Numbered from the stretch's first letter, positions 1 through 64,000 are shown. The stretch is 64,000 nt of DNA from Chloroflexota bacterium (GCA_029262735.1 JAJCYY010000090.1:1-64000); one strand, 5' to 3'. Translations and numbers: made by a program. The notes: generated by a model not told the origin, from the sequence alone.

Positions 1-276
1 GGTCTTGATCCCAATCTCCTCGATCTCGTGCGAGAGCTTGGGGATGTCTGCCGGGTCGAGAGTGATGGCGTAGTCGGCGTAAGTAACCGTCTGCTCGAGG
101 ATGAGCGTTTCCAGCTCTCGTACCGCAACGTCCGCCGGGACATCCTCGTGCACGATTTCATCGGTCGCCGCAGCCATGGAGCTCATACCCCAGAAGCCGA
201 CTCCAAAAACTGCGATCAGGAGTGCAATAGCGATTCCGAAACCACCGATCAGCTGCGCTCGAATAGTGAGATTCAT
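1..276 (-). CDS. Methyl-accepting chemotaxis protein / HAMP sensor, N-terminal part (runs off the window)
   Basis: An open frame starts at the ATG at 276-274 and runs off the left edge for 92 codons. It begins MNLTIRAQLIGGFG and continues into one hydrophobic segment of about 18 residues (IAIALLIAVFGVGFWG). A helical extracytoplasmic region rich in Glu follows (DEIVHEDVPADVAVRELETL). This layout, a short basic start, one membrane helix and a four-helix-bundle ligand domain, is typical of chemoreceptors and related HAMP sensor proteins. The signalling domain lies outside the window, so a histidine kinase or a cyclase with the same N-terminus cannot be excluded. Confidence 0.6.
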   Translation of the reverse strand, partial: MNLTIRAQLIGGFGIAIALLIAVFGVGFWGMSSMAAATDEIVHEDVPADVAVRELETLILEQTVTYADYAITLDPADIPKLSHEIEEIGIKT

Positions 277-605
277 GATTTTCCTCTGCCGCGATCCCGG
301 ACGGTAGAACCGCCCCCGGTCAGATCCCCACGGACACTGACCAATAGATACAGACTTGATGTGACTCGACTGTCACCTGACGGTCACGCTTTGAAATGTC
401 ACTGATCGGTAACAATTCGGAATCGGTGGTAGCAACAATGCCGGGACGGTGCTGTCCCGACAGTAGTTGCGGAATTACGCAATCCAGGCCGAACGGCGCA
501 GTCACCGAATATGCATATTCGATCGGCAAGACGCTCGCATGTGCGTTACGCTTTCTCACCGCAACCCACGAACCGCCCACGAACCAGGCAAATGGAGATC
601 CAGAA
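277..605. other. Divergent intergenic region with small inverted repeats
   Basis: This gap lies between the receptor-like gene (minus strand) and the DapA-fold gene (plus strand), so it should carry promoters for both. It contains the inverted repeat GTGAC-N6-GTCAC at 361-376, followed by a further GGTCAC at about 382-387, and a short hairpin CGGGAC/GTCCCG at 442-459. The repeated GTCAC units could be an operator but match no site I can name. The plus frame stays open back to 396. That extension has no family character and I treat it as untranslated. Confidence 0.35.
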
Positions 606-1502
606 TTGCCCGTGCCCACTGCCGATCCGATTGTCATAGCGCCCAGCCCCACTCCGTTTACCCAAAACGACCGGGTGGATCTTGCTGCGGTTGAGAGAAA
701 CGTAGAGAGGTGGCTGAAAACGCCGCTTTCCGGCTTCATGCTCAACTCAGAAAACGGTGAGGAATCTTTTCTCAGTGAGAAGGAACGGTTCGACATTATC
801 CGAACAGTCAACGCCGCCAGGGCGGGACAGAAGTTCATCGTTGGAGGCATCGACAATCCGTCGGTCACCGAATCCATTCGCATTGCCGAAGGTCTTGCCG
901 AAGCAGGAGCCGAGTTTGTCCGCGTTCGCATCCCGCGTCTCACCGACGATCCACGCGGCTACTTTGACGAGGTGATACCGCGCCTGCCGGTGCCCGCAAT
1001 CCTGATCAACCAGCCCGCGCCGGGTACGTTTGGCCAGAGCCTGCCACTTGCGGCCGGGTCACCCGAGATGATCGGCGCGGTGTGCGAGATGGAGAACGTC
1101 TACGGTTACATAGCGGGCGGCAACATCAGGTTCGAGTCGATGACGCGCATGCACGTGCCCGCCAGCAAGAAGTTCTGGATTGGCAACGGTGTGCTGCTCT
1201 TGCCCGGAGGGGCAATCGGCGCAAACGGCGCATGCCTGATGTTTGGCAACATAGCGCCAGCCGAATGCATCGAGATGCTGACTCTCACGATGAACGGCGA
1301 GCTTGAGAAGGCTCAGCAGATGCAAAAACGGCTGAACAACGCAGACTGGCAGGTTCTGAGCCGTGGCGCAGCGGGGATCAAGGCGGCGCTGAACCTGATG
1401 GGCTACGAGGGAACGCAGCCCCGAAGGCCGTCAACGCCACTTTCCGAGGAAGAGACCGACAGGCTAGAGCTGGCAATGCGCGAGGCGGGTTTGATCTCTT
1501 GA
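606..1502 (+). CDS. DapA/dihydrodipicolinate-synthase-superfamily protein lacking the Schiff-base lysine
   Basis: About 298 residues, the normal size of a class I aldolase-type (beta/alpha)8 barrel of the DapA/NanA superfamily. The start is the TTG at 606 (or GTG 612): GGAG sits 8 nt upstream, and the length then fits the family, whereas the longer frame from 396 adds about 70 unrelated residues. Superfamily landmarks are recognisable: TPFTQNDRVD near the start, then GFMLNSENGEESFLS where GTTGE is normal, IVGGI, AILINQPAPGT where the LYNxPxRT loop is normal, and NVYGYIAGGN where VGIK is normal. The Tyr of YNxP is Ile134, and the position of the Schiff-base Lys holds Ile169. The two Thr of GTTGE are also replaced. 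The protein is therefore unlikely to do standard pyruvate aldol chemistry. Its role is unknown, perhaps ligand binding or a different lyase reaction. Confidence 0.75.
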   Translation: MPVPTADPIVIAPSPTPFTQNDRVDLAAVERNVERWLKTPLSGFMLNSENGEESFLSEKERFDIIRTVNAARAGQKFIVGGIDNPSVTESIRIAEGLAEAGAEFVRVRIPRLTDDPRGYFDEVIPRLPVPAILINQPAPGTFGQSLPLAAGSPEMIGAVCEMENVYGYIAGGNIRFESMTRMHVPASKKFWIGNGVLLLPGGAIGANGACLMFGNIAPAECIEMLTLTMNGELEKAQQMQKRLNNADWQVLSRGAAGIKAALNLMGYEGTQPRRPSTPLSEEETDRLELAMREAGLIS

Positions 1503-1574
1503 TCTGAGAGATAGACCGCGCCCGCCGCGTAGATCCTCGCTTGAATCCCAACGCTTCGGCAATCATCAAACAGA

Positions 1575-1605
1575 GCGACCGGCGCGCTCAACGCGCGCCG
1601 GTCGC
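1575..1605. terminator. Perfect 13-bp GC hairpin between convergent genes
   Basis: The arms GCGACCGGCGCGC (1575-1587) and GCGCGCCGGTCGC (1593-1605) pair perfectly around a 5-nt loop. It sits between the stop of the plus-strand DapA-like gene and the stop of the minus-strand EF-hand protein. No strong T tract follows on either side, so it may act as an mRNA 3'-end stabiliser as well as a terminator. Confidence 0.6.
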
Positions 1606-1632
1606 CTCTCGATTCGGACTGGTCTGTTAGAC

Positions 1633-2079
1633 CTAGCTTCCTGGTACGTGGATCACCGGACACACGAACGAGGCCACCACACCGCTCTCCCATGCCATTC
1701 CGCTGGCTATCGCCGCTTCAACCTCTTCGGCCGAGTCAAGGTTTCCGCTCCCATTGGCGTCGTGCGCAATGACGGCCGCGTCGTAGTCACCGAAAGAGAC
1801 GTGGCGTACGCGCCACCTGCCGCCGTTGAAGTCACGGTCACCGGGTTTTGCCTCGGCCACGTTCGTCTGCTCCGAGATGTCGTAGATGGTGTCGAAGCTG
1901 CGGTCCGGCGCGCCGGTGTGTGAAAGGTCAGTCGGCGTTCCAACCGTCCTGTACAGCTCGCCGTCCACATAGAAGGCTGGGCCCGTCACGCCGCCTGCAC
2001 CGTTGGCTGAGACCAGTGCTGTCCCGCCGAATGCCGCCAGGGCGGCCACTGTGATCGCAAAAATCCTGAGTCGCTTCAT
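1633..2079 (-). CDS. Small secreted protein with an EF-hand-type calcium loop
   Basis: 148 residues. The start is the ATG at 2079, with AGGAG about 6 nt upstream; the longer frame from 2154 has no such site. The N-terminus MKRLRIFAITVAALAAFGG is a classical Sec signal peptide, with a likely cleavage site around ALVSANG. The mature protein is soluble and acidic. Near the C-terminus HDANGSGNLDSAEEV is a complete 12-residue EF-hand loop: Asp1, Asn3, Ser5, backbone at 7, Asp9 and Glu12. No enzyme family is recognised. A calcium-responsive extracellular binding or structural role is an inference from this loop. The neighbours (DapA-like, enolase) do not suggest a pathway. Confidence 0.65.
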   Translation of the reverse strand: MKRLRIFAITVAALAAFGGTALVSANGAGGVTGPAFYVDGELYRTVGTPTDLSHTGAPDRSFDTIYDISEQTNVAEAKPGDRDFNGGRWRVRHVSFGDYDAAVIAHDANGSGNLDSAEEVEAAIASGMAWESGVVASFVCPVIHVPGS

Positions 2080-2237
2080 CTGAAACTCCTGTATATGCTC
2101 CCGCCAGATTGGACTGAAAAGTTCAGTACACCGCCGCGAAGCTACAGGGAGCATGTGAAAGAGCGCTTTCGATTCTTAACGAAGAATTACAGAACGCTTC
2201 AATGCGACCGAAACCCACAGGCGGGACGAGCAGGAAC

Positions 2238-3413
2238 CTACTCTTCCTGTCCCCGCTTAGCCCAGTTGGCGTTCTCGAACATGTTCAGGCCGGGGTCCGC
2301 AATCACACCGGCACCGGTTCTCTCCGGTGGCTGCGACCGAATGAACTCCTCATCAAGCTCGATGCCCCAACCCGGCTTGTCAGGCACCGGGAAGTAGCCG
2401 TCCACAACCTCCGGGTAGCCTGACCCGGCCTTCTTCACATGCGGATCAGCGAAATCGTTGAAGTGCTCGAGAATCTTGCCGTTTCGCAGCGTCAAACAGA
2501 GGTGCAGTGCAGCCATCGTCGAAACGATTCCGCCCACGTTGTGCGGCGCCACCATGATCGAGTAGATCTCAGCCGTTGAAGCGATCTTCTTCGCCTCGAG
2601 GATTCCGCCAGACTGCGTGATGTCGGTCTGGATGATGTCGACGTTGTTGCTCGCCCAGATCTCCCTGAACTCAGGTGCGCCGTACAGCCGTTCTCCGGTA
2701 GCTATCGGCAAAGAAGTGTGCTGGTGCAATCGGCCGAGCGCGGGTGTGTCGCCCGGCCTCACCGGCTCCTCGATCCAGCCAATGTTGTAGCGCTCGATAT
2801 GCCGGGCGATCTCTCTCGCCTGGTGCGGCGCGAACCGGCCATGCATCTCGATCATCATCTGCGCCCGCGTCCCGGTCACCGCAGAAACAGCCTCGATCAG
2901 GTCCAGCGACCGGTAGAACTCCTCCCGCTCAAGCTCCATGTCGCCATTTCCGAACGGGTCGAACTTCATCGCCCTGTAGCCGCGGTCCATCACCTTCTGC
3001 GCCGCCGCCGCGAATTGCTCCGGCTTCCTCTCCACCGTGTACCAGCCATTCGCGTATGCCGGTACGCGGTCCTTCACCTGGCCTCCGAGGAGCCTGTAAA
3101 CCGGCTGGCCAGTCGCCTTTCCGATGATGTCCCAGAACGCCAGTTCCACCATCGCCAGGCCCGTGTAGACCACTTCACCAGGCTTTCCGAAGTCAAGCAG
3201 CGTCATCCGCCTGTAAAGCGCCTCGATATCGAACGGATCGTGACCGATGAAGTGGCGCTCAACGTCCTTCAGGTACTCAGCGACGGTGTGCGTCTTGCCG
3301 AGCACGCGGGCTTCGCCGATACCCGTTATGCCTTCGTCGGTCTCGATGATGATGTAGCTCAGGTTGCGCCACGGCGTGCCGAGGGCAAGTGTGCGAAATG
3401 CGGTTGTCTTCAT
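2238..3413 (-). CDS. Enolase-superfamily sugar-acid dehydratase (mandelate racemase / galactonate dehydratase type)
   Basis: 391 residues, typical of the mandelate-racemase subgroup, with an N-terminal capping domain and a C-terminal barrel. Visible active-site elements are KFD with Lys150, the first metal-site strand IEMHGRF (Glu189, His191), IEEP (Glu215), GERLYG (Glu241), QTDITQSGG, and APHN with the general acid/base His291. The MHGRF signature and the single catalytic His in APHN resemble D-galactonate and related acid-sugar dehydratases, which abstract the proton alpha to the carboxylate and expel water to give 2-keto-3-deoxy acids. The substrate cannot be fixed from sequence. Upstream lies the divergent Hsp20 gene. 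Such acid-sugar dehydratases fit the other sugar-acid genes in the window (mannonate dehydratase at 44392, aldolase at 19111). Confidence 0.85.
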   Translation of the reverse strand: MKTTAFRTLALGTPWRNLSYIIIETDEGITGIGEARVLGKTHTVAEYLKDVERHFIGHDPFDIEALYRRMTLLDFGKPGEVVYTGLAMVELAFWDIIGKATGQPVYRLLGGQVKDRVPAYANGWYTVERKPEQFAAAAQKVMDRGYRAMKFDPFGNGDMELEREEFYRSLDLIEAVSAVTGTRAQMMIEMHGRFAPHQAREIARHIERYNIGWIEEPVRPGDTPALGRLHQHTSLPIATGERLYGAPEFREIWASNNVDIIQTDITQSGGILEAKKIASTAEIYSIMVAPHNVGGIVSTMAALHLCLTLRNGKILEHFNDFADPHVKKAGSGYPEVVDGYFPVPDKPGWGIELDEEFIRSQPPERTGAGVIADPGLNMFENANWAKRGQEE

Positions 3414-3719
3414 ATCTTCCCGGGTGCGGCTGAGGGTTGGGCTACGAGCCTTTTTATTTGCGAAGCGTCTCTCGAACTCGGTGTCGTTCCAAAGAGCATG
3501 TTCGGCGCATTATCTTACCGGCACCCGGACCGGCTGGCAGCAATGTGGCAAACAACGATAGCAATCTGACGCTCACTCACGCATACATCACGCTCTTCTC
3601 ACGGTCTTCACGCCTATGCCACGCTCCGGCGCTCATCATGTTCATGCAGACGGCACGTCTGCGTCCGGTGAACGCCGACGGTGATTCTCCGGAGACATAT
3701 AGATGCAAGGAGACCCGTC

Positions 3720-4154
3720 ATGAGCATGCAACGGTGGGAACCCTTCGCAGACCTGAGAAAGCTCGAGAACCGGGTTTCACGCCTGTGGAATCGATTTCCT
3801 CCGTTCTTTGGAGAGGGTGCTGAAGAGTGGACGGTTCCGCTCGACATCCGAGAACAGGACGGCACCCTGATCGTCGAGGCATCGGTTCCCGGACTGAAGC
3901 CCGAGGAGATCGACATCCAGATCGAGGACGATGTCCTGACGATCAAAGGCGAGACCAGGACTGAGAAGGAAGAGAAGAAGAAGGGATACCTGCTCAAGGA
4001 GCGTAGTGAAGGCTCTTTCTACAGGTCGGTCCGGCTTCCCGATTCCGTCGACAGTGACAGGGCTGAGTCTACGTACGCAGACGGCATTCTGACGGTGACG
4101 ATGCCGAAGAAGACAGAGACCCAACCGAAGAAGGTGACGATCAGCGTCGGATAG
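3720..4154 (+). CDS. Hsp20 / alpha-crystallin small heat-shock protein
   Basis: 144 residues. The start is the ATG at 3720, preceded by AAGGAG with 7 nt spacing; in-frame codons back to 3681 have no site. After a short N-terminal arm (MSMQRWEPFADLRKLENRVSRL) the alpha-crystallin domain runs from about residue 35 to 130. It includes PLDIREQDGTL, VPGLKPEEIDI and the conserved ADGILTVTMPK (A-x-G-x-L type) motif. The protein ends with a short C-terminal extension. It is an ATP-independent holdase that keeps unfolding proteins soluble for DnaK. No CIRCE or HAIR operator was seen upstream, so its heat regulation is not evident from sequence. Confidence 0.92.
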   Translation: MSMQRWEPFADLRKLENRVSRLWNRFPPFFGEGAEEWTVPLDIREQDGTLIVEASVPGLKPEEIDIQIEDDVLTIKGETRTEKEEKKKGYLLKERSEGSFYRSVRLPDSVDSDRAESTYADGILTVTMPKKTETQPKKVTISVG

Positions 4155-4220
4155 ATGCAGATTGATTGTTTCGGTCGCGCGAACCACCGCGCCCTTGAGG
4201 TTCGTGCGACGTTCCAGGCG

Positions 4221-4250
4221 TGGCCGCGGGCGCAGAATTGCCCGCGGCCA
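4221..4250. terminator. GC hairpin between hsp20 and the GNAT gene
   Basis: The arms TGGCCGCGGGC (4221-4231) and GCCCGCGGCCA (4240-4250) form a perfect 11-bp stem with an 8-nt loop, between two convergent genes. There is no clear T tract. It probably ends transcripts from both sides. Confidence 0.55.
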
Positions 4251-4255
4251 GCGCC

Positions 4256-4753
4256 CTAAAGATCCAACCGGTAGATTGCTATCGGCACACCCTCGACACC
4301 GGTCGGCTTCAGTTCATCCACTTGCCATCCGTGTCGCTCGTAGAGTGTTCGAGCCGCCGTGTTGGCCTGGATCACTCCCAGGATTGCAGTCTCGAAACCC
4401 GCTTCACCCAGGAACGCTTCGGCTGTGTTCATCAGCATGGAGCCGATGCCACGCCTGTGGAAATCCGGGCGAACGTGCATGTTCGTAAGCTGGGCCTCGC
4501 ACCCACTCATTGGAAAGATCCCCACGGTGCCGATAACCGCACCACCTACGACCACCTTCCAAACTCGTGCCCGAGCTTCAGTTTCCGCACGCGCAAGAGA
4601 GCCGCGCCATCGCTCCTCGTATTCAGCCAGGACCCGGCTCTCAACCCATTCCTGAGATGCGAACGGTGCGAACGACACGGTGTGGCTCAGGTAGTGCAAC
4701 TCGGCAAGCGCCACTACATCAGCCGGACACGCAACGATTGACTGAAAACTCAT
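4256..4753 (-). CDS. GNAT-family N-acetyltransferase
   Basis: 165 residues with a single GNAT fold. The acetyl-CoA pyrophosphate-binding motif is clear in NMHVRPDFHRRGIGSML (V-x-P-x-x-R-x-x-G-x-G/A), followed by NTAARTLYERHGWQ, the usual motif B end. The acceptor substrate is unknown. Its ATG overlaps the TGA of the upstream Lon-like protease gene by four bases (ATGA, 4750-4753), so the two are almost certainly co-transcribed and translationally coupled. Acetylation linked to protein turnover is a reasonable guess but not shown by sequence. A GC hairpin follows the stop codon. Confidence 0.85.
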   Translation of the reverse strand: MSFQSIVACPADVVALAELHYLSHTVSFAPFASQEWVESRVLAEYEERWRGSLARAETEARARVWKVVVGGAVIGTVGIFPMSGCEAQLTNMHVRPDFHRRGIGSMLMNTAEAFLGEAGFETAILGVIQANTAARTLYERHGWQVDELKPTGVEGVPIAIYRLDL

Positions 4754-7179
4754 TTCGACGGGTTTGTGAAGTCGCGATAGCCCTCCGCGAACCTCAGCAG
4801 CCGCGCCGCGGCCCGGCCATTAACCGAATCCGGTGGGTAGTTGCCTTCGGCATCGGGCACTCCCGCCTCGACGCCAGTCAGCACTTCGACGCCATCTTCG
4901 ACCGATTTCGCAGAATAGACAGTGAACTGTCCTGCGCTGATCGCCTCAACCACATCAGGCCGCAACATCAGGTTCCGCTCGTTCGATTGCGGGATCAGAA
5001 CGCCGGCAGTCCCCAGAGCCCCTGCCTCTTTGCACAGATCGAAAAATCCTTCGATCTTCTCGTTTACGCCGCCGATAGCCTGGATTTCACCCTTCTGATT
5101 TACCGAGCCGGTCACCGCGATGTCCTGCCTGATCGGCGCGCCCGAAAGTGCCGACAGAATCGAATAGAGCTCGGTGGACGACGCGCTATCTCCGTCGACG
5201 GGTCCGTACGACTGCTCAAACGCAATTGAGATGTTCACTGAGAGAGGGAAGTTTTGGGCGAACCGGTCGCCGAGAAAACCGGCCATGATCAGCACGCCCT
5301 TGTCGTGCGACTTGCCGCTCAACTCAACCTCCCGCTCGATGTTGATGAAGCCGGCGTTGCCCATAAACGCCTGCGTCGTGATCCGGGAGGGCTTGCCAAA
5401 GGCGACATCACCGGCGCTGTACACGGCGAGGCCATTCACCTGCCCGACCTCCGAGCCTTCGAGGTCCACTATCAGCGTGCCCTCGAGAAGCAGCTGCTGC
5501 ATCATCTCCGAGATCTGCCCCGATCTCGATCTGCGCGCCTCCAGGGCTTGAAGAACATGACGGCGCTCTGTGTGCTCTGTTCCTTCGATCGCCGCCATAT
5601 AGGCTGACTCGTGCACAACGTCGACGAGCAGACCGAACCTCGCACTCAGCTTCGCCTGGTGGTCGACGATGCGCATCGAGTGTTCGATGATCGCCACAAC
5701 ACCCTCAGCCGAGAAGTGCTTCAGGCTGTTTTCGTTGCAGATGCCACACACGAACTGCGAATAGGAATGGAGAATGCCGTCGTCCATCGGGAGCTGATGA
5801 TTCAGGTCAGCTCGCACCTTGACGATCTCCCAGAAGTCCGGGTCATAGGCGGCGAGCAGCTGGTAGATCTCCGGCTCTCCCGTGAGCACGATCTTCACCT
5901 GGATAGGTATCGGCTCGGGACGGAGTGGCTGCGGCAGGAAGAAGCCGGGGACCAGGTCTTCCGGGTCTTCTGGCCGCACTTCACCGCCTTTGAGGACCCG
6001 CTTGAGAGCAGGCCAGACCGCAGGATGACTCAGAGCGAGCCTTGCGTCGAGCACCAAATATCCGCCGTTTGCCTGCGCCAGGCTGCCCGCACGGAGCATG
6101 GTGTGGTCGGTAACGTAACCGCCGGCTGTCGGGCGTCGATCAATACTGCCAAACAGGTGGCCGTAGGTCGGGTTGTCCACCATGATTATCGGTGGGCTGA
6201 CGCGGCTGGTGTTGTCGACAAAGACGTTCACCCTGAACGGAAGGCGTGGGTCCGTGAACGGCTGCGGAGGCGCCGGGCTGCCCTCCTCACCAACCCTTCC
6301 GCTGATGATGTTCACCGCGTGTTCGTGCGAATACTTGCGCAGTTCATCGAGAAATTCGGCGGTTTCGTCCGCGCCGATCGACTTGAACCGCTCTACCGCC
6401 GCGTCGAATGCCGGTCCGATAACAGACTCGGTTGCCGTCCGCTGAAACTCCGCAAGCTGCTCCATCGCCTCGCGGTCCGCTTTACGGATCTGGTCCATCG
6501 CTCGTTCGACATCACGGGTAATCTCGCCCCTGACCGTCTCCAGCTTTTTGCGCTGTTCTTCGGAGAGCACAAGGTACTGCTCCTGCGTCATCGGCTTGCC
6601 GTCAATCTTCGGGACCACCGCAATTCCCGCGGGTCCGGCCTGAACCGTGAACTCCTGCTGCTCGGCCAACCGCTCTACTTCCGATATGACCTCACGGCGA
6701 GAGTTCGCAGTCTGCTCATTTAGCGCGCGCACTCGATCGACGTAAGAGTCGTCGCTGAGCGCCGCCGGCAGATCTTTCAGCACAACCTGCAGCAGCCCTT
6801 CAGCCGTGCGTGCAAGTTCCGTAGCAAGCCCCTGCGGTAGCCGAGCCGCAGACGGCTGGTCGATCCGCTCGAAGTTGTGCAGATATACCCAGTCGTGAAA
6901 ATCCTGGCTCCCGTTTGCCACCGTCCTGCGCTCAATCGCCGCTTCCAGGTGGCTCCTGATCACACTGCTCTTGCCCGTGCCGGACATACCGCTGACAAAG
7001 ATGTTGTAACCGGGAGCGTCCATGCCGAGACCGAACTCGATGGCGCTGACAGCCCTCTCCTGCCCGATAAACATCTCAGGTGGCTTGATCTGGTCAGTGC
7101 AGCTGAACGGCAGGTCAGCCGGGTCCATGGTCCAACGGGTCTTCTCCGGTGGGACCCGGAAGTTCGAGATGTCTGTCAC
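4750..7179 (-). CDS. Lon-like ATP-dependent serine protease (AAA_32 / LonB-related)
   Basis: 809 residues from the GTG at 7179, chosen because GGAG lies 8 nt upstream and the family motif PPEKTRW then begins close to the N-terminus. The frame can extend to a GTG at 7257 without a good ribosome site. The Walker A is GMSGTGKS near residue 64-71 (from this start). A long coiled region follows, then the AAA core with GGYLVLDARLAL in the Walker B area. The C-terminal Lon protease domain has the catalytic dyad Ser665 (DGDSAS) and Lys708 (VNEKIEG). The 43-residue spacing is that of classical Lon. The large N-terminal substrate domain of LonA is absent. It would degrade damaged or regulatory proteins in the cytoplasm. 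A GNAT gene is coupled downstream. Confidence 0.9.
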   Translation of the reverse strand: MTDISNFRVPPEKTRWTMDPADLPFSCTDQIKPPEMFIGQERAVSAIEFGLGMDAPGYNIFVSGMSGTGKSSVIRSHLEAAIERRTVANGSQDFHDWVYLHNFERIDQPSAARLPQGLATELARTAEGLLQVVLKDLPAALSDDSYVDRVRALNEQTANSRREVISEVERLAEQQEFTVQAGPAGIAVVPKIDGKPMTQEQYLVLSEEQRKKLETVRGEITRDVERAMDQIRKADREAMEQLAEFQRTATESVIGPAFDAAVERFKSIGADETAEFLDELRKYSHEHAVNIISGRVGEEGSPAPPQPFTDPRLPFRVNVFVDNTSRVSPPIIMVDNPTYGHLFGSIDRRPTAGGYVTDHTMLRAGSLAQANGGYLVLDARLALSHPAVWPALKRVLKGGEVRPEDPEDLVPGFFLPQPLRPEPIPIQVKIVLTGEPEIYQLLAAYDPDFWEIVKVRADLNHQLPMDDGILHSYSQFVCGICNENSLKHFSAEGVVAIIEHSMRIVDHQAKLSARFGLLVDVVHESAYMAAIEGTEHTERRHVLQALEARRSRSGQISEMMQQLLLEGTLIVDLEGSEVGQVNGLAVYSAGDVAFGKPSRITTQAFMGNAGFINIEREVELSGKSHDKGVLIMAGFLGDRFAQNFPLSVNISIAFEQSYGPVDGDSASSTELYSILSALSGAPIRQDIAVTGSVNQKGEIQAIGGVNEKIEGFFDLCKEAGALGTAGVLIPQSNERNLMLRPDVVEAISAGQFTVYSAKSVEDGVEVLTGVEAGVPDAEGNYPPDSVNGRAAARLLRFAEGYRDFTNPSK

Positions 7180-7475
7180 TTGCAGCGCTCCGCAGTATGG
7201 TGTGATCGGCGTTTCGGCATCTGTGTCCCCCAACGGTATCCTGCTGACGATAGGCACGAACCGCGAGATGCAGTCTAACTCCGAGACGGCGATTTCAGGC
7301 TATTGGCCAACTCGATCTATCTCAGACGTCGAATACTCATGGCTCCTTCATGGTCGTGAGCACGAGTTTCACGTCTGCAACACCGTCGGCGGCTAAATTG
7401 GAGAAGACGGAGTAAAGTGGCCCCAGCCGCTGGTGTGGGCGCACGGGTGGCCATGTTTAACAAAGAGGTGAGCAA

Positions 7476-8537
7476 TTGAGTATTAATAAGATTCTTGTGC
7501 CGCTTGACGGATCCGAAAACGCGGAGAAGATCGGCGGCTGGGTCGCAGGTCTCGCACGTGCTCTCGAAGCCGAAGTCGCACTCGTATCCATCGTCAACCC
7601 TGAGAAGATCGAGTTACCGCGTTCGACTGCGGAGCACGGTCACCCAATACCGGGCAAGGCCGGGCCCCACGACCGACCTGGCCGTGAGTCCGTCGAAGCG
7701 TTGGGTGGCGCTGGCGGAATGGTCAGCGGTGCGGGGTTTGCTCCCGGCAGCGGTGGTAGTCCGACGCACGCACCAGCGTTCGGAACACAAATACTCGACC
7801 GGGTGATGCTGGACGCCAACTCCTACGTGGAGAAAGAGGCCGACCGCATGAACGCGGCCGGAGTCAAGACTTCGCACAAGGCGGTCATGGGCGACCCTGC
7901 GGAGGAGATCGTCAACTACGCTCACAGCATCGATGCTGACCTGATCGCTATGGCCACGCACCGGAGTTCCGGAATTGCACGCGGCGTACTTGGCAGCGTC
8001 ACAGACAGAGTTCTGCGCACCGCTGGCATGCCTGTGATGGCCGTCCACCCGGAGAGCCTGACTGCATTCAGCGGAGGCATGGGACAGCCCGAAACGATCG
8101 TAGTGCCGTTGGATGGCTCCGACCGGTCGGCAGGGGTCGTCGATCTTGCACTGGATGTTGCGAAAGCTGTCGGTTCAGAAGTGGTTTTCTTCCGTGTCGT
8201 GCAGTACCCGTACTACGGTGTGACTGCGATCGACGCCTCGTACTTCGACACCGGCTACGCAATCTCGCAGCAGCGCACGGAGGCGGATACCTATCTGCAG
8301 CCGTTCAAAGACAAGGCAGAGTCGATGGGCGTCAACGCGCGGTCACTGGTCGTCACCGGCTCCCCTGCTTCAAGGCTGCTTGAAGAGGTCAAGTCGCTCC
8401 CGCGGCCACTCGTCATCATGAGTACGCGCGGCGAGTCAGGCATAAAGCGATGGGTGCTGGGAAGCGTGGCGGACAAGGTGATCCGCTCTTCCGGCCTGCC
8501 GGTGATGGTCGTGCCGCCGACCGGCGACACCGAGTAG
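7476..8537 (+). CDS. Tandem universal stress protein (two UspA domains)
   Basis: 353 residues. The start is a TTG at 7476 preceded by AGAGGTGAG. Two UspA domains are visible: the first begins INKILVPLDGSENAEKI and the second ETIVVPLDGSDRSAG near residue 207. Both end with the nucleotide-binding pattern, RGVLGSVTDRVL and KRWVLGSVADKVI, so both halves look ATP-binding. A Gly/Pro-rich insert at about residues 60-105 in the first domain is unusual; it holds runs such as GGAGGMVSGAGF and is probably a flexible loop. Usp proteins modulate survival under stress or energy limitation. The gene is monocistronic, and a strong terminator follows. Confidence 0.9.
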   Translation: MSINKILVPLDGSENAEKIGGWVAGLARALEAEVALVSIVNPEKIELPRSTAEHGHPIPGKAGPHDRPGRESVEALGGAGGMVSGAGFAPGSGGSPTHAPAFGTQILDRVMLDANSYVEKEADRMNAAGVKTSHKAVMGDPAEEIVNYAHSIDADLIAMATHRSSGIARGVLGSVTDRVLRTAGMPVMAVHPESLTAFSGGMGQPETIVVPLDGSDRSAGVVDLALDVAKAVGSEVVFFRVVQYPYYGVTAIDASYFDTGYAISQQRTEADTYLQPFKDKAESMGVNARSLVVTGSPASRLLEEVKSLPRPLVIMSTRGESGIKRWVLGSVADKVIRSSGLPVMVVPPTGDTE

Positions 8538-8556
8538 CTGCCAGATAGCGAATGTG

Positions 8557-8597
8557 AAGAAGAGGGCAGCCCGTACAGCTGCCCTCTTCTTTTTTTA
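8557..8597. terminator. Strong intrinsic terminator after the Usp gene
   Basis: The arms AAGAAGAGGGCAGC (8557-8570) and GCTGCCCTCTTCTT (8578-8591) form a 14-bp perfect stem with a 7-nt loop. A T tract runs on to about 8597. It lies between convergent genes and can serve the plus strand well; the A-rich 5' arm may let it serve the minus strand too. Confidence 0.85.
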
Positions 8598-8616
8598 TTG
8601 CGGTTCTGTGACCGGC

Positions 8617-10257
8617 CTAATCCGCATAGACGCTGAACTTCATCTCCTGTTGCGTCTTCACATCGATCAAAGCACTCTTTCCCTCGGAGTTAAGGCGCTG
8701 GGCCTGCTGGATAGCCGGTGCGATGCCTTCCGGTTTGTCCACCGTGATTCCAGTCGCTCCCAGCCCCTCCGCGATCATGGCGTAGTTACCAGTCATGTTG
8801 CCTGCGCCATACTGTTCCATCGCAGTCGGGAGATTGCGGTCATAGCCTCCCATCGTCCCGTTGTCGAGGACGATAGTCGTGATTGGATTACCCGAACGGA
8901 CAGATGTCTCGATGTCCAGTCCAGCCATGCCAAATGCGGCATCACCCATGAAGTTCACACAGAACTTCTCCGGATGTGCCATCTTTGCACCGATCATCAG
9001 GCCGATGCCGTAGCCGAGGTGAGTCGTCTTCCCCCAGCCGATGTAGCTGTGCGGTACCGTCGCCGTGTAAAACGGCATGATCTGGTCACGCGGGTGTCCC
9101 GCATCGTGCGTCATAATCGTTTTCTCATGGTCCACGGTCTTGTTGATCTCGTTGACCAGCCTGTACGGATTGATCGGGTTCATGTTCGAGTTCAGCATCG
9201 GCTGCCACTCCTCCATCCACTCCTTGCGCACCTGCGCCACGGCTTCCTGTACAGATGTGTCACCGCTGCGAGAATCGCCGACGAGGTCTCGCACCGCGTC
9301 GATCAGCATGCGCAATGTCTCTCTCGCGTCTCCCACCAGTCCGATCTCCGTCGGGTACTCCTTGGCGATGTCCTCAACGTTGTTGCTGCTGTGGATAATC
9401 GTCTTGCCAGCAGGAAGGTCTATGCCGTAGTTCGTCTTCGTCAGACTGGATCCGATCGCAAACAGAACGTCCGACTCCTTGAGCCAGGTCCACACCGACT
9501 TCGGTGCCGTCCTGTTGGCCGCGCCCAGGGCCAGCGGGTGCCGCTCGTCGATCGCAGACTTGCCGGGCATGGTTGTCATGACCGGGATCTGGGTCAGCTC
9601 TGCAAGCTCTTTCAGCTCCGCCGTGGCGCCGGAGTACAACACGCCCTGTCCGGCCCAGATAACAGGCTTCTTGGCCTCGACCAGTCGTTTCGCGGCGTCC
9701 TGGATATCGCTCACTGGCGGCGTTGACCTGTACTGCTTCGTAACGCTGAAGCCATCGAGGTTCGGCACGTCCTGCTGCATTGCGTCACGGTGCATCTCCA
9801 TCAAGACCGGGCCGGGCCGGCCGTTCTTAAGCGCCGTCATCGCACGCCGCATGAGCGCAGGAATTCGGTCGCCGCTGGTGACAGAAACCGCCCACTTCGT
9901 TATGTGCTGGAAGTTGGTCGGAGCGCTGAAATACGGCTTAATGTCAGCCTTGTCGTTTCCGGGTCCGTCCGGGAAGAAAATAATGGGAACGCCATCTGCC
10001 CACGCCTGTGCGAATCCGCCGAATGCGTTCTCTACTCCGGGTCCTCCCTGGCAGGCGAACAGGCCGTACTTGCCCTCGGACGCCATGATCCTGGCGTAGC
10101 CATCAGCCGCCATGATTCCGCCGCGCTCCTGGCGGAACACGATTGGCCTGATGCCGACCTTCGCTACCGCTTCAATTAATGGATTCGAAGGGAAGCAGGC
10201 CAGCCATTCGAAACCTTCCTGCTTGAGCATCTGCGCGATGGCGTCGTAGCCGTTCAT
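8617..10257 (-). CDS. Thiamine-pyrophosphate-dependent enzyme of the acetolactate synthase large-subunit type
   Basis: 546 residues from the ATG at 10257 (AGGAG upstream); the longer frame from 10356 adds no family sequence. The order is that of the AHAS/benzoylformate decarboxylase fold: an N-terminal Pyr domain with the cofactor-activating Glu in FRQERGG, a middle domain, and a C-terminal PP domain. The TPP/Mg motif in the PP domain is GDAAFGMAG with the closing LDNGTMGG, where GDGxF...NN is canonical. There is no small regulatory subunit next door and no branched-chain pathway gene, so biosynthetic acetolactate synthase is unlikely. A catabolic 2-oxo-acid decarboxylase or ligase is more likely; the substrate is unknown. 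Confidence 0.8.
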   Translation of the reverse strand: MNGYDAIAQMLKQEGFEWLACFPSNPLIEAVAKVGIRPIVFRQERGGIMAADGYARIMASEGKYGLFACQGGPGVENAFGGFAQAWADGVPIIFFPDGPGNDKADIKPYFSAPTNFQHITKWAVSVTSGDRIPALMRRAMTALKNGRPGPVLMEMHRDAMQQDVPNLDGFSVTKQYRSTPPVSDIQDAAKRLVEAKKPVIWAGQGVLYSGATAELKELAELTQIPVMTTMPGKSAIDERHPLALGAANRTAPKSVWTWLKESDVLFAIGSSLTKTNYGIDLPAGKTIIHSSNNVEDIAKEYPTEIGLVGDARETLRMLIDAVRDLVGDSRSGDTSVQEAVAQVRKEWMEEWQPMLNSNMNPINPYRLVNEINKTVDHEKTIMTHDAGHPRDQIMPFYTATVPHSYIGWGKTTHLGYGIGLMIGAKMAHPEKFCVNFMGDAAFGMAGLDIETSVRSGNPITTIVLDNGTMGGYDRNLPTAMEQYGAGNMTGNYAMIAEGLGATGITVDKPEGIAPAIQQAQRLNSEGKSALIDVKTQQEMKFSVYAD

Positions 10258-10864
10258 AAGTGCTGAATCTCCTGTGATTTGTGTGATCGAAATGGGCGAG
10301 GTGAAAAGATGTCCGGTCGTAAAGTTCGCAGCCAGCGTTGCCCCTGTAAGTGCCACAACCGCTCGTCAGCCCTTCCTCGGCGGGCGCGGTCGATGCCGGT
10401 TTCGGCCCCAGTGTATGCCGGGGCAAGACGCGCATCAACTGAGCGTTGGGCAAGTGCTGAGCAATCGGTCACAATAGTGAGATCGTCCAGGCACTGACGC
10501 GTCAACGGCAGATCGTCTCAGAACTGCCGACGAGTGCAGATTTTCCAGACAAGGTCCTTTCGCGGCGGGTCAGCACGCAGTCCGGTTGGCAGTCCTCACA
10601 GTCCAGCGTTCGCGGCTTTTGCCTGCACACTTCTCCTAAAGCAGGTTCGCCGAAAGTTGCCGAAAGACGAATCTGATTGCTGGAGAGGTTCGGAGGACTC
10701 TCGCCCTAGACTTGCTTCACTGCCATTCGTAGCGCACCTGAAACCGCCGCTGTTCACACAGCCGGGACTTCCACAGGTGTGAAATTGCATCTCCCGGGAG
10801 ACGGAACAGGCCCGAGCATGTCGACACATTTACACCCGACAACGTCGGGACCGCCACCATCAAA
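10258..10864. other. Long divergent leader upstream of ftsZ
   Basis: About 560-600 nt separate the TPP enzyme (minus) from ftsZ (plus). No convincing coding frame, RNA or classical -35/-10 pair was found; short frames here have no family character. The 3' end is notable. The FtsZ reading frame is open upstream of its first usable GTG back to about 10742 and encodes family-like residues (VGTATIKVVGVGGGG) before that GTG. The only nearby ATG (10818) is in a different frame. Confidence 0.5.
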
Positions 10865-11968
10865 GTGGTTGGCGTTGGCGGCGGCGGACAGAACGCCGTC
10901 ACCCGTATGTACAAGGAGCCGATTCCGGGCGCCGAATACATCATCGTCAACACTGACAAACAGGCGATAGAGCTCTCCACTGTTCCAACTCGCCTGCGAG
11001 TCGGTGACACCACAGCTCGAGGCCTCGGAGTGGGAGGTGACCCATCAAAGGGTCGTCAGTGTCACGAGGAAGACAAGGATGCAATCAAGGAAGCGCTTGC
11101 CGGCGCTGACCTCGTCTTTGTCGCCGCAGGCATGGGTGGTGGAACCGGAACCGGTGGTGCGCCAGTCGTGGCAGAGGTCGCCCAGGAGATCGGCGCACTG
11201 ACTATCGGCGTCGTGACAAAGCCGTTCGGTTTCGAAGGCTCGCACCGGAGGCGCAAAGCCCTGGAAGGCATCGAGGAGTTGCGCGACTGCGTCGACACGC
11301 TGATCGTTATCCCGAACGACCGGCTCCTCGCGATGAGCGATGAAAATCTTACGATGGACAACGCGTTCAAGATGGCAGACAACGTGCTGCGCCAGGGCGT
11401 GCAATCGATTGCCGAACTGATCCTCGTCCCCGGCGAGATCAACCTGGACTTCGCTGATGTCCGAGCGGTGATGCAGAACGCCGGACCGGCATGGATGGCG
11501 ATCGGCCGCGGCACCGGCGACGACCGCGCTGCCGAGGCTGCCGAAGAGGCGATCAACAGCCCGCTGCTCGAGGTTGATATCGACGGCGCAACCGGTGTGC
11601 TGTTCAACATCACAGGTGGCTCCGACCTGACGCTGGAAGAGGTCCACCAGGCCTCGGAAGTGATCGCCAGCAGGGTCCACCCGGACGCAAACATCATCTT
11701 CGGTACGGTGACCGACGTGTCTATGGAAAACGAGATCCGGATGACGGTCATCGCAACCGGCTTCAAGGTTGCAGGCGAGACCGAGAGTGAGACCGACCGC
11801 ATAGCTCGAGAGGCGATCGAAGACCCGTCACTGATGGCGATTCCACCGTTCCTCAGGCATCACCCGGCCGCCCGGCGCCGCTACCGCAACGGTGGCATGT
11901 ACAAGAACCAGGATGAAGAGCAAGAAGAAGCCGAAGAAGAGTCGGAGACCCTGGCGGCAGGAGACTAG
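10865..11968 (+). CDS. ftsZ: Cell-division GTPase FtsZ (5' end irregular)
   Basis: At least 367 residues. The tubulin-type GTPase signature GMGGGTGTGGAP is intact, as are VVGVGGGGQNAV, TKPFGFEG and the T7 catalytic loop NLDFADVRAVM. The C-terminal peptide IPPFLR is followed by a Glu-rich tail. FtsZ polymerises into the Z ring. The gene stands alone: no ftsA, ftsQ or mur genes adjoin. The listed start is the first in-frame GTG, but it cuts into beta-strand 1. The preceding in-frame codons spell VGTATIK, as FtsZ should, yet no ATG/GTG/TTG lies in that frame back to the stop near 10739. An ATG at 10818 is out of frame by one. Either a non-standard start or a one-base error or frameshift is present. 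An intrinsic terminator follows. Confidence 0.93.
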   Translation: MVGVGGGGQNAVTRMYKEPIPGAEYIIVNTDKQAIELSTVPTRLRVGDTTARGLGVGGDPSKGRQCHEEDKDAIKEALAGADLVFVAAGMGGGTGTGGAPVVAEVAQEIGALTIGVVTKPFGFEGSHRRRKALEGIEELRDCVDTLIVIPNDRLLAMSDENLTMDNAFKMADNVLRQGVQSIAELILVPGEINLDFADVRAVMQNAGPAWMAIGRGTGDDRAAEAAEEAINSPLLEVDIDGATGVLFNITGGSDLTLEEVHQASEVIASRVHPDANIIFGTVTDVSMENEIRMTVIATGFKVAGETESETDRIAREAIEDPSLMAIPPFLRHHPAARRRYRNGGMYKNQDEEQEEAEEESETLAAGD

Positions 11969-12003
11969 CTTCTCGCCGACTCGAAAAACTCACATCGCTA
12001 ACT

Positions 12004-12033
12004 ACGCCCCGGCAAATAGCCGGGGCGTTTTTT
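12004..12033 (+). terminator. Intrinsic terminator after ftsZ
   Basis: ACGCCCCGGC (12004-12013), loop AAATA, then GCCGGGGCGT (12019-12028) followed by TTTTT: a 10-bp GC stem with a T tract, 36 nt past the ftsZ stop codon. Confidence 0.9.
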
Positions 12034-12185
12034 CTGTTTTTTCTGGGTGCATTGAGACGAGGGACCATCGTGGGGAGGTCGTTGTGAGGCGATCGCAGAA
12101 GCGAAGTTGTGCAAGGCAGCTTCGGCCTGGTCGGTGCGCCAGCGTTCGAATTGAAACTGGTCGAGTTGCTCGCCTACGCAATCAG

Positions 12186-12650
12186 CTACTTTGGCAAAGC
12201 GTCCAGGGCTGCGTTAGCGCGGGCCGTCGGTCCGTTGTAACGAGGGTCAGCAACGACGGCGAACGCCTCGGCCACTGCCGTCATCTGTGATGGCAACGCC
12301 GGGACAACGCGATATCGCAGTTTCCCGACCTTTCGGCTGACGCGAGTGGCAAGCGGTCCGCTCTTGGCCCGATCCGCAGCGCTCTTCTTCGAAGCTCCAA
12401 GCTCCGTGATCGCAATCAGGGTGCGCAGTTCCGACTCCGCTCCACCGGAGACAGCAACCTGCAGATCACGTCCCAGCTTCTCGGCAGCGCCGACGTATAC
12501 CGGCTCACCGTCGTCGAAGACAGCCATGAGCCCGGCGCGGTCCGCCAGCATCCACGTCCCCTCATCCGTCAAAGGCAGCGTGTCACCATCCAGCAGGTCG
12601 CTGTATAGCGGCTCCCACTTTCCGAGGTGCGCGGGTGTGAATATCGGCAT
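12186..12650 (-). CDS. Hypothetical protein with a degenerate GIY-YIG-like pattern
   Basis: 154 residues, no signal peptide. I see a pattern that follows the GIY-YIG nuclease fold. GLMAVF stands in the GIY position, and EPVYVGAA follows after the usual spacing as the YIG strand. An Arg lies seven residues later (KLGRDL), and a late Glu precedes AFAVVADPRYNG, which resembles the family's E...P-x-x-N end. If real, this is a very divergent member, and the first Tyr is replaced by Met. It starts 8 nt after the stop of the Eis-like gene and would be the last gene of a three-gene minus-strand operon. A DNA-processing function is conjecture; the fold itself should be tested by structure prediction. 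Confidence 0.5.
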   Translation of the reverse strand: MPIFTPAHLGKWEPLYSDLLDGDTLPLTDEGTWMLADRAGLMAVFDDGEPVYVGAAEKLGRDLQVAVSGGAESELRTLIAITELGASKKSAADRAKSGPLATRVSRKVGKLRYRVVPALPSQMTAVAEAFAVVADPRYNGPTARANAALDALPK

Positions 12651-12658
12651 TTGTCAGA

Positions 12659-13888
12659 TCAGTAGTGAAGCGGACACCATGGCTCTCGTTCAGCAGCGAA
12701 AGCGCGGTCTGCCCGTAAGAGTGCACCTGGAGTCTTCTCCACAGCGCGACCGGCTCGGGCAAGGTCTGCGAACTTCGCACTGCCAAAATAGCACGTTGCC
12801 AGCGAAGCGGCAGGCAAGATGATGTCAGGCGCGTCGCCGGTCCTCTCACAATTCGCCTTTCCCGAAGCGTCCACGGTCAGCCGGTAACTTCCCGCAGCCC
12901 ACCGGCAGAACTCGTCCTCAACCGCCAACACAAGGTCAACCGGCTCAGAAAATGCGCGCGCCGAAAGCGCCCGCTCAACGTCCAGGATGCGCAGCCAGAT
13001 CGCGTCGTACGGCACTCGCTTGAGATGGCGAGGATCAGAAAGCATCCACCACAGGGGATCATCCAACGGCATCGTCTTGTAGCGCACATCGTCCACGAGA
13101 TCGATGCTCAGGATGAAACGCCACAGAGCCGCATGTGCGGCATCGCTCGTTGCGACGAGGTCCCGCACGAGGATGTCTTTCAGGTCTTCCTCATGCTCCT
13201 TGTCGACGGTCTCGTAGGAAACGTAGCCGTCAGCCCGCCCGTCCTCTTCATAGACAGCGTAAAAACTGCGCTTTTCAGGCTTGGTCAGGTCTTCCGGCAT
13301 CGGATGGTCCCATTGCCAGTTCAACTGCTCCCGATCCGGCATCCCCGGCCGGTGCGCCGAAGCCCGCTTCCAGATATCCGGGCCGACCTCTCGTACGCGC
13401 GCCCGGTCCGCGTACCGCATCGCTCCGTCAATCGGCGGCAGATGAGCAAAATGGGCTCTGGCCGAGTTGACCTTCACATCGTAGTGCTGACCTGCCATTC
13501 CGTAGCCGAAACGGCCGTAGATGATGCTCTCCGAAGCCCACAGCGTGGCGATCGGCTCACCGCGTTCATGGGCCTCCTTGAGTAACCGGCTCATCATGTT
13601 GCTCAGGATGCCTTGCCGGCGATGCGTTGCGGCCACGGTTACGATCGTCACAAGCGCTGCCGGAAGCTTTGTCCCGCCAGGAACCGTCGTTTCGCGTGCA
13701 AACGACCCCGCGGTGCCAACGATCTCGTCACGGTCCCATGCCGCGATGGGACTCAGCACCTCGCGAAACGCATGCCAGCGTTCGCGTGAGTGGTCGTCGG
13801 TTGGCGGATGGCCCCCAAAACCGCGCGAAACCGCTCGGCCGAACGCGGACCACTGCTCTTTTGTCGGGACTGTGTACTCGATATTCAT
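12659..13888 (-). CDS. Eis-type GNAT acetyltransferase (copy 1)
   Basis: 409 residues from the ATG at 13888; a 33-residue longer frame is possible but lacks family sequence. It follows the Eis layout: an N-terminal GNAT domain, a degenerate second GNAT domain, and a C-terminal SCP2-like domain. The acetyl-CoA loop is VAATHRRQGILSNMM, followed by LWASESIIYGRFGYG, where the Tyr is the general-acid position in Eis. The chain ends WCPLHY, matching the conserved aromatic C-terminal carboxylate used in catalysis. Eis proteins acetylate amines, including aminoglycosides in mycobacteria; the native substrate here is unknown. It is a tandem paralog of the next gene upstream. Confidence 0.85.
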   Translation of the reverse strand: MNIEYTVPTKEQWSAFGRAVSRGFGGHPPTDDHSRERWHAFREVLSPIAAWDRDEIVGTAGSFARETTVPGGTKLPAALVTIVTVAATHRRQGILSNMMSRLLKEAHERGEPIATLWASESIIYGRFGYGMAGQHYDVKVNSARAHFAHLPPIDGAMRYADRARVREVGPDIWKRASAHRPGMPDREQLNWQWDHPMPEDLTKPEKRSFYAVYEEDGRADGYVSYETVDKEHEEDLKDILVRDLVATSDAAHAALWRFILSIDLVDDVRYKTMPLDDPLWWMLSDPRHLKRVPYDAIWLRILDVERALSARAFSEPVDLVLAVEDEFCRWAAGSYRLTVDASGKANCERTGDAPDIILPAASLATCYFGSAKFADLARAGRAVEKTPGALLRADRAFAAEREPWCPLHY

Positions 13889-13970
13889 AGCGTTTCGTCG
13901 GACTGGTTCAGTTCCGCTTTTCTTCGCACGACCTTCAAGTCTATCTCCGCATCTCCGCGTCCACCGATAG

Positions 13971-15203
13971 TTAAAAGTGGTGAGCACACCACGGCGCGCG
14001 GTCCGTTTGGAACAACCTGTCGAACAGTCTCACAGACCCGCCCTCGTGTTCGACAACGCGCCCGGCGCGCGCCAAATCCGTGAGGCGCGTACCGCCAAGA
14101 TAGACTGCTCCAAGATCTGCGGCCGACATCGAGATGTCCGGCTTCGAGTTCGACCGCCTGCAATCCGCACCATCCCCTGCACACTCAAGCTCGAACACGC
14201 CCCCGGTTTCAGGCAGGAACGGATCACTCACCTCGATAACAAGCCGGCCCTCGGCCGAGTAGCTCCTGCCAGACAACGCTTTGATCGGATCGATCACCCG
14301 TGCCCATATCCCGTCAATTGGAGTGCGCTTCAACCTCCGCGGGTCAGCGAGCATCCACCAGAGAGGATCATCTGGAGGCCGGATTGGCGCGGTAACAGAC
14401 TCGACCAGGTCAACGTCCAGTAGCAGCCGCCAGATAGCCGCGTGCGCATGGTCGGTTGTCGCCACGCACTCGACAACTTCCATCTTATTTGAGTCCTCTC
14501 CGGGGGCGGTCGGTTGCAGATGGTATGCGGCGTACGCCTGCGGCTCACCCTCGTACTCATAAACCACGTGGAACATGCCGCTCCAGTCACCCCGCACCTG
14601 TTCCTCATCGAAGAAGAAGTATCGCCACCTGCGTGCAGACCGGTCCAGGAATCCGGCACGCTGCCCTGCAGCCCGCTTCCACACCCCAGGCATGATCCGC
14701 AGCGCCTCATCGTGCTCAACGAAGCGAAGACGCCCCCCTGCCTGAGATACGTGTGGCATGTAGGCGAAGGCCGACCGGGAAGGATCGATTTCCCAACCCT
14801 CAGCAAACGTCGCCTGCCCGAACCCGTACCGTGAATAGATGCCAGACTCCGAAGCCCACAACACAGACAGCGGCTCTTCCCGATCACGTGACTGGTCGAG
14901 CAGCGATCTCATCATTCCGGTTAGCAAGCCGCGCCGACGATGCGTTGCGGCAGTGCCTACATATGCGATCGCGGCGGTGGGAAGCTCTGCGCCTCCCGGA
15001 ACCGACATCACGTGAGAGTCGGTGCCGCCGGTAGCAACCAGTATTCCGTCTTCGTACGCGCCGAACAACCGGTCCGCATCAGCCCGGTCCTTTCGCATCC
15101 GTTCAATTTCGTCCGGGTGGATCTGTGCGTTAAACCCGCGACGCACCATGCTCCGCCAGTGCTGGAGTTCATCTTCAGCTATCACCCGGTACTTAATACT
15201 CAT
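13971..15203 (-). CDS. Eis-type GNAT acetyltransferase (copy 2)
   Basis: 410 residues, start ATG at 15203. Same architecture as copy 1: the acetyl-CoA loop is TAATHRRRGLLTGMM, LWASESGIYSRYGFG follows, and the C-terminus is WCAHHF. The two copies share motifs throughout, for example DDPLWWML followed by DPR and LKR. They have clearly diverged in the acceptor-binding middle part, which suggests duplication followed by specialisation. Copy 2 is first in a probable operon with copy 1 (82 nt gap) and the GIY-YIG-like gene. Confidence 0.85.
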   Translation of the reverse strand: MSIKYRVIAEDELQHWRSMVRRGFNAQIHPDEIERMRKDRADADRLFGAYEDGILVATGGTDSHVMSVPGGAELPTAAIAYVGTAATHRRRGLLTGMMRSLLDQSRDREEPLSVLWASESGIYSRYGFGQATFAEGWEIDPSRSAFAYMPHVSQAGGRLRFVEHDEALRIMPGVWKRAAGQRAGFLDRSARRWRYFFFDEEQVRGDWSGMFHVVYEYEGEPQAYAAYHLQPTAPGEDSNKMEVVECVATTDHAHAAIWRLLLDVDLVESVTAPIRPPDDPLWWMLADPRRLKRTPIDGIWARVIDPIKALSGRSYSAEGRLVIEVSDPFLPETGGVFELECAGDGADCRRSNSKPDISMSAADLGAVYLGGTRLTDLARAGRVVEHEGGSVRLFDRLFQTDRAPWCAHHF

Positions 15204-15283
15204 CTGGACTCCGGCTTCCGTTTACACTTGCCGCCAGGCCCGGAACTGCTCCGGGGAAAGCGTGACCACGGAGCCCGCACTTA

Positions 15284-16051
15284 ATGAACAGACGTAGACC
15301 GCTCGAAAGCAAGGTCGTCATCATAACCGGTGCCACATCCGGTATTGGAAGGGCGACCGCAGTTCTGATGGCTGAGTTGGGCGCAAATGTCGTCGCCTCG
15401 GGCCGCCGGATCACCGAGGGCGAAGAGACGGCCCAACTTGCTGCTGCAAACGGCGGGGTCTGCAGATTCGTGCAGTGCGATGTGACAGAAGTCGCACAGG
15501 TCGAAGCCCTTATTCACTCCGCCGTCGATGAGTTCGGACGCCTCGACTGCGCATTCAACAACGCAGGAACACTGATCGATACCGGAAAGATCCACGAAAC
15601 GGAAGACGAAGTCCTGGCGAAGACGCTGGATGTGAACGTGACAGGACTCTGGAACTGCATGAAGGCAGAACTTGCCGTAATGAGTGAGCAGGGCGCTGGC
15701 ATCATTGTCAACGACGCGTCGTACACAGGTCTTCGCGGCACGATGGACCGCCCGGCCTACATCGCATCCAAGCATGCGGTGATTGGACTGACCCGGTCTG
15801 CCGCGCTCGACTACGCTCGACGAGGAATACGCGTCAACGCGGTGAGTCCCGGAGTCATCGACACAGTGATGATGGAGCAGATCGACAACGCCGATCCTGA
15901 CATGCGGCGGCGGCTCGAAAACTGGGTTCCAATGGGCCGCTACGGAACGCCGGAAGAGGTCGCTGAACTCGTGGCGTGGCTCAGTTCAGACGCGTCCTCA
16001 TACGTCACCGGCCAGGTCTACCCGGTCGACGGCGGAGTCACGACGCGCTGA
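15284..16051 (+). CDS. Short-chain dehydrogenase/reductase (FabG-like)
   Basis: 255 residues, classical SDR. The cofactor-binding motif is GATSGIG near residue 16, with CDVT for the adenine ring, NNAG, and the catalytic Ser (NDASYTG) with YIASK (Tyr-x3-Lys). It ends with PVDGGVTTR, as usual for FabG-type enzymes. The acidic-or-basic residue after beta2 (SGRR) suggests NADP(H), though this is weak. The substrate is unknown; such enzymes oxidise or reduce alcohol/ketone groups on small metabolites. It is divergent from the Eis-like gene and convergent with the epimerase, only 7 nt from its stop. Confidence 0.88.
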
Positions 16052-16058
16052 TGAAGGC

Positions 16059-16979
16059 TTAGCGCGTCCACGGCGCGACGTATCCCGGCCGTTGGTGTGA
16101 TGCGCCTTCAGGTTCCCTTACAGTCCCTTCACGCCACGACTCGACCGGCACCCAGTCGAGCAATCGAGCTGCCTTCGAGACATCCAGCGGGCTCGTGAAG
16201 TCCTGCAACGGCCGCCGGTACTCCACATCGCCATACTCACGCTTGATCGCCTCCTCTGTAGGCAATTCGAGCACCGTATCGTTCGCATTGATAAAGAACG
16301 CCTCGTGCCCGCCAAACTCCTTCTCAAGCGCCAACCTGCACGCCCGCGCCGCGTCGTGACGTCCCACCCACGACCAGAACCCCATAGCGGCACGACCCGA
16401 AGTGTCTGTCTTGTCTCCATTCTCCATATAGTGAAGCGCCGTCGTCGGGTTCCAGAGAGCATGAAAGCGCATCGATGCGATCTGCAGGTCCGGTCTGCGA
16501 CGGCAAAATGCATCGGCCATATGCTCACCGAGCCACTTTGACTGCGAATACGCGTCCTGCACCCGCGTCGGATGGGCCTCATCGACGGGAAAGTACTCGG
16601 GAACGAAGAGGTCTGCGCCCCAGCCGGCGCCGACGGCGTTGACAGACGAGGCCATAACTATCTTCTTGATGCCGTACAACTCTGCGGCCTCGAGAACATT
16701 CCAGTTGGAGAGCATGTTGACCCGGAAGACGGTGTGCTCGGCGTCCATGTTCGGTGCTGGAATTGCCGCCATGTGAACGACCGCGTCAACACCCTGCATC
16801 ACCGACACAGTCTGGCCGTAGTCGGTGAAGTCGACACGCTGAAACAACGCGCCCGAGTCGTGTGCGTCCGGTTTCGGCGGAGCAACGTCTGCGTTGATGC
16901 AGGTGTGCCCGCGCGCCGCAAGCTCGGCCATGATGTATTCACCAGCCCTGCCTGAACCGCCTGTAACCAGGATTTTCAT
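16059..16979 (-). CDS. NAD-dependent epimerase/dehydratase (extended SDR)
   Basis: 306 residues. It begins MKILVTGGSGRAGEYI with the extended-SDR glycine motif, then VVHMAAIPAPN, the catalytic Ser in MASSVNAVG, and YSQSK (Tyr-x3-Lys). GGAG lies about 8 nt upstream of the ATG. It resembles uronate-dehydrogenase-like and sugar-nucleotide epimerase-like members; the short C-terminal part suggests a small sugar or sugar-acid substrate rather than a nucleotide sugar. It is the last gene of a minus-strand run with Ldh-family dehydrogenase, methyltransferase and aldolase genes (gaps of 74-108 nt), which points to a shared catabolic role. Confidence 0.85.
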   Translation of the reverse strand: MKILVTGGSGRAGEYIMAELAARGHTCINADVAPPKPDAHDSGALFQRVDFTDYGQTVSVMQGVDAVVHMAAIPAPNMDAEHTVFRVNMLSNWNVLEAAELYGIKKIVMASSVNAVGAGWGADLFVPEYFPVDEAHPTRVQDAYSQSKWLGEHMADAFCRRRPDLQIASMRFHALWNPTTALHYMENGDKTDTSGRAAMGFWSWVGRHDAARACRLALEKEFGGHEAFFINANDTVLELPTEEAIKREYGDVEYRRPLQDFTSPLDVSKAARLLDWVPVESWREGTVREPEGASHQRPGYVAPWTR

Positions 16980-17053
16980 TTTTTTTGTCTCCGCGTGTCA
17001 GCCCCGTTTGCCGCGGAACCATTGTCCTGGCTCAGGACGGACAGCCCAAATAC

Positions 17054-18130
17054 CTACCGAACCAACTTCTCCGTCCCTAGCTCTGCGCTGATCGAATCGA
17101 ACCATTCCACCACCTCGCGGTGTAGCGGAATGCCGTTCTCCGCCCGCTCGCTCGCCTCTTCATGCTCGATCTGCCCTGCGTAATAGACGCGGTCGTTCCC
17201 CGGTGCGGGCGGCGTGTCGGCCAGGTACCGCATGAAGTCGTCCATCGAAGACTTGAACCGCGCCACATCGGTGAACGCGTCGATCTTGTATGCGGCCACG
17301 AAGTGCGACATGCGGCCCATGCCGTACTCGCCGAATGCGCCCGTCGAGAGAATCCCGCCGAACACCTGCGCCACCACGCTCAGGCCGTAGCCCTTGTGGG
17401 AGCCCATCTCACGAGTCGCCCCGGTCGGAAGCATCCACGTGTGCTCAGGAACAACCTCCTCCGTCATGATCGGCGCTCCGTCTGCAGCCGCGAGCAGGCC
17501 CGGAATGGTCGGCTTGTTCATTCGCCTTAGCAGCCCGATCTTGTTCGCCGCAACAGAGGAGGACGAAATGTCCAGCACGAACGGTGGCATCTCGTCCGTC
17601 GGCACAGCCCAAGCGTGCGGATTGGCGGCCATTCGAGGCTCGGCGCCATACGTCGGCACCATGTTCTGACCGCCTGCAGTAATTGCGTAGCCGATCATGT
17701 CGTGAGGCAGCGCCATCATTGCGTGATAGGCCATCATCCCTGCATGACGGCCGTTGCCCATCGTGATAGCGCCCATGCCGTACCTGTCAGCCTTCTCGAT
17801 AGCCATCTCCATCGCCTTCGGGATGACGACGAGGCCGAGCCCGGCGTCGCAGTCGATATTCGCCGTGGTGGCCGACTCACGCACGATCTTCCAGTTCGGG
17901 TCAGGGTTCAGAAAACCCTCGCCGAACATCTCGATGTAGCGGCGCATCATGTTGGAGACGCCGTGTGTATCGGTCCCGCGGTCGTCTGCCGAGACCAGTG
18001 CATCCGTGGCAAGCGACGCATCGTCCGTGCTCAGGCCCATCTTGCGGAACAGCGAATCCACGCTGCGCCGCAGGTCGGCGGACATCACCCTGACCTCATC
18101 CTCTGGCGGTACATGGAAGTGCTCTAGCAT
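17054..18130 (-). CDS. Ldh-family malate/L-lactate/sulfolactate-type dehydrogenase
   Basis: 358 residues from the ATG at 18130, with AGGGG just upstream; the longer frame to 18199 lacks family sequence. Family motifs include DRGTDTHGVSNM, with the His involved in catalysis or substrate binding, NGRHAGMMAY, the NAD-binding region around DISSSSVAANK, and GSHKGYGLSV. This non-Rossmann dehydrogenase family (malate, ureidoglycolate, (R)-sulfolactate and 2,3-diketogulonate enzymes) oxidises 2-hydroxy acids with NAD(P). The exact substrate is undetermined. A sulfopyruvate-decarboxylase-type TPP enzyme elsewhere in the window (52705-53780) makes sulfolactate one candidate. Confidence 0.85.
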   Translation of the reverse strand: MLEHFHVPPEDEVRVMSADLRRSVDSLFRKMGLSTDDASLATDALVSADDRGTDTHGVSNMMRRYIEMFGEGFLNPDPNWKIVRESATTANIDCDAGLGLVVIPKAMEMAIEKADRYGMGAITMGNGRHAGMMAYHAMMALPHDMIGYAITAGGQNMVPTYGAEPRMAANPHAWAVPTDEMPPFVLDISSSSVAANKIGLLRRMNKPTIPGLLAAADGAPIMTEEVVPEHTWMLPTGATREMGSHKGYGLSVVAQVFGGILSTGAFGEYGMGRMSHFVAAYKIDAFTDVARFKSSMDDFMRYLADTPPAPGNDRVYYAGQIEHEEASERAENGIPLHREVVEWFDSISAELGTEKLVR

Positions 18131-18238
18131 TGATGCCCCTTTGATCTGTCGAGAGATGACTGAGCGCTTCGTTGACGGAAGCGCTGAAAGCCCGCTCACA
18201 AATTCGCTGCTGGTGCAGTTGCGTGTTCGAAGCGGATT

Positions 18239-19021
18239 CTACTCCGGTCTTCGGGCGACGAAGATTAGTTCCTCACTGTCCTCGTCGAACGGCGACCTGT
18301 CGAACCAGCCGTACACGTTCTCCACATGCAGACCGGTCTCCTCGAGCATCGCGAAGACCTCATGCGGAAACATGTAACGCAGTCGGACAGGCAGCCGCGC
18401 TCTTTCGGTCAGGCTTCCGTCTGAGCCAATCTCCTCAACGACCTGAGTCGCTTCATTGACCTGCGACTCCGAGTCGAAGCGGTTGATCGCAGAGAGTCGG
18501 TAACGCAATCCGGGATCCGGATGTACTGCCTGGCCTATCTCAACCGGCTCTGGAGACTCATCGAAGATAAGATCCGGGGTAGGATTGAACATGTTGAAGA
18601 TGAGGCGACCGCCAGGGCGCATATGCCTGGCCGCGCAACAGAGAGTCGCAAGTTGTTCGTCGTAGGTTGTGGCCAGTAATAGGGTCCGTGCCGGGATCGT
18701 GACAAGTGAAAAATCTTTGCGGCCAAGGTCCAGCGTCCGCATCTCGCCTTGCAGGAGGGTCAACACGCCGGGTAACGGACCGGTTGTCTCAGCCTTCGCC
18801 TCTGCGGCGGACAGCATCTCGACGCTGGCATCGACTCCGAACACCTCGACACCTTGCTTCGCAGCCGGAATAGCGATTCGCCCTGTGCCGACGCCGATCT
18901 CTAGCACCGGGCCGTCAGCGGCCAACGCCTCGGCAACGTAGAACTCCACCTCATCCCCGGACTCCGTCGAGTAGAAGAGGTCGTACCACTTGGCCCATTC
19001 GGCGTAGTCGGATGTGTTCAT
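18239..19021 (-). CDS. SAM-dependent methyltransferase, class I
   Basis: 260 residues. The Rossmann SAM-binding motif I is VLEIGVGTGRIAIP, motif II is FGVDASVEML, and the post-motif II acidic region is LLQGEMRTLDL. The N-terminus AEWAKWYDLFYS matches the Methyltransf_25/11-type small-molecule methyltransferases. The acceptor is unknown. It lies between aldolase and Ldh-family genes on the same strand (gaps 89 and 108 nt), but its place in that pathway is not clear from sequence. Confidence 0.85.
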   Translation of the reverse strand: MNTSDYAEWAKWYDLFYSTESGDEVEFYVAEALAADGPVLEIGVGTGRIAIPAAKQGVEVFGVDASVEMLSAAEAKAETTGPLPGVLTLLQGEMRTLDLGRKDFSLVTIPARTLLLATTYDEQLATLCCAARHMRPGGRLIFNMFNPTPDLIFDESPEPVEIGQAVHPDPGLRYRLSAINRFDSESQVNEATQVVEEIGSDGSLTERARLPVRLRYMFPHEVFAMLEETGLHVENVYGWFDRSPFDEDSEELIFVARRPE

Positions 19022-19110
19022 AGAGGCGCCAATGCGAGGAGGGGAAATGTGCGGCTTCCGGCAGATGTGGTCACTCAGTCGATCGCCATTTGAGTCGGCT
19101 GAAGAAAAAA

Positions 19111-19872
19111 CTAACCCCGCCCGATCGTCTTCATAAACTCACGACCGTAGCTGCTCATGAATGTGGGAATGTGCGTGTACTGGTACAGGATTCCGGCGTC
19201 TGCATTCTTCTTCGCCTGCTCTGCCGCGCCGGGTGTTCCAGAAGCCCTTCCAGCCGCGTGAATCCGTGTGAACGTCTCCTGGATAACCTTTTGCACGTCC
19301 GGGTGGCTATTCTGGCCGGGATAGCCGAGCGACTGCGCGAGATCGGTCGGCCCGATGAAAAACACGTCGACGCCATCGACTGCCAGGATCTCATCCAGGT
19401 TCTCCACCGCCTCGACGTCCTCAATCTGCACGCACACAAGCATCTGCTCGTTCGCCTGCCTCACATAATCGGCCGTGGCGACACCGAAACCGAAATCAGC
19501 CATTCGGCCTCCGCCCAGGCCACGCTTTCCGTCGGGGTGAAACCGGCACGCCTCAACAACTGCTTTCGCCTCTGCAGCAGTGTTCACATGCGGTGCCTGT
19601 ACGCCCATTGCACCCCTGTCCAGGTACTTGTTGATCACCGCCGGGTCGTTTTTCTCCGGCCTCACCACCGGCGTGACGCCGTGAAGCTCCGCGGCCATCA
19701 CCAGCGGTCCGATGTTGTCCGGGGTTATCGATCCATGCTCTGCATCCAGCATCACCCAGTCGAATCCAAGCTCGCCGATCATCTCCACGATCTCCGATGA
19801 AGCGAACTGGACCGATACACCGTACGCCGGCTTTCCTGCGGTGATCAGGCTCTTCATCCGGTTCTCTCGCAT
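19111..19872 (-). CDS. HpcH/HpaI-family class II aldolase
   Basis: 253 residues from the ATG at 19872 (AAAGG upstream). The metal-dependent pyruvate-aldolase signatures are present: FDWVMLDAEHG (catalytic His), VVRPEKND (the Arg that holds the oxo acid), the metal ligand Glu in VQIEDVEA and Asp in FIGPTDLAQSLGYPGQ. The family cleaves 4-hydroxy-2-oxo acids, such as 2-keto-3-deoxy sugar acids or 4-hydroxy-2-oxoheptanedioate, to pyruvate and an aldehyde. With acid-sugar dehydratases in this window (2238-3413, 44392-45372), a KDG-like substrate is reasonable. It is the first gene of the run aldolase, methyltransferase, Ldh, epimerase. Confidence 0.88.
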   Translation of the reverse strand: MRENRMKSLITAGKPAYGVSVQFASSEIVEMIGELGFDWVMLDAEHGSITPDNIGPLVMAAELHGVTPVVRPEKNDPAVINKYLDRGAMGVQAPHVNTAAEAKAVVEACRFHPDGKRGLGGGRMADFGFGVATADYVRQANEQMLVCVQIEDVEAVENLDEILAVDGVDVFFIGPTDLAQSLGYPGQNSHPDVQKVIQETFTRIHAAGRASGTPGAAEQAKKNADAGILYQYTHIPTFMSSYGREFMKTIGRG

Positions 19873-20120
19873 GGTTGCGCCTTTCTTATTTCTGACGACA
19901 CCAGGCTGCGTCGCGGTAGTCGTCGATAGCAAGGAGCAGGCGGTCGACAATTGGCGGCGATAGAGAATTGGCCTGCTGCTGCTGTTGACAGCGTACAGGT
20001 AGAGCCTGAAACTTCGCGCTTACGTCTCATTTTCCCCAGTTTGCCGCGTCAGCTAGCCCGGAATTCGGTCGGATTTCGTCGGCGACGGTCAGGTTCGCGG
20101 CAGCGCTACGGAGATAGCTC

Positions 20121-21308
20121 GTGACACTTAAGTCCGACTTAACGACTCGGCTCGCATCCCGGCAATCCAGACTTGGAACCGAGACCGCTTTCGAGACGCT
20201 CGCAAAAGCTCGAGGGCTTGAGGCCCAGGGCAAGCACATCATCCACTTCGAGATCGGTGAGCCCGATTTCGACACACCTGAGCATATTCGCCAGGCTGCC
20301 AAGGATGCTCTCGACAACGGCTTCACGCACTACGGGCCTTCTGCCGGTCAGATGGAACTGCGGGTTGCGATAGCGAAGCACCAATCCGAACGGCAGGGCT
20401 ACGAGATTTCGCCTGAGCGGGTAATCGTCACGCCGGGCGGCAAGCCGGTAATGTTCTTCACCATGATGGCCCTGATCGAAGCAGGCGATGAGGCGATCTA
20501 CCCGAATCCGGGCTTCCCGATCTACGAGTCGATGATCGAGTACATGGGCGGGAAAGCCGTGCCGGTGCCGCTTAAAGAAGAGTTCGAGTTCAGCCTCGAT
20601 GTGGAGGAGCTTCGAGGTCTGGTGACCGATAAGACGAAGCTAATCGTGGTCAACACGCCCAACAATCCCTGTGGCTCCGTCATTCCGAAGGACGACCTGC
20701 GGAAGATCGCCGAGATAGCGGTCGAGCATGACCTTGTCGTGCTGTCCGATGAGATCTACAAGGACATGTACTACGAGGGCGACCACGATTCGATCACGCA
20801 GTTCCCCGATATGATCGACCGGACCATAATCCTGGACGGTTTCTCGAAGAGCTACGCAATGACCGGCTGGCGGCTTGGCTACGGAATCTTCCCTGAGTGG
20901 CTGGTTGAGCCTGCATCAAGGCTGATGACCAATAGCGTCTCCTGCACATCTGTGTTCAGTCAGATGGCGGCTGTTTCAGCGCTGGAAGGGCCGCAGGACT
21001 CGGTCGGTGAAATGATGGAAGAGTTCACTGCGAGGCGAGATCTGGTTGTCGATGGTCTGAACTCACTTCCCGGTGTAACCTGCCGTGTCCCGAAGGGCGC
21101 CTTCTATGCCTTCCCGAACATCACAGGCACCGGCCTCTCGAGTAAGGTGTTTGCTGACCGCGCCCTTGAGGAGGCTGGAGTGGCGCTGCTTGCGGGCACT
21201 GCATTCGGCGAGCACGGCGACGGCTATATCCGCATCTCGTTCGCCAACTCCCGCGAGAACCTGACGGAGGGAATCGAGCGGCTGCGAAAAATGCTGGTCG
21301 GCGAGTAG
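20121..21308 (+). CDS. Class I/II pyridoxal-phosphate aminotransferase (aspartate/alanine type)
   Basis: 395 residues, GTG start at 20121 with CGGAG about 7 nt upstream. It is a fold-type I aminotransferase: EIGEPDFDTP near residue 45, NTPNNPCGSV, SDEIYKDMYY with the PLP-binding Asp and Tyr, the Schiff-base Lys in LDGFSKSYAMTGWRLGY, and the substrate-carboxylate Arg in YIRISFA. It most resembles aspartate aminotransferases of the thermophile/Bacillus type. It would move amino groups between amino acids and 2-oxo acids. Its own 3' side carries a composite intergenic repeat. Confidence 0.88.
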   Translation: MTLKSDLTTRLASRQSRLGTETAFETLAKARGLEAQGKHIIHFEIGEPDFDTPEHIRQAAKDALDNGFTHYGPSAGQMELRVAIAKHQSERQGYEISPERVIVTPGGKPVMFFTMMALIEAGDEAIYPNPGFPIYESMIEYMGGKAVPVPLKEEFEFSLDVEELRGLVTDKTKLIVVNTPNNPCGSVIPKDDLRKIAEIAVEHDLVVLSDEIYKDMYYEGDHDSITQFPDMIDRTIILDGFSKSYAMTGWRLGYGIFPEWLVEPASRLMTNSVSCTSVFSQMAAVSALEGPQDSVGEMMEEFTARRDLVVDGLNSLPGVTCRVPKGAFYAFPNITGTGLSSKVFADRALEEAGVALLAGTAFGEHGDGYIRISFANSRENLTEGIERLRKMLVGE

Positions 21309-21330
21309 GGCACAGGACGTTCCCGCTGTT

Positions 21331-21480
21331 CTGGTAGGGGCGCCGCTTGCTGCGCCCGATAGCGGCAAAGCTGCCATATCAACCCACCCTCTAACTCAAT
21401 CGCGCCCTGCGGGAACCCGAAGGAGGGAGAAAGCCCTGCCATCCCGAGCCGGGGCACCCGCTTGCGGGTCAAGGGTGCCG
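21331..21480. repeat. Composite intergenic repeat between convergent genes (modules C and B)
   Basis: This contains the module GGTAGGGGCGCCGCTTGCTG (compare 51050-51095, opposite orientation). Then CAACCCACCCTCTAACTC at about 21380 recurs at 51108, 52670 and 59040. A further palindromic piece, GCACCCGCTTGCGGGT, lies near 21453-21470. These units recur only between genes in this window. Confidence 0.7.
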
Positions 21481-21526
21481 TTCCGAACTCGATTCAGAAT
21501 TTCTCATGCGCCCGGCCGCGCCACAA

Positions 21527-22162
21527 TCAGTTCTTCAAGTAGAACGTCATCGATTGCAACGCCAGCACCGGGTCAACTCCCTGCACACGCACATCGGGTG
21601 GGACGACAGGTGGTATCGGCGCATAGTTCAGGATCGCCTTCACGCCCGCCCGGACCAGCTGGTTGATGACCTCCTGTGCGTACATTGCCGGAACGGTCAC
21701 GATGCCAATCTTGATATCCCGCTCTGTAACCGTCTGCTCAAGTTCGGTAAGCTTTTGAACGCGCATCGAACCAACCTCGTGGCCGACAAGGCGCTCGTCG
21801 GCGTCGAAAACCGCAACAATGCGGAAACCCTCGGGCTCGAATCCGGGATACGACACGACAGCACGGCCAAGTCTGCCAACACCGATCAGTACAGCGTTCC
21901 ACTGTGAATCGAGCCCCAGGATCGATCTCAGGCGGACAGCGAGGTTTCCCACGTCGTAGCCCCGGCCTTGCTTGCCGAACCTGCCGAAGTACGATAGATC
22001 CTTGCGTATCTGCGCCGGTGTCATCTGAAGGTGGGCGCCCAGCTGCTCCGAACTGATCACCTCGATACCGGCCGATGCAAAGTGGCTCAGGACGCGCACA
22101 TACAGAGGAAGGCGCTGGACCACGACATCGGGGACCGAATCTGCGTTTATGATCTCCTGCAT
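21527..22162 (-). CDS. rex: Redox-sensing transcriptional repressor Rex
   Basis: 211 residues, the standard Rex length. The N-terminal winged helix includes LPLYVRVLSHFASAGIEVIS, then SEQLGAHL and TPAQIRKDLSYFGRFGKQG, the recognition and wing region typical of Rex. A Rossmann NAD(H) domain follows with LIGVGRLGRAVVSY, and the C-terminal domain-swapping helix is present. Rex represses fermentative and respiratory genes when the NADH/NAD+ ratio is low and lets go on binding NADH. TTGTGA/TCACAA half-sites just upstream suggest autoregulation. Confidence 0.95.
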   Translation of the reverse strand: MQEIINADSVPDVVVQRLPLYVRVLSHFASAGIEVISSEQLGAHLQMTPAQIRKDLSYFGRFGKQGRGYDVGNLAVRLRSILGLDSQWNAVLIGVGRLGRAVVSYPGFEPEGFRIVAVFDADERLVGHEVGSMRVQKLTELEQTVTERDIKIGIVTVPAMYAQEVINQLVRAGVKAILNYAPIPPVVPPDVRVQGVDPVLALQSMTFYLKN

Positions 22163-22178
22163 CTGCTCAGAACCGACC

Positions 22179-22226
22179 TTTCACATTGTTCAAGGGCTTG
22201 TGAAATATCGATGTTTTCTATCACAA
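22179..22226. promoter_or_regulatory. Putative Rex operator half-sites upstream of rex
   Basis: The Rex consensus is TTGTGAAATATTTCACAA. Here TTGTGAAATAT begins at 22198, TCACAA is at 22221-22226, and TTTCACA is at 22179-22185. The last two can each pair as an inverted repeat with the central TTGTGAAA. No single perfect 18-mer is present, so this is a spaced or degenerate operator, placed right before the rex start and in front of the divergent DUF503 gene. Confidence 0.5.
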
Positions 22227-22311
22227 ACTTGCCATTGTTTCCACAGGTCAAGTGTGAGGTTGACGTAATGACTATGCACCTGGGTCGAAAGAATCACAGG
22301 AGTCCGGGAAA

Positions 22312-22608
22312 ATGCATGTAGCAGCGGCGAGGCTCAGCCTTCACATACCTGCAAGCCAATCGTTGAAAGACCGTCGGCGAGTGGTGCGGTCCCTGATCGA
22401 CAGGACACATTCCCGGTTTAACTGTGCAGTTGCCGACGTCGGCGGCCAGGATACGTGGCAGGTCGCAGGAATTGGAGTTAGCGTTGTCAGTTCAAGTGCG
22501 ACGCACGCCCGCGAGATGTTGGACGAGATCGTTCGCTTCATCGAAGAGTTCTCACCGGAGGCGATCGTGACGGGCGTCGATTCAGACTCCATCCCGTTCG
22601 AGGACTAG
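22312..22608 (+). CDS. DUF503 / YlxP-like small protein
   Basis: 98 residues, starting MHVAAARLSLHIPASQSLKDRRRVV, which matches the DUF503 pattern (short beta strand, then SLKxKRRVVxSL), with VADVGGQDTWQ and a C-terminal VTGVDSD. In many bacteria the family member lies near infB-rbfA and may be linked to ribosome function, but its activity is unknown. Here it is divergent from rex and stands alone, with a strong bidirectional terminator behind it. Confidence 0.85.
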   Translation: MHVAAARLSLHIPASQSLKDRRRVVRSLIDRTHSRFNCAVADVGGQDTWQVAGIGVSVVSSSATHAREMLDEIVRFIEEFSPEAIVTGVDSDSIPFED

Positions 22609-22654
22609 CACCGTGATGCGCCATGCCAGATCGGAACTAAATAAAACGGGAACC

Positions 22655-22705
22655 AAACAGAAAACGCTCCGAGGCTCGGATCAGCCTGCAGAGCGTTTTC
22701 TGTTT
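22655..22705. terminator. Bidirectional terminator, perfect 15-bp stem
   Basis: AAACAGAAAACGCTC (22655-22669) and GAGCGTTTTCTGTTT (22691-22705) are exact complements around a 21-nt loop. The A-rich 5' arm and T-rich 3' arm let the hairpin work for both the DUF503 gene (plus) and the zinc-ribbon gene (minus). Confidence 0.85.
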
Positions 22706-22720
22706 TCCTGCATATTTTCG

Positions 22721-22885
22721 TCAGGCGGCGACGGTCTTTTTCGCCTTTTCGGCCACGGCTCTGCGTGCTGCCTCAGGCGAATCGACCGTGAACGCGCACT
22801 GCAAGCACTGCAAAATGCGACCGTCTGACGTTGTCGCCAGCTCTACGTCGCCTGAGCACTTGGGGCATGCCTTCAGGTAGATCAC
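22721..22885 (-). CDS. Small zinc-ribbon protein
   Basis: 54 residues from the GTG at 22885, chosen because AGGAGTGAGGG precedes it at the right distance; the longer frame to 23002 has no ribosome site. It has two CxxC knuckles, CPKC and CLQC, 20 residues apart, then a short Ala/Lys-rich helix (SPEAARRAVAEKAKK). A single zinc-ribbon with a basic tail suggests nucleic-acid or protein binding. No partner is evident; it lies between DUF503 and hspR. Confidence 0.7.
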   Translation of the reverse strand: MIYLKACPKCSGDVELATTSDGRILQCLQCAFTVDSPEAARRAVAEKAKKTVAA

Positions 22886-23260
22886 TTCGAAACCCTCACT
22901 CCTAAAATTCTTCACGCTGTCCCCGCTCACTTGAGTCGAGGCGTTTTTCGCTTGAGGGTGTTCTGGCACGCGACGAATCCGTTCGCATATCCAAACTCGC
23001 ACCCCCAGCTCGGCGGCGAAGCATACAGCGCGTTTCCGCTAATGTCCATGCATTCTCGACAGGAATCGTAACGGATTTATTACCGAAATCTTTTCCCTGC
23101 CCGCTGAAACGCACCTCAACTCCGTCCCGATCGTTGTCCAGCATCATAACTCTGTGAAACCTGTCACGCAAGACTTTACACGACTAATGTTAGCTATTAC
23201 AATCCGAAGCGTGTAATTTACGTGAGCAACTCAGTTCGGCGACTCTGAATTCAGCACCAC
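22886..23260. other. Intergenic region upstream of hspR
   Basis: 375 nt with no convincing gene. A minus-strand frame at 22902-23171 has no recognisable features. ACTTGAGT at about 22931 resembles half of a HAIR site, the HspR operator CTTGAGT-N7-ACTCAAG, but the second half is not there. CTGAATTCAG, a 10-bp palindrome, lies close to the hspR start at about 23246-23255. Confidence 0.4.
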
Positions 23261-23848
23261 ATGCCAGACAGCCGTAGAAATAATGAAAAAGTAATCGGCT
23301 CAACCGATCCTGGAAGAATCGATAGTTCAGGCGGCTGGGTCATGGCTGCAGAGTTCGACAGGATTCTCGGGGAAATTCTCTCCGCAGCCGGTTTGAGTGA
23401 CGAATTCCGGCAGGCGCTTCCGGCTCCAAGGACCGGTGCCGCACCAGCGGAATCCGCCGACTCAGCAACCTACGTGAGCTCCTCTGCGTACTCCGGAGAC
23501 AGGTACGAAGCGGTCTATGTGATCAGCGTAGCCGCCCGCCTTGCATCAATGCATCCGAACACCCTTCGCAAGTACGACAGGGAGGGGCTGGTGAGTCCCT
23601 CACGTTCGGAAGGCAGGCAGCGTCTCTACTCCGAAACAGATGTCCAGCGGTTGCAGATCGTGCGCACGCTGGCTGAACGCTACGGCATAAACCTCAGCGG
23701 CGTTCGACTGGTCATGGACCTCGTGCGGCTGGTGACCGGAGTCGTGAATCTGCTCGAAAACAGCGCAGAAATGAAAGGCAAGGCCACAGCCGAAGTTGCA
23801 ACCAGAGAGCTGCGGAGAATGCTGGCAAGCCTGGGAGCCAGGACCTAA
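23261..23848 (+). CDS. hspR: MerR-type heat-shock regulator HspR
   Basis: Up to 195 residues. The MerR winged-helix DNA-binding domain is at about 85-155: YVISVAARLASMHPNTLRKY, then REGLVSP, QRLYSETDVQRLQIV and the coiled region LAERYGINLSGVRLVM, all very close to HspR. The first 80 residues are longer than usual. An ATG at 23342 with AGGCGG upstream may be the real start, giving 168 residues. HspR represses the dnaK operon and uses DnaK as co-repressor. The gene precedes grpE and dnaK on the same strand, the classical target arrangement. Confidence 0.85.
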   Translation: MPDSRRNNEKVIGSTDPGRIDSSGGWVMAAEFDRILGEILSAAGLSDEFRQALPAPRTGAAPAESADSATYVSSSAYSGDRYEAVYVISVAARLASMHPNTLRKYDREGLVSPSRSEGRQRLYSETDVQRLQIVRTLAERYGINLSGVRLVMDLVRLVTGVVNLLENSAEMKGKATAEVATRELRRMLASLGART

Positions 23849-23936
23849 ATGGTGAACTCAGAGTCAATTTTCTGACAGGTGAAATCGGTAGGTCACGGAA
23901 ACGGCGACACGGAGCAAGGAACAGAGAAAGCGGCAT

Positions 23937-24506
23937 ATGAGTAGTGAAGATTTAAACGAGCACGTTGAGCCTGCGCCCGATGAGCAGTCCGGGGCCGCGC
24001 CTTCGGCTGATCCGGATCTTGCAGAACGACTTGCCGAGGCAGAACGTGAGATCGATCAGTTCAAGAGGCTCGCGCAGCGCGCACAGGCGGACCTTGTGAA
24101 CTACCGCAACCGAGTGCGAGGTGAGCAGGAATCGCTGCAGGCTCGCACCACAGGACGGGTGGCGGGGCGTTTCATCGAGGTGGCAGACCAACTTGAAAAG
24201 GCACTGGCTCCGGAGGCGACCGGAGGCGTAGATCCGCAATGGCTATCAGGTGTCCAGGCCATCTACCAGAACCTGCTCAACGTGCTGAAGGCAGAGGGCT
24301 TTGAGAGATACGACGCCCACGGTGATGAGTTCGACCCCCGCAGGCACGAGGCGCTCCTGGTTTCGCCCAGCACAGAGCACCCACCGAACCACGTCATGCG
24401 CCAGCTCGCAGCCGGCTACTCAAGAAACGGCGAGACCGTAAGGCCCGCACAGGTGGAGATCGCGTCCACGCCCGAAAATGAAGTAGATCAGGCGGAAGGG
24501 AGTTGA
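23937..24506 (+). CDS. grpE: Nucleotide exchange factor GrpE
   Basis: 189 residues. An acidic N-terminal tail (LNEHVEPAPDEQSG) is followed by the long dimerising helix and the conserved core QRAQADLVNYRNRVRGEQE, then GRFIEVADQLEKAL, and the beta-wing domain with PRRHEALLVSPS and HVMRQLAAGYSRNGETVRPAQV. GrpE releases ADP from DnaK. It lies 88 nt after hspR and 141 nt before dnaK. Confidence 0.95.
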   Translation: MSSEDLNEHVEPAPDEQSGAAPSADPDLAERLAEAEREIDQFKRLAQRAQADLVNYRNRVRGEQESLQARTTGRVAGRFIEVADQLEKALAPEATGGVDPQWLSGVQAIYQNLLNVLKAEGFERYDAHGDEFDPRRHEALLVSPSTEHPPNHVMRQLAAGYSRNGETVRPAQVEIASTPENEVDQAEGS

Positions 24507-24559
24507 ATATGTACAGCTCACAGGCAGAAACCGGATATCACTGAGATCACAAGTCGAGT

Positions 24560-24604
24560 TCAGCCGCATCGGCTGAGATAACAAAACGACCCCGGACACC
24601 GGGG
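24560..24604 (+). promoter_or_regulatory. Two short hairpins in the grpE-dnaK spacer
   Basis: TCAGCCG-CAT-CGGCTGA (24560-24576) and CCCCGG-ACA-CCGGGG (24590-24604) are perfect small hairpins in the 141-nt spacer, ending about 43 nt before the dnaK start. They could set transcript processing or stability, so that DnaK is made in excess over GrpE, or act as a weak attenuator. No T tract follows. Confidence 0.4.
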
Positions 24605-24647
24605 GAACAGGCGAAGCAGCCAGTCAGAGACAGGAACGGGAATAAAA

Positions 24648-26570
24648 ATGGCAAAAGTAATTGGAATCGACCTCGGAACAACGAACTCCGCCGTGGCGGT
24701 GATGCAGGGCGGTGAGCCTGAGATCATCGAAAACGCGGAAGGCCGCCGTACGACTCCATCCGTCGTCGCCGTCAACACGAAGACCAGCGAACGCTTCGTC
24801 GGCGAGCTGGCGCGCAGACAGGCGATTACCAACCACGAAAACACGGTCTACTCCACCAAGCGGTTCATCGGCCGCAGGTTTGACGACCCCAGTGTGCAAG
24901 AGGACGCGAAGCGTGTCTCATTCAAGCTGGCAGAGCTGGACAACGGCGACGTAGGAATCTCACTCGGCGGCAAGGACCACGCCCCGCCAGAGATTTCGGC
25001 AATGGTTCTGCGAAAGCTCAAAGAAGACGCGGAGGCGAAGCTGGGAGAGCCGGTCACACAGGCCGTCATCACGGTCCCGGCATACTTCAATGACGCCCAG
25101 CGGGACGCTACGAAGGTTGCAGGCCAGGTGGCCGGACTCGAGGTGCTTCGCATCATCAACGAGCCGACGGCGGCATCGCTCGCCTATGGCCTCGACAAGA
25201 AAGCGGACGAGACGATCGCCGTGTATGACCTCGGCGGTGGCACGTTCGACGTAACAATCTTGCAGATCGGTGATGGCGTCTTCGAGGTGAAGTCCACAAA
25301 CGGCGACACGCACCTGGGAGGCGACGACTTCGACCAGGCGCTGGTCGACTTCATAGCAGCAGAGTTCAAGGCAGAAAACGGCATCGACCTGAGGGACGAC
25401 CCGTCTGCCCACCAGAGAGTGCGAGTAGAGGCCGAACGCGCGAAAATCGAGCTCTCTACCGTCACGAGCACAGAGATCAACCTGCCGTTCATTTCGGCAG
25501 ACGCGAGCGGTCCCAAGCACCTTCACATGTCGCTCACGAGAGCCAAACTCGAGCAGCTGACTGCCGACCTGCTCGAGCGCACCGTGGCGCCCTGCAAAGC
25601 TGCTCTAAAAGACGCCAGCGCCGGTTCCTCAGAGATTGACGAGGTCGTGCTGGTCGGCGGAATGACCCGCATGCCGTCCGTCATTGAGAAGGTCCAGCAG
25701 ATCTTCGGCAAGGAGCCGAACAAGACAATCAACCCGGACGAAGTGGTCGCCATCGGAGCCGCAATCCAGGGCGGAGTGCTGCAGGGCGAGGTCAAGGACA
25801 TTCTGCTTCTCGATGTCACGCCACTGACATGGGGCATCGAAACGCTCGGAAGCGTGAAGACCTCGTTGATAGAGCGCAACACGACCATCCCGGCATCGAA
25901 GACCGAGGTCTTCACCACAGCCGCAGATGGTCAGACAAGCGTTGAGATTCACGTCCTGCAGGGAGAGCGGCCAATGGCCGGGGACAACATCTCCGTTGGA
26001 CGCTTCACGCTTGACGGCATTCCGCCCGCACCGCGCGGTGTGCCGCAGGTCGAGGTGAGCTTCGACATCGACGCCGATGGAATCCTGACGGTCTCTGCGA
26101 AGGACAAGGGGTCCAACAAGGAGCAACACATCACCATCACCGGCCGTGCAGGCCTCTCCGATGACGAAGTGGAGCGCCTGATGAAGGAGGCTGAGGACCA
26201 TGCAGAAGAAGACCGCGGGCGCAAAGAGTCGGTCGATGCTCGAAACTCAGGGGACAGTGCGGTGTTCCAGGCAGAGAAAATCCTCGGCGAGAACACTGAA
26301 AAGGTCTCGGACGAAGTAAAAGAAGACGTGCAGTCGAAGATCGACGCCCTGAAGGAGTTGCTCAAGGACGAGAACGCCGATCCGGATCAGCTTGTCTCGG
26401 CCACAACCGAGCTCCAGACGAGCCTGCAGAAGATCGGCGAGGAGATCTACGCCGCCGACCAGGCCGCAGCAGCGGCCGGGGGCGAAGGTCCGGCGGGTGA
26501 AGGCGATGCGGAAGGCCCGGCCGACGACGCAGACGACACGGTAGAAGGCGAATTCCGAGAGGTGAAGTAG
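24648..26570 (+). CDS. dnaK: Chaperone DnaK (Hsp70)
   Basis: 640 residues, full length. The ATPase domain starts [18 protein letters not shown] and has phosphate loop 2 [13 protein letters not shown] and [13 protein letters not shown]. The linker region [13 protein letters not shown] stands where DVTPLSLGIET is usual. The substrate-binding domain has [19 protein letters not shown] and a helical lid, then a Gly/Ala/Asp tail. There is no dnaJ next to it. It works with GrpE just upstream and probably feeds back on HspR. The upstream sequence GGAACGGGAATAAAA supports the ATG at 24648. Confidence 0.97.
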
Positions 26571-26677
26571 CAAAACTTCGTCCCGAGCCTGAGCGAGGGA
26601 CATAGGGACGCGGGCGACCTACTGAAACCGATTCGTCACTCTAGGGTGAGAACCGCCGCAACCAGCCAACGAACTTC

Positions 26678-26709
26678 AGCAGCCGGTCTGAACCCTCAGG
26701 CCGGCTGCT
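26678..26709. terminator. Hairpin at the dnaK / P-type ATPase convergence
   Basis: AGCAGCCGG (26678-26686) and CCGGCTGCT (26701-26709) pair over a 14-nt loop. The stem overlaps the stop codon and last codons of the minus-strand ATPase gene. No T tract, so its strength is uncertain. Confidence 0.4.
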
Positions 26710-29464
26710 TCGCGTCTCTCCCATTGCCAGTCGGCGCGCCGAAACGCCGGTACCGCTTATATACCTCCGCCGTTACCAGTATGCTGAGCGAAATACCAAG
26801 CATCGTGAGCCATGTGCCAATGTTCACCGGCTCGATGTCCAACACCGACCTCAGGCCAGGCGTGTACATCGCACCGAGGTGAAGGCCCTGTGCCAGGAAC
26901 ACGCTCGCAACAACGAACGGGTTCGCCGCTAGCGGAACCCTGAATACAGACCGCAACTCTGAGCGAGAGTTGAACACATGAACGTTCTCGAACAGCACCA
27001 GCGCCAGTAGCAGCACGTTGCTGGCCGAGAAATGGCTCCAACCGCTCACCTCGACAAGCCAGTAGAACACCAGGAACGAGCCAAGACCCATCACGAACCC
27101 GCTCATCAGCACCTGTTCGATCATGCGCCGGTCAAGAATCTCTTCGGCGGGCGACCGGGGTGGCCTGCGCAACACGCCCGGCTCCTTGCGCTCGAACGCC
27201 AGCGCAACGTCCTGAATGCCCTGGGTCACGACGTTGAGCCACAGCAGCTGCACAGGCGTCAGCGGAATCGGCAGCCCCATCGCGGTGGACAGCAGAAACA
27301 GCACCAGCTCCCCAACCGCGGTTGCCAGCAGCAGCCACACGATCTTGCGAACGTTGTCATAGGCCGTCCGGCCCTCTTCAATGCCGTTCACGATCGATGC
27401 AAAATTGTCATCCGCGATGATCAGGTCGGAAGCGTCCCTGGCAACATCGGTCCCGCTCCGCCCCATAGCCACGCCAATATTCGCCGCCCGCAGCGCCGGA
27501 GCATCGTTCACGCCATCACCGGTCACGGCGATGAAGTGCCCCGCGGCCTGCAACGTAGTCACGATCCCGGTCTTCTGGCTCGGCTCTACCCTGGCGAAGA
27601 CCGAAGCTGCTTCTATTCGATCGCTCTCCACCTCCCCCACCGACAATTCACGACCGTGGACCACCTCCGACTCATCTGTCGCGATCCCAAGTTGCCGGGC
27701 TATCGCCAGCGCCGTCGCCGGGTGGTCTCCCGTTACCATCTTCACGTCGACTCCCGCGTCCCTGCACCGCTGAATCGCATCCGGCACATCCCGCCTGACA
27801 GGGTCGATCAACCCGGCGAGTCCAAGAAACCTTAGCCCGCTCGGTCTGGTGGGAATCTGGGACGGAATTAATGATGGATCCGGCATCTCAGCCGGGCCTG
27901 CAGCCAGCGCGATTACCCGGAACCCACTGCTTGCAAGCTGCTGCGTCCAATCGAGCACCGTCGGCCGGTCGACCCCTTCGCACATCTCGAGCACAAGCTC
28001 AACAGCGCCCTTCACCGAGCAGGTCACTTCGCCTCCAGAGCCCCCAAAGCCCCCAGAACGGTTATAACTGGCCGCAAAGCCACGAGCGGATTCGTACGGG
28101 ATCAATCCCACTCGACTCGCCGCGTCCTCGACCTCAACCTTGCTTAATCCCAGCTTTTCACCCAGCACCAGGAAAGCGGCATCAACGGTATCGCCCACCG
28201 CCACAACCTCATCCTCCACCAGCCTCAGTTGCGCCTCATTGCACAACACACCTGACTTAGCGATGCGCGCCAGCTCATCCAGCCTGCCGCCCGCCAACAC
28301 CTGACCCTCGTGCAACATCTCGCCGGATAGTTCGAGACCTTCACCGGCAACCTCCGCTTCAAATCCGTCCGCCAGCACCAATCGCTTCACAGTCATCCGG
28401 TTCACCGTGAGAGTTCCGGTCTTGTCAGTAGCGATCACCGTGCATGCGCCGAGTCCTTCGACCGCGGGGAGGAGTCGCACGATCACGTTGCGACCTGCCA
28501 TCCGGCGAGAGGCGATAGACAGCGCGACCGTCACTCCAACGGGGAGACCTTCGGGTATTGCGGAAACAGCGAGCGCAATCATGAGCAGCACTACGTCTCC
28601 AACATCGGAGCCGCGTATGAACTGCGCCGCACCAAGAGCGACGATCAGCACCATGAGAGCGAGGGTCAGCCGCGTCGTGAACGACCTCATGCGAGCTACG
28701 AGAGGCGGCGGCGCAGATTGCTCCGTCAGGGATCGCGCGATGCGCCCGATCTGAGTGATCGAGCCGGTAGAGGCCACGATGGCGGTCGCCCTGCCTCTGA
28801 CCATGCTTGTGCCCGCGTAGAGCATGTTGAAGCGGTCTCCCACCGGCGACTCCGCAAGCTCGATCGCCGCCGGGTCCTTAGCGACCGGCTCAGACTCACC
28901 GGTCAGGACAGACTCGTCGACCGTGGTCTCAATCGCACCGATGATCCTCAGATCGGCTGGCACCGCGCCGCCCGACTCCAGCAACACGACATCACCGGGC
29001 ACCAGCTCCGAAGCGTCCAACTCCTCGAGAGTCGCTCCCCGGCGGACCGTCGCTTTGACCCTCACGACCGACTGCAGCGCCCGCGCCCCGTGCTCCGCCT
29101 GCCACTCCTGGAACGCGCCGACCGCCGCATTGATGATCAGCACCCCGAATATGAATATGGCGTCGACGACCTCCTGGACGGCGAGCGCGACAGCTCCTGC
29201 TATCAAAAGCACGTAGATAAGCGGATTTCGGAACTGCCTGACGACTAGCGAGATGACGCCGGGTCCGGGCCGGTCTGGGATCACATTGCGGCCGTACCGC
29301 ACCTGCCTTGCTTCGGCCTGATCCGCCGCCAGACCTTGCGAGGATGTTTCCAGCCTGTCGAACACCTCATCGACGCTGAGCGTGTGCCAGTTCGGCTCAT
29401 CCAGTGAGCCGTTCCCCGGCGGATTGGTGCCGGTGCTGTCTCCGCGTCTTAGACGTATCCCCAT
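26696..29464 (-). CDS. P-type cation-transporting ATPase (P2-like)
   Basis: 922 residues. The actuator-domain motif is LTGESEPV. The phosphorylated Asp is D347 in DKTGTLTVNRM. Other motifs are VKGAVE (nucleotide site) and MVTGDHPATA and VTGDGVNDAPAL (hinge). About ten membrane helices flank these, with AIPEGLPVGVT in M4, as in Ca2+, H+ and Na+ pumps rather than heavy-metal pumps. In M6 the usual Ca-pump LVTDGLPA is NVVTQGIQDVALAFE, so ion ligands differ; this variant is common in uncharacterised bacterial cation pumps. The N-terminal cation-ATPase domain (LSVDEVFDRLETSSQGL) is present. The ion is not certain. The ATG at 29464 has AGGA about 9 nt upstream. Confidence 0.9.
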   Translation of the reverse strand: MGIRLRRGDSTGTNPPGNGSLDEPNWHTLSVDEVFDRLETSSQGLAADQAEARQVRYGRNVIPDRPGPGVISLVVRQFRNPLIYVLLIAGAVALAVQEVVDAIFIFGVLIINAAVGAFQEWQAEHGARALQSVVRVKATVRRGATLEELDASELVPGDVVLLESGGAVPADLRIIGAIETTVDESVLTGESEPVAKDPAAIELAESPVGDRFNMLYAGTSMVRGRATAIVASTGSITQIGRIARSLTEQSAPPPLVARMRSFTTRLTLALMVLIVALGAAQFIRGSDVGDVVLLMIALAVSAIPEGLPVGVTVALSIASRRMAGRNVIVRLLPAVEGLGACTVIATDKTGTLTVNRMTVKRLVLADGFEAEVAGEGLELSGEMLHEGQVLAGGRLDELARIAKSGVLCNEAQLRLVEDEVVAVGDTVDAAFLVLGEKLGLSKVEVEDAASRVGLIPYESARGFAASYNRSGGFGGSGGEVTCSVKGAVELVLEMCEGVDRPTVLDWTQQLASSGFRVIALAAGPAEMPDPSLIPSQIPTRPSGLRFLGLAGLIDPVRRDVPDAIQRCRDAGVDVKMVTGDHPATALAIARQLGIATDESEVVHGRELSVGEVESDRIEAASVFARVEPSQKTGIVTTLQAAGHFIAVTGDGVNDAPALRAANIGVAMGRSGTDVARDASDLIIADDNFASIVNGIEEGRTAYDNVRKIVWLLLATAVGELVLFLLSTAMGLPIPLTPVQLLWLNVVTQGIQDVALAFERKEPGVLRRPPRSPAEEILDRRMIEQVLMSGFVMGLGSFLVFYWLVEVSGWSHFSASNVLLLALVLFENVHVFNSRSELRSVFRVPLAANPFVVASVFLAQGLHLGAMYTPGLRSVLDIEPVNIGTWLTMLGISLSILVTAEVYKRYRRFGAPTGNGRDAKQPA

Positions 29465-29780
29465 ACAGCGGGTTCCTGGGAGGGTTCGGTAGGCCGACTC
29501 CCGCTAAGTTATCGGGTTTCATGCAACCCGGGATAAATGCTAGCCCGGAACTCCGGGCCCTCGGGCTGAAGCCGTGAGGTTGGCGTGTATTCAGCTCTTC
29601 ACCAAACGCATACCTAAAGTCACCCGCCGCAGCGAGGTCTCGGGTGCGATAAGCTTCCCCGGATGTTCGACAGGCTCGAGATTCGGAGCCACAGATCACC
29701 CAGCCGGCGATGTCGCGAACATTTTGGAGACATCGCATCTGCTGCACCAACCAGGCCAACAGGCCTTGAGGAGAACCCAG
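29465..29780. other. Divergent intergenic region before the D-threonine aldolase-like gene
   Basis: 316 nt between two divergent genes. The plus frame is open from 29574, but the codons before 29781 show no family sequence and a good ribosome site lies at 29768-29773. I see no RNA or repeat here. Confidence 0.4.
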
Positions 29781-30878
29781 TTGACACAGGAATGGCTTCC
29801 GCTGCCGGGAACACCGGTCGAAGAGATCGACACCCCGGCCATCATCATCGACCTGGACGCCGCAGAGGCGAACATCAGCCGCATGCAGGAGTTCGCAAGA
29901 GAGCACGGCATCAGTGTCCGGCCACACACCAAAACGAACAAGAGTCCGTACTGGGCGTGGAAGCAGATGAACGCTGGTGCCATAGGAATCTGCTGCGCCA
30001 AGGTTGGGGAAGCGGAACAGATGGCCGCTGCGGGCATCCCAGAGATCCTGATCCCGAACCAGATAGTGACGAAACGCAAGATAAAACGACTGATGTCTGT
30101 CGCTTCCACTACTAAGACCATAGTTGCGGTAGACAGCGAAGCAAACGTCGCTGACCTGTCCGATGCCGCTGTCTCGCAGGGTGTTGAAATCGGCGTCCTC
30201 ATTGAAGTCAACGTTGGCATGGATCGCTGCGGTGTTGAGGCGGATTCCGCGGCGAAGCTGGCCGGCGCAATCGTCAAAGCGCCCGGACTGCGCTTCGATG
30301 GTGTGATGGGATACGAAGGCCACACCGTCGCTGCAAGAGATTTCGAAGAACGCAAGACAGAGGCTCTGCGCGCCATGGACCGTCTTCTGAGCGCTGCTTC
30401 GGAGATACGTAAAGCCGGAATCCCGGTCAACATCGTCTCTGCCGCCGGTACCGGCACGTACAACATCACCGGCGCTCTCGAAGGCATCACCGAGATCCAG
30501 CCCGGCAGCTACATATTCATGGACGGCGACTATCTCGAAGTGTTCAACGACTTCCAGCCCGCAATGACCTTGCTGACGACGGTCATCTCACGCACAGGAG
30601 ACCGCGGCGTGCTGGACTGCGGCCTCAAGTCCGTCAGCATCGACCGTGGATCTCCGTACGCAGTCGGGATTGACGGCGTCGAGGTCGGCAGGCCTTCCGA
30701 AGAGCACACGAAGGTCGTGTTGACCGGGGACGCGAAGAGCCTGCGTGTCGGTGACAACGTGAGTTTGCGGGCAATGCACGGCGACACCACGATCAATGTG
30801 CATGACTACTACTTCTGTGTCCGGAACGGCAAGTTAGAGACCGTGGCGCCAATAGTCGGTCGGGGTAAGTTCAGGTAA
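29781..30878 (+). CDS. D-threonine aldolase / D-serine dehydratase-like PLP enzyme (fold type III)
   Basis: 365 residues from the TTG at 29781, with GAGGAG 7 nt upstream. The PLP Lys is in RPHTKTNKSPYWAWKQ near the N-terminus of an alanine-racemase-type barrel. Family motifs include IDTPAIIIDLDAAEANI, VNVGMDRCGV, GYEGHTV, VSAAGTGTYN and PGSYIFMDGDY. In the C-terminal metal site the usual His-x-Cys/Asp pair appears as MHGDTTIN. Enzymes of this family cleave D-threonine or related D-3-hydroxy amino acids to glycine and an aldehyde, or dehydrate D-serine. Metal dependence is predicted. A tiny membrane protein gene follows after 14 nt. Confidence 0.88.
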   Translation: MTQEWLPLPGTPVEEIDTPAIIIDLDAAEANISRMQEFAREHGISVRPHTKTNKSPYWAWKQMNAGAIGICCAKVGEAEQMAAAGIPEILIPNQIVTKRKIKRLMSVASTTKTIVAVDSEANVADLSDAAVSQGVEIGVLIEVNVGMDRCGVEADSAAKLAGAIVKAPGLRFDGVMGYEGHTVAARDFEERKTEALRAMDRLLSAASEIRKAGIPVNIVSAAGTGTYNITGALEGITEIQPGSYIFMDGDYLEVFNDFQPAMTLLTTVISRTGDRGVLDCGLKSVSIDRGSPYAVGIDGVEVGRPSEEHTKVVLTGDAKSLRVGDNVSLRAMHGDTTINVHDYYFCVRNGKLETVAPIVGRGKFR

Positions 30879-30892
30879 CGATAGGAGTCAGC

Positions 30893-31120
30893 ATGAAGAT
30901 AGAGGTGAAAACATCGGACGGATTCCGCTCGTCTCGCTCACCGAAGTCCGAGTTTCGAAAGTGGGTGTTGATTGGCGCAGTATTCGGAGCCGTGCTGGTT
31001 GGCCTTGCCGGTGCCATCGTTCTCGGCATCGCCATGATCGGCGGGGCGTTCTTCGGAGCTGTGCTGGGAGCGGTTTTCGGGGTCTACAAAGCCGCAGTTG
31101 CGGCTATCAGGCGAGATTAA
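30893..31120 (+). CDS. Small glycine-zipper membrane protein
   Basis: 75 residues with TAGGAG 5-6 nt upstream of the ATG, so translation is well supported. After a basic, soluble N-terminal segment (to about residue 23) it has two closely spaced hydrophobic stretches rich in small residues, VLIGAVFGAVLVGLAGAIVL and MIGGAFFGAVLGAVFGVY. The spacing of glycines is typical of helix-packing zippers. A basic C-terminus (RRD) ends the protein. It lies 14 nt after the D-threonine-aldolase-like gene and is likely in its operon. The function is unknown; it could oligomerise in the membrane. Confidence 0.7.
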   Translation: MKIEVKTSDGFRSSRSPKSEFRKWVLIGAVFGAVLVGLAGAIVLGIAMIGGAFFGAVLGAVFGVYKAAVAAIRRD

Positions 31121-31121
31121 G

Positions 31122-31631
31122 TCACCTTTTCTCGCCGACCAATCCGTTCTCCAACAGGTCAAGTGCCGCGATCCCCAGCTTCAGAACATCCTCCGGCGGC
31201 GCCACCATCTCTCCGGTCGGCGTCTTCAACGGTGATGCAACCTCAAGTGCCGCCCGCTCCAACCAGTGCCAGCCATCCGGGACCGCAGGCAGTTCACCGC
31301 CATCAGGAACACCACTTACCGGTGTTGTCAGATAGGTGAAGTCGATATGCTGGTGTTTTCCTGTTTCCCTGTCGTAGACATCCTCGATCATCACCGTAAA
31401 CGGCGGCGCTATCTGCTCCAGGTTCGACAACTTGGGCAGGGCGGCGGTTGCCAGGATACGGACATCCAGGCCAGTTTCCTCTCTAACTTCACGAATCAGG
31501 GCCTGCACAGGGTCTTCATTCGGCTCGATGTGCCCACCCGGAGCCAGCCAGGCCTGCACCTTTTCGTGCCAGTGGACCAGCGTCGATCCTGCTGCTGCAA
31601 CTATGCCAGTCGATGTGAAATGGCGAATCAT
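31122..31631 (-). CDS. NUDIX hydrolase
   Basis: 169 residues. The Nudix box is intact: G-x5-E-x7-REVREETGLD, starting GGHIEPNE near residue 32, with the catalytic REVREE helix. The rest is a typical alpha/beta/alpha fold. It would hydrolyse a nucleoside-diphosphate-linked compound; the N-terminus (FTSTGIVAAAGSTLVHWH) does not define which. It ends one base from the stop of the small membrane protein gene (convergent). Confidence 0.88.
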   Translation of the reverse strand: MIRHFTSTGIVAAAGSTLVHWHEKVQAWLAPGGHIEPNEDPVQALIREVREETGLDVRILATAALPKLSNLEQIAPPFTVMIEDVYDRETGKHQHIDFTYLTTPVSGVPDGGELPAVPDGWHWLERAALEVASPLKTPTGEMVAPPEDVLKLGIAALDLLENGLVGEKR

Positions 31632-31895
31632 CTATATCCCCCGGGCCATAAAAGAGGTACAACAGGCAATCGAACCGGTTGATCCAGTTCGGATGAACTG
31701 GCATCAAACTGGAATCACACCATAAATGAGCCAGCGTGAGACTGCCCGTCGACAGATTTGAGCCACCCGGTAATGCATTTTGGGTGAAAAAGCCTACACT
31801 GGTCCGTCGGAGTAAGGTGAAGCTGGGTTAGCCCAGCCGGAGTGAACAAGAAAGTTTTCCTGCCAACAGGAAAGGTTCGACTTGCAGCTGAGAGT

Positions 31896-32273
31896 ATGAA
31901 CTACCTCGAATTCATAGAACTCATTGGCCGTAGAGGCCGCATCGAAAAACCGGAAGATATATCCCGAGCCGTTCAGGCTACGTTGGAGACGCTTGCCGAA
32001 TGTCTTCCTGGCGCACAGCTCAATCGGCTTGCCGAAAAGCTGCCGCGTGAAGCAGCGATGTACCTCAAGCGATCTTCAAAGCCAGAAGAGTTCTCAGTCC
32101 ATGAGTTCTTCGAGCGCGTCAGCGAGCGGTCCCATGTGGAGAAGCCCGTTGCCACTCAACGCGCGTGGGCTGTACTGTCTGTCGTTGAGCAACAGCTCTC
32201 TCTCCAGGAGTTCAACGATCTCAGGTCCGCGCTTCCCAAGCAGTACGAGCGGCTGTTCGAGTTCGCTGTCTAA
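31896..32273 (+). CDS. DUF2267 domain protein
   Basis: 125 residues from the ATG at 31896; a GTG at 31842 would add 18 residues, and neither has a strong ribosome site. The whole chain is one helical DUF2267 domain made of two related halves. MNYLEFIELIGRRGRIEKPEDISRAVQATLETLAECL repeats in form as FSVHEFFERVSERSHVEKPVATQRAWAVLSVVEQQL. The two LP motifs, ending each half, are AEKLPREAAMYLK and RSALPKQYERLF. The function is unknown; related genes often occur with stress proteins. Confidence 0.78.
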   Translation: MNYLEFIELIGRRGRIEKPEDISRAVQATLETLAECLPGAQLNRLAEKLPREAAMYLKRSSKPEEFSVHEFFERVSERSHVEKPVATQRAWAVLSVVEQQLSLQEFNDLRSALPKQYERLFEFAV

Positions 32274-32375
32274 CTGACTACTAACCAACACGACTCGAAT
32301 TCATCCTGGCAGCCGGTTCCGTGCCCGCCGTCATCCCGTCCCATCCGTGTTAACGCCGTTCGTCTCGGACCAGAT

Positions 32376-32525
32376 ACCTGCAAAACGCAGGAGGGGCCAC
32401 CGGGTCAACAGCCTTGTAGCCGTTAACCGGGTGACCCCTCCCGTTGAGGTGCCCTGCTAAGAATGGGCGCCCTACTGCAGGACACCTCCGGTACTACTAT
32501 TCATGCTTAGCAAACACCTCCTTTC
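32376..32525. ncRNA. Candidate structured RNA with alternative pairings (strand not certain)
   Basis: Two large adjacent hairpins sit in a 623-nt gene-free gap. Hairpin 1 pairs 32390-32405 with 32426-32441 (GGAGGGG/CCCCTCC plus CACC/GGTG and GGT/ACC, two mismatches). Hairpin 2 pairs GAGGTG-c-CCTGC (32446-32457) with GCAGG-a-CACCTC (32477-32488). A direct repeat, ACACCTCC, occurs at 32482 and 32514. The second copy, together with CTTAGCA at 32506-32512, can instead pair with GAGGTG and TGCTAAG (32455-32461). The two folds exclude each other. On the minus strand the repeat reads as a strong ribosome site. No known RNA family was recognised. Confidence 0.5.
32472..32504 (-). CDS. Possible 10-codon leader peptide
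   Basis: On the minus strand AAAGGAGGTG (32524-32515) is followed after 10 nt by ATG at 32504, a 10-codon frame (MNSSTGGVLQ) and TAG at 32474-32472, inside the structured element. A ribosome here would cover one arm of the alternative structure. No minus-strand gene follows for about 840 nt, which argues against a classical attenuator, so this call is tentative. Confidence 0.2.
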   Translation of the reverse strand: MNSSTGGVLQ

Positions 32526-32896
32526 ATTATCGTTTGCAGCCTGGGCCAATGCCCCTGACCGGACGGCTAGGCGTAAGCGTCGCATACCGTCTCGACCATT
32601 ATTACACATGGAGAGAGAACCCCAGCTTTCAGAAGTTGTGAGCGTTCACTCACCTGAATCGCGTCATTCACCAGAATCTGCCCTCCGAGAACCGTCTGGC
32701 ATCGGACTGACTGGTTAGTTGGGCCATGTCCAGCACAGCCACACATCTCACAATTTCCCCACGACGTCTACCGCTACGATTCTGACCCGCGTTGTAGAGT
32801 TCAGTTAAGCCCGATTTGACCTGGCAAATCAGAGACCGGTACCTGAGATGCCAGCGAGCCGCGGGTTCAGCAACAAAGCATCACATCCCGACGACA

Positions 32897-34339
32897 ATGG
32901 CGCTAATTACCGTTCCTCTACAGTCAGCAGATATGTCCCGGCTCGAGCCGATCATCGGCGCGGAACGGATGCGAGTGGTGCAAAAAACTGCGGTCAAGAT
33001 CTCGAAGACTCTTTCCGGCCGCTCGCTCATTAACGTCAACTCCACGGCAAAAGGCGGCGGTGTCGCCGAGATGCTGTATTGGATGCTCGGCTACGTGAGA
33101 GGCGCTGGAGTGGATGTGAACTGGTACGTCATCGGCGGCAATCCCGAGTTCTTCGTACTCACCAAGCGGCTCCACAACATGCTGCACGGAAAATCTGCGC
33201 CAGACTCAGATTCGGGAGGCGAATTCACCGATCACGACAGCGCCGTTTACAGGGATGTCACACAACAGAATGCAGCAGAGTTGCGCGCACTCGTGTCTCC
33301 AGGCGACATCGTCATCCTGCACGACCCGCAAACGGCTGGACTTGCTCCTGAGATGAAGGACGCGGGCGCAGTCGTTGTCTGGCGCTGCCATGTCGGGACT
33401 GAACAGGAAAGCGAAATCCGCACAACGGCCTGGGACTTCGTGCGGCCGTATCTTGAAAACGTAGACGCGTTCATATTCTCCCGCAAAGAGCTCGCACCCG
33501 GATGGGTGGACGTGAAACGGCTGCTGATCGTTCCGCCATCGATCGACCCGTTCTCCACTAAAAACCGCGCCATGTCAGACGAAACGGCGCAGGCGATTCT
33601 CGAACACGCGGGAATCATCCAGGGCGCCGCTGGAAACGGTCTAACCGAATTCACGCTGGGCGACGGATCATCGGGCCGGGTCAATCGCATGGCCGACATC
33701 GTCCGCACCGGTCCGGCACCCGGCCCTGACGCAAGGTTCGCTGTCCAGGTCTCACGCTGGGACCGGCTCAAGGATATGCAGGGCGTTATGGAGGCCTTCG
33801 CCAATCTCATAGACGGCGAAAGAGACTCGCACCTGGTGCTTGCGGGACCTGTTGTGACTGGCGTAGCCGACGATCCGGAAGGCGGCGAGGTGCTTACGGA
33901 GTGCATTGAGGCGTGGCGGGAGCTGCCACATTTCGAGCGCAGCCGCATCCAACTCGTCTGCATTCCCATGACCGACATCGACGAGAACGCGGCTATCGTG
34001 AACGCGCTTCAGACTCACGCGACACTCGTCATCCAGAAGAGCCTTGAGGAAGGGTTCGGACTCACTGTGACCGAGGCCATGTGGAAGGCTAAACCGGTGG
34101 TCGCTTCGGCCGTCGGCGGTATCCAGGACCAGATCGTTCACGGCGAATCCGGTCTGTTGGTCCGCGATCCGTATGACCACCACGAGTTCGCCGCTGCCGT
34201 CCAGGCTGTTCTGGACGACGGCAAATTTGCAGAAAAACTTGGCAAGAGCGCGAGGCAGCGCGTTACAGAACGGTTTCTCGGCGACCGCCACCTGCTGCAG
34301 TACGCCGAACTTGTCGCCGGGCTTGAGCTGATTGGCTGA
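32897..34339 (+). CDS. treT: GT4-family trehalose-synthase-type glycosyltransferase (TreT)
   Basis: 480 residues from the ATG at 32897; an upstream TTG at 32816 adds residues without family character. Typical TreT features are the N-terminal NVNSTAKGGGVAEML (nucleotide-sugar and acceptor loop), DIVILHDPQTAGL, VVWRCHVGT, PPSIDPFS, and the C-terminal GT-B motif EEGFGLTVTEAMWKAKPVVAS followed by GGI. TreT joins glucose from an NDP-glucose to glucose to make trehalose, a compatible solute. Related enzymes of this group can make other glucosides, so the product is likely but not certain. It ends exactly where the convergent dehydrogenase gene ends (34339/34340). The structured RNA element lies 370 nt upstream. 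Confidence 0.85.
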   Translation: MALITVPLQSADMSRLEPIIGAERMRVVQKTAVKISKTLSGRSLINVNSTAKGGGVAEMLYWMLGYVRGAGVDVNWYVIGGNPEFFVLTKRLHNMLHGKSAPDSDSGGEFTDHDSAVYRDVTQQNAAELRALVSPGDIVILHDPQTAGLAPEMKDAGAVVVWRCHVGTEQESEIRTTAWDFVRPYLENVDAFIFSRKELAPGWVDVKRLLIVPPSIDPFSTKNRAMSDETAQAILEHAGIIQGAAGNGLTEFTLGDGSSGRVNRMADIVRTGPAPGPDARFAVQVSRWDRLKDMQGVMEAFANLIDGERDSHLVLAGPVVTGVADDPEGGEVLTECIEAWRELPHFERSRIQLVCIPMTDIDENAAIVNALQTHATLVIQKSLEEGFGLTVTEAMWKAKPVVASAVGGIQDQIVHGESGLLVRDPYDHHEFAAAVQAVLDDGKFAEKLGKSARQRVTERFLGDRHLLQYAELVAGLELIG

Positions 34340-35308
34340 CTAGAACCAGTTCTCCTTGTCGACCACGTTCCGCAGCGGCTCGCCGTTGACCAGATGGCGG
34401 ATGTTCTCAACGATGATCTCGTACCTGCGTTCCTCGAGGTGCGCTCCGCCGTGTGCAGCAATGTGCGGAGTGAGAATCGTGTTCGGAGCATTCCAGAGCC
34501 GGTGGTCCGCCGGAAGAGGCTCGATCTCGTAGACATCCAGACCCGCCCCCGCGATCTCACCTGCATCCAGCGCATCGGCAAGGTCATCCAGCTTCGTTGT
34601 CATACCTCTGCCAATGTTGATGAAGATTGCGCTCTTCTTCATCAGCTGGAACTTGGAGCGGTCGAACAGACCCTCAGTCTGCGGAGTGTGTGGAATAGTC
34701 AGAATCACATAGTCGGCAAGCGGCAGAAACCGATCCAGGTCGTCCGATCCGCCCATCTCATCAACCCATTCCGGCTTGTCATCGCGCCTCGAATCGGTTG
34801 CGATCACCTTCATTCCGAACGCCGCGCACAGCCTTGCGGTCTCAGCGCCGATACCGCCCAGGCCCACAATGAACGCAGTGCTTTCAGGCAGGAAGCTCGA
34901 ATGGTGTTCGGGCGGGGATAGCGGCGCCCAGCTGTTCTCTCGTTGCTGATCACGGTAAAGGTTGAGGTGCTTGGCGAACGAAAGCAGCACAGCCATAATG
35001 TGCGACGAGATATGGTCGTTGTAGATCTCGCGGAAATTGGTCACCTGCGTCGGGTGGTCAACCAGTTCCGGGTAGTAGTAACCGGCGTGCGGAGCTGCGG
35101 CAGGGGCCTGGAGCCATCTCAGCTTTTCTGCCGCTGCGAGAACCTTCGTTGAGAGCGTACCGAACGCAGCGTCGGCGTTCGCGATCTCCCTGACCGCATC
35201 GTCTTCGGTTTCCGGTGCGACGAACTCGACCTCTGGCACCGAATCCTGCAGCCGTTTTATCCAACCGTTGATCGGTGCGCTCTGGGGTGGGGCGAAAACA
35301 AACTTCAT
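34340..35308 (-). CDS. D-isomer-specific 2-hydroxyacid dehydrogenase
   Basis: 322 residues from the ATG at 35308, with GGAAGG upstream; the frame runs 50 codons further without family sequence. The NAD-binding motif is VGLGGIGAE (residues about 149-154). The catalytic residues are in the usual places: Arg in NIGRG, Glu in DVYEIEPLP and His in TPHIAAH. It reduces 2-oxo acids or oxidises D-2-hydroxy acids. The catalytic His is followed by AHGG rather than the more common SGWT, and the substrate is unknown. Confidence 0.88.
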   Translation of the reverse strand: MKFVFAPPQSAPINGWIKRLQDSVPEVEFVAPETEDDAVREIANADAAFGTLSTKVLAAAEKLRWLQAPAAAPHAGYYYPELVDHPTQVTNFREIYNDHISSHIMAVLLSFAKHLNLYRDQQRENSWAPLSPPEHHSSFLPESTAFIVGLGGIGAETARLCAAFGMKVIATDSRRDDKPEWVDEMGGSDDLDRFLPLADYVILTIPHTPQTEGLFDRSKFQLMKKSAIFINIGRGMTTKLDDLADALDAGEIAGAGLDVYEIEPLPADHRLWNAPNTILTPHIAAHGGAHLEERRYEIIVENIRHLVNGEPLRNVVDKENWF

Positions 35309-35539
35309 TGTGAAAACCTTCCGTGATGACGAATCGGGCCATTTCAGCGAGTTCAGCGACTTCGGATACAGAGCGGAGATTACGTGCTGATGCCCGTATT
35401 GTGCCGTGCCATACCGATCGGAGCCAGGCGATACAGGTAAGGCAGGCGATTCTAGCACCGGTATGCGCTGTTCCAGCGGGTCACCGGCAGCGGTTCAGTT
35501 AAACTTGGCGACATAAGCAGCCTGCTCAAGAGAGGGACC

Positions 35540-36478
35540 ATGAAGGTCGGTCATTTCGAGATCACCCTGCCGGACCCGCCATTACAGTCACCACACTGCA
35601 TCGCAATGCTGCGCCCCTGGGTTAACGTCGGCAACGTTGGCCAGACCGTGCTCGGGCGGCTGTCACGGCTCTACAACGCTGATCGCATCGGTGAACTCGT
35701 CAGGCCCGGCCAGTTCTATGACTTCACGCGTTACCGTCCGGAGATCCGCTACGCAGAAGCGAAACGCACCGTACGAGTGCCAAACACCGCTGTCGAAGTG
35801 GGCCGTGCTGCGGAGACAACGACCGCGACGAACGACCTCGTCCTCCTTCATATGCTTGAGCCGCACAGCAACGCTGAGGACTACAACGACTCCGTTCTCG
35901 AACTGCTTCGCGCTCTCAACATTGAGCGGTACGTGCTTGTTGGCGGAATGTACGACTCGGTACCGCACTCGAGGCCGCTCTCGATTACCGGGTCAGCACG
36001 CGGTTTCACGCCACCGGAGGATTTTGGCGGAGTCAGGCTCGGACGCAGCAGCTACCAGGGGCCGACCAGCCTGACAAGCCAACTGACCGATCGGGCCCGG
36101 AACGAGCTTGGCATCGAGACACTGTCGCTGATAGTTCATCTGCCGCTCTATCTCAAGTTGGAGGACGACTACACCGGCGCCTATCGGGCCATCCAGGCAC
36201 TATCTTCCCTCTACGGCTTCTCGGCCGATGTGCCGGAGAAGGATCTCGCAGAGCAGCAGTACGACCAGGTCACGCCAGCGATGTCCAACAATCCCCAGTT
36301 GCAGGAGCTGGTCAAGAAGTTTGAGGACGACTACGACCGGGATGCTGGGACTCAGACTGAGGGAGATGCCGAAGAGTCCATTGAGCTCTCCCCGGAGATA
36401 GAACGATTTCTCGACGACGTCTCCCGGCGCGGACCGGGTGAAACAGGTGAGGACGGCCCAACGAGCGGTGGTGTGTGA
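35540..36478 (+). CDS. PAC2-family protein (proteasome-assembly-chaperone-like)
   Basis: 312 residues, with GAGAGGGACC just upstream of the ATG. It has a PAC2 fold: PWVNVGNVGQTVLGRL near residue 26, YVLVGGMYDSVPHSRP in the middle and YQGPTSLTSQL. A Glu/Asp-rich C-terminal tail (EGDAEESIELSPEIERFLDD) is present. Actinobacterial and archaeal homologs are linked to proteasomes or ATP-grasp partners; no proteasome gene is in this window, so the role is unknown. It is convergent with the aminopeptidase gene (6 nt apart). Confidence 0.8.
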   Translation: MKVGHFEITLPDPPLQSPHCIAMLRPWVNVGNVGQTVLGRLSRLYNADRIGELVRPGQFYDFTRYRPEIRYAEAKRTVRVPNTAVEVGRAAETTTATNDLVLLHMLEPHSNAEDYNDSVLELLRALNIERYVLVGGMYDSVPHSRPLSITGSARGFTPPEDFGGVRLGRSSYQGPTSLTSQLTDRARNELGIETLSLIVHLPLYLKLEDDYTGAYRAIQALSSLYGFSADVPEKDLAEQQYDQVTPAMSNNPQLQELVKKFEDDYDRDAGTQTEGDAEESIELSPEIERFLDDVSRRGPGETGEDGPTSGGV

Positions 36479-36484
36479 GCCGGG

Positions 36485-37792
36485 CTAATTGACCGAGGCA
36501 GCTGCCTCAACTTCGGAAACGGTCTTCGGGACCGCGGAGGTCAGCACCCGGTTCCCGTCCTCTGTGATCAAGACATCGTCCTCGGTGCGAATGCCAATCC
36601 CCTTCAGCCTCTCCGGCGCGTCTTCGGCGAACGGTCCGAAGTACAGGCCCGGCTCGACCGTTAGCACCATGCCAGCCTCCAGCTTGATCGAAGGGCCTGT
36701 ACGTCCTCCGGTGCGGTAGATGCCGGAGTCATGCACATCCAGGCCGAGCCAGTGGGATGTTCCATGCATGTAGTACGGCAGGAAGCCGCGCTCCGTGATG
36801 AGAGCGTCGAGATCGCCCTTTAGCGCACCGAGGTCAAGCAGGCCCTGGGTTAAAACCTTCAGTGCAACATCGTGAACGTCCATCGCCCCGTTACCTGGCT
36901 TCGCAGCATCTATCCCGGCCTCGTTTGCGGCCAGGACAACCTCGTAAACATCTTTTTGCTCGGGTGAAAACGTCCCGTTTACCGGCCAGGTGCGGGTGAT
37001 GTCGGCGGAATACATCTCGTATTCGGCCCCTGCATCGACCAGCAATAGACTTCCGTCGTCCATGCGGTCCCTGTTGCTGATGTAATGAAGAATGCAGGAG
37101 TTCGCGCCAGATGCCAGGATTGACGGGTAACCGTTACGCTCCGAACCGCGCCCGCGGAATTCGTGCTCCATCTCCGCCTGCACCTCGAACTCGAACACAC
37201 TGGGTTTCGCCGTCTTGAACGCCACATCGAAACCCGCCGCGGTGATGTCAATCGCCTTCTGAAGGCACTCGACCTCGAGCGGCGACTTGATCAAGCGCAT
37301 CTGGTCGATCACGGGCATCGGGTCGACGATGGAGTTCAGCGCCTTGTCGCCACGCGGTGCCATCCTGCGGCGCTTGACCGACTGATCGGTGAGCAACGCA
37401 TCGAGCTTCTGGTCTGTGCCAAGCGCGTAGTACACCTGTTCGTAGTCAGCCAGCAGCTTTGGCAACTCCGTGTCGAGCTCGGTCGTCGTGAACGCCACAT
37501 CTGCGCCGAACTTCTCCTGAGCGGCCTCAACACCCGTCCTCAGACCGGTCCATGTTTCCAACTTCGGGTCACGAGGCAGCACGAAGAGCGCGTACGGCTT
37601 TTCGCTGCCTGGTCTGAGCACGGCAATTGCATCAGGCTCGCCGAATCCCGTCAGGTACCAGAACGGCGATACCTGCCTGAACTCGAACTCAACATCGTGG
37701 TTCCGGGTCGCGAGATGCCCGGCCGGAACGACGATTGCGCCGTCCGTGATCTCGTTCAGCAGCCTGCTTCTTCGTTCTGCGAACTGGTCCAT
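36485..37792 (-). CDS. pepP: Xaa-Pro aminopeptidase (M24B, PepP-like)
   Basis: 435 residues from the ATG at 37792, with GGGAG 5-6 nt upstream; a second in-frame ATG lies at 37804. The N-terminal creatinase-like domain (FWYLTGFGEPDAIAVL) is followed by the pita-bread catalytic domain with the five metal ligands: two Asp in LLVDAGAEYEMYSADITRTW, His in YYMHGTSHWLGLDVHD, Glu in LTVEPGLY and Glu in GIRTEDDV. It removes N-terminal residues before proline using two divalent metal ions, probably Mn2+. This activity belongs to peptide recycling in the cytoplasm. Confidence 0.92.
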   Translation of the reverse strand: MDQFAERRSRLLNEITDGAIVVPAGHLATRNHDVEFEFRQVSPFWYLTGFGEPDAIAVLRPGSEKPYALFVLPRDPKLETWTGLRTGVEAAQEKFGADVAFTTTELDTELPKLLADYEQVYYALGTDQKLDALLTDQSVKRRRMAPRGDKALNSIVDPMPVIDQMRLIKSPLEVECLQKAIDITAAGFDVAFKTAKPSVFEFEVQAEMEHEFRGRGSERNGYPSILASGANSCILHYISNRDRMDDGSLLLVDAGAEYEMYSADITRTWPVNGTFSPEQKDVYEVVLAANEAGIDAAKPGNGAMDVHDVALKVLTQGLLDLGALKGDLDALITERGFLPYYMHGTSHWLGLDVHDSGIYRTGGRTGPSIKLEAGMVLTVEPGLYFGPFAEDAPERLKGIGIRTEDDVLITEDGNRVLTSAVPKTVSEVEAAASVN

Positions 37793-38089
37793 CTGAACTC
37801 CCATGAACGCCGACCGTCTTGTGAGCCGGGTTTTCGGGCCGCCGATTTCGGACCGGCAGCGTCGTCAGACTAGATTGTGATTGCTCACCAGCAACGCGTC
37901 CAGCCAAAACCACCGGCTCATCGAGACGCCGCCAGCCATTTCGTCACAAGTAGGCGAAATGTTCATACCGGTCTGTCAAGAGACACACGTCTACTGGTCT
38001 CAACCGCGATTCGTTGTGCGTTCTCGGCAAGCATTATTGAGATCAGACCAAACTACCCGTGATAGGTCGAATCCGGTGCTGGTCGGAAC

Positions 38090-41000
38090 TTGTCCGCTCG
38101 AAATGTGGTCGCTGTGCGTCATCTCAGCCCTCAACTGTTCACAGAGATTGCCCTTTCGATGGTGCCCCTTGCCAACGCCCCGACGTGGGTGAAGGCACTG
38201 TGGGTCGAGAAAGAGCTGCAAGAGCGCGGCCTCTGGCAGGACGATGTTTTCGAGCTTGTGCGCCCGTTTCTGGTTACGCCGAAAGGCAGCGGGGAACCGG
38301 CCGCGATTAGCCCCCCGCCAGAACCGGTACCATTGCCCGAACAGGTGGACCTGGGATCTCAGATCGTAGTTTCCACTCCCCAGCAAACTCCCGCCGAGGC
38401 CCGCTGGGCGCCGTCCCCCGATGGTCCCGACGATGAAGAACTCTCAGATGAGGACAATCCGGGCGACTTTGGTGCTGATTCCGGACTGGTCAAGACCCCA
38501 TCCGAGTATCTCAAGTCTGTAGGTTACGACGCAGTATCGGCCAGTTCGGACGGTGTCGATGACGAAGCTGACCACTCACCGCCGGACACCGGACCCGATG
38601 CGGGATCACCGTCACCGGCGCCGAAGCAGTCTGATGCCTCTCTGAACAACAGTTCCGATGAGGAGATCGCTCGCCGGATTAGTGAGCTGACACCTGAGCA
38701 GGCTGAACTTGCGTCCGTCATCCACATGCTCGCCGTGTCAGCACGTTTGGGTGATGCTCCGTCGAGAGAGGAGCCGCAGGCGCAGGATTTTCAGCCTCCG
38801 GAGCCCGATTCGGAGGTCGATCAAGACCCAGGAGAGTTCAGGGCGTCAGATTCGCCGATCGTCACCGATATCGATGCAGTCGAAGCCGAGTCGTCTGCTT
38901 CTACTCAGGCGGCCGCACCGGACGAAGCTGATGATGCTGAACAATCCGAAGATGGCGATTCCTCCAAGCTCGATCGACCGGGGATAGTGCCGTTCCTCGA
39001 ATGGCATGACGACACTGTCGACCTTTCGTCTGAACTTACAGGCAATGCGCAGATCGATGAGATCGAACCGGAACTCCCTGCTGAGCCAGTTTCCGAAATC
39101 AGTGACCACGCCGGAGAGGGGGAAGCACCTGAAGAGACGGTGCAGGCTTCTGAGGATTCCGACGAACAAGGCGACCCGGGCCACAGGATGCCGGGCATGG
39201 CGCCGTTTTCTGGCTGGCTTAAGGCAGCGGAAGGACAGCCAGTCGATCTCCCGCTTCACGAGCCGGAGATTGAGATCGAAGCGGAAATTCCTGCTGAGCC
39301 TGTAGCTCAACTCAGCGGACCTGCTACGGATCAGACTGCTGAGGAAAAGCCTGAGATCAGCGATTCATCCGACGATACGGTCGTGGCTGGCTCCATAGAA
39401 ACTACGCAACCGAAACAGGGCCTCGAACTAACTTTCTGGCACACAAAGCCAGTCCAGCCGCCGGTAGAGTCCGAGAAAATCGATCTGGCAGATGAGCAAA
39501 TTCCGCAGACGAGCGAGGCATCTGACAATCCCGAAATACCGGACAGCTCCGAGTCGAAACAGCCAAAGAAGGGGCTCGAAGTAACGTACTGGCGTACAAA
39601 GCCAGTCCAGCCGCCGGTAGAGTCCGATTCAGTCGATCTGGCGAATGAGCAAATTTCGGAGGCGAGTGAGGCGTCCGACAACCCCGAAATACCGGACGGC
39701 TCCGAGTCGAAACAACCGAAGCCGTGGCTCGAAGTAACTTACTGGCACACAAAGCCAGTCCAGCCGCCGGTTGAGCCCGAAAAAATTGATCAACCGGCTG
39801 AGGAACATCCCGAGGCGAGCGAGGCGTCCGACAACCCCGAAATACCGGATAGCTCCAAGTCGAAACAACCGAAGCCGGGGCTCGAAGTAACTTACTGGCG
39901 AACAAAGCCGGTCCAGCCGCCGGTAGAGCCCGAGTCAGTCGATCTGCCGAAAGTTGACGAGTCGAACCAGAAGCCGTCGCGATCACCCGATCTTGGTTCT
40001 GGAACGAGCGATCCGACAGTCGAAGGTCATTTGACCGTGTCCCCGCCGGTGGCCGAAGCAAAGACAGGACAGGTTGACCTGCCTGAACCTGCCCAGAAGC
40101 CGACGACCGCTAGCTCCGAAAAATCCTCAGAGGCCGTACTCGACAACAGACCCGCGCCCAGCCGAAACGCGCTCACCCGACACCTGACAGCCGCAGAAAC
40201 GGCAGCCGACCGGCAGCCTTTCCCGGCCGGTAGTAAGGGCACGGTCACACCCTCGAATCAAGTTCCGGAACCTGTCACTACTCAGCGTATTGCTGAACCA
40301 GTCCACGAAGATGCAGCGACGGCTGAGACACTTCCGGAACTGGAACCGGCAAAAGAGCAGCAGCGGCCGAGCAAAACCACTGCGAAAAAGAGGTCGGTGC
40401 GAAAGAGCAGAAAATCCAGGAAACCCCGTAAGGCGGCGACCGCCAGCAAGCGAGATCCGAAACCGTCTACAGCAGAGCCTGGCGAGCGCGGCAACACGCT
40501 CGTGAATGCCGAGTTGCGTCGGCAACCGACTGCAATCGCCCCGGTCGTTCCGACGCTGAAACCGGCTGAAGATCAGAGGAAGGTCGACACCGTACCAGCA
40601 GCAGCGATCGCACCCGATCCTGCCTCAGTTAAGACCTCATCGACTGAGGCATCTCCGAGCAAATCACAACCTGTGGCAAAGCAGACGAAACCGAATCGAA
40701 CGGCGTCGAAGAAGAGTTCGCCGAAAGCATCCACAAAGTCGAAACCGTCCACCGCTCGAGTCAAAAAGCCGAAGACCGAAATAATTTCAGATCAACCCGG
40801 ATTGAAAAAAGGGGCTGGAACGCTCGTTGACGCGCTGCCAGGGACACTTCCGACCACTCTGGAAATCGTGGTCGCACCGGCGGAAAAGCCGAAAAACAAG
40901 TTTCCGTCTTCTCCGACACCAGAGCATGTCAAGCGCGAAGCAGGGCCGAAGGCACCGTTGCCAGTAAGTTCAAAACGGGCATCATCCGCAAAATCAGAAA

Positions 41001-42058
41001 AAGCCGCCTCAAAGCCTGTCAAAAAGAGCCTCGCCGCTCAATCGCAAAAGCAAGAGAAAAGCAAAAAATCGCCGACTAGTCCCATCTCATTGCCACCTGC
41101 CAAGATAGATTCAAAGTCGGCAACGCTGACCGACAAGAGCCCGGCTTCACTGTCGCAGAAGCAAGAGAAGAGCAAGAAGTCGCCGACGGGCCCCATCTCA
41201 GTGCCGCCTGCCAAGACAGATTCAAAGGCGTCAACGCCGGTCAAAAAGAGCCTGACAGTACCTTCCTCGAAGCGGGACAAAAGCAAACCAAGTTCATCGG
41301 CACCAACAGCACCTCCCGCGTCTCGACCGGTAGCTAAACCAGTTGCAAAAACTGATCCGAAACCCAAAAAGCTCAAGCAAAAAGATCCGGTAACCCAGTC
41401 GCCTAAACAAGACAAACCCGAAAAGGCATCAGCGACTTCGCGTTCAACAACCTCAACATCGGTACCAGCAGCCAAAATAGAACAGAACGCGCAGCCGTCG
41501 AAGCAAAAGAGTGCTCCTGCGGCGTCTCTAAAGCCAGCAAAACGCAAGAGCCCACGAAAGCCGTCCACACCACCGGCGATTTCAACTTCAGTGACACCTG
41601 TCAAAGTGGCCAAGAGCGCGCAAAAGCCCGAGCGATCAAAGAGCACTCGACTTAAGATTCCCGCAGAGGCCGTTGCGAAATCAAGACCTGCTCGCAAGCC
41701 AAGAACTGCAACCGGCAAAGCCCGAAGAGGGCTGAGCGAACCTACCGCCAGAAAGCTACGGAAGCTCGCCAGTCAGCCAGTCGTTCAACCGAAAAAAGAT
41801 CTGCTGAACAACATCGACGCCGCTGCAATTGCAGACCTCTTTGGGATTCACATCGACACCACTTCCGGCTCGGACCACACACGCCTCCTGTTCTTCGATG
41901 CGGCGCTTAAGGCGCAAAACGGAGACTGGACCGGCAGCCAGGAACGCCTTGAAGCGGCGCTCAAATCCGTCGGCAACTCGCCGCGGTCATGGGTCATGAG
42001 GTCGGCGATTGAGCAGGCGATCAAGATCAACGAGAGGTTGAACAGGCCTGCCGCGTAG
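38090..42058 (+). CDS. Giant charge-segregated low-complexity protein with tandem repeats (novel)
   Basis: 1322 residues; the start (TTG 38090, or GTG 38105/38114) is uncertain. Residues about 1-62 look folded and helical (LFTEIALSMVPLANAPTWVK, then LWVEKELQERGLWQDDVFELV). Residues 63-640 are Asp/Glu/Ser/Pro-rich and acidic. About 770-1235 are Lys/Ser/Pro/Ala-rich and very basic. Residues 1241-1322 are again ordered, with a TPR-like helical look (LLFFDAALKAQNGDWTGSQE). A short aromatic motif recurs six times: at residues 298 and 369 (loosely), then at 444, 495, 546 and 597 at exact 51-residue spacing, read as GLEVTYW followed by TKPVQPPVE. No signal peptide or membrane segment is seen. The reading frame is long, uninterrupted and uses codons like its neighbours. 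The function is unknown; a scaffold or condensate former, or a nucleoid or ribosome-associated polymer, are guesses. Confidence 0.8.
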   Translation: MSARNVVAVRHLSPQLFTEIALSMVPLANAPTWVKALWVEKELQERGLWQDDVFELVRPFLVTPKGSGEPAAISPPPEPVPLPEQVDLGSQIVVSTPQQTPAEARWAPSPDGPDDEELSDEDNPGDFGADSGLVKTPSEYLKSVGYDAVSASSDGVDDEADHSPPDTGPDAGSPSPAPKQSDASLNNSSDEEIARRISELTPEQAELASVIHMLAVSARLGDAPSREEPQAQDFQPPEPDSEVDQDPGEFRASDSPIVTDIDAVEAESSASTQAAAPDEADDAEQSEDGDSSKLDRPGIVPFLEWHDDTVDLSSELTGNAQIDEIEPELPAEPVSEISDHAGEGEAPEETVQASEDSDEQGDPGHRMPGMAPFSGWLKAAEGQPVDLPLHEPEIEIEAEIPAEPVAQLSGPATDQTAEEKPEISDSSDDTVVAGSIETTQPKQGLELTFWHTKPVQPPVESEKIDLADEQIPQTSEASDNPEIPDSSESKQPKKGLEVTYWRTKPVQPPVESDSVDLANEQISEASEASDNPEIPDGSESKQPKPWLEVTYWHTKPVQPPVEPEKIDQPAEEHPEASEASDNPEIPDSSKSKQPKPGLEVTYWRTKPVQPPVEPESVDLPKVDESNQKPSRSPDLGSGTSDPTVEGHLTVSPPVAEAKTGQVDLPEPAQKPTTASSEKSSEAVLDNRPAPSRNALTRHLTAAETAADRQPFPAGSKGTVTPSNQVPEPVTTQRIAEPVHEDAATAETLPELEPAKEQQRPSKTTAKKRSVRKSRKSRKPRKAATASKRDPKPSTAEPGERGNTLVNAELRRQPTAIAPVVPTLKPAEDQRKVDTVPAAAIAPDPASVKTSSTEASPSKSQPVAKQTKPNRTASKKSSPKASTKSKPSTARVKKPKTEIISDQPGLKKGAGTLVDALPGTLPTTLEIVVAPAEKPKNKFPSSPTPEHVKREAGPKAPLPVSSKRASSAKSEKAASKPVKKSLAAQSQKQEKSKKSPTSPISLPPAKIDSKSATLTDKSPASLSQKQEKSKKSPTGPISVPPAKTDSKASTPVKKSLTVPSSKRDKSKPSSSAPTAPPASRPVAKPVAKTDPKPKKLKQKDPVTQSPKQDKPEKASATSRSTTSTSVPAAKIEQNAQPSKQKSAPAASLKPAKRKSPRKPSTPPAISTSVTPVKVAKSAQKPERSKSTRLKIPAEAVAKSRPARKPRTATGKARRGLSEPTARKLRKLASQPVVQPKKDLLNNIDAAAIADLFGIHIDTTSGSDHTRLLFFDAALKAQNGDWTGSQERLEAALKSVGNSPRSWVMRSAIEQAIKINERLNRPAA
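39419..39952 (+). repeat. 153-bp tandem repeat, 3.5 copies, in the giant protein gene
   Basis: Copies begin at 39419, 39572, 39725 and 39878, exactly 153 bp apart; the last is partial. Each full copy encodes 51 residues: GLEVTYW, then TKPVQPPVE, VDL-like, EASDNPEIPD and SKQPK. Copies differ at a few positions, so the array is not a fresh duplication. Confidence 0.9.
41042..41263 (+). repeat. 111-bp repeat in the Lys-rich half of the giant protein gene
   Basis: Two copies (starts 41042 and 41153) encode about 37 residues each, of form SQKQEKSKKSPT followed by PPAK and DSK. Degenerate further copies follow downstream (SKRDKSKPSSS, SPKQDKPEKAS). Such K/S/P repeats resemble histone-H1-like tails in composition only. 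Confidence 0.75.
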
Positions 42059-42079
42059 CCGCTAAGTCGGCCAGTCAGA

Positions 42080-42925
42080 TCAGTCGAGAAGCGTGCGCAC
42101 CTGATCTCCGTGTGCACCGAGCATGTTCAGCGCATTCTCTGACGTCCGCTCAGCTACCTCTTCGATCGAGATCCCGCGGACCTCAGACAGGCACTCTGCG
42201 ACGCTCAACAGGTGCCGCGGCTCGGTCCATTTCATCCGGTCCTTTTTGAACGGCTGCGGGTACGAATCCGTCTCCAGGACGATCCTCTCCATTGGAAGCC
42301 ACGCCGCAACCACCTGCAACCTCTTCAGCCGCAACAGTGGCCTTGCGAACGACACCATAAACCCCGCATCCAACACGGCTCCCGCTGTGGCGATGTCACC
42401 CTGGAAGTAGTGCGCCGCTCCGCCATTCGCACCGGCCGAGGTCTCCGCAATGATCCTCAGCGCAACAGGCCACGCTGACGCCGCGTCAAGATCGTCGCCC
42501 GGCTCTCGCACATGGAAGACGACGGGAAGCAGCTGCCGTTTCGCGATCTCGATCTGCTGCCGAAACGCCTCATCCTGCACATCCACCCACGGACGGCCCG
42601 ATTCAGTCGGCCGGGCGAGCACGTGAGGTTGATGATCAATACCGACTTCACTCATCACAACGACGGCGTCCCGTGATGCCATCTCATCCAACCCCGTGAG
42701 GTCATCGTCAGTCAACGGGCCGCTCAGGTCGGTCGGGTGAACGCCAACGCCTGCGAAAAGCATGGGATGCCGATCTGCCAGCTCGACGCAACGCACGCTG
42801 TCGTCCACCGTGACTCCGGCGGTGATGATTGCGCCGACACCAGCTTCCTCAGCACGAGAATGGATGCCCTCCAGCTCTTCTGGAGCGTGCTGCTGTATAT
42901 GTGCATGAACATCGATCAGCTTCAA
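42080..42925 (-). CDS. TatD-family metal-dependent hydrolase
   Basis: 281 residues from the TTG at 42925. The TTG overlaps the TGA of the upstream flavodoxin gene (TTGA), which fixes the start; the frame extends to 43084 without family sequence. Motifs are IDVHAHIQ (H-x-H), VVMSEVGID (Glu), VVFHVREPGDD (His), GAAHYFQGD and VLETDSYPQPF (Asp). TatD proteins are amidohydrolase-fold nucleases or hydrolases; this member is divergent, and the substrate is unknown. Co-transcription with two flavodoxin-domain genes is unusual. Confidence 0.82.
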   Translation of the reverse strand: MKLIDVHAHIQQHAPEELEGIHSRAEEAGVGAIITAGVTVDDSVRCVELADRHPMLFAGVGVHPTDLSGPLTDDDLTGLDEMASRDAVVVMSEVGIDHQPHVLARPTESGRPWVDVQDEAFRQQIEIAKRQLLPVVFHVREPGDDLDAASAWPVALRIIAETSAGANGGAAHYFQGDIATAGAVLDAGFMVSFARPLLRLKRLQVVAAWLPMERIVLETDSYPQPFKKDRMKWTEPRHLLSVAECLSEVRGISIEEVAERTSENALNMLGAHGDQVRTLLD

Positions 42926-43485
42926 GTTGCCTGCTCTCCCGGCCTGGGCGCGGCATTTGTGCCGGTTTCGTTCAACGCATCGGCAAACAGCTCTCCAACG
43001 TGTTGTGCCCAGCTGCGAATCGCCTCCCACGACCGGTGGTCGCCCCGGGGCGTACCCGCCATCCTGTCCAGCAGCCGCAGGCAAAATGGCAGGTTGTCCC
43101 TGTCAAACGAACCGTGGAAAAGCGCCGTTGAGAGAGGGTTGAGACCCGGTGCGTGTTCGCGAAGAGTCTCAACGATCTCCTCGTGCTCACGGAGCGCCGA
43201 TTTCGGGTTCTTCACGCCAAGCATCCCGGTCGTGAACAGTGCTACCGGCATGGCAGACAGGCGCTCGGCATTGGCCATGACAAGCAGCACCGCGTCAGGC
43301 AGCCAGTTTCGCCCGTACGATGGCGCGCCGACGACCAGCGCATCGTACTTCGCCACCTGGATCTGGGGTCCTGCAACCAGCACGTCAACATCAAAGCCCG
43401 CGGCAGTCAGTTCATCGCCAACCGCAGCGGCGACCTCGGCGGTTGAGCCGAACCTGCTCGCATATGTGACAAGAATCCGTGGCAC
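42922..43485 (-). CDS. Flavodoxin-domain protein (copy 1, HemG/menaquinone-protoporphyrinogen-oxidase-like)
   Basis: 187 residues, GTG start at 43485. The FMN phosphate loop is ILVTYASRFGSTAEVA (T/S-x-T/S-x-G-x-T pattern). A second loop is VVGAPSYGRNWLPDA, and the third, FMN-contacting part, is VALFTTGMLG. It has the HemG-type form and ends with a long helical C-terminus. It would carry electrons through FMN; the partner is unknown. It is a paralog of the gene at 43607-44119 and overlaps tatD by 4 bases. Confidence 0.82.
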   Translation of the reverse strand: MPRILVTYASRFGSTAEVAAAVGDELTAAGFDVDVLVAGPQIQVAKYDALVVGAPSYGRNWLPDAVLLVMANAERLSAMPVALFTTGMLGVKNPKSALREHEEIVETLREHAPGLNPLSTALFHGSFDRDNLPFCLRLLDRMAGTPRGDHRSWEAIRSWAQHVGELFADALNETGTNAAPRPGEQAT

Positions 43486-43606
43486 ATCGCCAGTCTACGG
43501 GTTGTGGGAGGAGGCAGCCGCGGCACGGCCAGCGCTACGAAGATTTTGCTCACCGGCAAGGCTAGAAACCCCGGTCCGGCCCGCGCCGACGCAGAAACTG
43601 TCGGCA

Positions 43607-44119
43607 TCAGGCAGCGAGTCGTTCCTGCAGACCCGTTGCCCAGGCGCGGACGGCGTCCCAGTCACGGTAGTCACCGGTCGGAGCGTTTTTCCGGTCCATC
43701 AGCTTGCGAGACACGAAATCGACCTTGTCCGGGTCGTACGCACCGGCAAAGATGGCATGCGAAACAGGCTTCATGCCGGGCGCACGAATACACGCAAGTT
43801 CGACTGCCCCCTCGTGCTCACCCTTTGCCCCGGCCATGTCGTGTGAAGGCAACATTCCGACGGTAAACACGGCAACTCGCTTGTTCATCAAGTCAAGCTC
43901 GTGAGCCTCGAAAAACGTAAGTACATCTTCTCGAAGCGCACCACCATATATGGGTGAGCCCACGACGATGAGATCGTAGCCGGCAACGTGTTTCACAGAT
44001 GTCGCCTCGCTCACCGAGGTTTCCAGGCCTGCGCCGCCCAGCGCCTCGCCAATCGCCTCTGCGATCTCCTTTGTCACGCCCGTCCGTGACGAATACGTTA
44101 CGAGAACCGTGTGTGCCAT
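43607..44119 (-). CDS. Flavodoxin-domain protein (copy 2)
   Basis: 170 residues, ATG at 44119 with a G-rich site (GGGGGGCGG) close upstream. FMN loops are VLVTYSSRTGVTKEIAEAIG, VVGSPIYGGALREDV and VAVFTVGMLPSHD. Copy 1 shows the same layout and shares the C-terminal pattern of a GD-like turn plus W-x-A-x-R-x-WA (GDYRDWDAVRAWA here, GDHRSWEAIRSWA there). The pair therefore arose by duplication. Gap to copy 1: 121 nt. Confidence 0.82.
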   Translation of the reverse strand: MAHTVLVTYSSRTGVTKEIAEAIGEALGGAGLETSVSEATSVKHVAGYDLIVVGSPIYGGALREDVLTFFEAHELDLMNKRVAVFTVGMLPSHDMAGAKGEHEGAVELACIRAPGMKPVSHAIFAGAYDPDKVDFVSRKLMDRKNAPTGDYRDWDAVRAWATGLQERLAA

Positions 44120-44391
44120 AACCGCCCCCCTTGTCCACCCATAATGGCTACAGTTTCACTCACCAGGTCAGCATCCGGCATCGTAGTAACTTCAATTGGT
44201 TCGGCTGGTAACTACCATGTCGCAGTGTGATAGCAGTGGATCAGGTGGTGACGGATTTCTGATCAATCCGGTCAGTTGGCATGCAAGTGCCCGGTTGCTG
44301 ATGTAACTTTGCGTTGCAACGGCTAGCGGCTGTATTCGCCTTCGGTCGCCAACCGACACGGCAACCAATCTCACGCGAACAGGAAAAAACC

Positions 44392-45372
44392 ATGAGAGCA
44401 GCATTTGGACAGTTCAGAGAAGCCACACCGGAGTTCCTGCGCTTCGCAGCCCAGTACGGCGTAACCGACGTCCTGCTCAACACTCCGAACCTGCCCGGCA
44501 CAGGCGGAAAATGGGCGCTCTACGACCTCGTGAAGCTGCGTACAACGGTCGAAAGCTACGGCCTGAAGTTGTCCGCGCTCGAAAACGTGCCAACGCACTT
44601 CTACGATCACATCATGCTGAATGGCCCGAAACGGGACGAGCAGATCGAGAACATGATCGAAACGGTGCGCAACATCGCACGCGCTGGCATCCCGATATTC
44701 GGCTACAACTGGATGCCATCTCACGTCTGGCGAACCACTCCCAGGCTGATCCGCGGCGGCGCCGTGGCTACCGCCTTCAACCTGAAGGAAGCGGAGAAGA
44801 TGCCGCTAACCCACGATCGCGAGTACACCGATGAGGAGATGTGGGAGAACCTTGAGCACTGGATCAAGATCATCACACCGATTGCCGAAGAAGAAAACAT
44901 TCGACTTGGCATTCACCCGTGCGACCCACCGGCTGACAAGCTCGGCGGCATTCCGCAGCTTTTCCGGTCATACGAAAACTACCGCAGGTATCTCGCGATC
45001 CATGAGTCGCCGAACTGCGCGATCGAGTTCTGCCAGGGAACGATATCGGAGATGTCGGACTCAGCCGGCGACGCCCTGTACGAGTTCATCGATGAGATGG
45101 TGCGCAGAGACAAGGTGCTTTACGTCCACTTCAGGAACGTCTCGGCGCCCAACCCGAACGATTTCCACGAAGAGTTCATCAACACCGGCCACGTTGACAT
45201 GTACCGGGCGATGAAGAGCTATCACGACGCCGGTTACAAGAGCTTCTTCATCGACGATCATGTGCCGCACACGCACCAGGACACGCAGTGGGGCCACCGC
45301 GGCCGAGCCTTCGCCAACGGCTACATCCAGGCCATGATCGAAGCGGTGACAAAGCAGGCTGCCGGGAAGTAG
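44392..45372 (+). CDS. uxuA: Mannonate dehydratase (UxuA-like TIM barrel)
   Basis: 326 residues from the ATG at 44392 (AGGA upstream). Motifs of the xylose-isomerase-like mannonate dehydratase family are LGIHPCDPP, AIEFCQGTISEM, YVHFRNVS and FFIDDHVPHT. These carry the Mn-binding His, Cys and Asp. It dehydrates D-mannonate to 2-keto-3-deoxygluconate, which the HpcH/HpaI aldolase in this window could cleave. It is somewhat shorter than the classical enzyme (about 350-390 residues). A composite repeat lies downstream. Confidence 0.82.
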   Translation: MRAAFGQFREATPEFLRFAAQYGVTDVLLNTPNLPGTGGKWALYDLVKLRTTVESYGLKLSALENVPTHFYDHIMLNGPKRDEQIENMIETVRNIARAGIPIFGYNWMPSHVWRTTPRLIRGGAVATAFNLKEAEKMPLTHDREYTDEEMWENLEHWIKIITPIAEEENIRLGIHPCDPPADKLGGIPQLFRSYENYRRYLAIHESPNCAIEFCQGTISEMSDSAGDALYEFIDEMVRRDKVLYVHFRNVSAPNPNDFHEEFINTGHVDMYRAMKSYHDAGYKSFFIDDHVPHTHQDTQWGHRGRAFANGYIQAMIEAVTKQAAGK

Positions 45373-45394
45373 GGGAGGGGATCTTTTTGTAGTG

Positions 45395-45531
45395 GCGCGT
45401 CGGCTCCGCTGGAACCCGGCTGCGCTCGGTCCGCAAAGCGGACGCCTGCCGTGTCATCCCGACCGCAGCGGAGGGATCTTACCGTCCGTCTAAGGTCACC
45501 GGGAGATTCTGAATCAAGTTCAGAATGACAA
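45395..45531. repeat. Composite intergenic repeat with module A (copy 1), overlapping a gene end
   Basis: Module A spans 45453-45531: it starts GTCATCCCGACCGCAGCGG and ends with the inverted repeat ATTCTGAA-TCAAG-TTCAGAAT (45506-45526). The same module is at 50966-51044 and, diverged, at 60190-60250. Other short palindromes lie before it (GGTCCGCAAAGCGGAC, 45429-45444). The stop codon of the beta-lactamase-like gene lies inside it. Confidence 0.75.
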
Positions 45532-46626
45532 TTTTCCCTCCCCGCCGCACAACGCCGCTGCGGCGATGTTCCCGCATGCCTTCAGCGTGTCACCTTCGTC
45601 GTCTAGCTGACCGTTCGTGAGAAGAACGAACACTGTCCCCGTTTCAGGGTCTGCCCACGCCACCGTTCCGTCACCACCGGCATGGCCGAAAGCACCCGGC
45701 GGGACAGCCGATCCGTACCAGCCGCCGTCGCCGAGACGCTGGATTCGCCAGCCAAAACCCCAGCCCTCCCGAAGGCGCGCAGCCACCGACAATCCCGGAA
45801 GCGCGGAAATGTGATCTTGAAGCAACAACCGCACCGTGCCCTGCTCCAATACCCTTTCGCCCGACGATGAAACTCCCCCATCCAGCATCATCTGCAGCAG
45901 GCGGGCGATGTCGGCCGTGGTCGAATGAACCCCCGCCCACGGTCCTCCGAAATCTCGCCAGTACGCACTGTTGTGGTCCCAGTGCCCGGTTACTTCGGGA
46001 TTCTTCTCCTTCGACGCAATGCCGCGGTCGTTGAACTCGCTTTTCCAACCGAGATGCGTCGAAGTCATGCCGGTGGGACCGAACAGCTCTTCGGCCAGGT
46101 AATCTCGGAAAGGCTTCCCCGTTACCCTCTCGGCCACTTCGCCCAGCATCAGGATTCCGGAACTCTGGTAGCGAATATCGGTGCCCGGCTTGAACAGCAG
46201 CCTGGCACGGCAAGCCGCGGCGACAAACTCGCTCAACGGGGCGTTCTGCTTCCGGAGGTCAATGTTCCCCGGCACCATGTCTGGCAGCCCGCTGGTGTGC
46301 GTGAAGCAATGGCGAAGAGTCACCCTGTCCTTGCCATACAGCCCAAACTCCGGCACGTACTCCGTGACCGGATCATCAGCGTCTATCAGCCCTCGTTCGA
46401 TCAGCTTCCCAACGCCGCTTGCGGACATCGGTTTGCTGATCGACGCTATGTGGTAAACGCTATCGGTGCTGGCCGACGACGAGTCGAGAGAGAAATCGCG
46501 GCGTCCGCCTGCCCAGTCGAGCAGCACCTCGCCTCGCCGCTCGATCCTGATCGCAGCAGCGCTCATTGCATTGGCGTCGATCCTGTTCTCCAGGCGACGA
46601 ACGATCAGCTCCTGAAACTCGCTCAC
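45520..46626 (-). CDS. Class C beta-lactamase-like serine hydrolase
   Basis: 368 residues. The catalytic Ser-x-x-Lys is SISKP near residue 63. The Tyr-x-Ser/Asn motif is YQSSG, and the third motif (usually KTG or HxG) is HAGG near residue 314. Helical and strand parts are in the order of the beta-lactamase/D-aminopeptidase family, and no signal peptide is present. It is likely an esterase or peptidase rather than a real beta-lactamase. Its last three residues (LSF) and stop codon come from repeat module A. Confidence 0.85.
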   Translation of the reverse strand: MSEFQELIVRRLENRIDANAMSAAAIRIERRGEVLLDWAGGRRDFSLDSSSASTDSVYHIASISKPMSASGVGKLIERGLIDADDPVTEYVPEFGLYGKDRVTLRHCFTHTSGLPDMVPGNIDLRKQNAPLSEFVAAACRARLLFKPGTDIRYQSSGILMLGEVAERVTGKPFRDYLAEELFGPTGMTSTHLGWKSEFNDRGIASKEKNPEVTGHWDHNSAYWRDFGGPWAGVHSTTADIARLLQMMLDGGVSSSGERVLEQGTVRLLLQDHISALPGLSVAARLREGWGFGWRIQRLGDGGWYGSAVPPGAFGHAGGDGTVAWADPETGTVFVLLTNGQLDDEGDTLKACGNIAAAALCGGEGKLSF

Positions 46627-46959
46627 GGTTTCTCCATTCGTTTAGTGCAGCCGGTTGCGCCAGAGTAGGCGCCAATCTAGCACAGGTCGCAGTTGTATCC
46701 GGGCTCGAATCCGTGCCTTGATTGTCGGCCAGTTGTCTGCGCGACTCCGGGGATCTCGACTCAATCGCCCTCGGCACATCAGTTACGTTGACGATCTGAT
46801 AGCTTAGGCTTCCTCACGAATCTCACGGCGCGATTCCTGGCGGAGTACTTGTGATCGTGAATTGGACTGGCACGCTGCCGTTCTTATTTGCACCGGCCCA
46901 GAGCGTCCATAGTTCACTCAGCCTCCGACTCACTCCACGTCAGGGCACGGGCAGCAGGC
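46627..46959. other. Divergent intergenic region
   Basis: 333 nt between the beta-lactamase-like gene (minus) and the aldo/keto reductase (plus). It should carry both promoters. I see no RNA, hairpin or repeat of note. Confidence 0.4.
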
Positions 46960-47949
46960 ATGACCGCACTAGAATCAAGAACCTTTGGGCCAACACACCG
47001 CACCGTGTCTCGACTCGGCTTTGGCGGCGCACCTACCGGCCACACCAACTACCTCGAACCCTATTCGCCGGAGCGTCCCGACCAGCGCGAACTGGCGAAG
47101 GCGGCAATTGAGCACGCTGCCAATTCCGGCATCACCTACTTCGACACCGCGGCCGCCTACGGGAACGGCGAAGGCGAGCGCATGTATGGCGAGGCACTGG
47201 AAGGACGGGTGACGAGGCCGGTCGACGTGTTGCACGCAGAAGCTCCGATTCCCGACACCGACGCCAGCACCGTTGGCAATGGAAGCCAGCCTTCAGCGAG
47301 CCAAGGATGGCAGCCTCCCAATGAGCTGCAGAGCCAATCTCACCTGTTTCTCGCCACCAAAGTCTCACCCTCGGAACCCGACACACGCGGCTCGGTGGAG
47401 CGCTCGCTACGCAACCTGCGGGTCGACCGAATCGATCTCGTGCAGATCCACGGTGGCTCCTATACGGATGCCGATGAGCACACCGTGATGCGCCCCAGAG
47501 GCATGCTCGAGATCCTGGAAAAGGCCCGTGACGAAGGCCTCGTCCGTCACATCGGCTTCAGCACGGAGGACCAGAACGCGGCAGTCTATCGATTCATCGA
47601 ATCCGGCCGCTTCGAGGTGATGCAGATCCAGTACAACCTGCTTTTCCAGCATCCATACTCGCTCGACCGTCCTTTCGGCAGTATGATCGCCGCTCACGAA
47701 GCCGGAATGGGCATTGTCACAATGCGCTCTCTCACAGGAGACATCTTCCAACGCTGGATGTCAGCCATCCGGCCTGACGACCACTTCGACTACTCTGCCG
47801 CGCTTCTGCAGTTCACCCTCTCGAATCCACTCATAGACGTCGCCCTCGCTGGGATGCGGACGCCCGAAGAGGTCGACCGCAATCTCGCAGTACTGAACGA
47901 CACATCAGGTCGAGTTGATATGGAAAAACTGCACCGGAAGTTTGTCTGA
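46960..47949 (+). CDS. Aldo/keto reductase with a Gln/Ser-rich insertion
   Basis: 329 residues from the ATG at 46960; the frame is open to 46888 without family sequence. It begins with an aldo/keto reductase barrel: FGGAPTG, FDTAAAYGNGEGERMYGEAL (catalytic Asp and Tyr), LATKVSPSE (Lys) and VQIHGG (His). The tetrad is complete. Between the Tyr helix and the Lys strand there is an extra stretch of roughly 40 residues (from about HAEAPIPDTDAST to NELQSQS) with low-complexity, Gln/Ser/Pro-rich sequence, absent in standard members. It would be a surface loop near the cofactor face. The family reduces carbonyls with NADPH; this resembles L-fucose/D-arabinose dehydrogenase-like members. Confidence 0.85.
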   Translation: MTALESRTFGPTHRTVSRLGFGGAPTGHTNYLEPYSPERPDQRELAKAAIEHAANSGITYFDTAAAYGNGEGERMYGEALEGRVTRPVDVLHAEAPIPDTDASTVGNGSQPSASQGWQPPNELQSQSHLFLATKVSPSEPDTRGSVERSLRNLRVDRIDLVQIHGGSYTDADEHTVMRPRGMLEILEKARDEGLVRHIGFSTEDQNAAVYRFIESGRFEVMQIQYNLLFQHPYSLDRPFGSMIAAHEAGMGIVTMRSLTGDIFQRWMSAIRPDDHFDYSAALLQFTLSNPLIDVALAGMRTPEEVDRNLAVLNDTSGRVDMEKLHRKFV

Positions 47950-48332
47950 CCCGGAAGTTCGGTGCCGGTCATTGTCCCGAGTCATAGATGCCCGCTTGCG
48001 CGAGTGCCCGTTTCCGAGCGAGAGTGTTCCCGGCTGTCTTACTAGCCCCCGAACCTGGGAGAGGGGACTTGGCGATGATTTCAACAGAGCCAACGCCATC
48101 CTGAGTTTGTCGAAGGGTCACGTTCAGAATGACAACCATCGGCGACTCAGTTCATGAGCACAGTGCACCTGGTCTGTACAGGATCCTGAGCCATCGGACT
48201 CGGTGTCTGCTCCAGCGTTCAGTTTGCTAAATGTGCCAGTGATCTCACGGATAGCGGCGTGTGGCTGGAGCGCCTGTTGTGGTGGCGGCACGACCCCATT
48301 CAGCCGGAACCTCCCGCATCTACAGTTCAAGT
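47950..48332. other. Intergenic region with a partial repeat element
   Basis: 383 nt ahead of the surface protein. At about 48100-48136 TCCTGAGTTTGTCGAAGG is followed by GTTCAGAATGACAAC. This matches the second half of module A and the widespread class of Chloroflexota-like intergenic repeats. No gene or RNA of another kind is visible. The translational start of the next gene may lie at a GTG at 48261 instead of 48333. Confidence 0.5.
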
Positions 48333-51041
48333 ATGGACCGCGTCAACTTCCGTGATCTTGCCGGAATGCGTTTTTTCCCTCTCGCGCCCGAATATTCGCC
48401 CGTGCGACGTTTGCGCGCCCGCGTGCAGGCGCTCGCGTTGCTGGCGTCTCTCGCCATGTTCATCATGTTCGAGGGGATACTGGCGGTAAACGTGCCGGTC
48501 CTCACCGCAGACGAGTCCGGCACACTCACGGTCACTCCGGCATATGCCAACGTCGGCAAGACGATCACGGTTGTCGTAGACGATGTCAGCCCCACGACCA
48601 CAGTGCTATATACCTCCGAGGCCACCGACTTCACCGGCAATCCGTACTCCATGCCCGCCGGATCGCCGGGACAGCAGCACATATTCCGTGTGAAGAATGG
48701 CCCGGTCGCCGACATGAACGGTGATGGGCAGTTGAATAGCAGCGACATTGTGACGAATCTGCCCAACGTTGTGATCAACTGGCTGAACACTCAGAATGGC
48801 ACCTTTTCCGTCACGCAGTTCCTCACCACGGTCTCACCAACCAGTTTCTCGGTCACCTATCGGCAGGATGTCGTCGACACGACCACAGTTGCGGTCCGCA
48901 GTTCGGCGGACATCGAAGGGTTCGTGATGACGTTGCAGGAGACCGGTCAATCGACGGACATCTACACGGCCACCCTGGTCACGGGCACCGCGACCTCCAC
49001 GACCAATATCGCTTCTCCCACAGCCGCAACCAGGCCTGTAATCAAGGTGGTTGACGCCGGAATCCTGACGATTGAGTACGCCGACACCAAGCCTCTGACC
49101 GTGGTCAGCGATGCAGTGATCATCGATACAACGCCCCCGGTACTAACGGTTCAGCAAATCCCGCACGGTGCGACAACCAGCAACGGGCAGAATTGGGTAT
49201 CGGTCGATGTAGTCGACGATCGCTCCGGCATCAATCTGTCCGATATCACTCTCACCGTCGACCAGGACCGCGACGGAACTTTCGGCGAGACAGGTGAAGT
49301 GTTGTCGCCATCGACCGATTTTTCATCCAGCATCAACGGCGGGTGGGCAGCGTTTGCGAAGCTCACTGGCATGTCTGACGGCAAGGTCGACTGGTTCGCT
49401 TCGGCAACGGACATCGCAGGCAATGCTGCCAGAACGGACTCAGGCACTGCGGAGGGCAACCAGAACCACACGTTTGAGATAGACACCGTTCCGCCTCAGG
49501 TGGACGATGTGCTGCTTGGCGATGACTACGAGGACGAGAAGGACAGGGCAATCACGAACCAGCCGAACCGCATTCGCGTCAACTTCAGCGAGCCGGTTGA
49601 CCCGGACACAGTGGTGCCCGGCCGTTTTCTGTTCGGCAGCCTGCCTGCCGAGTCCGCCGTCGTATATCAGGATCTGCCTTCGGCGGTGTTCCTGACTTAT
49701 GAAGATCTGCCGAGCATTGCCGAGCCGATGCAGGTGCTTGCCGGTGCAGTTACGGACCTTCTTGGCTTGAACTCGGAGAGAATCGTCTACCAGGTGGAAG
49801 ACCGGCTCGGGCCGACGCTCGAGGTGATCTTCGACACTGTGATCACCCGCGACAAAGTTACGATCATGTCGAGGTCGCCAGAAGAGCTTGCGACGGCGCC
49901 TACCGTCGAGATAAACGGCGTGACTTTCGGCGCAATGACTCCTACCGGGGCACCGCGCGAGTGGTCGATCGAGGTTGACGACGATCTGCTGACCGGTGCG
50001 GCGGACGGGGACGGTGTGAAGAACGTGGAGATCGCCGGGTTCGACCGCATTGGCAACCGGGCACATGGCGGAGTGCGCAGGGAAGAGCCGTCGTGGCCCG
50101 CAAACGCACACCTGTTCGAGCTGGACAGAATCATCAAGTTACCGACGATTCTGCCTGCGCCGAACGATCTCGTGAAGGTGGTCAACCCGGTCATTACCGT
50201 GTCGTACGCGGAAGAGGCGGCCGAGTATCCGGGCGACACCCACGGCTCGGTCACGGTCATCACCGCAAAGCTCGACGGTTTCGATGTAACGGCGTTGATG
50301 GAGGCGACTACGGCCGGTTCCTGGACGTTCCAGCCGGGATCTCTCGAGTCAGGGGCGCACGAGTTCGTTATCCAGTCACGGGATGACGCCGGCAACATTC
50401 ACGCTACGCCGGTTCTACGATTCACTGTGGAGCCGCCAGCGACACCGACGCCTGAGCCTACACTGGCGCCAACTCCAGAGCCGACTGAGGTGGTGATCCT
50501 GGACCCCGGCGCCACGCCACCGCCAGACCTGGTTGGCACTCCGATTCCCACTCCGACCGTCGAGCCCGTCGAAACAACCGTGGTTCCAGAGCCAACTGTA
50601 GTTCCAGAGGCGACGGTGGCTCCAGAGACTACGGTAGAGCCGACTGTGGCACCGACACCCGACCCGGATGCGTCGCCGACTCCCGTCCCAACACCCGATC
50701 CAGACGCGACCGCAACGACGGAACCGGAAGTAGATGTCGAGGCGACGGTGCAGGCAATTCGGGACAACGACGGCTCGAACGGGAGTGTCGATCTGAGTGG
50801 AGACGAAGCTGCGGGTTACACCGTCTACGGCTGTGGGTTGCCAACGGCGCATTCTGGAGTGGCAGGCGGTGACTACACGCTGATCGGCCTGGGAATGGTG
50901 GGTCTTGTGGTTCTGGCAAGAAGGCGTCGGCCAGGTTCAGGTGAGGATGATGACGACGGCGGCACGTCATCCCGACCGCAGCGGAGGGATCTGACCGTTT
51001 ATGTGAGGTCATCAGGAGATTCTGAATCAAGCTCAGAATGA
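48333..51041 (+). CDS. Large secreted/surface-anchored protein with Ig-like domains and a C-terminal anchor
   Basis: 902 residues from the ATG at 48333; a GTG at 48261 would add 24. A hydrophobic signal or anchor follows at about residues 33-53 (LALLASLAMFIMFEGILAV). The body has repeated beta-sandwich-like units with the DTTPPVLTV and DTVPPQVDDV type of starts (Big/cadherin-like), and a calcium loop DMNGDGQLNSSD (dockerin/EF-hand-like). Then comes a Thr/Pro/Glu-rich stalk of about 100 residues (PTPEPTLAPTPEPTEV). At the C-terminus GLPTAHSGVAGGDYTLIG leads into a membrane span and the stop-transfer ARRRRP, like sortase/archaeosortase-style anchors. The final 26 residues (GTSSRPQRRDLTV onward) are encoded by repeat module A. 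It is probably an exported surface-layer-like or adhesion protein. Confidence 0.78.
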   Translation: MDRVNFRDLAGMRFFPLAPEYSPVRRLRARVQALALLASLAMFIMFEGILAVNVPVLTADESGTLTVTPAYANVGKTITVVVDDVSPTTTVLYTSEATDFTGNPYSMPAGSPGQQHIFRVKNGPVADMNGDGQLNSSDIVTNLPNVVINWLNTQNGTFSVTQFLTTVSPTSFSVTYRQDVVDTTTVAVRSSADIEGFVMTLQETGQSTDIYTATLVTGTATSTTNIASPTAATRPVIKVVDAGILTIEYADTKPLTVVSDAVIIDTTPPVLTVQQIPHGATTSNGQNWVSVDVVDDRSGINLSDITLTVDQDRDGTFGETGEVLSPSTDFSSSINGGWAAFAKLTGMSDGKVDWFASATDIAGNAARTDSGTAEGNQNHTFEIDTVPPQVDDVLLGDDYEDEKDRAITNQPNRIRVNFSEPVDPDTVVPGRFLFGSLPAESAVVYQDLPSAVFLTYEDLPSIAEPMQVLAGAVTDLLGLNSERIVYQVEDRLGPTLEVIFDTVITRDKVTIMSRSPEELATAPTVEINGVTFGAMTPTGAPREWSIEVDDDLLTGAADGDGVKNVEIAGFDRIGNRAHGGVRREEPSWPANAHLFELDRIIKLPTILPAPNDLVKVVNPVITVSYAEEAAEYPGDTHGSVTVITAKLDGFDVTALMEATTAGSWTFQPGSLESGAHEFVIQSRDDAGNIHATPVLRFTVEPPATPTPEPTLAPTPEPTEVVILDPGATPPPDLVGTPIPTPTVEPVETTVVPEPTVVPEATVAPETTVEPTVAPTPDPDASPTPVPTPDPDATATTEPEVDVEATVQAIRDNDGSNGSVDLSGDEAAGYTVYGCGLPTAHSGVAGGDYTLIGLGMVGLVVLARRRRPGSGEDDDDGGTSSRPQRRDLTVYVRSSGDSESSSE

Positions 51042-51155
51042 CAATCAAGTGCGCCCGGTGAGCCCACCGGGCGCAGCAAGCTTCGCCCCTACCAGAAAGA
51101 CGGCAACCCACCCTCTAACTCCCTCCCTGCCAGGGAGAGAGAAGTCTGTCATTCC
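50966..51155. repeat. Composite intergenic repeat (modules A, C, B), overlapping the surface-protein 3' end
   Basis: Module A lies at 50966-51044, with ATTCTGAA-TCAAG-CTCAGAAT at 51019-51039. Module C lies at 51050-51095, with the hairpin CGCCCGGTG/CACCGGGCG. Module B lies at 51108-51150, CCCACCCTCTAACTCC followed by CCCTGCCAGGG. It is the longest composite in the window and contributes the last 25 codons of the preceding gene. Confidence 0.8.
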
Positions 51156-51329
51156 GTGCGAACCTCACACGAATAACATGACACGATGCATTTTGTTCAG
51201 ACTTGCTTCGCTATATGACGTGAGCGCAGGTACCGAAGTGCTATACCGCAAAGGTAAGCTCTGGGGTTCCGACCCCAGGACGACGATAGAACCACGATCC
51301 ACACAGTAACGAAAGTCCATACATAACAG

Positions 51330-52574
51330 ATGCAGACCGAACCACTTGGCGCGGTGGTTGTGGGTGCGGGCCAGGCAGGCCTCGCCACCAGCTACCATCT
51401 GAAACGACTCGGCATCGATCACGTGCTGCTCGAGCGAGGCAATCCGGGCGAGACATGGCGAAAACAGCGGTGGGACTCATTCGTCCTGACCACACCGAGC
51501 CGCATCAACAGCCTTCCCGGTCCCTCATTTCATTCTTCTAGCCCCGACTCCTTCGAGTCGGCCACCTCGGTAGTCAACTACTTCGAGAACTATGTGAAGG
51601 AAACGGCACTGCCGCTCCGCACAAACTCGCCGGTGCTCGCAGCGCGCCGCTCTTCGGACTCCGGTCTGATAGAGGTTGAAACCCCGGACGCCAAGTACAC
51701 GGCTCACAATCTTGTGGTCGCCTCCGGCTCCCAGAATGTCCCGAGCTTCCCCGGGCCCGCAGGTTCCTGTCCCTCGTTCATCACGAACGTTCATACGGCT
51801 GACTACCGAAATCCTTCTCAACTACCAGACGGCAACGTGCTGGTTGTGGGCAGCGCAAAGTCTGGATGCCAGATCGCCGAGGAGCTGATGCAGACGGACC
51901 GCAAGATCTACCTGTCCACAAGCAGGGTCGGCAGAGTCCGGCGCCGACTACGAGGCAGGGATGTTGCTGAGTGGATGCAACGTATCGGGTACTGGTCGGA
52001 GACCGTGGCCGATCTTGAGGATCCCGCGCTGCTATCCGAGCACCAGCCGCTTGTGACCGGAGTAAACGGAGGCCACACCATCAGTCTCCAGTCACTCTGG
52101 CGGTCCGGAGTTCAACTGCTCGGTCGGCTGGAATCAATCCAGGGCAACACGGCTGAGTTCCGTTACAACCTCCGTGAGAATATCGAGTACGCCGATATTT
52201 TCTCGCGTGGCATGACGCGTCGTATCAATGCCGCCGCAGACCAGATGGAGCCGGATGCTCCGCCTCTCGGGGACGATCCCGCGGACGAGGTCGACGAGGA
52301 GGCGCTTGTAATCTCTCCCTCAACGAGCCTGGATCTTGAGGAAGCCGGTATCACGACAATCATCTGGGCCACGGGATTCAGCGGAGATTACGGTTGGCTG
52401 AACATTGAGAACACTCTCGACGACGATGGCAGTCCGAAGCAGGATTGCGGTGTGTCACCGGCGCAGGGAGTCTACTTCGTCGGAATGCCCTGGCTTCGTA
52501 CGAGAAGCTCAGCAATTATCTATGGCGCCGATGCAGACGGCGCTGCAATTGCCGATCACATCCTGTGGCGTTGA
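51330..52574 (+). CDS. Flavin-dependent monooxygenase (NAD(P)/FAD oxidoreductase)
   Basis: 414 residues. FAD Rossmann: AVVVGAGQAGLATSYHL near the start. Then RWDSFVLTTPSRINSLPG, VVASGSQNVPSFPG and the NADPH Rossmann NVLVVGSAKSGCQIAEEL, where the usual GxGxSG is GSAKSG. Near the end is the ATGF motif (IIWATGFSGDYGWL) and the FAD-binding end GVYFVGMPWLRTRSSAIIYG. It is similar to flavin-containing and N-hydroxylating monooxygenases, which insert one oxygen atom into a small substrate; the substrate is unknown. Convergent with the TPP subunit gene, with a repeat in the gap. Confidence 0.85.
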   Translation: MQTEPLGAVVVGAGQAGLATSYHLKRLGIDHVLLERGNPGETWRKQRWDSFVLTTPSRINSLPGPSFHSSSPDSFESATSVVNYFENYVKETALPLRTNSPVLAARRSSDSGLIEVETPDAKYTAHNLVVASGSQNVPSFPGPAGSCPSFITNVHTADYRNPSQLPDGNVLVVGSAKSGCQIAEELMQTDRKIYLSTSRVGRVRRRLRGRDVAEWMQRIGYWSETVADLEDPALLSEHQPLVTGVNGGHTISLQSLWRSGVQLLGRLESIQGNTAEFRYNLRENIEYADIFSRGMTRRINAAADQMEPDAPPLGDDPADEVDEEALVISPSTSLDLEEAGITTIIWATGFSGDYGWLNIENTLDDDGSPKQDCGVSPAQGVYFVGMPWLRTRSSAIIYGADADGAAIADHILWR

Positions 52575-52592
52575 GTGGCGGAAGGCGACGCG

Positions 52593-52706
52593 CCAATCCC
52601 CTCGCCCGCAAGAGGGAGAGGGTGAGGGTCGGTTCGGCTTAAGCGATCAACTCGACTCCCCGGCACGAACAACTCACCCTCTAACTCGCGCCCGCAAGCG
52701 GCCACT
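52593..52706. repeat. Composite intergenic repeat (modules D and B)
   Basis: Module D at about 52595-52628: CCCCTCGCCC with GGGAGAGGGTGAGGG; it recurs in opposite orientation at 60265-60305. Module B at about 52670-52700: CTCACCCTCTAACTCG with GCCCGCAAGCGGC. It runs to the stop codon of the TPP beta-like subunit gene. Confidence 0.7.
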
Positions 52707-53280
52707 ACCCGTTCAGCGCGGCCTTCAGCGCTCGTAACTGAGCGGGCATCCTGGAGTTCGATTCCCATGTCTGGTCAACGCCTTCAGCCGCCGGTTCGCC
52801 GATAACCGAGATGTGTATCAACGCCGGGCCGGGCTGCTGCATGATGCCGGGGAGCTCTGAGGCGAGGTCCTCAGCATCTGCGAATGTGTGGGAATGCGCG
52901 TATCCGGCAGCGAGCGCCATTGCCGGGTAGTCGACCTTCGGATTTGGCAGCGGCTGCCCTCCGGTGACTGCGTATATCCCGTTGTCGAACACGAAGTGGT
53001 ACAGGTTCTCCGGGCTCTGACCGGCGACGGTCACCAAACTACCCAGGTTCATGACGAGCGAGCCGTCCCCATCGAGCACCAGCACCCGGTGTTCTCGGGC
53101 GCCGACGGCGATGCCGAGCGCAACTGACGATGCCTTGCTCATGCCGTTTGAGATGCCTATGTCCAGCTCAGGCCGCTCGCTGGCTGCGTACCAGTACTTC
53201 GTCTGCGTCATAGTCGTCACGCATACGGCATCGCCACGGTCGCGGTTGATGATTTCGATAGCGTCTACGTAGCTGATCAT
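52705..53280 (-). CDS. TPP enzyme, PP-domain subunit (sulfopyruvate/phosphonopyruvate-decarboxylase beta type)
   Basis: 191 residues. This is a stand-alone PP domain with the TPP/Mg motif LDGDGSLVMNLGSLVTVAG, ending YHFVFDNGIYAV (GDG...N form). N-terminal VCVTTMTQTKYWYA and GISNGMSKASSVALG are like ComE and related phosphonopyruvate decarboxylases. It pairs with the Pyr-domain subunit encoded just upstream; the two genes overlap by 4 bases (ATGA). It would decarboxylate a 3-substituted pyruvate, giving an aldehyde. Sulfopyruvate is favoured because ComD/ComE-type split subunits are common in that role, but phosphonopyruvate is equally possible. Confidence 0.82.
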   Translation of the reverse strand: MISYVDAIEIINRDRGDAVCVTTMTQTKYWYAASERPELDIGISNGMSKASSVALGIAVGAREHRVLVLDGDGSLVMNLGSLVTVAGQSPENLYHFVFDNGIYAVTGGQPLPNPKVDYPAMALAAGYAHSHTFADAEDLASELPGIMQQPGPALIHISVIGEPAAEGVDQTWESNSRMPAQLRALKAALNG

Positions 53281-53780
53281 GCCTTTGCGTACTCCGTGCC
53301 GATCAGGACCGCCACCGGCTGGCTGCTCTGCTCGGCCCTTTCGAAGGCAAGCGGAACGCGGTCCAGGTCCTCGTCACCTTCGACGGTGTAGTAGTCAACT
53401 CTCCACAGGTGCAGGAAGGGTTCGAGGATGCGTGCGGCAGTGTCCGGCGTGTCGCCGTGCCTGGTGTAGCCGCGATAGCCGATGAACATGACAAGCGGCA
53501 GGTCGACGCCGATCGCCAGCCCGCGCAGCGCGTCTCCCGATTCGAACAGACCGGCGTTCTGGATAGAGATGACCGGCCGCTGCCCGGCCACCCACAGGCC
53601 TGCAGCGATGGGAATCGCCTCGCCCTCACGAGAGACTGGAATGACATGAATGGACGGCTCGGCGATGAGACGGTCGTACATGTGGCGCGTTTCTGAGTCA
53701 GGCAGTGTGACCATGTGCGTCACACCCTGCTGCACGAGCTGCTCGACCACTTTTTCCGGATGTAAGACGCCTGTGATCAT
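53277..53780 (-). CDS. TPP enzyme, Pyr-domain subunit (sulfopyruvate/phosphonopyruvate-decarboxylase alpha type)
   Basis: 167 residues. ComD-like: GVTHMVTLPDSETRHMYDRL, VSREGEAIPIAAGLWVAGQRP with the cofactor-activating Glu in SREGEA, NAGLFESGDAL and FIGYRGYTRHGDTPD. The TPP ring is gripped by this subunit and the metal by the partner encoded downstream, so the active site needs both. The genes overlap by ATGA (53277-53280), which guarantees 1:1 coupling. The Ldh-family enzyme at 17054 could act on the related 2-hydroxy acid. Confidence 0.82.
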   Translation of the reverse strand: MITGVLHPEKVVEQLVQQGVTHMVTLPDSETRHMYDRLIAEPSIHVIPVSREGEAIPIAAGLWVAGQRPVISIQNAGLFESGDALRGLAIGVDLPLVMFIGYRGYTRHGDTPDTAARILEPFLHLWRVDYYTVEGDEDLDRVPLAFERAEQSSQPVAVLIGTEYAKA

Positions 53781-53863
53781 TCTTTTTCTCGTTAGAGAAC
53801 CTGGAGGCTTATGTTGAGAGTTCGGGTGCTGCGACTCACATGGATTTTTCGTCAGACGGCAGA

Positions 53864-54598
53864 CTACTTGCGAGTGGTCAATTCGGCAACATCACGGCTG
53901 GCCAATGGTTGGGGACATGCGTCATTGCTCAGGCGTTTAACCCCTGATTCGGTCTTTGCGGCAACACGGTAACAGTGTTCAGGTGTTCCGCCCTCGTCGA
54001 TGTATTGCATGTGCCCGGACTCATCCACAGCAACGGGCAGTGTGGGGATCACGTCGTAATCCGAGCTGTCCGCACCGCGCCGCCAGACATCGACCAGGAT
54101 ATCTCCATCTGGAAAGACGGTATTCGTGGTCACATCCCACTGTTCCCAGCGGAGAGTCGAGAAGCGAAAACCGGTGGTGACGGACAGGTCTCTGGCCCGT
54201 CCTGGATCGAAACTGCGGCCGAACGGCTGGGTCAGCCAGTAGTTCCAGTGGTTTTCGCAGGACTCTTCAGACCAGGCTGAAAGCCTTTCACTGGGAGTTT
54301 CAGCCCTCACTCGATAGCAATAGCCGACATCCAGGCCGCGGGTAAGCGCTCCAGTGGATACTTGGTTCGCCTCTGTTCGCCCGCTGCCCTGATTTGAAAC
54401 TCGCAGGCCTGATTGTGGCGACCAGTGAAAAACATCCTGAAAGCGCCATTCAATAAGGAAACCGGCCACCTCGTACTCAGGCGTTGCCCATGTGAGGTAC
54501 TGGATTGGACCCTCGGAATTCCGAACCACAGTGAGGTCTCGAGGTCCGGGGACAGGTTCGTCCTCCTCGCAGGTCGCGCCGGCCAGCGAGAAAAACAT
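53864..54598 (-). CDS. Exported FN3-like protein (start irregular)
   Basis: 244 residues as called. Two FN3-like units are visible: PGPRDLTVVRNSEGP to YCYRVRAETPSERLS, and PGRARDLSVTTGF to HCYRVAAKTESG. Each ends with a Cys-Tyr-Arg strand and has Cys pairs, as seen in extracytoplasmic domains. The called ATG gives only a very short hydrophobic start (MFFSLAGATC), close to a lipobox. In the same frame the eleven preceding codons encode FQLATLGITV, a perfect extra signal segment, but no start codon is in frame. An ATG at about 54633 is off by one. A frameshift or sequencing indel at the 5' end is likely. The protein is probably a lipoprotein on the outer face. Confidence 0.65.
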   Translation of the reverse strand: MFFSLAGATCEEDEPVPGPRDLTVVRNSEGPIQYLTWATPEYEVAGFLIEWRFQDVFHWSPQSGLRVSNQGSGRTEANQVSTGALTRGLDVGYCYRVRAETPSERLSAWSEESCENHWNYWLTQPFGRSFDPGRARDLSVTTGFRFSTLRWEQWDVTTNTVFPDGDILVDVWRRGADSSDYDVIPTLPVAVDESGHMQYIDEGGTPEHCYRVAAKTESGVKRLSNDACPQPLASRDVAELTTRK

Positions 54599-54726
54599 AA
54601 CGGTAATTCCCAGGGTGGCGAGTTGGAACCATCGTTACCGCAATCTAACCTCCCACCGTTGACAGATCTCCCTGTCATCAGGAGAAGGATACGTATCCGT
54701 TCTCAGCCTGGCTCTGGCGGGCGATG

Positions 54727-55953
54727 TCAGGTTGTGTCAGTCTGCCCGGCGATTCCTGATACCACAGCCGCCCTGACAGGTCGTCTTGCCAGCACGATCA
54801 GCACGACTCCGATCAGAGCTGCGACTGTGAACATCGGGAAGGTGCCGTTGTAGGAGTCGGACAGGTCGAAGATTAGACCTGCGGCGATTCCGCCGACCGC
54901 CTGGCCACCGCTCACAAATGGCTCGGTAACTCCGCGGATTGCACCGAGCGAACTGCGTCCGAAGTATTCCGCCATGACCACCGGTGGCACAACGAGCAGC
55001 CCGCCGAGGCCGATTCCGAAGACCGCTGCGACGACGAATGCCAGTGCAGCGCCGTCTACAAGCAGGAACAGCAGCGCAACTCCGCCGAGCCAGCCTGCCG
55101 TTAGCGCGTACACTGTCCGAACGGGGATTCGGTCGAGCAGCCAGCCCCACATGATGCTGCCAAGAGCGGTTCCCGCAGCCATGACTGTGAGCGCCGACGC
55201 CGCCACGCTTGCGCTGATCCCCTGGTCTCGCAGGAACGCCGCCTGGTGAATGTTCACACCGGTGTGGATGAAGAACACCAGTCCTCCTGCCATCGCCAGC
55301 ATCCACATTGCAGGCGTACGCATCGCCTCGTGCAGCGTCCATTGCGTTTCGGTTGCAGCAGCATCTCCGTGCGCCTGCTCCGTTTGCAGATCAACGGCCA
55401 CTCCGTCCGGCCTCAGCCCGACCGACTCCGGGCTGCGGATCAGTGCTATCAGCGTCGGCGGCAGCGCCACCGCCCAAACAGAGATGCCGATCCAGAACCA
55501 TGCCATCCGCCAGTCGCCGTCCGAGGCGTTCATCAGCACCTGGGCGAACAGCGGGAAGAAGCCCATACCCAGCGAGTGCATGACGCCGAGAGCAGATGTC
55601 GCTCTGCCGCGACGGGAAACGAACCACTGGGCGACTACGGTCGCAGCGCCGATCTGCACAGGCGAACTGAAGATGACGCGGCCGATGCCGAAGAGGACGT
55701 AGAAGAGGGCAATGTTATCGATCCAGCGGATGGACATGATCGCGCCGCCGAGCACGAGCATCGAACCTGCGAGAAGCACGCGGGGGCCGAATCGCTGCAA
55801 GACCCAGCCGGCAAATGGCGACACGAACATGGAGACGATACCGGCGACTGAGGCGGCTCCGACGATTGCCGTGCGGGTCCAGCCGGTGTCTTCAGCCATC
55901 GGGAAGACGAATACGGCGATGGTCAGCGTTGCCGCAGAGTTGCGGAAGAACAT
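54727..55953 (-). CDS. Major facilitator superfamily transporter (monocarboxylate/OxlT-type)
   Basis: 408 residues as called, with 11-12 predicted membrane helices and the MFS loop motifs AGWVLQRFGPRVLL and WGWLLDRIPVRTVY. The called ATG lies in the middle of helix 1: upstream in-frame codons encode PFFYGWVVVGVSGLT, the usual start of the first helix in this family. The frame is open to beyond 56025, but has no ATG, GTG or TTG there. An ATC codon at 56025 lies 6 nt after GGTGGGGAG, an excellent ribosome site. The substrate is likely a small organic acid; the neighbours (TPP decarboxylase-like, aconitase) support organic-acid uptake. Confidence 0.85.
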   Translation of the reverse strand: MFFRNSAATLTIAVFVFPMAEDTGWTRTAIVGAASVAGIVSMFVSPFAGWVLQRFGPRVLLAGSMLVLGGAIMSIRWIDNIALFYVLFGIGRVIFSSPVQIGAATVVAQWFVSRRGRATSALGVMHSLGMGFFPLFAQVLMNASDGDWRMAWFWIGISVWAVALPPTLIALIRSPESVGLRPDGVAVDLQTEQAHGDAAATETQWTLHEAMRTPAMWMLAMAGGLVFFIHTGVNIHQAAFLRDQGISASVAASALTVMAAGTALGSIMWGWLLDRIPVRTVYALTAGWLGGVALLFLLVDGAALAFVVAAVFGIGLGGLLVVPPVVMAEYFGRSSLGAIRGVTEPFVSGGQAVGGIAAGLIFDLSDSYNGTFPMFTVAALIGVVLIVLARRPVRAAVVSGIAGQTDTT

Positions 55954-56261
55954 CGTCAGGCCCGAAACGCCTACGACGACCCAGCCGTAGAAGAACGGCG
56001 TGCGACGAACCAGCTGCTGTTGGATTGTGTTCTCCCCACCGAAGACGGACGAAGGTCGAGATGCTGTTCGATTCGGACTGCCGACGTTACAGCTGATCGA
56101 AAATACTATCGAGTGGCAGCCGGTGATGTTACATGGCGGCGCGGCGTATCAGGCGGATTGATAAAGTAGAAACTCATTTCTAATCTGACTACGTGCCCGG
56201 CCAGGTGATTGCCAGCCGGACATTCCACAGTTGACGCAAACAAAACAGGACTGAGCTCTAC

Positions 56262-58946
56262 ATGACCAACGGAATCGACCCGTTCAATGCCCGCAAGTCC
56301 ATCAACGTTTCTGGCGATGAGGTCACCTACTACTCGCTCCAGGCTCTTGAGGACGCAGGGCTGATTGACATCTCGAAGACGCCTTTCACGATTCGGGTGC
56401 TCATCGAAAACGTGCTCCGAAACGTGAGCGAAGGTCCGGCGACCGAAGATCACCTGAAGCTGGTGGCATCCTGGAGTCCTCGGAAGACACCGAATTCCGA
56501 GATCCCACTGATGCCCGGTCGGGTAGTGATGCAGGACTACACCGGCGGACCGGTCATCGTGGATCTAACGGCAATGCGCGATGTCGTGTCGGAAGCTGGA
56601 CTCGATCCATCAATCATCAATCCGGTCATTCAGTCGGACCTCGTGATCGACCATTCGGTGCAGGTCGATTACTTCGCAACTACGGGAGCACTTGCCGAAA
56701 ACATGGATCGCGAGTTCGAAAGAAACGAAGAGCGATTCCGCTTGCTGAAATGGGCACAGGGCGCCGACTGGAGCAACCTGCGGGTTGTACCACCCGGCAC
56801 CGGCATAGTTCACCAGGTGAACATTGAGTACCTGGCCAAAACCGTTCTTACAAAAGAGGTTGACGGGCGGGTGGTCGCATTTCCGGACTCGTGCCTGGGC
56901 TCCGATTCTCATACAACAATGGTCAACGGCCTTGGCGTCCTGGGGTGGGGCGTTGGAGGGATCGAAGTAGAGGGTGTGATGCTCGGCGAGCCGTACTTCA
57001 TGCTCGTGCCTGAGGTGGTTGGAGTGAGACTGACGGGCAGCCTGCCCCAGGGCGCAACAGCGACGGACCTGGTGCTTGCTTTGACTGAAAAGCTCCGGCA
57101 GGTGGGAGTTGTCGACAAGTTCGTTGAGTACTTCGGGCCGGGCGTGCAGAACCTGCCGCTTGCAGACCGTGCCACCATCGGAAATATGGCGCCAGATTAC
57201 GGAGCAACCTGCGGATTCTTCCCTATCGACGAACAGACTCTGAAGTACATGCGTGACACCGGTAGAGACGACCAGACGATCGAACTTGTCGAGACGTATG
57301 CGAAGGCAAATGACTTCTTTTTGACAGCTGACGATGCACCTGAGTACACGGAACTGGTTGAATTCGACCTGGCCACCGTGGTTTCGAGCCTTGCCGGACC
57401 CAGGCGGCCGCAGGAGCGTGTTTCGCTGCCGGACGTCGACGAAAATTTCGCGAACGCCTATCCGGATGAAGAAAACGCAGGCTCAACGGTCCAGGTTGAA
57501 ATCGGTGGTCGGAAGGGCGAAGTCGGGAAGGGATCAGTTGTTATTGCAGCGATAACGAGCTGCACTAATACCTCGAATCCGCACGTGATGGTGGGTGCCG
57601 GGCTGGTTGCCAAAAAAGCGCTGGAAAAGGGACTCCAGAGCAAGCCATGGGTAAAAACATCAATGGCGCCCGGTTCGACCGTGGTAACGCGATACCTGGA
57701 GGCCGCCGGACTGAACGACGAGCTCGATGCGCTCGGATTTCAAACAGTCGGATATGGCTGCACAACATGTATTGGAAACTCCGGGCCGCTGCCTCAACCG
57801 GTTGCCGATGCGATTACTGATTACGACTACTCTACCGTTGCTGTGCTGTCCGGTAATCGGAATTTCGAAAGTAGGATTCACCCGCAGGTAAAGGCGAACT
57901 ACCTTGCCTCACCGATGCTCGTGGTGGCGTACGCGTTGGCTGGCACAGTTGACATTGACATCACAAAAGATCCCCTGGGAATTTCAGACGATGGCTCCGA
58001 GGTTTACCTGAAGGATCTCTGGCCAACCCAGAAAGAGATCTCGGACGTGGTGGCAAGCTCTTTGACGCCTGACATGTTCAAGCAGCAGTACGCGCACGTG
58101 TTCGACGGACCGGAAGAGTGGCTGAAGATCAAAGCCCCGGCTGGCCAGCTGTACAACTGGGATCAAGGATCAACGTACATCCAGAAGCCGCCGTATTTCA
58201 ACGACTTCACTATGGTCCCGGCACAGCGTAGCCCGGTCGAAAACGCTCGAGTGCTTGTGGTAGCCGAAGACAGCGTCACGACGGACCACATCAATCCCGC
58301 AGGGTCCATTCCGCCCTCTGCGCCGTCGGGACAGTTCCTGCTTGCAAGTGACGTTCCTCGCCGGGACTTCAATTCGTATGGTTCTCGCCGCGGGAACCAT
58401 CATGTGATGGTGCGCGGAACGTTTGGCAACATCCGGTTCCAAAACGTTCTCACACCGGACAGGCAAGGAGATTGGACCAGGCACTTCCCTGATGGCGAGG
58501 AGATGCGAATCTATGACGCGTCTATGAAGTACCAGGCTGACGGCATTCCGCTGATCGTCCTCGGGGGTGAGCAGTACGGCACAGGCAGCTCGCGCGATTG
58601 GGCTGCAAAAGGTCCGATGCTGCTGGGTGTCCGAGCGGTCATTGCACGCAGCTACGAGCGAATACACCGCTCGAATCTGGTCGGAATGGGAATAGTGCCA
58701 TTGCAATTCCTGCCGGGCGAGTCGATCCAATCTCTCGGTCTAACCGGTCAGGAGAGTTTTGACATCCCGGCTGTTGAAGAAACCGTCGAGCCGGGCGCTG
58801 AGTTGACGGTTGTCGCCCGTTCAGATGACGGCACAGAAAAGACGTTCAAGGTGAAGTCCCGGGTGGACACAGGCATCGAGGCTGAGTACTACCGGCACGG
58901 AGGACTGCTGCCATATGTGCTCAGGCACATGATGAGTGGTGGGTAG
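56262..58946 (+). CDS. acnA: Aconitate hydratase (AcnA)
   Basis: 894 residues, the length of AcnA/IRP1-type aconitases. The [4Fe-4S] Cys are C434 (TSCTNTSNP), C500 and C503 (GCTTCIGNSGPL). Other motifs are DSHTTMVNGLGVLGWGVGG, and in the swivelling C-terminal domain NSYGSRRGNHHVM and GGEQYGTGSSRDWAAKGP. It isomerises citrate and isocitrate in the TCA cycle, in the cytoplasm. The ATG at 56262 is preceded by AGGACTGAG. It is divergent from the MFS transporter. Confidence 0.96.
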   Translation: MTNGIDPFNARKSINVSGDEVTYYSLQALEDAGLIDISKTPFTIRVLIENVLRNVSEGPATEDHLKLVASWSPRKTPNSEIPLMPGRVVMQDYTGGPVIVDLTAMRDVVSEAGLDPSIINPVIQSDLVIDHSVQVDYFATTGALAENMDREFERNEERFRLLKWAQGADWSNLRVVPPGTGIVHQVNIEYLAKTVLTKEVDGRVVAFPDSCLGSDSHTTMVNGLGVLGWGVGGIEVEGVMLGEPYFMLVPEVVGVRLTGSLPQGATATDLVLALTEKLRQVGVVDKFVEYFGPGVQNLPLADRATIGNMAPDYGATCGFFPIDEQTLKYMRDTGRDDQTIELVETYAKANDFFLTADDAPEYTELVEFDLATVVSSLAGPRRPQERVSLPDVDENFANAYPDEENAGSTVQVEIGGRKGEVGKGSVVIAAITSCTNTSNPHVMVGAGLVAKKALEKGLQSKPWVKTSMAPGSTVVTRYLEAAGLNDELDALGFQTVGYGCTTCIGNSGPLPQPVADAITDYDYSTVAVLSGNRNFESRIHPQVKANYLASPMLVVAYALAGTVDIDITKDPLGISDDGSEVYLKDLWPTQKEISDVVASSLTPDMFKQQYAHVFDGPEEWLKIKAPAGQLYNWDQGSTYIQKPPYFNDFTMVPAQRSPVENARVLVVAEDSVTTDHINPAGSIPPSAPSGQFLLASDVPRRDFNSYGSRRGNHHVMVRGTFGNIRFQNVLTPDRQGDWTRHFPDGEEMRIYDASMKYQADGIPLIVLGGEQYGTGSSRDWAAKGPMLLGVRAVIARSYERIHRSNLVGMGIVPLQFLPGESIQSLGLTGQESFDIPAVEETVEPGAELTVVARSDDGTEKTFKVKSRVDTGIEAEYYRHGGLLPYVLRHMMSGG

Positions 58947-58949
58947 GGT

Positions 58950-59085
58950 AGGGGTTCCTGCTCTGCGAGGTCGAGATGGCACACATGTGCGCTCTCGGAG
59001 CGCACCGGGCACCGTTTGCCGCGCCCCCCGAAAGACGACTACCCACCCTCTAACGTCCTCCCTGTCAGGGAGGCAAAAGAAGCCT
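58950..59085. repeat. Composite intergenic repeat between acnA and the epimerase gene
   Basis: GGTAGGGGTTCCTGCTC near 58950 begins a module-C-like part, with GTGCGCTCTCGGAGCGCAC (palindrome, 58987-59005). CTACCCACCCTCTAACGTCC at about 59039 with CTCCCTGTCAGGGAG is module B. Convergent gene pair, as in most other copies. Confidence 0.7.
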
Positions 59086-59138
59086 TCCGCGAGATCTGGT
59101 TAATCTGCAAATCGCCACTTAAGTCGGGCGAAGAAAAA

Positions 59139-60062
59139 CTATCGCCACTCACTCTCCAGCGGAGATCGGAAGATGTGCCAGAAGACCGTTTTCAGGTCCG
59201 GGCCGAGCCACTCGAAGTCGTTTTGCAGAAGCACCTCCGGGACCATGCGCTGGCTCGATAGCAGCTCCACCGCAAGCCCTCCCACCACCCGCCGTGCCAC
59301 CCACGCCGGGAGCGGCATGAACGCCGGCCTCCGCAACGCACCGGCGAACTCCTTTGCGAACTCCTTCTGACGTGTGATACCGGGAGCGACAAAGTTCACA
59401 GGGCCGGAAATATCGGGCTGCTCGATACTGAACATGATCGCGCGAGCAGCATCTTCGACCGCTATCCACGGCCACCACTGCCGCCCCGAGCCAATGGGTC
59501 CGCCGAGCCCTGTCAGAAAGGGGATCTTCAGCTTTGGGACCATGCCGCCGTTGCGGCCAAGGATGTTGCCGAACCGGGAGTGAACGACGCGAATCCCGGC
59601 TTCCCTCGCCGGATCAGCCGCACGCTCCCATTCGACGGCGACCTCGGCCAGGAACCTTTCACCGGGGCCGCTTTCTTCGGTCAGCAACTCGTCGCCACGG
59701 TCACCGTAGTAGCCCATCGCCGAAGCCACGACCATGACGGGCGGCTTCTGCGGCATTGCAGCGACCGCTTTCGCCAGCAACCGCGTGCCGTGGACGCGAC
59801 TGCTCCTGATCGCCGCCTTGTGCTGCGGGCTCCAACGTTTCGCAGCGATGCCGACCCCTCCCAGGTGCACCACGGCATCCGGGTTTCCTGCGGTCGAGAG
59901 ATCGAGGGTGTCTGCGCCCGGGTCCCAGTGCATCCGGGTGATCTCCCGCACGGGTGGGGCTTCGCCTCTTACGAGGGAGGTGACACGGTGGCCGTCGCGA
60001 ATGAGTGAGGCGACGAGTGTGGCGCCGACAAAGCCGCTCGACCCCGTGATGAGCACATGCAT
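59139..60062 (-). CDS. TIGR01777-family NAD(P)-dependent epimerase (YfcH/SulA-like)
   Basis: 307 residues. MHVLITGSSGFVGATL is the extended-SDR dinucleotide motif. Family marks: DAVVHLGGVGIAAKRW, SAMGYYGDRGDELLTEE, VHSRFGNILGRNGG, WPWIAVEDAARAI and the end with SQRMVPEVLLQNDFEW. The usual Tyr-x3-Lys is replaced in this family by a YYG-type motif. The biological role is unclear in all bacteria; some homologs have been tied to cell division. The gene is divergent from the E2 gene. Confidence 0.88.
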   Translation of the reverse strand: MHVLITGSSGFVGATLVASLIRDGHRVTSLVRGEAPPVREITRMHWDPGADTLDLSTAGNPDAVVHLGGVGIAAKRWSPQHKAAIRSSRVHGTRLLAKAVAAMPQKPPVMVVASAMGYYGDRGDELLTEESGPGERFLAEVAVEWERAADPAREAGIRVVHSRFGNILGRNGGMVPKLKIPFLTGLGGPIGSGRQWWPWIAVEDAARAIMFSIEQPDISGPVNFVAPGITRQKEFAKEFAGALRRPAFMPLPAWVARRVVGGLAVELLSSQRMVPEVLLQNDFEWLGPDLKTVFWHIFRSPLESEWR

Positions 60063-60481
60063 CGGTTGCCTCCGCGGGCGTCAGGTGTGGGCTGTGAATC
60101 AACCAGTTTCATTGTATCGGTGGCGCACGAGATCAACTGATTCAGACCAATTCTGAAAAAAATCCCCATGTCCCATGATGGGGGAGGGAGAGATCTTACC
60201 GATCTTGAGCGGTCACCCGAGAGATTCCGAATTCTTTCGTCGGAATGACAGAAAGCCGATACGACCCTCACCCTGACCCTCTCCCGGATCGGGTGAGGGG
60301 ATGCGGACACAACATTCATACCCGTTACCTGTGACCGCTCTGACACCGGCATTACGGCCAATCCTGCGATTCTTTCCGTCGTACGCAGTCGATTTCTAGT
60401 AACCTCTAATCTCGAAATTCCGCCGGACAGGCAACGAACTGCAGTTCCGGCCATCAGACATCCGTTCCGGGAGATACTGCG
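60063..60481. other. Divergent intergenic region with a repeat (module A copy 3 and module D)
   Basis: 419 nt. Module A at 60190-60250 is diverged: GATCTTACCG, GGTCACCCGAGAG, then ATTCCGA/TCGGAAT in place of ATTCTGAA/TTCAGAAT, a compensated base change in the stem. Module D at 60262-60305: CCCTCACCCTGACCCTCTCC then GGGTGAGGGG. Beyond it (60306-60481) no RNA or operator is visible before the E2 gene. Confidence 0.65.
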
Positions 60482-61786
60482 GTGATCACTGAAGTGACAA
60501 TGCCATCGATGGGCGCCGACATGACCGAAGGCACGATCGTTAAGTGGCTGAAGGCCGAAGGCGACGCGGTCAAGCGCGGGGACAAGATCGCCGAGATCGA
60601 GACCGATAAGACCGTTGTCGAGATGGAGTCTTACAACGAGGGGCTGATCCGCAAGCTGGTCGCTTCCGAGGGCGACCTGGTGCAGGTTGGCAATGTGATC
60701 GCTTACATCGGTGCGGCGGAAGACGAGGTCCCCGAGACATCGGCAACTGCGACCGCTCCGGCCAAGGCTGAAGCTGCGCCTGAGGCGGCAGCACCGGCCG
60801 CTACCCCCGAACCAGTTGCCGTTCCCGAACCGGAACCGGCCGCCGTGGCTCCTCCGTCTACTCCGGCCCCGGCTCCTACTCTGGCTCCAGCCCCAGCAGC
60901 TCCGTCCACAAATGGCGCAGGTCGTGTCAAAGCGTCACCGATAGCCCGGAGACTGGCGACCGAGAAGGGATTCAGCATTGGCCAGATTCCCGGCACAGGT
61001 CCTGGCGGCAGGGTGACGAGAGACGATGTCCTCAGCTTCCGTCCTTCTCCGGCCTTTGCGCAGGTCATGCCGCAGACCGTTAGTCGGGGGGTTGACGGCT
61101 CGGACACTCCGCTGACGAATATGCGAAAGGCGATCGCACGAGTCACCGTTCGCAGCAAGACCGAAGCGCCGCACTACTACGTCACGCATGCGGTCGATAT
61201 GACTGATGCGATGCACTTCCGCGGCCAGCTGAACGAGGCCCTGTCAGAGCATGGCGACAAGGTTTCGGTGAACGACCTGATCCTGAAGGCTGTTGTGAAT
61301 GCGCTGATCAAGCTGCCGAAGTGGAACTCCTTCTTCAAGGACGACAAGCTTGAAGGCCATCCTGACGTGAACATCGGTGTTGCCATTGCGCTGGAGCAGG
61401 GCCTGATCGTTCCAGCCATCATGCGCGCGCAACAGATGTCGTTGGTGGAGATCTCCCGTGCCGCAAAGGACATCGGCAAACGTGCCCGTGGCGATGGCGG
61501 CACGCTGACTCAGGAAGAGCTGACGATGGGCACGTTCGGCACGTCAAACCTTGGCATGTTCGGGACGGACGTGTTCGCGGCAATCATCGTGCCGCCGCAG
61601 TCGGGGATCATCGCGGTTGGCGCGGTCAAGCCGACGCCTGCTGTGCACAACGATGAGATCGCAATCCGGCAGGTGATGAACACGACGATCTCAGCCGATC
61701 ACAGGGTTGGCGATGGTGCCGAGGCTGCGGTGTTCCTGCGCGAGGTCCAGAGGAACCTGGAGAACCCGACGCGGCTGATCGTCTAG
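60482..61786 (+). CDS. Dihydrolipoamide acyltransferase, E2 of a 2-oxoacid dehydrogenase complex
   Basis: 434 residues, GTG start at 60482. Domains in order are a lipoyl domain with the lipoylated Lys43 in ETDKT, a long Ala/Pro linker, and a peripheral-subunit-binding domain (ASPIARRLATEKGFSIGQI with GPGGRVTRDDVL). The catalytic domain ends with ISADHRVGDG (His407, Asp411), where the usual DHR-x3-G is complete. It transfers the acyl group from E1 to CoA. Only one lipoyl domain, as in pyruvate or branched-chain type E2. No E1 or E3 gene is next to it. Confidence 0.93.
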   Translation: MITEVTMPSMGADMTEGTIVKWLKAEGDAVKRGDKIAEIETDKTVVEMESYNEGLIRKLVASEGDLVQVGNVIAYIGAAEDEVPETSATATAPAKAEAAPEAAAPAATPEPVAVPEPEPAAVAPPSTPAPAPTLAPAPAAPSTNGAGRVKASPIARRLATEKGFSIGQIPGTGPGGRVTRDDVLSFRPSPAFAQVMPQTVSRGVDGSDTPLTNMRKAIARVTVRSKTEAPHYYVTHAVDMTDAMHFRGQLNEALSEHGDKVSVNDLILKAVVNALIKLPKWNSFFKDDKLEGHPDVNIGVAIALEQGLIVPAIMRAQQMSLVEISRAAKDIGKRARGDGGTLTQEELTMGTFGTSNLGMFGTDVFAAIIVPPQSGIIAVGAVKPTPAVHNDEIAIRQVMNTTISADHRVGDGAEAAVFLREVQRNLENPTRLIV

Positions 61787-63645
61787 TCACCGGTCTGGTC
61801 TGAGGGCGGATCAGAGGGCGCAGCGAACTGTGACGGGCTCACGCGACCGTCATCCAGGCCGTCGGAGTCTGGCATTGTTATCCCAAGAAGCTCCCACACA
61901 GCTGTTCTGCTGTGATTGGTAGATGCGGCGACTGATAGTTGGCTATTCCCCGACCCGCCGAGTCCGTATGGCGCGGACATCACCAGCGCGCCGCAATCAG
62001 GTTTCAGCTTCCCGTTGCAGCCCTCTGGGACAAGAGTGAAGTGCCAGACGCGGTCGGCCGATGCGATGAAGCTGCCATTCAGGTAGAGACCGTTCTGGTT
62101 CAGCACAGATTTACTGTCTGTCGACGGACTGGATGTAACAGTGATCGTTGTGTCGTCGTAGACCAACTGCAGCATATGTTCCAGTGAGTACATGAAGAGA
62201 TAAGAAGAGCCGTGTTGTGACGGCACGCCAGAGAAGTGGAGATGCGCGTTCGGGGCAACCTCCGGCAGCGCTTCGAACACCTGCTGCGTGTATCGCCGCT
62301 GTAATTGCCAGGCATCTGCGTAGTCGCGCTGGACGATGCCGTGGAACGAGACGAGCAACACGATTCCTGCCGCCATCACCCCGGCAGCGGCCAGGTTGAT
62401 CCTGGTTCGGCGAGACCGCCATCTCGTTATCGACCACGTCCAGGCAAGCATGACCGCTGCTGCGCCGGCGATCGCAACGACCACGGCCGCGGCGGCATTG
62501 AGGCGTGAGACATATGGACCCTGGAGTCCACTGGCAGAGATGATGTGGTCGTGTGGCAGCAGCACTACGTAAACAACGCCGGTTAGGACCAGGGAGGCAA
62601 GCAGCAGGTTCCAGTAGAAACGGATCTCAGGGTTCACGGCAAGCTCGGACGGCGAGCGGGTCACCGATTGAGCTCCACCGAGGCGCCTGCCGAAGTAGAC
62701 GACTGGCACGGTGATCAGGGCTGCGCCTACAAAGGCGACCATGAGGGCGGCAATCGACATGCGTCCCAGGAACGGTACGGCTTCCACAATGACTTCGACA
62801 GGCTGTTCGAGGTAGTTGAAGTAGTAGACGCCAACGAGCTGCCGGGCGAGGTAAAGAGGCGAAAAATTCGCTGTGGCTGAGAACCGGTCATCTGTACCTG
62901 TCTGGACCAGCACGACTCGCCAAAGGATGACGCCGACGAGCACGGCAGCGAACGGCGCACTGAGTTTGATGGCATCAACTACCGTGTTCCTGGCGGCGCT
63001 CCTGTGTGCGAGGCCGCGGCCTGACGCACCGATCCAGACGGCGCCTGAGAACGCCAGGGCAGGGACGAGAGTCGCCTGTGCCTCGTAGAGCATGAGGCTG
63101 ACTATGTAGACCGATAATGATGCGGCAAAAAGGGCCTGAAACCACCGGAAATGCTGTTTGCGCAGCCTGAGCCCGCTGAAGAGCAGCCCGAGTGAGACAA
63201 GTGCCAGCAGGACTGCGGGGCGATTGGCGGTGAGACCTGCGGTGATCCATGTCCTGGAAAGATCTCCGGGATAGAGCAGATAGACGATGGTTGCTATCAC
63301 TGCGAGAGCACGCCGCCGGGGGAAAACGGTGCTCATCACCCAGTACATTGCCAGCGCGCTGGCTATGAGCAGCGTCGCAAGCAGGATGTAGCCGGTGGTG
63401 GGATTGAAACTGACGGTGTTGAACACCCATTCGGTCAGCGGCCTGTGCAGCGGACGGGTGGGAAAGACCGTCTCCACCGTCCCTGCCTGCACAGCTTCCT
63501 GCAAGAAACGCCAGTCATCGTAGTAGAAGCCGAATTCGCCGAACGAACGGTAGACCGTGAGAAGCGCCAGGAGCACGATGCCGATGATGACGAGCACGTG
63601 TGCCGTGGACGTCTCGACCGCCGGTTTTCCCGTGCTGAGTTGCAT
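61783..63645 (-). CDS. Polytopic membrane protein with a GT-C-like motif (hypothetical)
   Basis: 620 residues from the ATG at 63645; the frame extends to 63909 through an Arg/Pro-rich stretch without family sequence. After one membrane helix (VLVIIGIVLLALLTV) comes FGEFGFYYDDWRFLQE, which has the Asp-Asp pair after helix 1 seen in GT-C glycosyltransferases, and then TRPLHRPLTEW. About ten further membrane helices follow, with a soluble C-terminal domain of about 170 residues (from RDYADAWQLQRRY) that is probably extracytoplasmic. The likely role is sugar transfer from a lipid carrier, but the family is not identified. Its stop codon overlaps that of E2: both use parts of CTAG at 61783-61786. 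Confidence 0.65.
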   Translation of the reverse strand: MQLSTGKPAVETSTAHVLVIIGIVLLALLTVYRSFGEFGFYYDDWRFLQEAVQAGTVETVFPTRPLHRPLTEWVFNTVSFNPTTGYILLATLLIASALAMYWVMSTVFPRRRALAVIATIVYLLYPGDLSRTWITAGLTANRPAVLLALVSLGLLFSGLRLRKQHFRWFQALFAASLSVYIVSLMLYEAQATLVPALAFSGAVWIGASGRGLAHRSAARNTVVDAIKLSAPFAAVLVGVILWRVVLVQTGTDDRFSATANFSPLYLARQLVGVYYFNYLEQPVEVIVEAVPFLGRMSIAALMVAFVGAALITVPVVYFGRRLGGAQSVTRSPSELAVNPEIRFYWNLLLASLVLTGVVYVVLLPHDHIISASGLQGPYVSRLNAAAAVVVAIAGAAAVMLAWTWSITRWRSRRTRINLAAAGVMAAGIVLLVSFHGIVQRDYADAWQLQRRYTQQVFEALPEVAPNAHLHFSGVPSQHGSSYLFMYSLEHMLQLVYDDTTITVTSSPSTDSKSVLNQNGLYLNGSFIASADRVWHFTLVPEGCNGKLKPDCGALVMSAPYGLGGSGNSQLSVAASTNHSRTAVWELLGITMPDSDGLDDGRVSPSQFAAPSDPPSDQTGD

Positions 63646-63943
63646 TGGCGAGGTGCTGGTGATGATTTTTTTGGGCGGGCGGCCTTCTCGGATGGCGTGG
63701 ACTAGCGATTGGAGACGCGGACCGGTGGTGGTCGACGGTTTTCGGGAACCGCGCCAACTGGGAGTCACCCGCTGGAAATAGCTCACCGGAAATTGAATAA
63801 CAGGCGCGCCCGCCCGCACATGCGAGCAGTCACCCAAGTGGTGGGCGAGAGCGGAGAGAGACTTTCCGCGACGCGGTGGCGGATGCCCGGCGATCGAGTC
63901 ACCGGTCACCGTTTCCTACGTGGCAGCCGATACAATCCAGCGC

Positions 63944-64000
63944 ATGTATTTCAAGGAAAACTTCTCGGCGGCGGAACAGGCGATCCTAAACCGGTTCTTC
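63944..64000 (+). CDS. Probable FAD-dependent thymidylate synthase ThyX, start only (runs off the window)
   Basis: The frame starts ATG at 63944 and runs off the right edge. The first residues MYFKENFSAAEQAILNRFF follow the start of long ThyX-like proteins (F-S/T-x-x-E/A-x-A-I-L-x-x-F-F). Only 19 codons are visible, so this is a weak call; no ribosome site is clear. Confidence 0.35.
   Translation, partial: MYFKENFSAAEQAILNRFF

Follow-up and report, generated by a model that had tools for sequence, protein, structure and literature searches.

The gene and its neighbourhood

The window analysed here is a 64,000-nucleotide stretch of DNA from a Chloroflexota bacterium, whose assembly comprises 4.29 Mb in 115 contigs. 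It contains an open frame of 1322 codons at 38090-42058 on the plus strand, which is real and protein-coding. The GTG at 38114, eight codons 3' of the listed TTG, aligns with the MRRL start (ATG) of the three other species in which the N-terminus is retained, and the start was therefore moved to this position. The coding sequence is thus likely to be a single gene running from 38114 to 42058 (plus strand) and encoding 1314 amino acids followed by a stop. Residue numbers below refer to this protein.

The gene and pepP (aminopeptidase P) are divergent, and tatD, on the other side, is convergent with the gene, so that it does not form an operon with either of them. The mechanically called tatD frame (42080-43084, minus strand) starts too early: its match to Pfam TatD does not begin until residue 57, and the part upstream of the match overlaps a flavodoxin-like frame (42922-43485), which suggests that tatD probably starts near 42919. 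Within 42922-44119 (minus strand) a flavodoxin-like frame adjoins tatD, and there are two similar frames in the window. In two other genera of the family (L045 and L046), tatD is likewise preceded by at least one flavodoxin-like frame.

Upstream of the gene, a possible footprint of the form TGGT...CGCGATTC (37993-38013, plus strand) lies about 100 bp before the start, and is common to four species with the same locus. Its best 20-column block has 12 invariant columns, compared to 20% of ungapped columns overall. A second short block, ATTGTGA (37872-37884), is located between pepP and the gene and is common to the four species that share the locus. Both blocks are possible regulatory sites.

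The sequence-only reading knew of no bacterial family resembling this protein, and database searches agree with it. The whole protein has no credible match in Pfam, NCBIfam or PHROGs, and the family scans of the whole protein contain no match to LysM. The two ends were also searched separately by profile methods, again with no credible family match: neither the relatives nor the N-terminal head gave a Pfam match, the PDB profile search with the N-terminal head was empty, the Pfam scan of the C-terminal domain gave weak matches that include neither PopZ nor TPR, and the NCBIfam scan of six C-terminal domains gave no match to FimV. The C-terminal domain does match PDB profiles, mostly of designed helical-repeat proteins, which indicates a helical-repeat-like pattern and nothing more. 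Membership in a known family was rejected on the basis of these searches.

Relatives and conserved ordered pieces

Homologues were found only within the same genus. There are six members (the window protein and those of genomes G002 to G006), all from fragmented draft assemblies of variable completeness. Genomes of the same family (76), of the class (393) and of the phylum (400) were searched with a profile of the N-terminal head, and the 76 and 393 also with a profile of the C-terminal domain; both profiles returned members of the same genus only. No homologue is present in 69 genomes from other genera of the same family. Viral contigs and plasmids gave no match to N-terminal queries, and in genomes from seven other genera no open frame of such composition stood out in the vicinity of tatD. 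The gene was not found in G001, an assembly from which pepP and tatD are missing too, so this absence is uninformative.

The position between pepP and tatD noted by the earlier reading is shared by most of the relatives. The order pepP-gene-tatD is present in G003, G005 (where the homologue has 719 residues) and G006, and in G004 the homologue is cut by the contig start, with tatD adjacent and the other side off the contig. In G002, however, the gene (L014, 4650-7049, plus strand; 800 residues) is elsewhere, with neighbours that include sulfatase-like and hydroxyacid-dehydrogenase-like frames. Both of its ends are kept there, which suggests that the gene acts as a self-contained unit.

Two relatives are irregular. 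The G003 homologue (L017, 8326-10431, minus strand) has 667 residues from one candidate ATG and has no N-terminal head, a copy of which was not found anywhere in the G003 genome (87% complete). The G006 homologue (L016, 7526-10350, minus strand) is split into a frame of 823 residues and a frame of 173 residues carrying the C-terminal domain, the frameshift being between the basic half described below and the C-terminal domain. These irregularities may be real or may be assembly errors.

Three pieces of the protein are conserved and predicted to be ordered. The N-terminal head (residues 1-55; 38114-38278, plus strand) is 73-89% identical in four species. It is modelled as three short helices, at residues 6-15, 24-37 and 45-53, with low confidence (pLDDT block means of 50-73). 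The second piece is an internal helix, ELTPEQAELASVIHMLAVSARLG (residues 190-212; 38681-38749, plus strand), which is also represented by the sequence LTPEQAELASVIHMLAVSAR and by the pattern LTPEQAELASxxHxLAVSxR. It is 58-76% identical, and is modelled as a helix at 194-212 (pLDDT block means of 64-67). Between these two pieces there is a shorter conserved stretch, IVVSxPxQTPxEAKW (residues 84-105; 38363-38428, plus strand), in which V86, S87, P89 and E95 are invariant in four species. Residues 56-223 taken as a whole are much less conserved, with an identity of 26-42% among species.

The third piece is the C-terminal domain (residues 1231-1314; 41804-42055, plus strand), which is 36-57% identical in all six species. 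The prediction is firmer here than for the head, with four helices, a pLDDT of 76.8 and a pTM of 0.67. The model contains a helix pair with flanking helices, and Foldseek matches it to PcrH and SycD with a probability of 0.98-1.00 and 1.2-1.5 Å over 52-53 residues, though no Foldseek match has an E value below 0.3. Other helical bundles, MIT among them, give matches similar to those of the TPR proteins, and the model is therefore only weakly suggestive of a TPR-like helix pair.

In all three pieces pN is well below pS (0.08-0.20 against 0.68-0.93 in the head, 0.16-0.24 against 0.63-0.94 in the internal helix, and 0.26-0.41 against 0.52-0.82 in the C-terminal domain); synonymous sites are often saturated, and the values are read as strong purifying selection, with no exact ratios given. 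The lack of conservation that would have counted against the sequence-only reading is thus not seen in the ends. The headless G003 homologue, the frameshift in G006 and the restriction of all matches to one genus could be taken as signs of a non-functional gene, either a spurious frame or one in decay. Several species nevertheless have long frames at this locus, and together with the selection test, which largely refutes this explanation, they make it very improbable.

Charge order and repeats in the middle of the protein

Between the ends lies a long middle region with two halves of opposite charge. The acidic half (residues 61-744; 38294-40345, plus strand) has 684 residues rich in Asp, Glu, Ser and Pro, with a net charge of about -106, and contains every tryptophan of the middle; in residues 56-650, Asp and Glu together make up 23% and Pro 14%. 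The basic half (residues 745-1230; 40346-41803, plus strand) has 486 residues rich in Lys, Pro, Ala and Ser, including 84 Lys and 69 Pro, with a net charge of about +80 and almost no aromatics. In a Uversky plot of mean hydropathy against net charge, both halves are placed on the disordered side of the boundary, and the two ends on the ordered side. The layout described by the sequence-only reading, an acidic block followed by a basic block between small ordered ends, is therefore borne out by composition and charge.

The charges are segregated to an extreme degree. The sequence charge decoration (SCD) of the middle is -87, compared to +2.2 (sd 1.9) in composition-preserving shuffles, and that of the whole chain is -77.5, compared to 3.1 (sd 1.5) in shuffles. 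The six members, whether complete or partial, are all more segregated than their shuffles; such segregation is not seen in the separately framed 173-residue C-terminal piece of G006. Aromatic residues follow the same division: pooled over five species, there are 65 in 1900 residues of the acidic halves and 4 in 1533 residues of the basic halves (Fisher p = 7e-13).

This layout has persisted while the sequence has been rewritten. Among members the middle ranges in length between about 560 and 1170 residues, with complete turnover of its sequence, tandem repeats included, and BLAST between the middles of different species finds similarity only in the N-proximal part, as far as the internal helix. 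In five of the six members the order of a tryptophan-containing acidic half followed by a basic Lys/Pro/Ala/Ser-rich half is kept even though the sequences cannot be aligned. The exception is G002, where the middle is acidic at first and then has an Ala/Glu-rich stretch, with a net charge of +7, in place of the basic half; judged by its composition this segment is probably helical or a coiled coil. A strongly basic tail is therefore not universal.

The repeats in the acidic half proved to be different from what had been proposed, namely a single aromatic motif recurring six times. There are two separate repeats. The first has two copies with the pattern PGxxPFxxW...EIExExPAEPV (residues 289-341 and 360-412; 38978-39349, plus strand; z of 9.5 against shuffles), spaced 71 residues apart, with tryptophans at W297 and W368. 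The second is a tandem array of four units of 51 residues, with the motif GLEVTYW[HR]TKPVQPPVE (39395-39955, plus strand). The copies of the first show no clear resemblance to those of the second (z of -0.5 to 3.0). A more general motif, W...P..E[IV], was considered as a short linear motif of the whole family and rejected, as it reaches significance only in G003, and weakly there (p 0.014).

The spacing of exactly 51 residues does hold for the four GLEVTYW copies, at W442, W493, W544 and W595. It results from a tandem duplication of 153 bp (39407-39946), whose copies are 74-86% identical at the nucleotide level, and the exact spacing is therefore no evidence of a distance designed for stickers. 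The copies differ mainly at synonymous sites, with a pooled pN/pS of 0.44, which implies that the protein motif has been kept since duplication. The array was found in none of the relatives. The idea of regularly spaced stickers as a working device is not upheld, given an array of two plus four copies that is derived by duplication and found in no relative. Another tandem repeat, of 111 bp (37 residues), lies inside the basic half (41009-41287, plus strand).

Such a chain could be a condensate former, in which the acidic half of one chain would attract the basic half of its neighbour, tryptophans in the acidic half would add cohesion, and the heads would recruit clients into a membraneless body. 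This is suggested by the extreme charge segregation and by the confinement of aromatics to the acidic half in five species. It is also reasonable by analogy, because segregated charges can drive condensation in charge-block proteins such as Ki-67 (PMC9106583). Like the present protein, the Ki-67 repeats and NPM1 are disordered chains whose charge blocks alternate or are segregated (PMC9106583). However, those are eukaryotic proteins with blocks of about 30-40 residues, compared to hundreds in this bacterial one, and no homology is indicated. A segregated chain may also fold back on itself rather than condense, the regular spacing of the stickers is simply a product of duplication, and the basic half is replaced in G002. 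A condensate former is rather unlikely.

Alternatively, the basic half may bind nucleic acid or ribosomes in the manner of a histone-H1-like tail; the acidic half would then regulate it, and the ends would link it to another factor. Lys/Pro/Ala-rich low-complexity basic segments occur in bacteria, as in the histone-H1-like tail of AlgP. Compared to tails of the AlgP type, the basic half here has a lower density of lysine, has Ser and Thr mixed in, and is part of a chain that also has an acidic half and two ordered ends. Its size and charge fit such a role, as do the net charges of +28 to +52 in four relatives. It has no known binding motif or Pfam match, however, and the Ala/Glu-rich counterpart in G002, with its low net charge, speaks against nucleic-acid binding by this half as a universal feature. 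This role seems improbable.

The middle might instead be a neutral spacer, in which only the ends matter and the rest is a fast-growing, repeat-expanding linker with no function beyond its length. The twofold range of lengths, the complete turnover of sequence, the tandem repeats and the probable coiled-coil replacement in G002 are what such a linker would look like. The retention of charge order and aromatic placement in five of the six species, and the low pN/pS among the four repeat copies, are not, and a purely neutral spacer is also improbable.

A possible two-headed scaffold

Conserved ends on either side of a middle that is rewritten while its charge layout is kept form the pattern expected of a scaffold or tether. 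The best explanation is therefore, tentatively and with confidence just short of even, a two-headed scaffold or tether of the cytoplasm, with a plan similar to that of PopZ or of the cytoplasmic part of HubP/FimV and homologous to neither. The three-helix N-terminal head and the internal helix would most likely bind one conserved partner, and the TPR-like C-terminal domain would bind another partner or itself. The long middle would be a disordered arm between these two ordered heads, its acidic, Trp-bearing half and its basic half being selected for bulk properties (charge order, flexibility and reach) and not for sequence. Partner binding, cytoplasmic location and scaffolding are all inferred. 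No hydrophobic stretch is suitable for a transmembrane segment (the peak 19-residue hydropathy is 1.18 in the window protein and 0.49-1.37 across the family), and hence no transmembrane helix is indicated. It would be a speculative addition to this plan that the two opposite halves coacervate with each other, or that the basic half binds nucleic acid or ribosomes.

PopZ, the polar organiser of Alphaproteobacteria, has an N-terminal client-binding helix, an acidic Pro-rich disordered region and a C-terminal helical oligomerisation region (PMC9512792). The same succession of helical, acidic Pro-rich disordered and helical regions is seen here, with the reservation that the N-terminal model is of low confidence, and both proteins have a narrow taxonomic range (PMC9512792). 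There are also clear differences. No sequence match to PopZ families was found in Pfam or the PDB, the disordered region of PopZ has 78 residues compared to a protein of 1314 residues here, the large basic half has no counterpart in the described plan of PopZ, and the host belongs to the Chloroflexota. In HubP/FimV proteins, a long acidic region in the cytoplasm carries repeats that differ greatly between close species, and there is a TPR-like domain at the C-terminus (PMC12918733). The acidic half is likewise long, repeat-bearing and fast-changing, and its location is presumed to be cytoplasmic. In contrast to HubP/FimV, the present protein has no periplasmic LysM domain, transmembrane helix or FimV match, and it has a large basic half.

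Some observations count against the two-headed scaffold. At least one species, G003, has lost or replaced the N-terminal head, and the model of this head (pLDDT of about 50-73) is of low confidence, too uncertain for a search by fold. The middle may also be a neutral spacer. A more specific proposal, which we regard as rather doubtful, is that the protein represents a new organiser family of one Chloroflexota genus, namely an acidic-basic diblock forming a membraneless hub that gathers clients via its highly conserved three-helix head.

The protein has no annotation and is confined to one lineage, and it allows selection on charge order to be told apart from selection on sequence. Its middle has been rewritten between species of a single genus, while the acidic-then-basic layout and the placement of aromatics persist. 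If the protein is indeed a scaffold, it would represent a PopZ-like solution in Chloroflexota, and would offer a natural way of testing whether function can reside in charge blocks alone.
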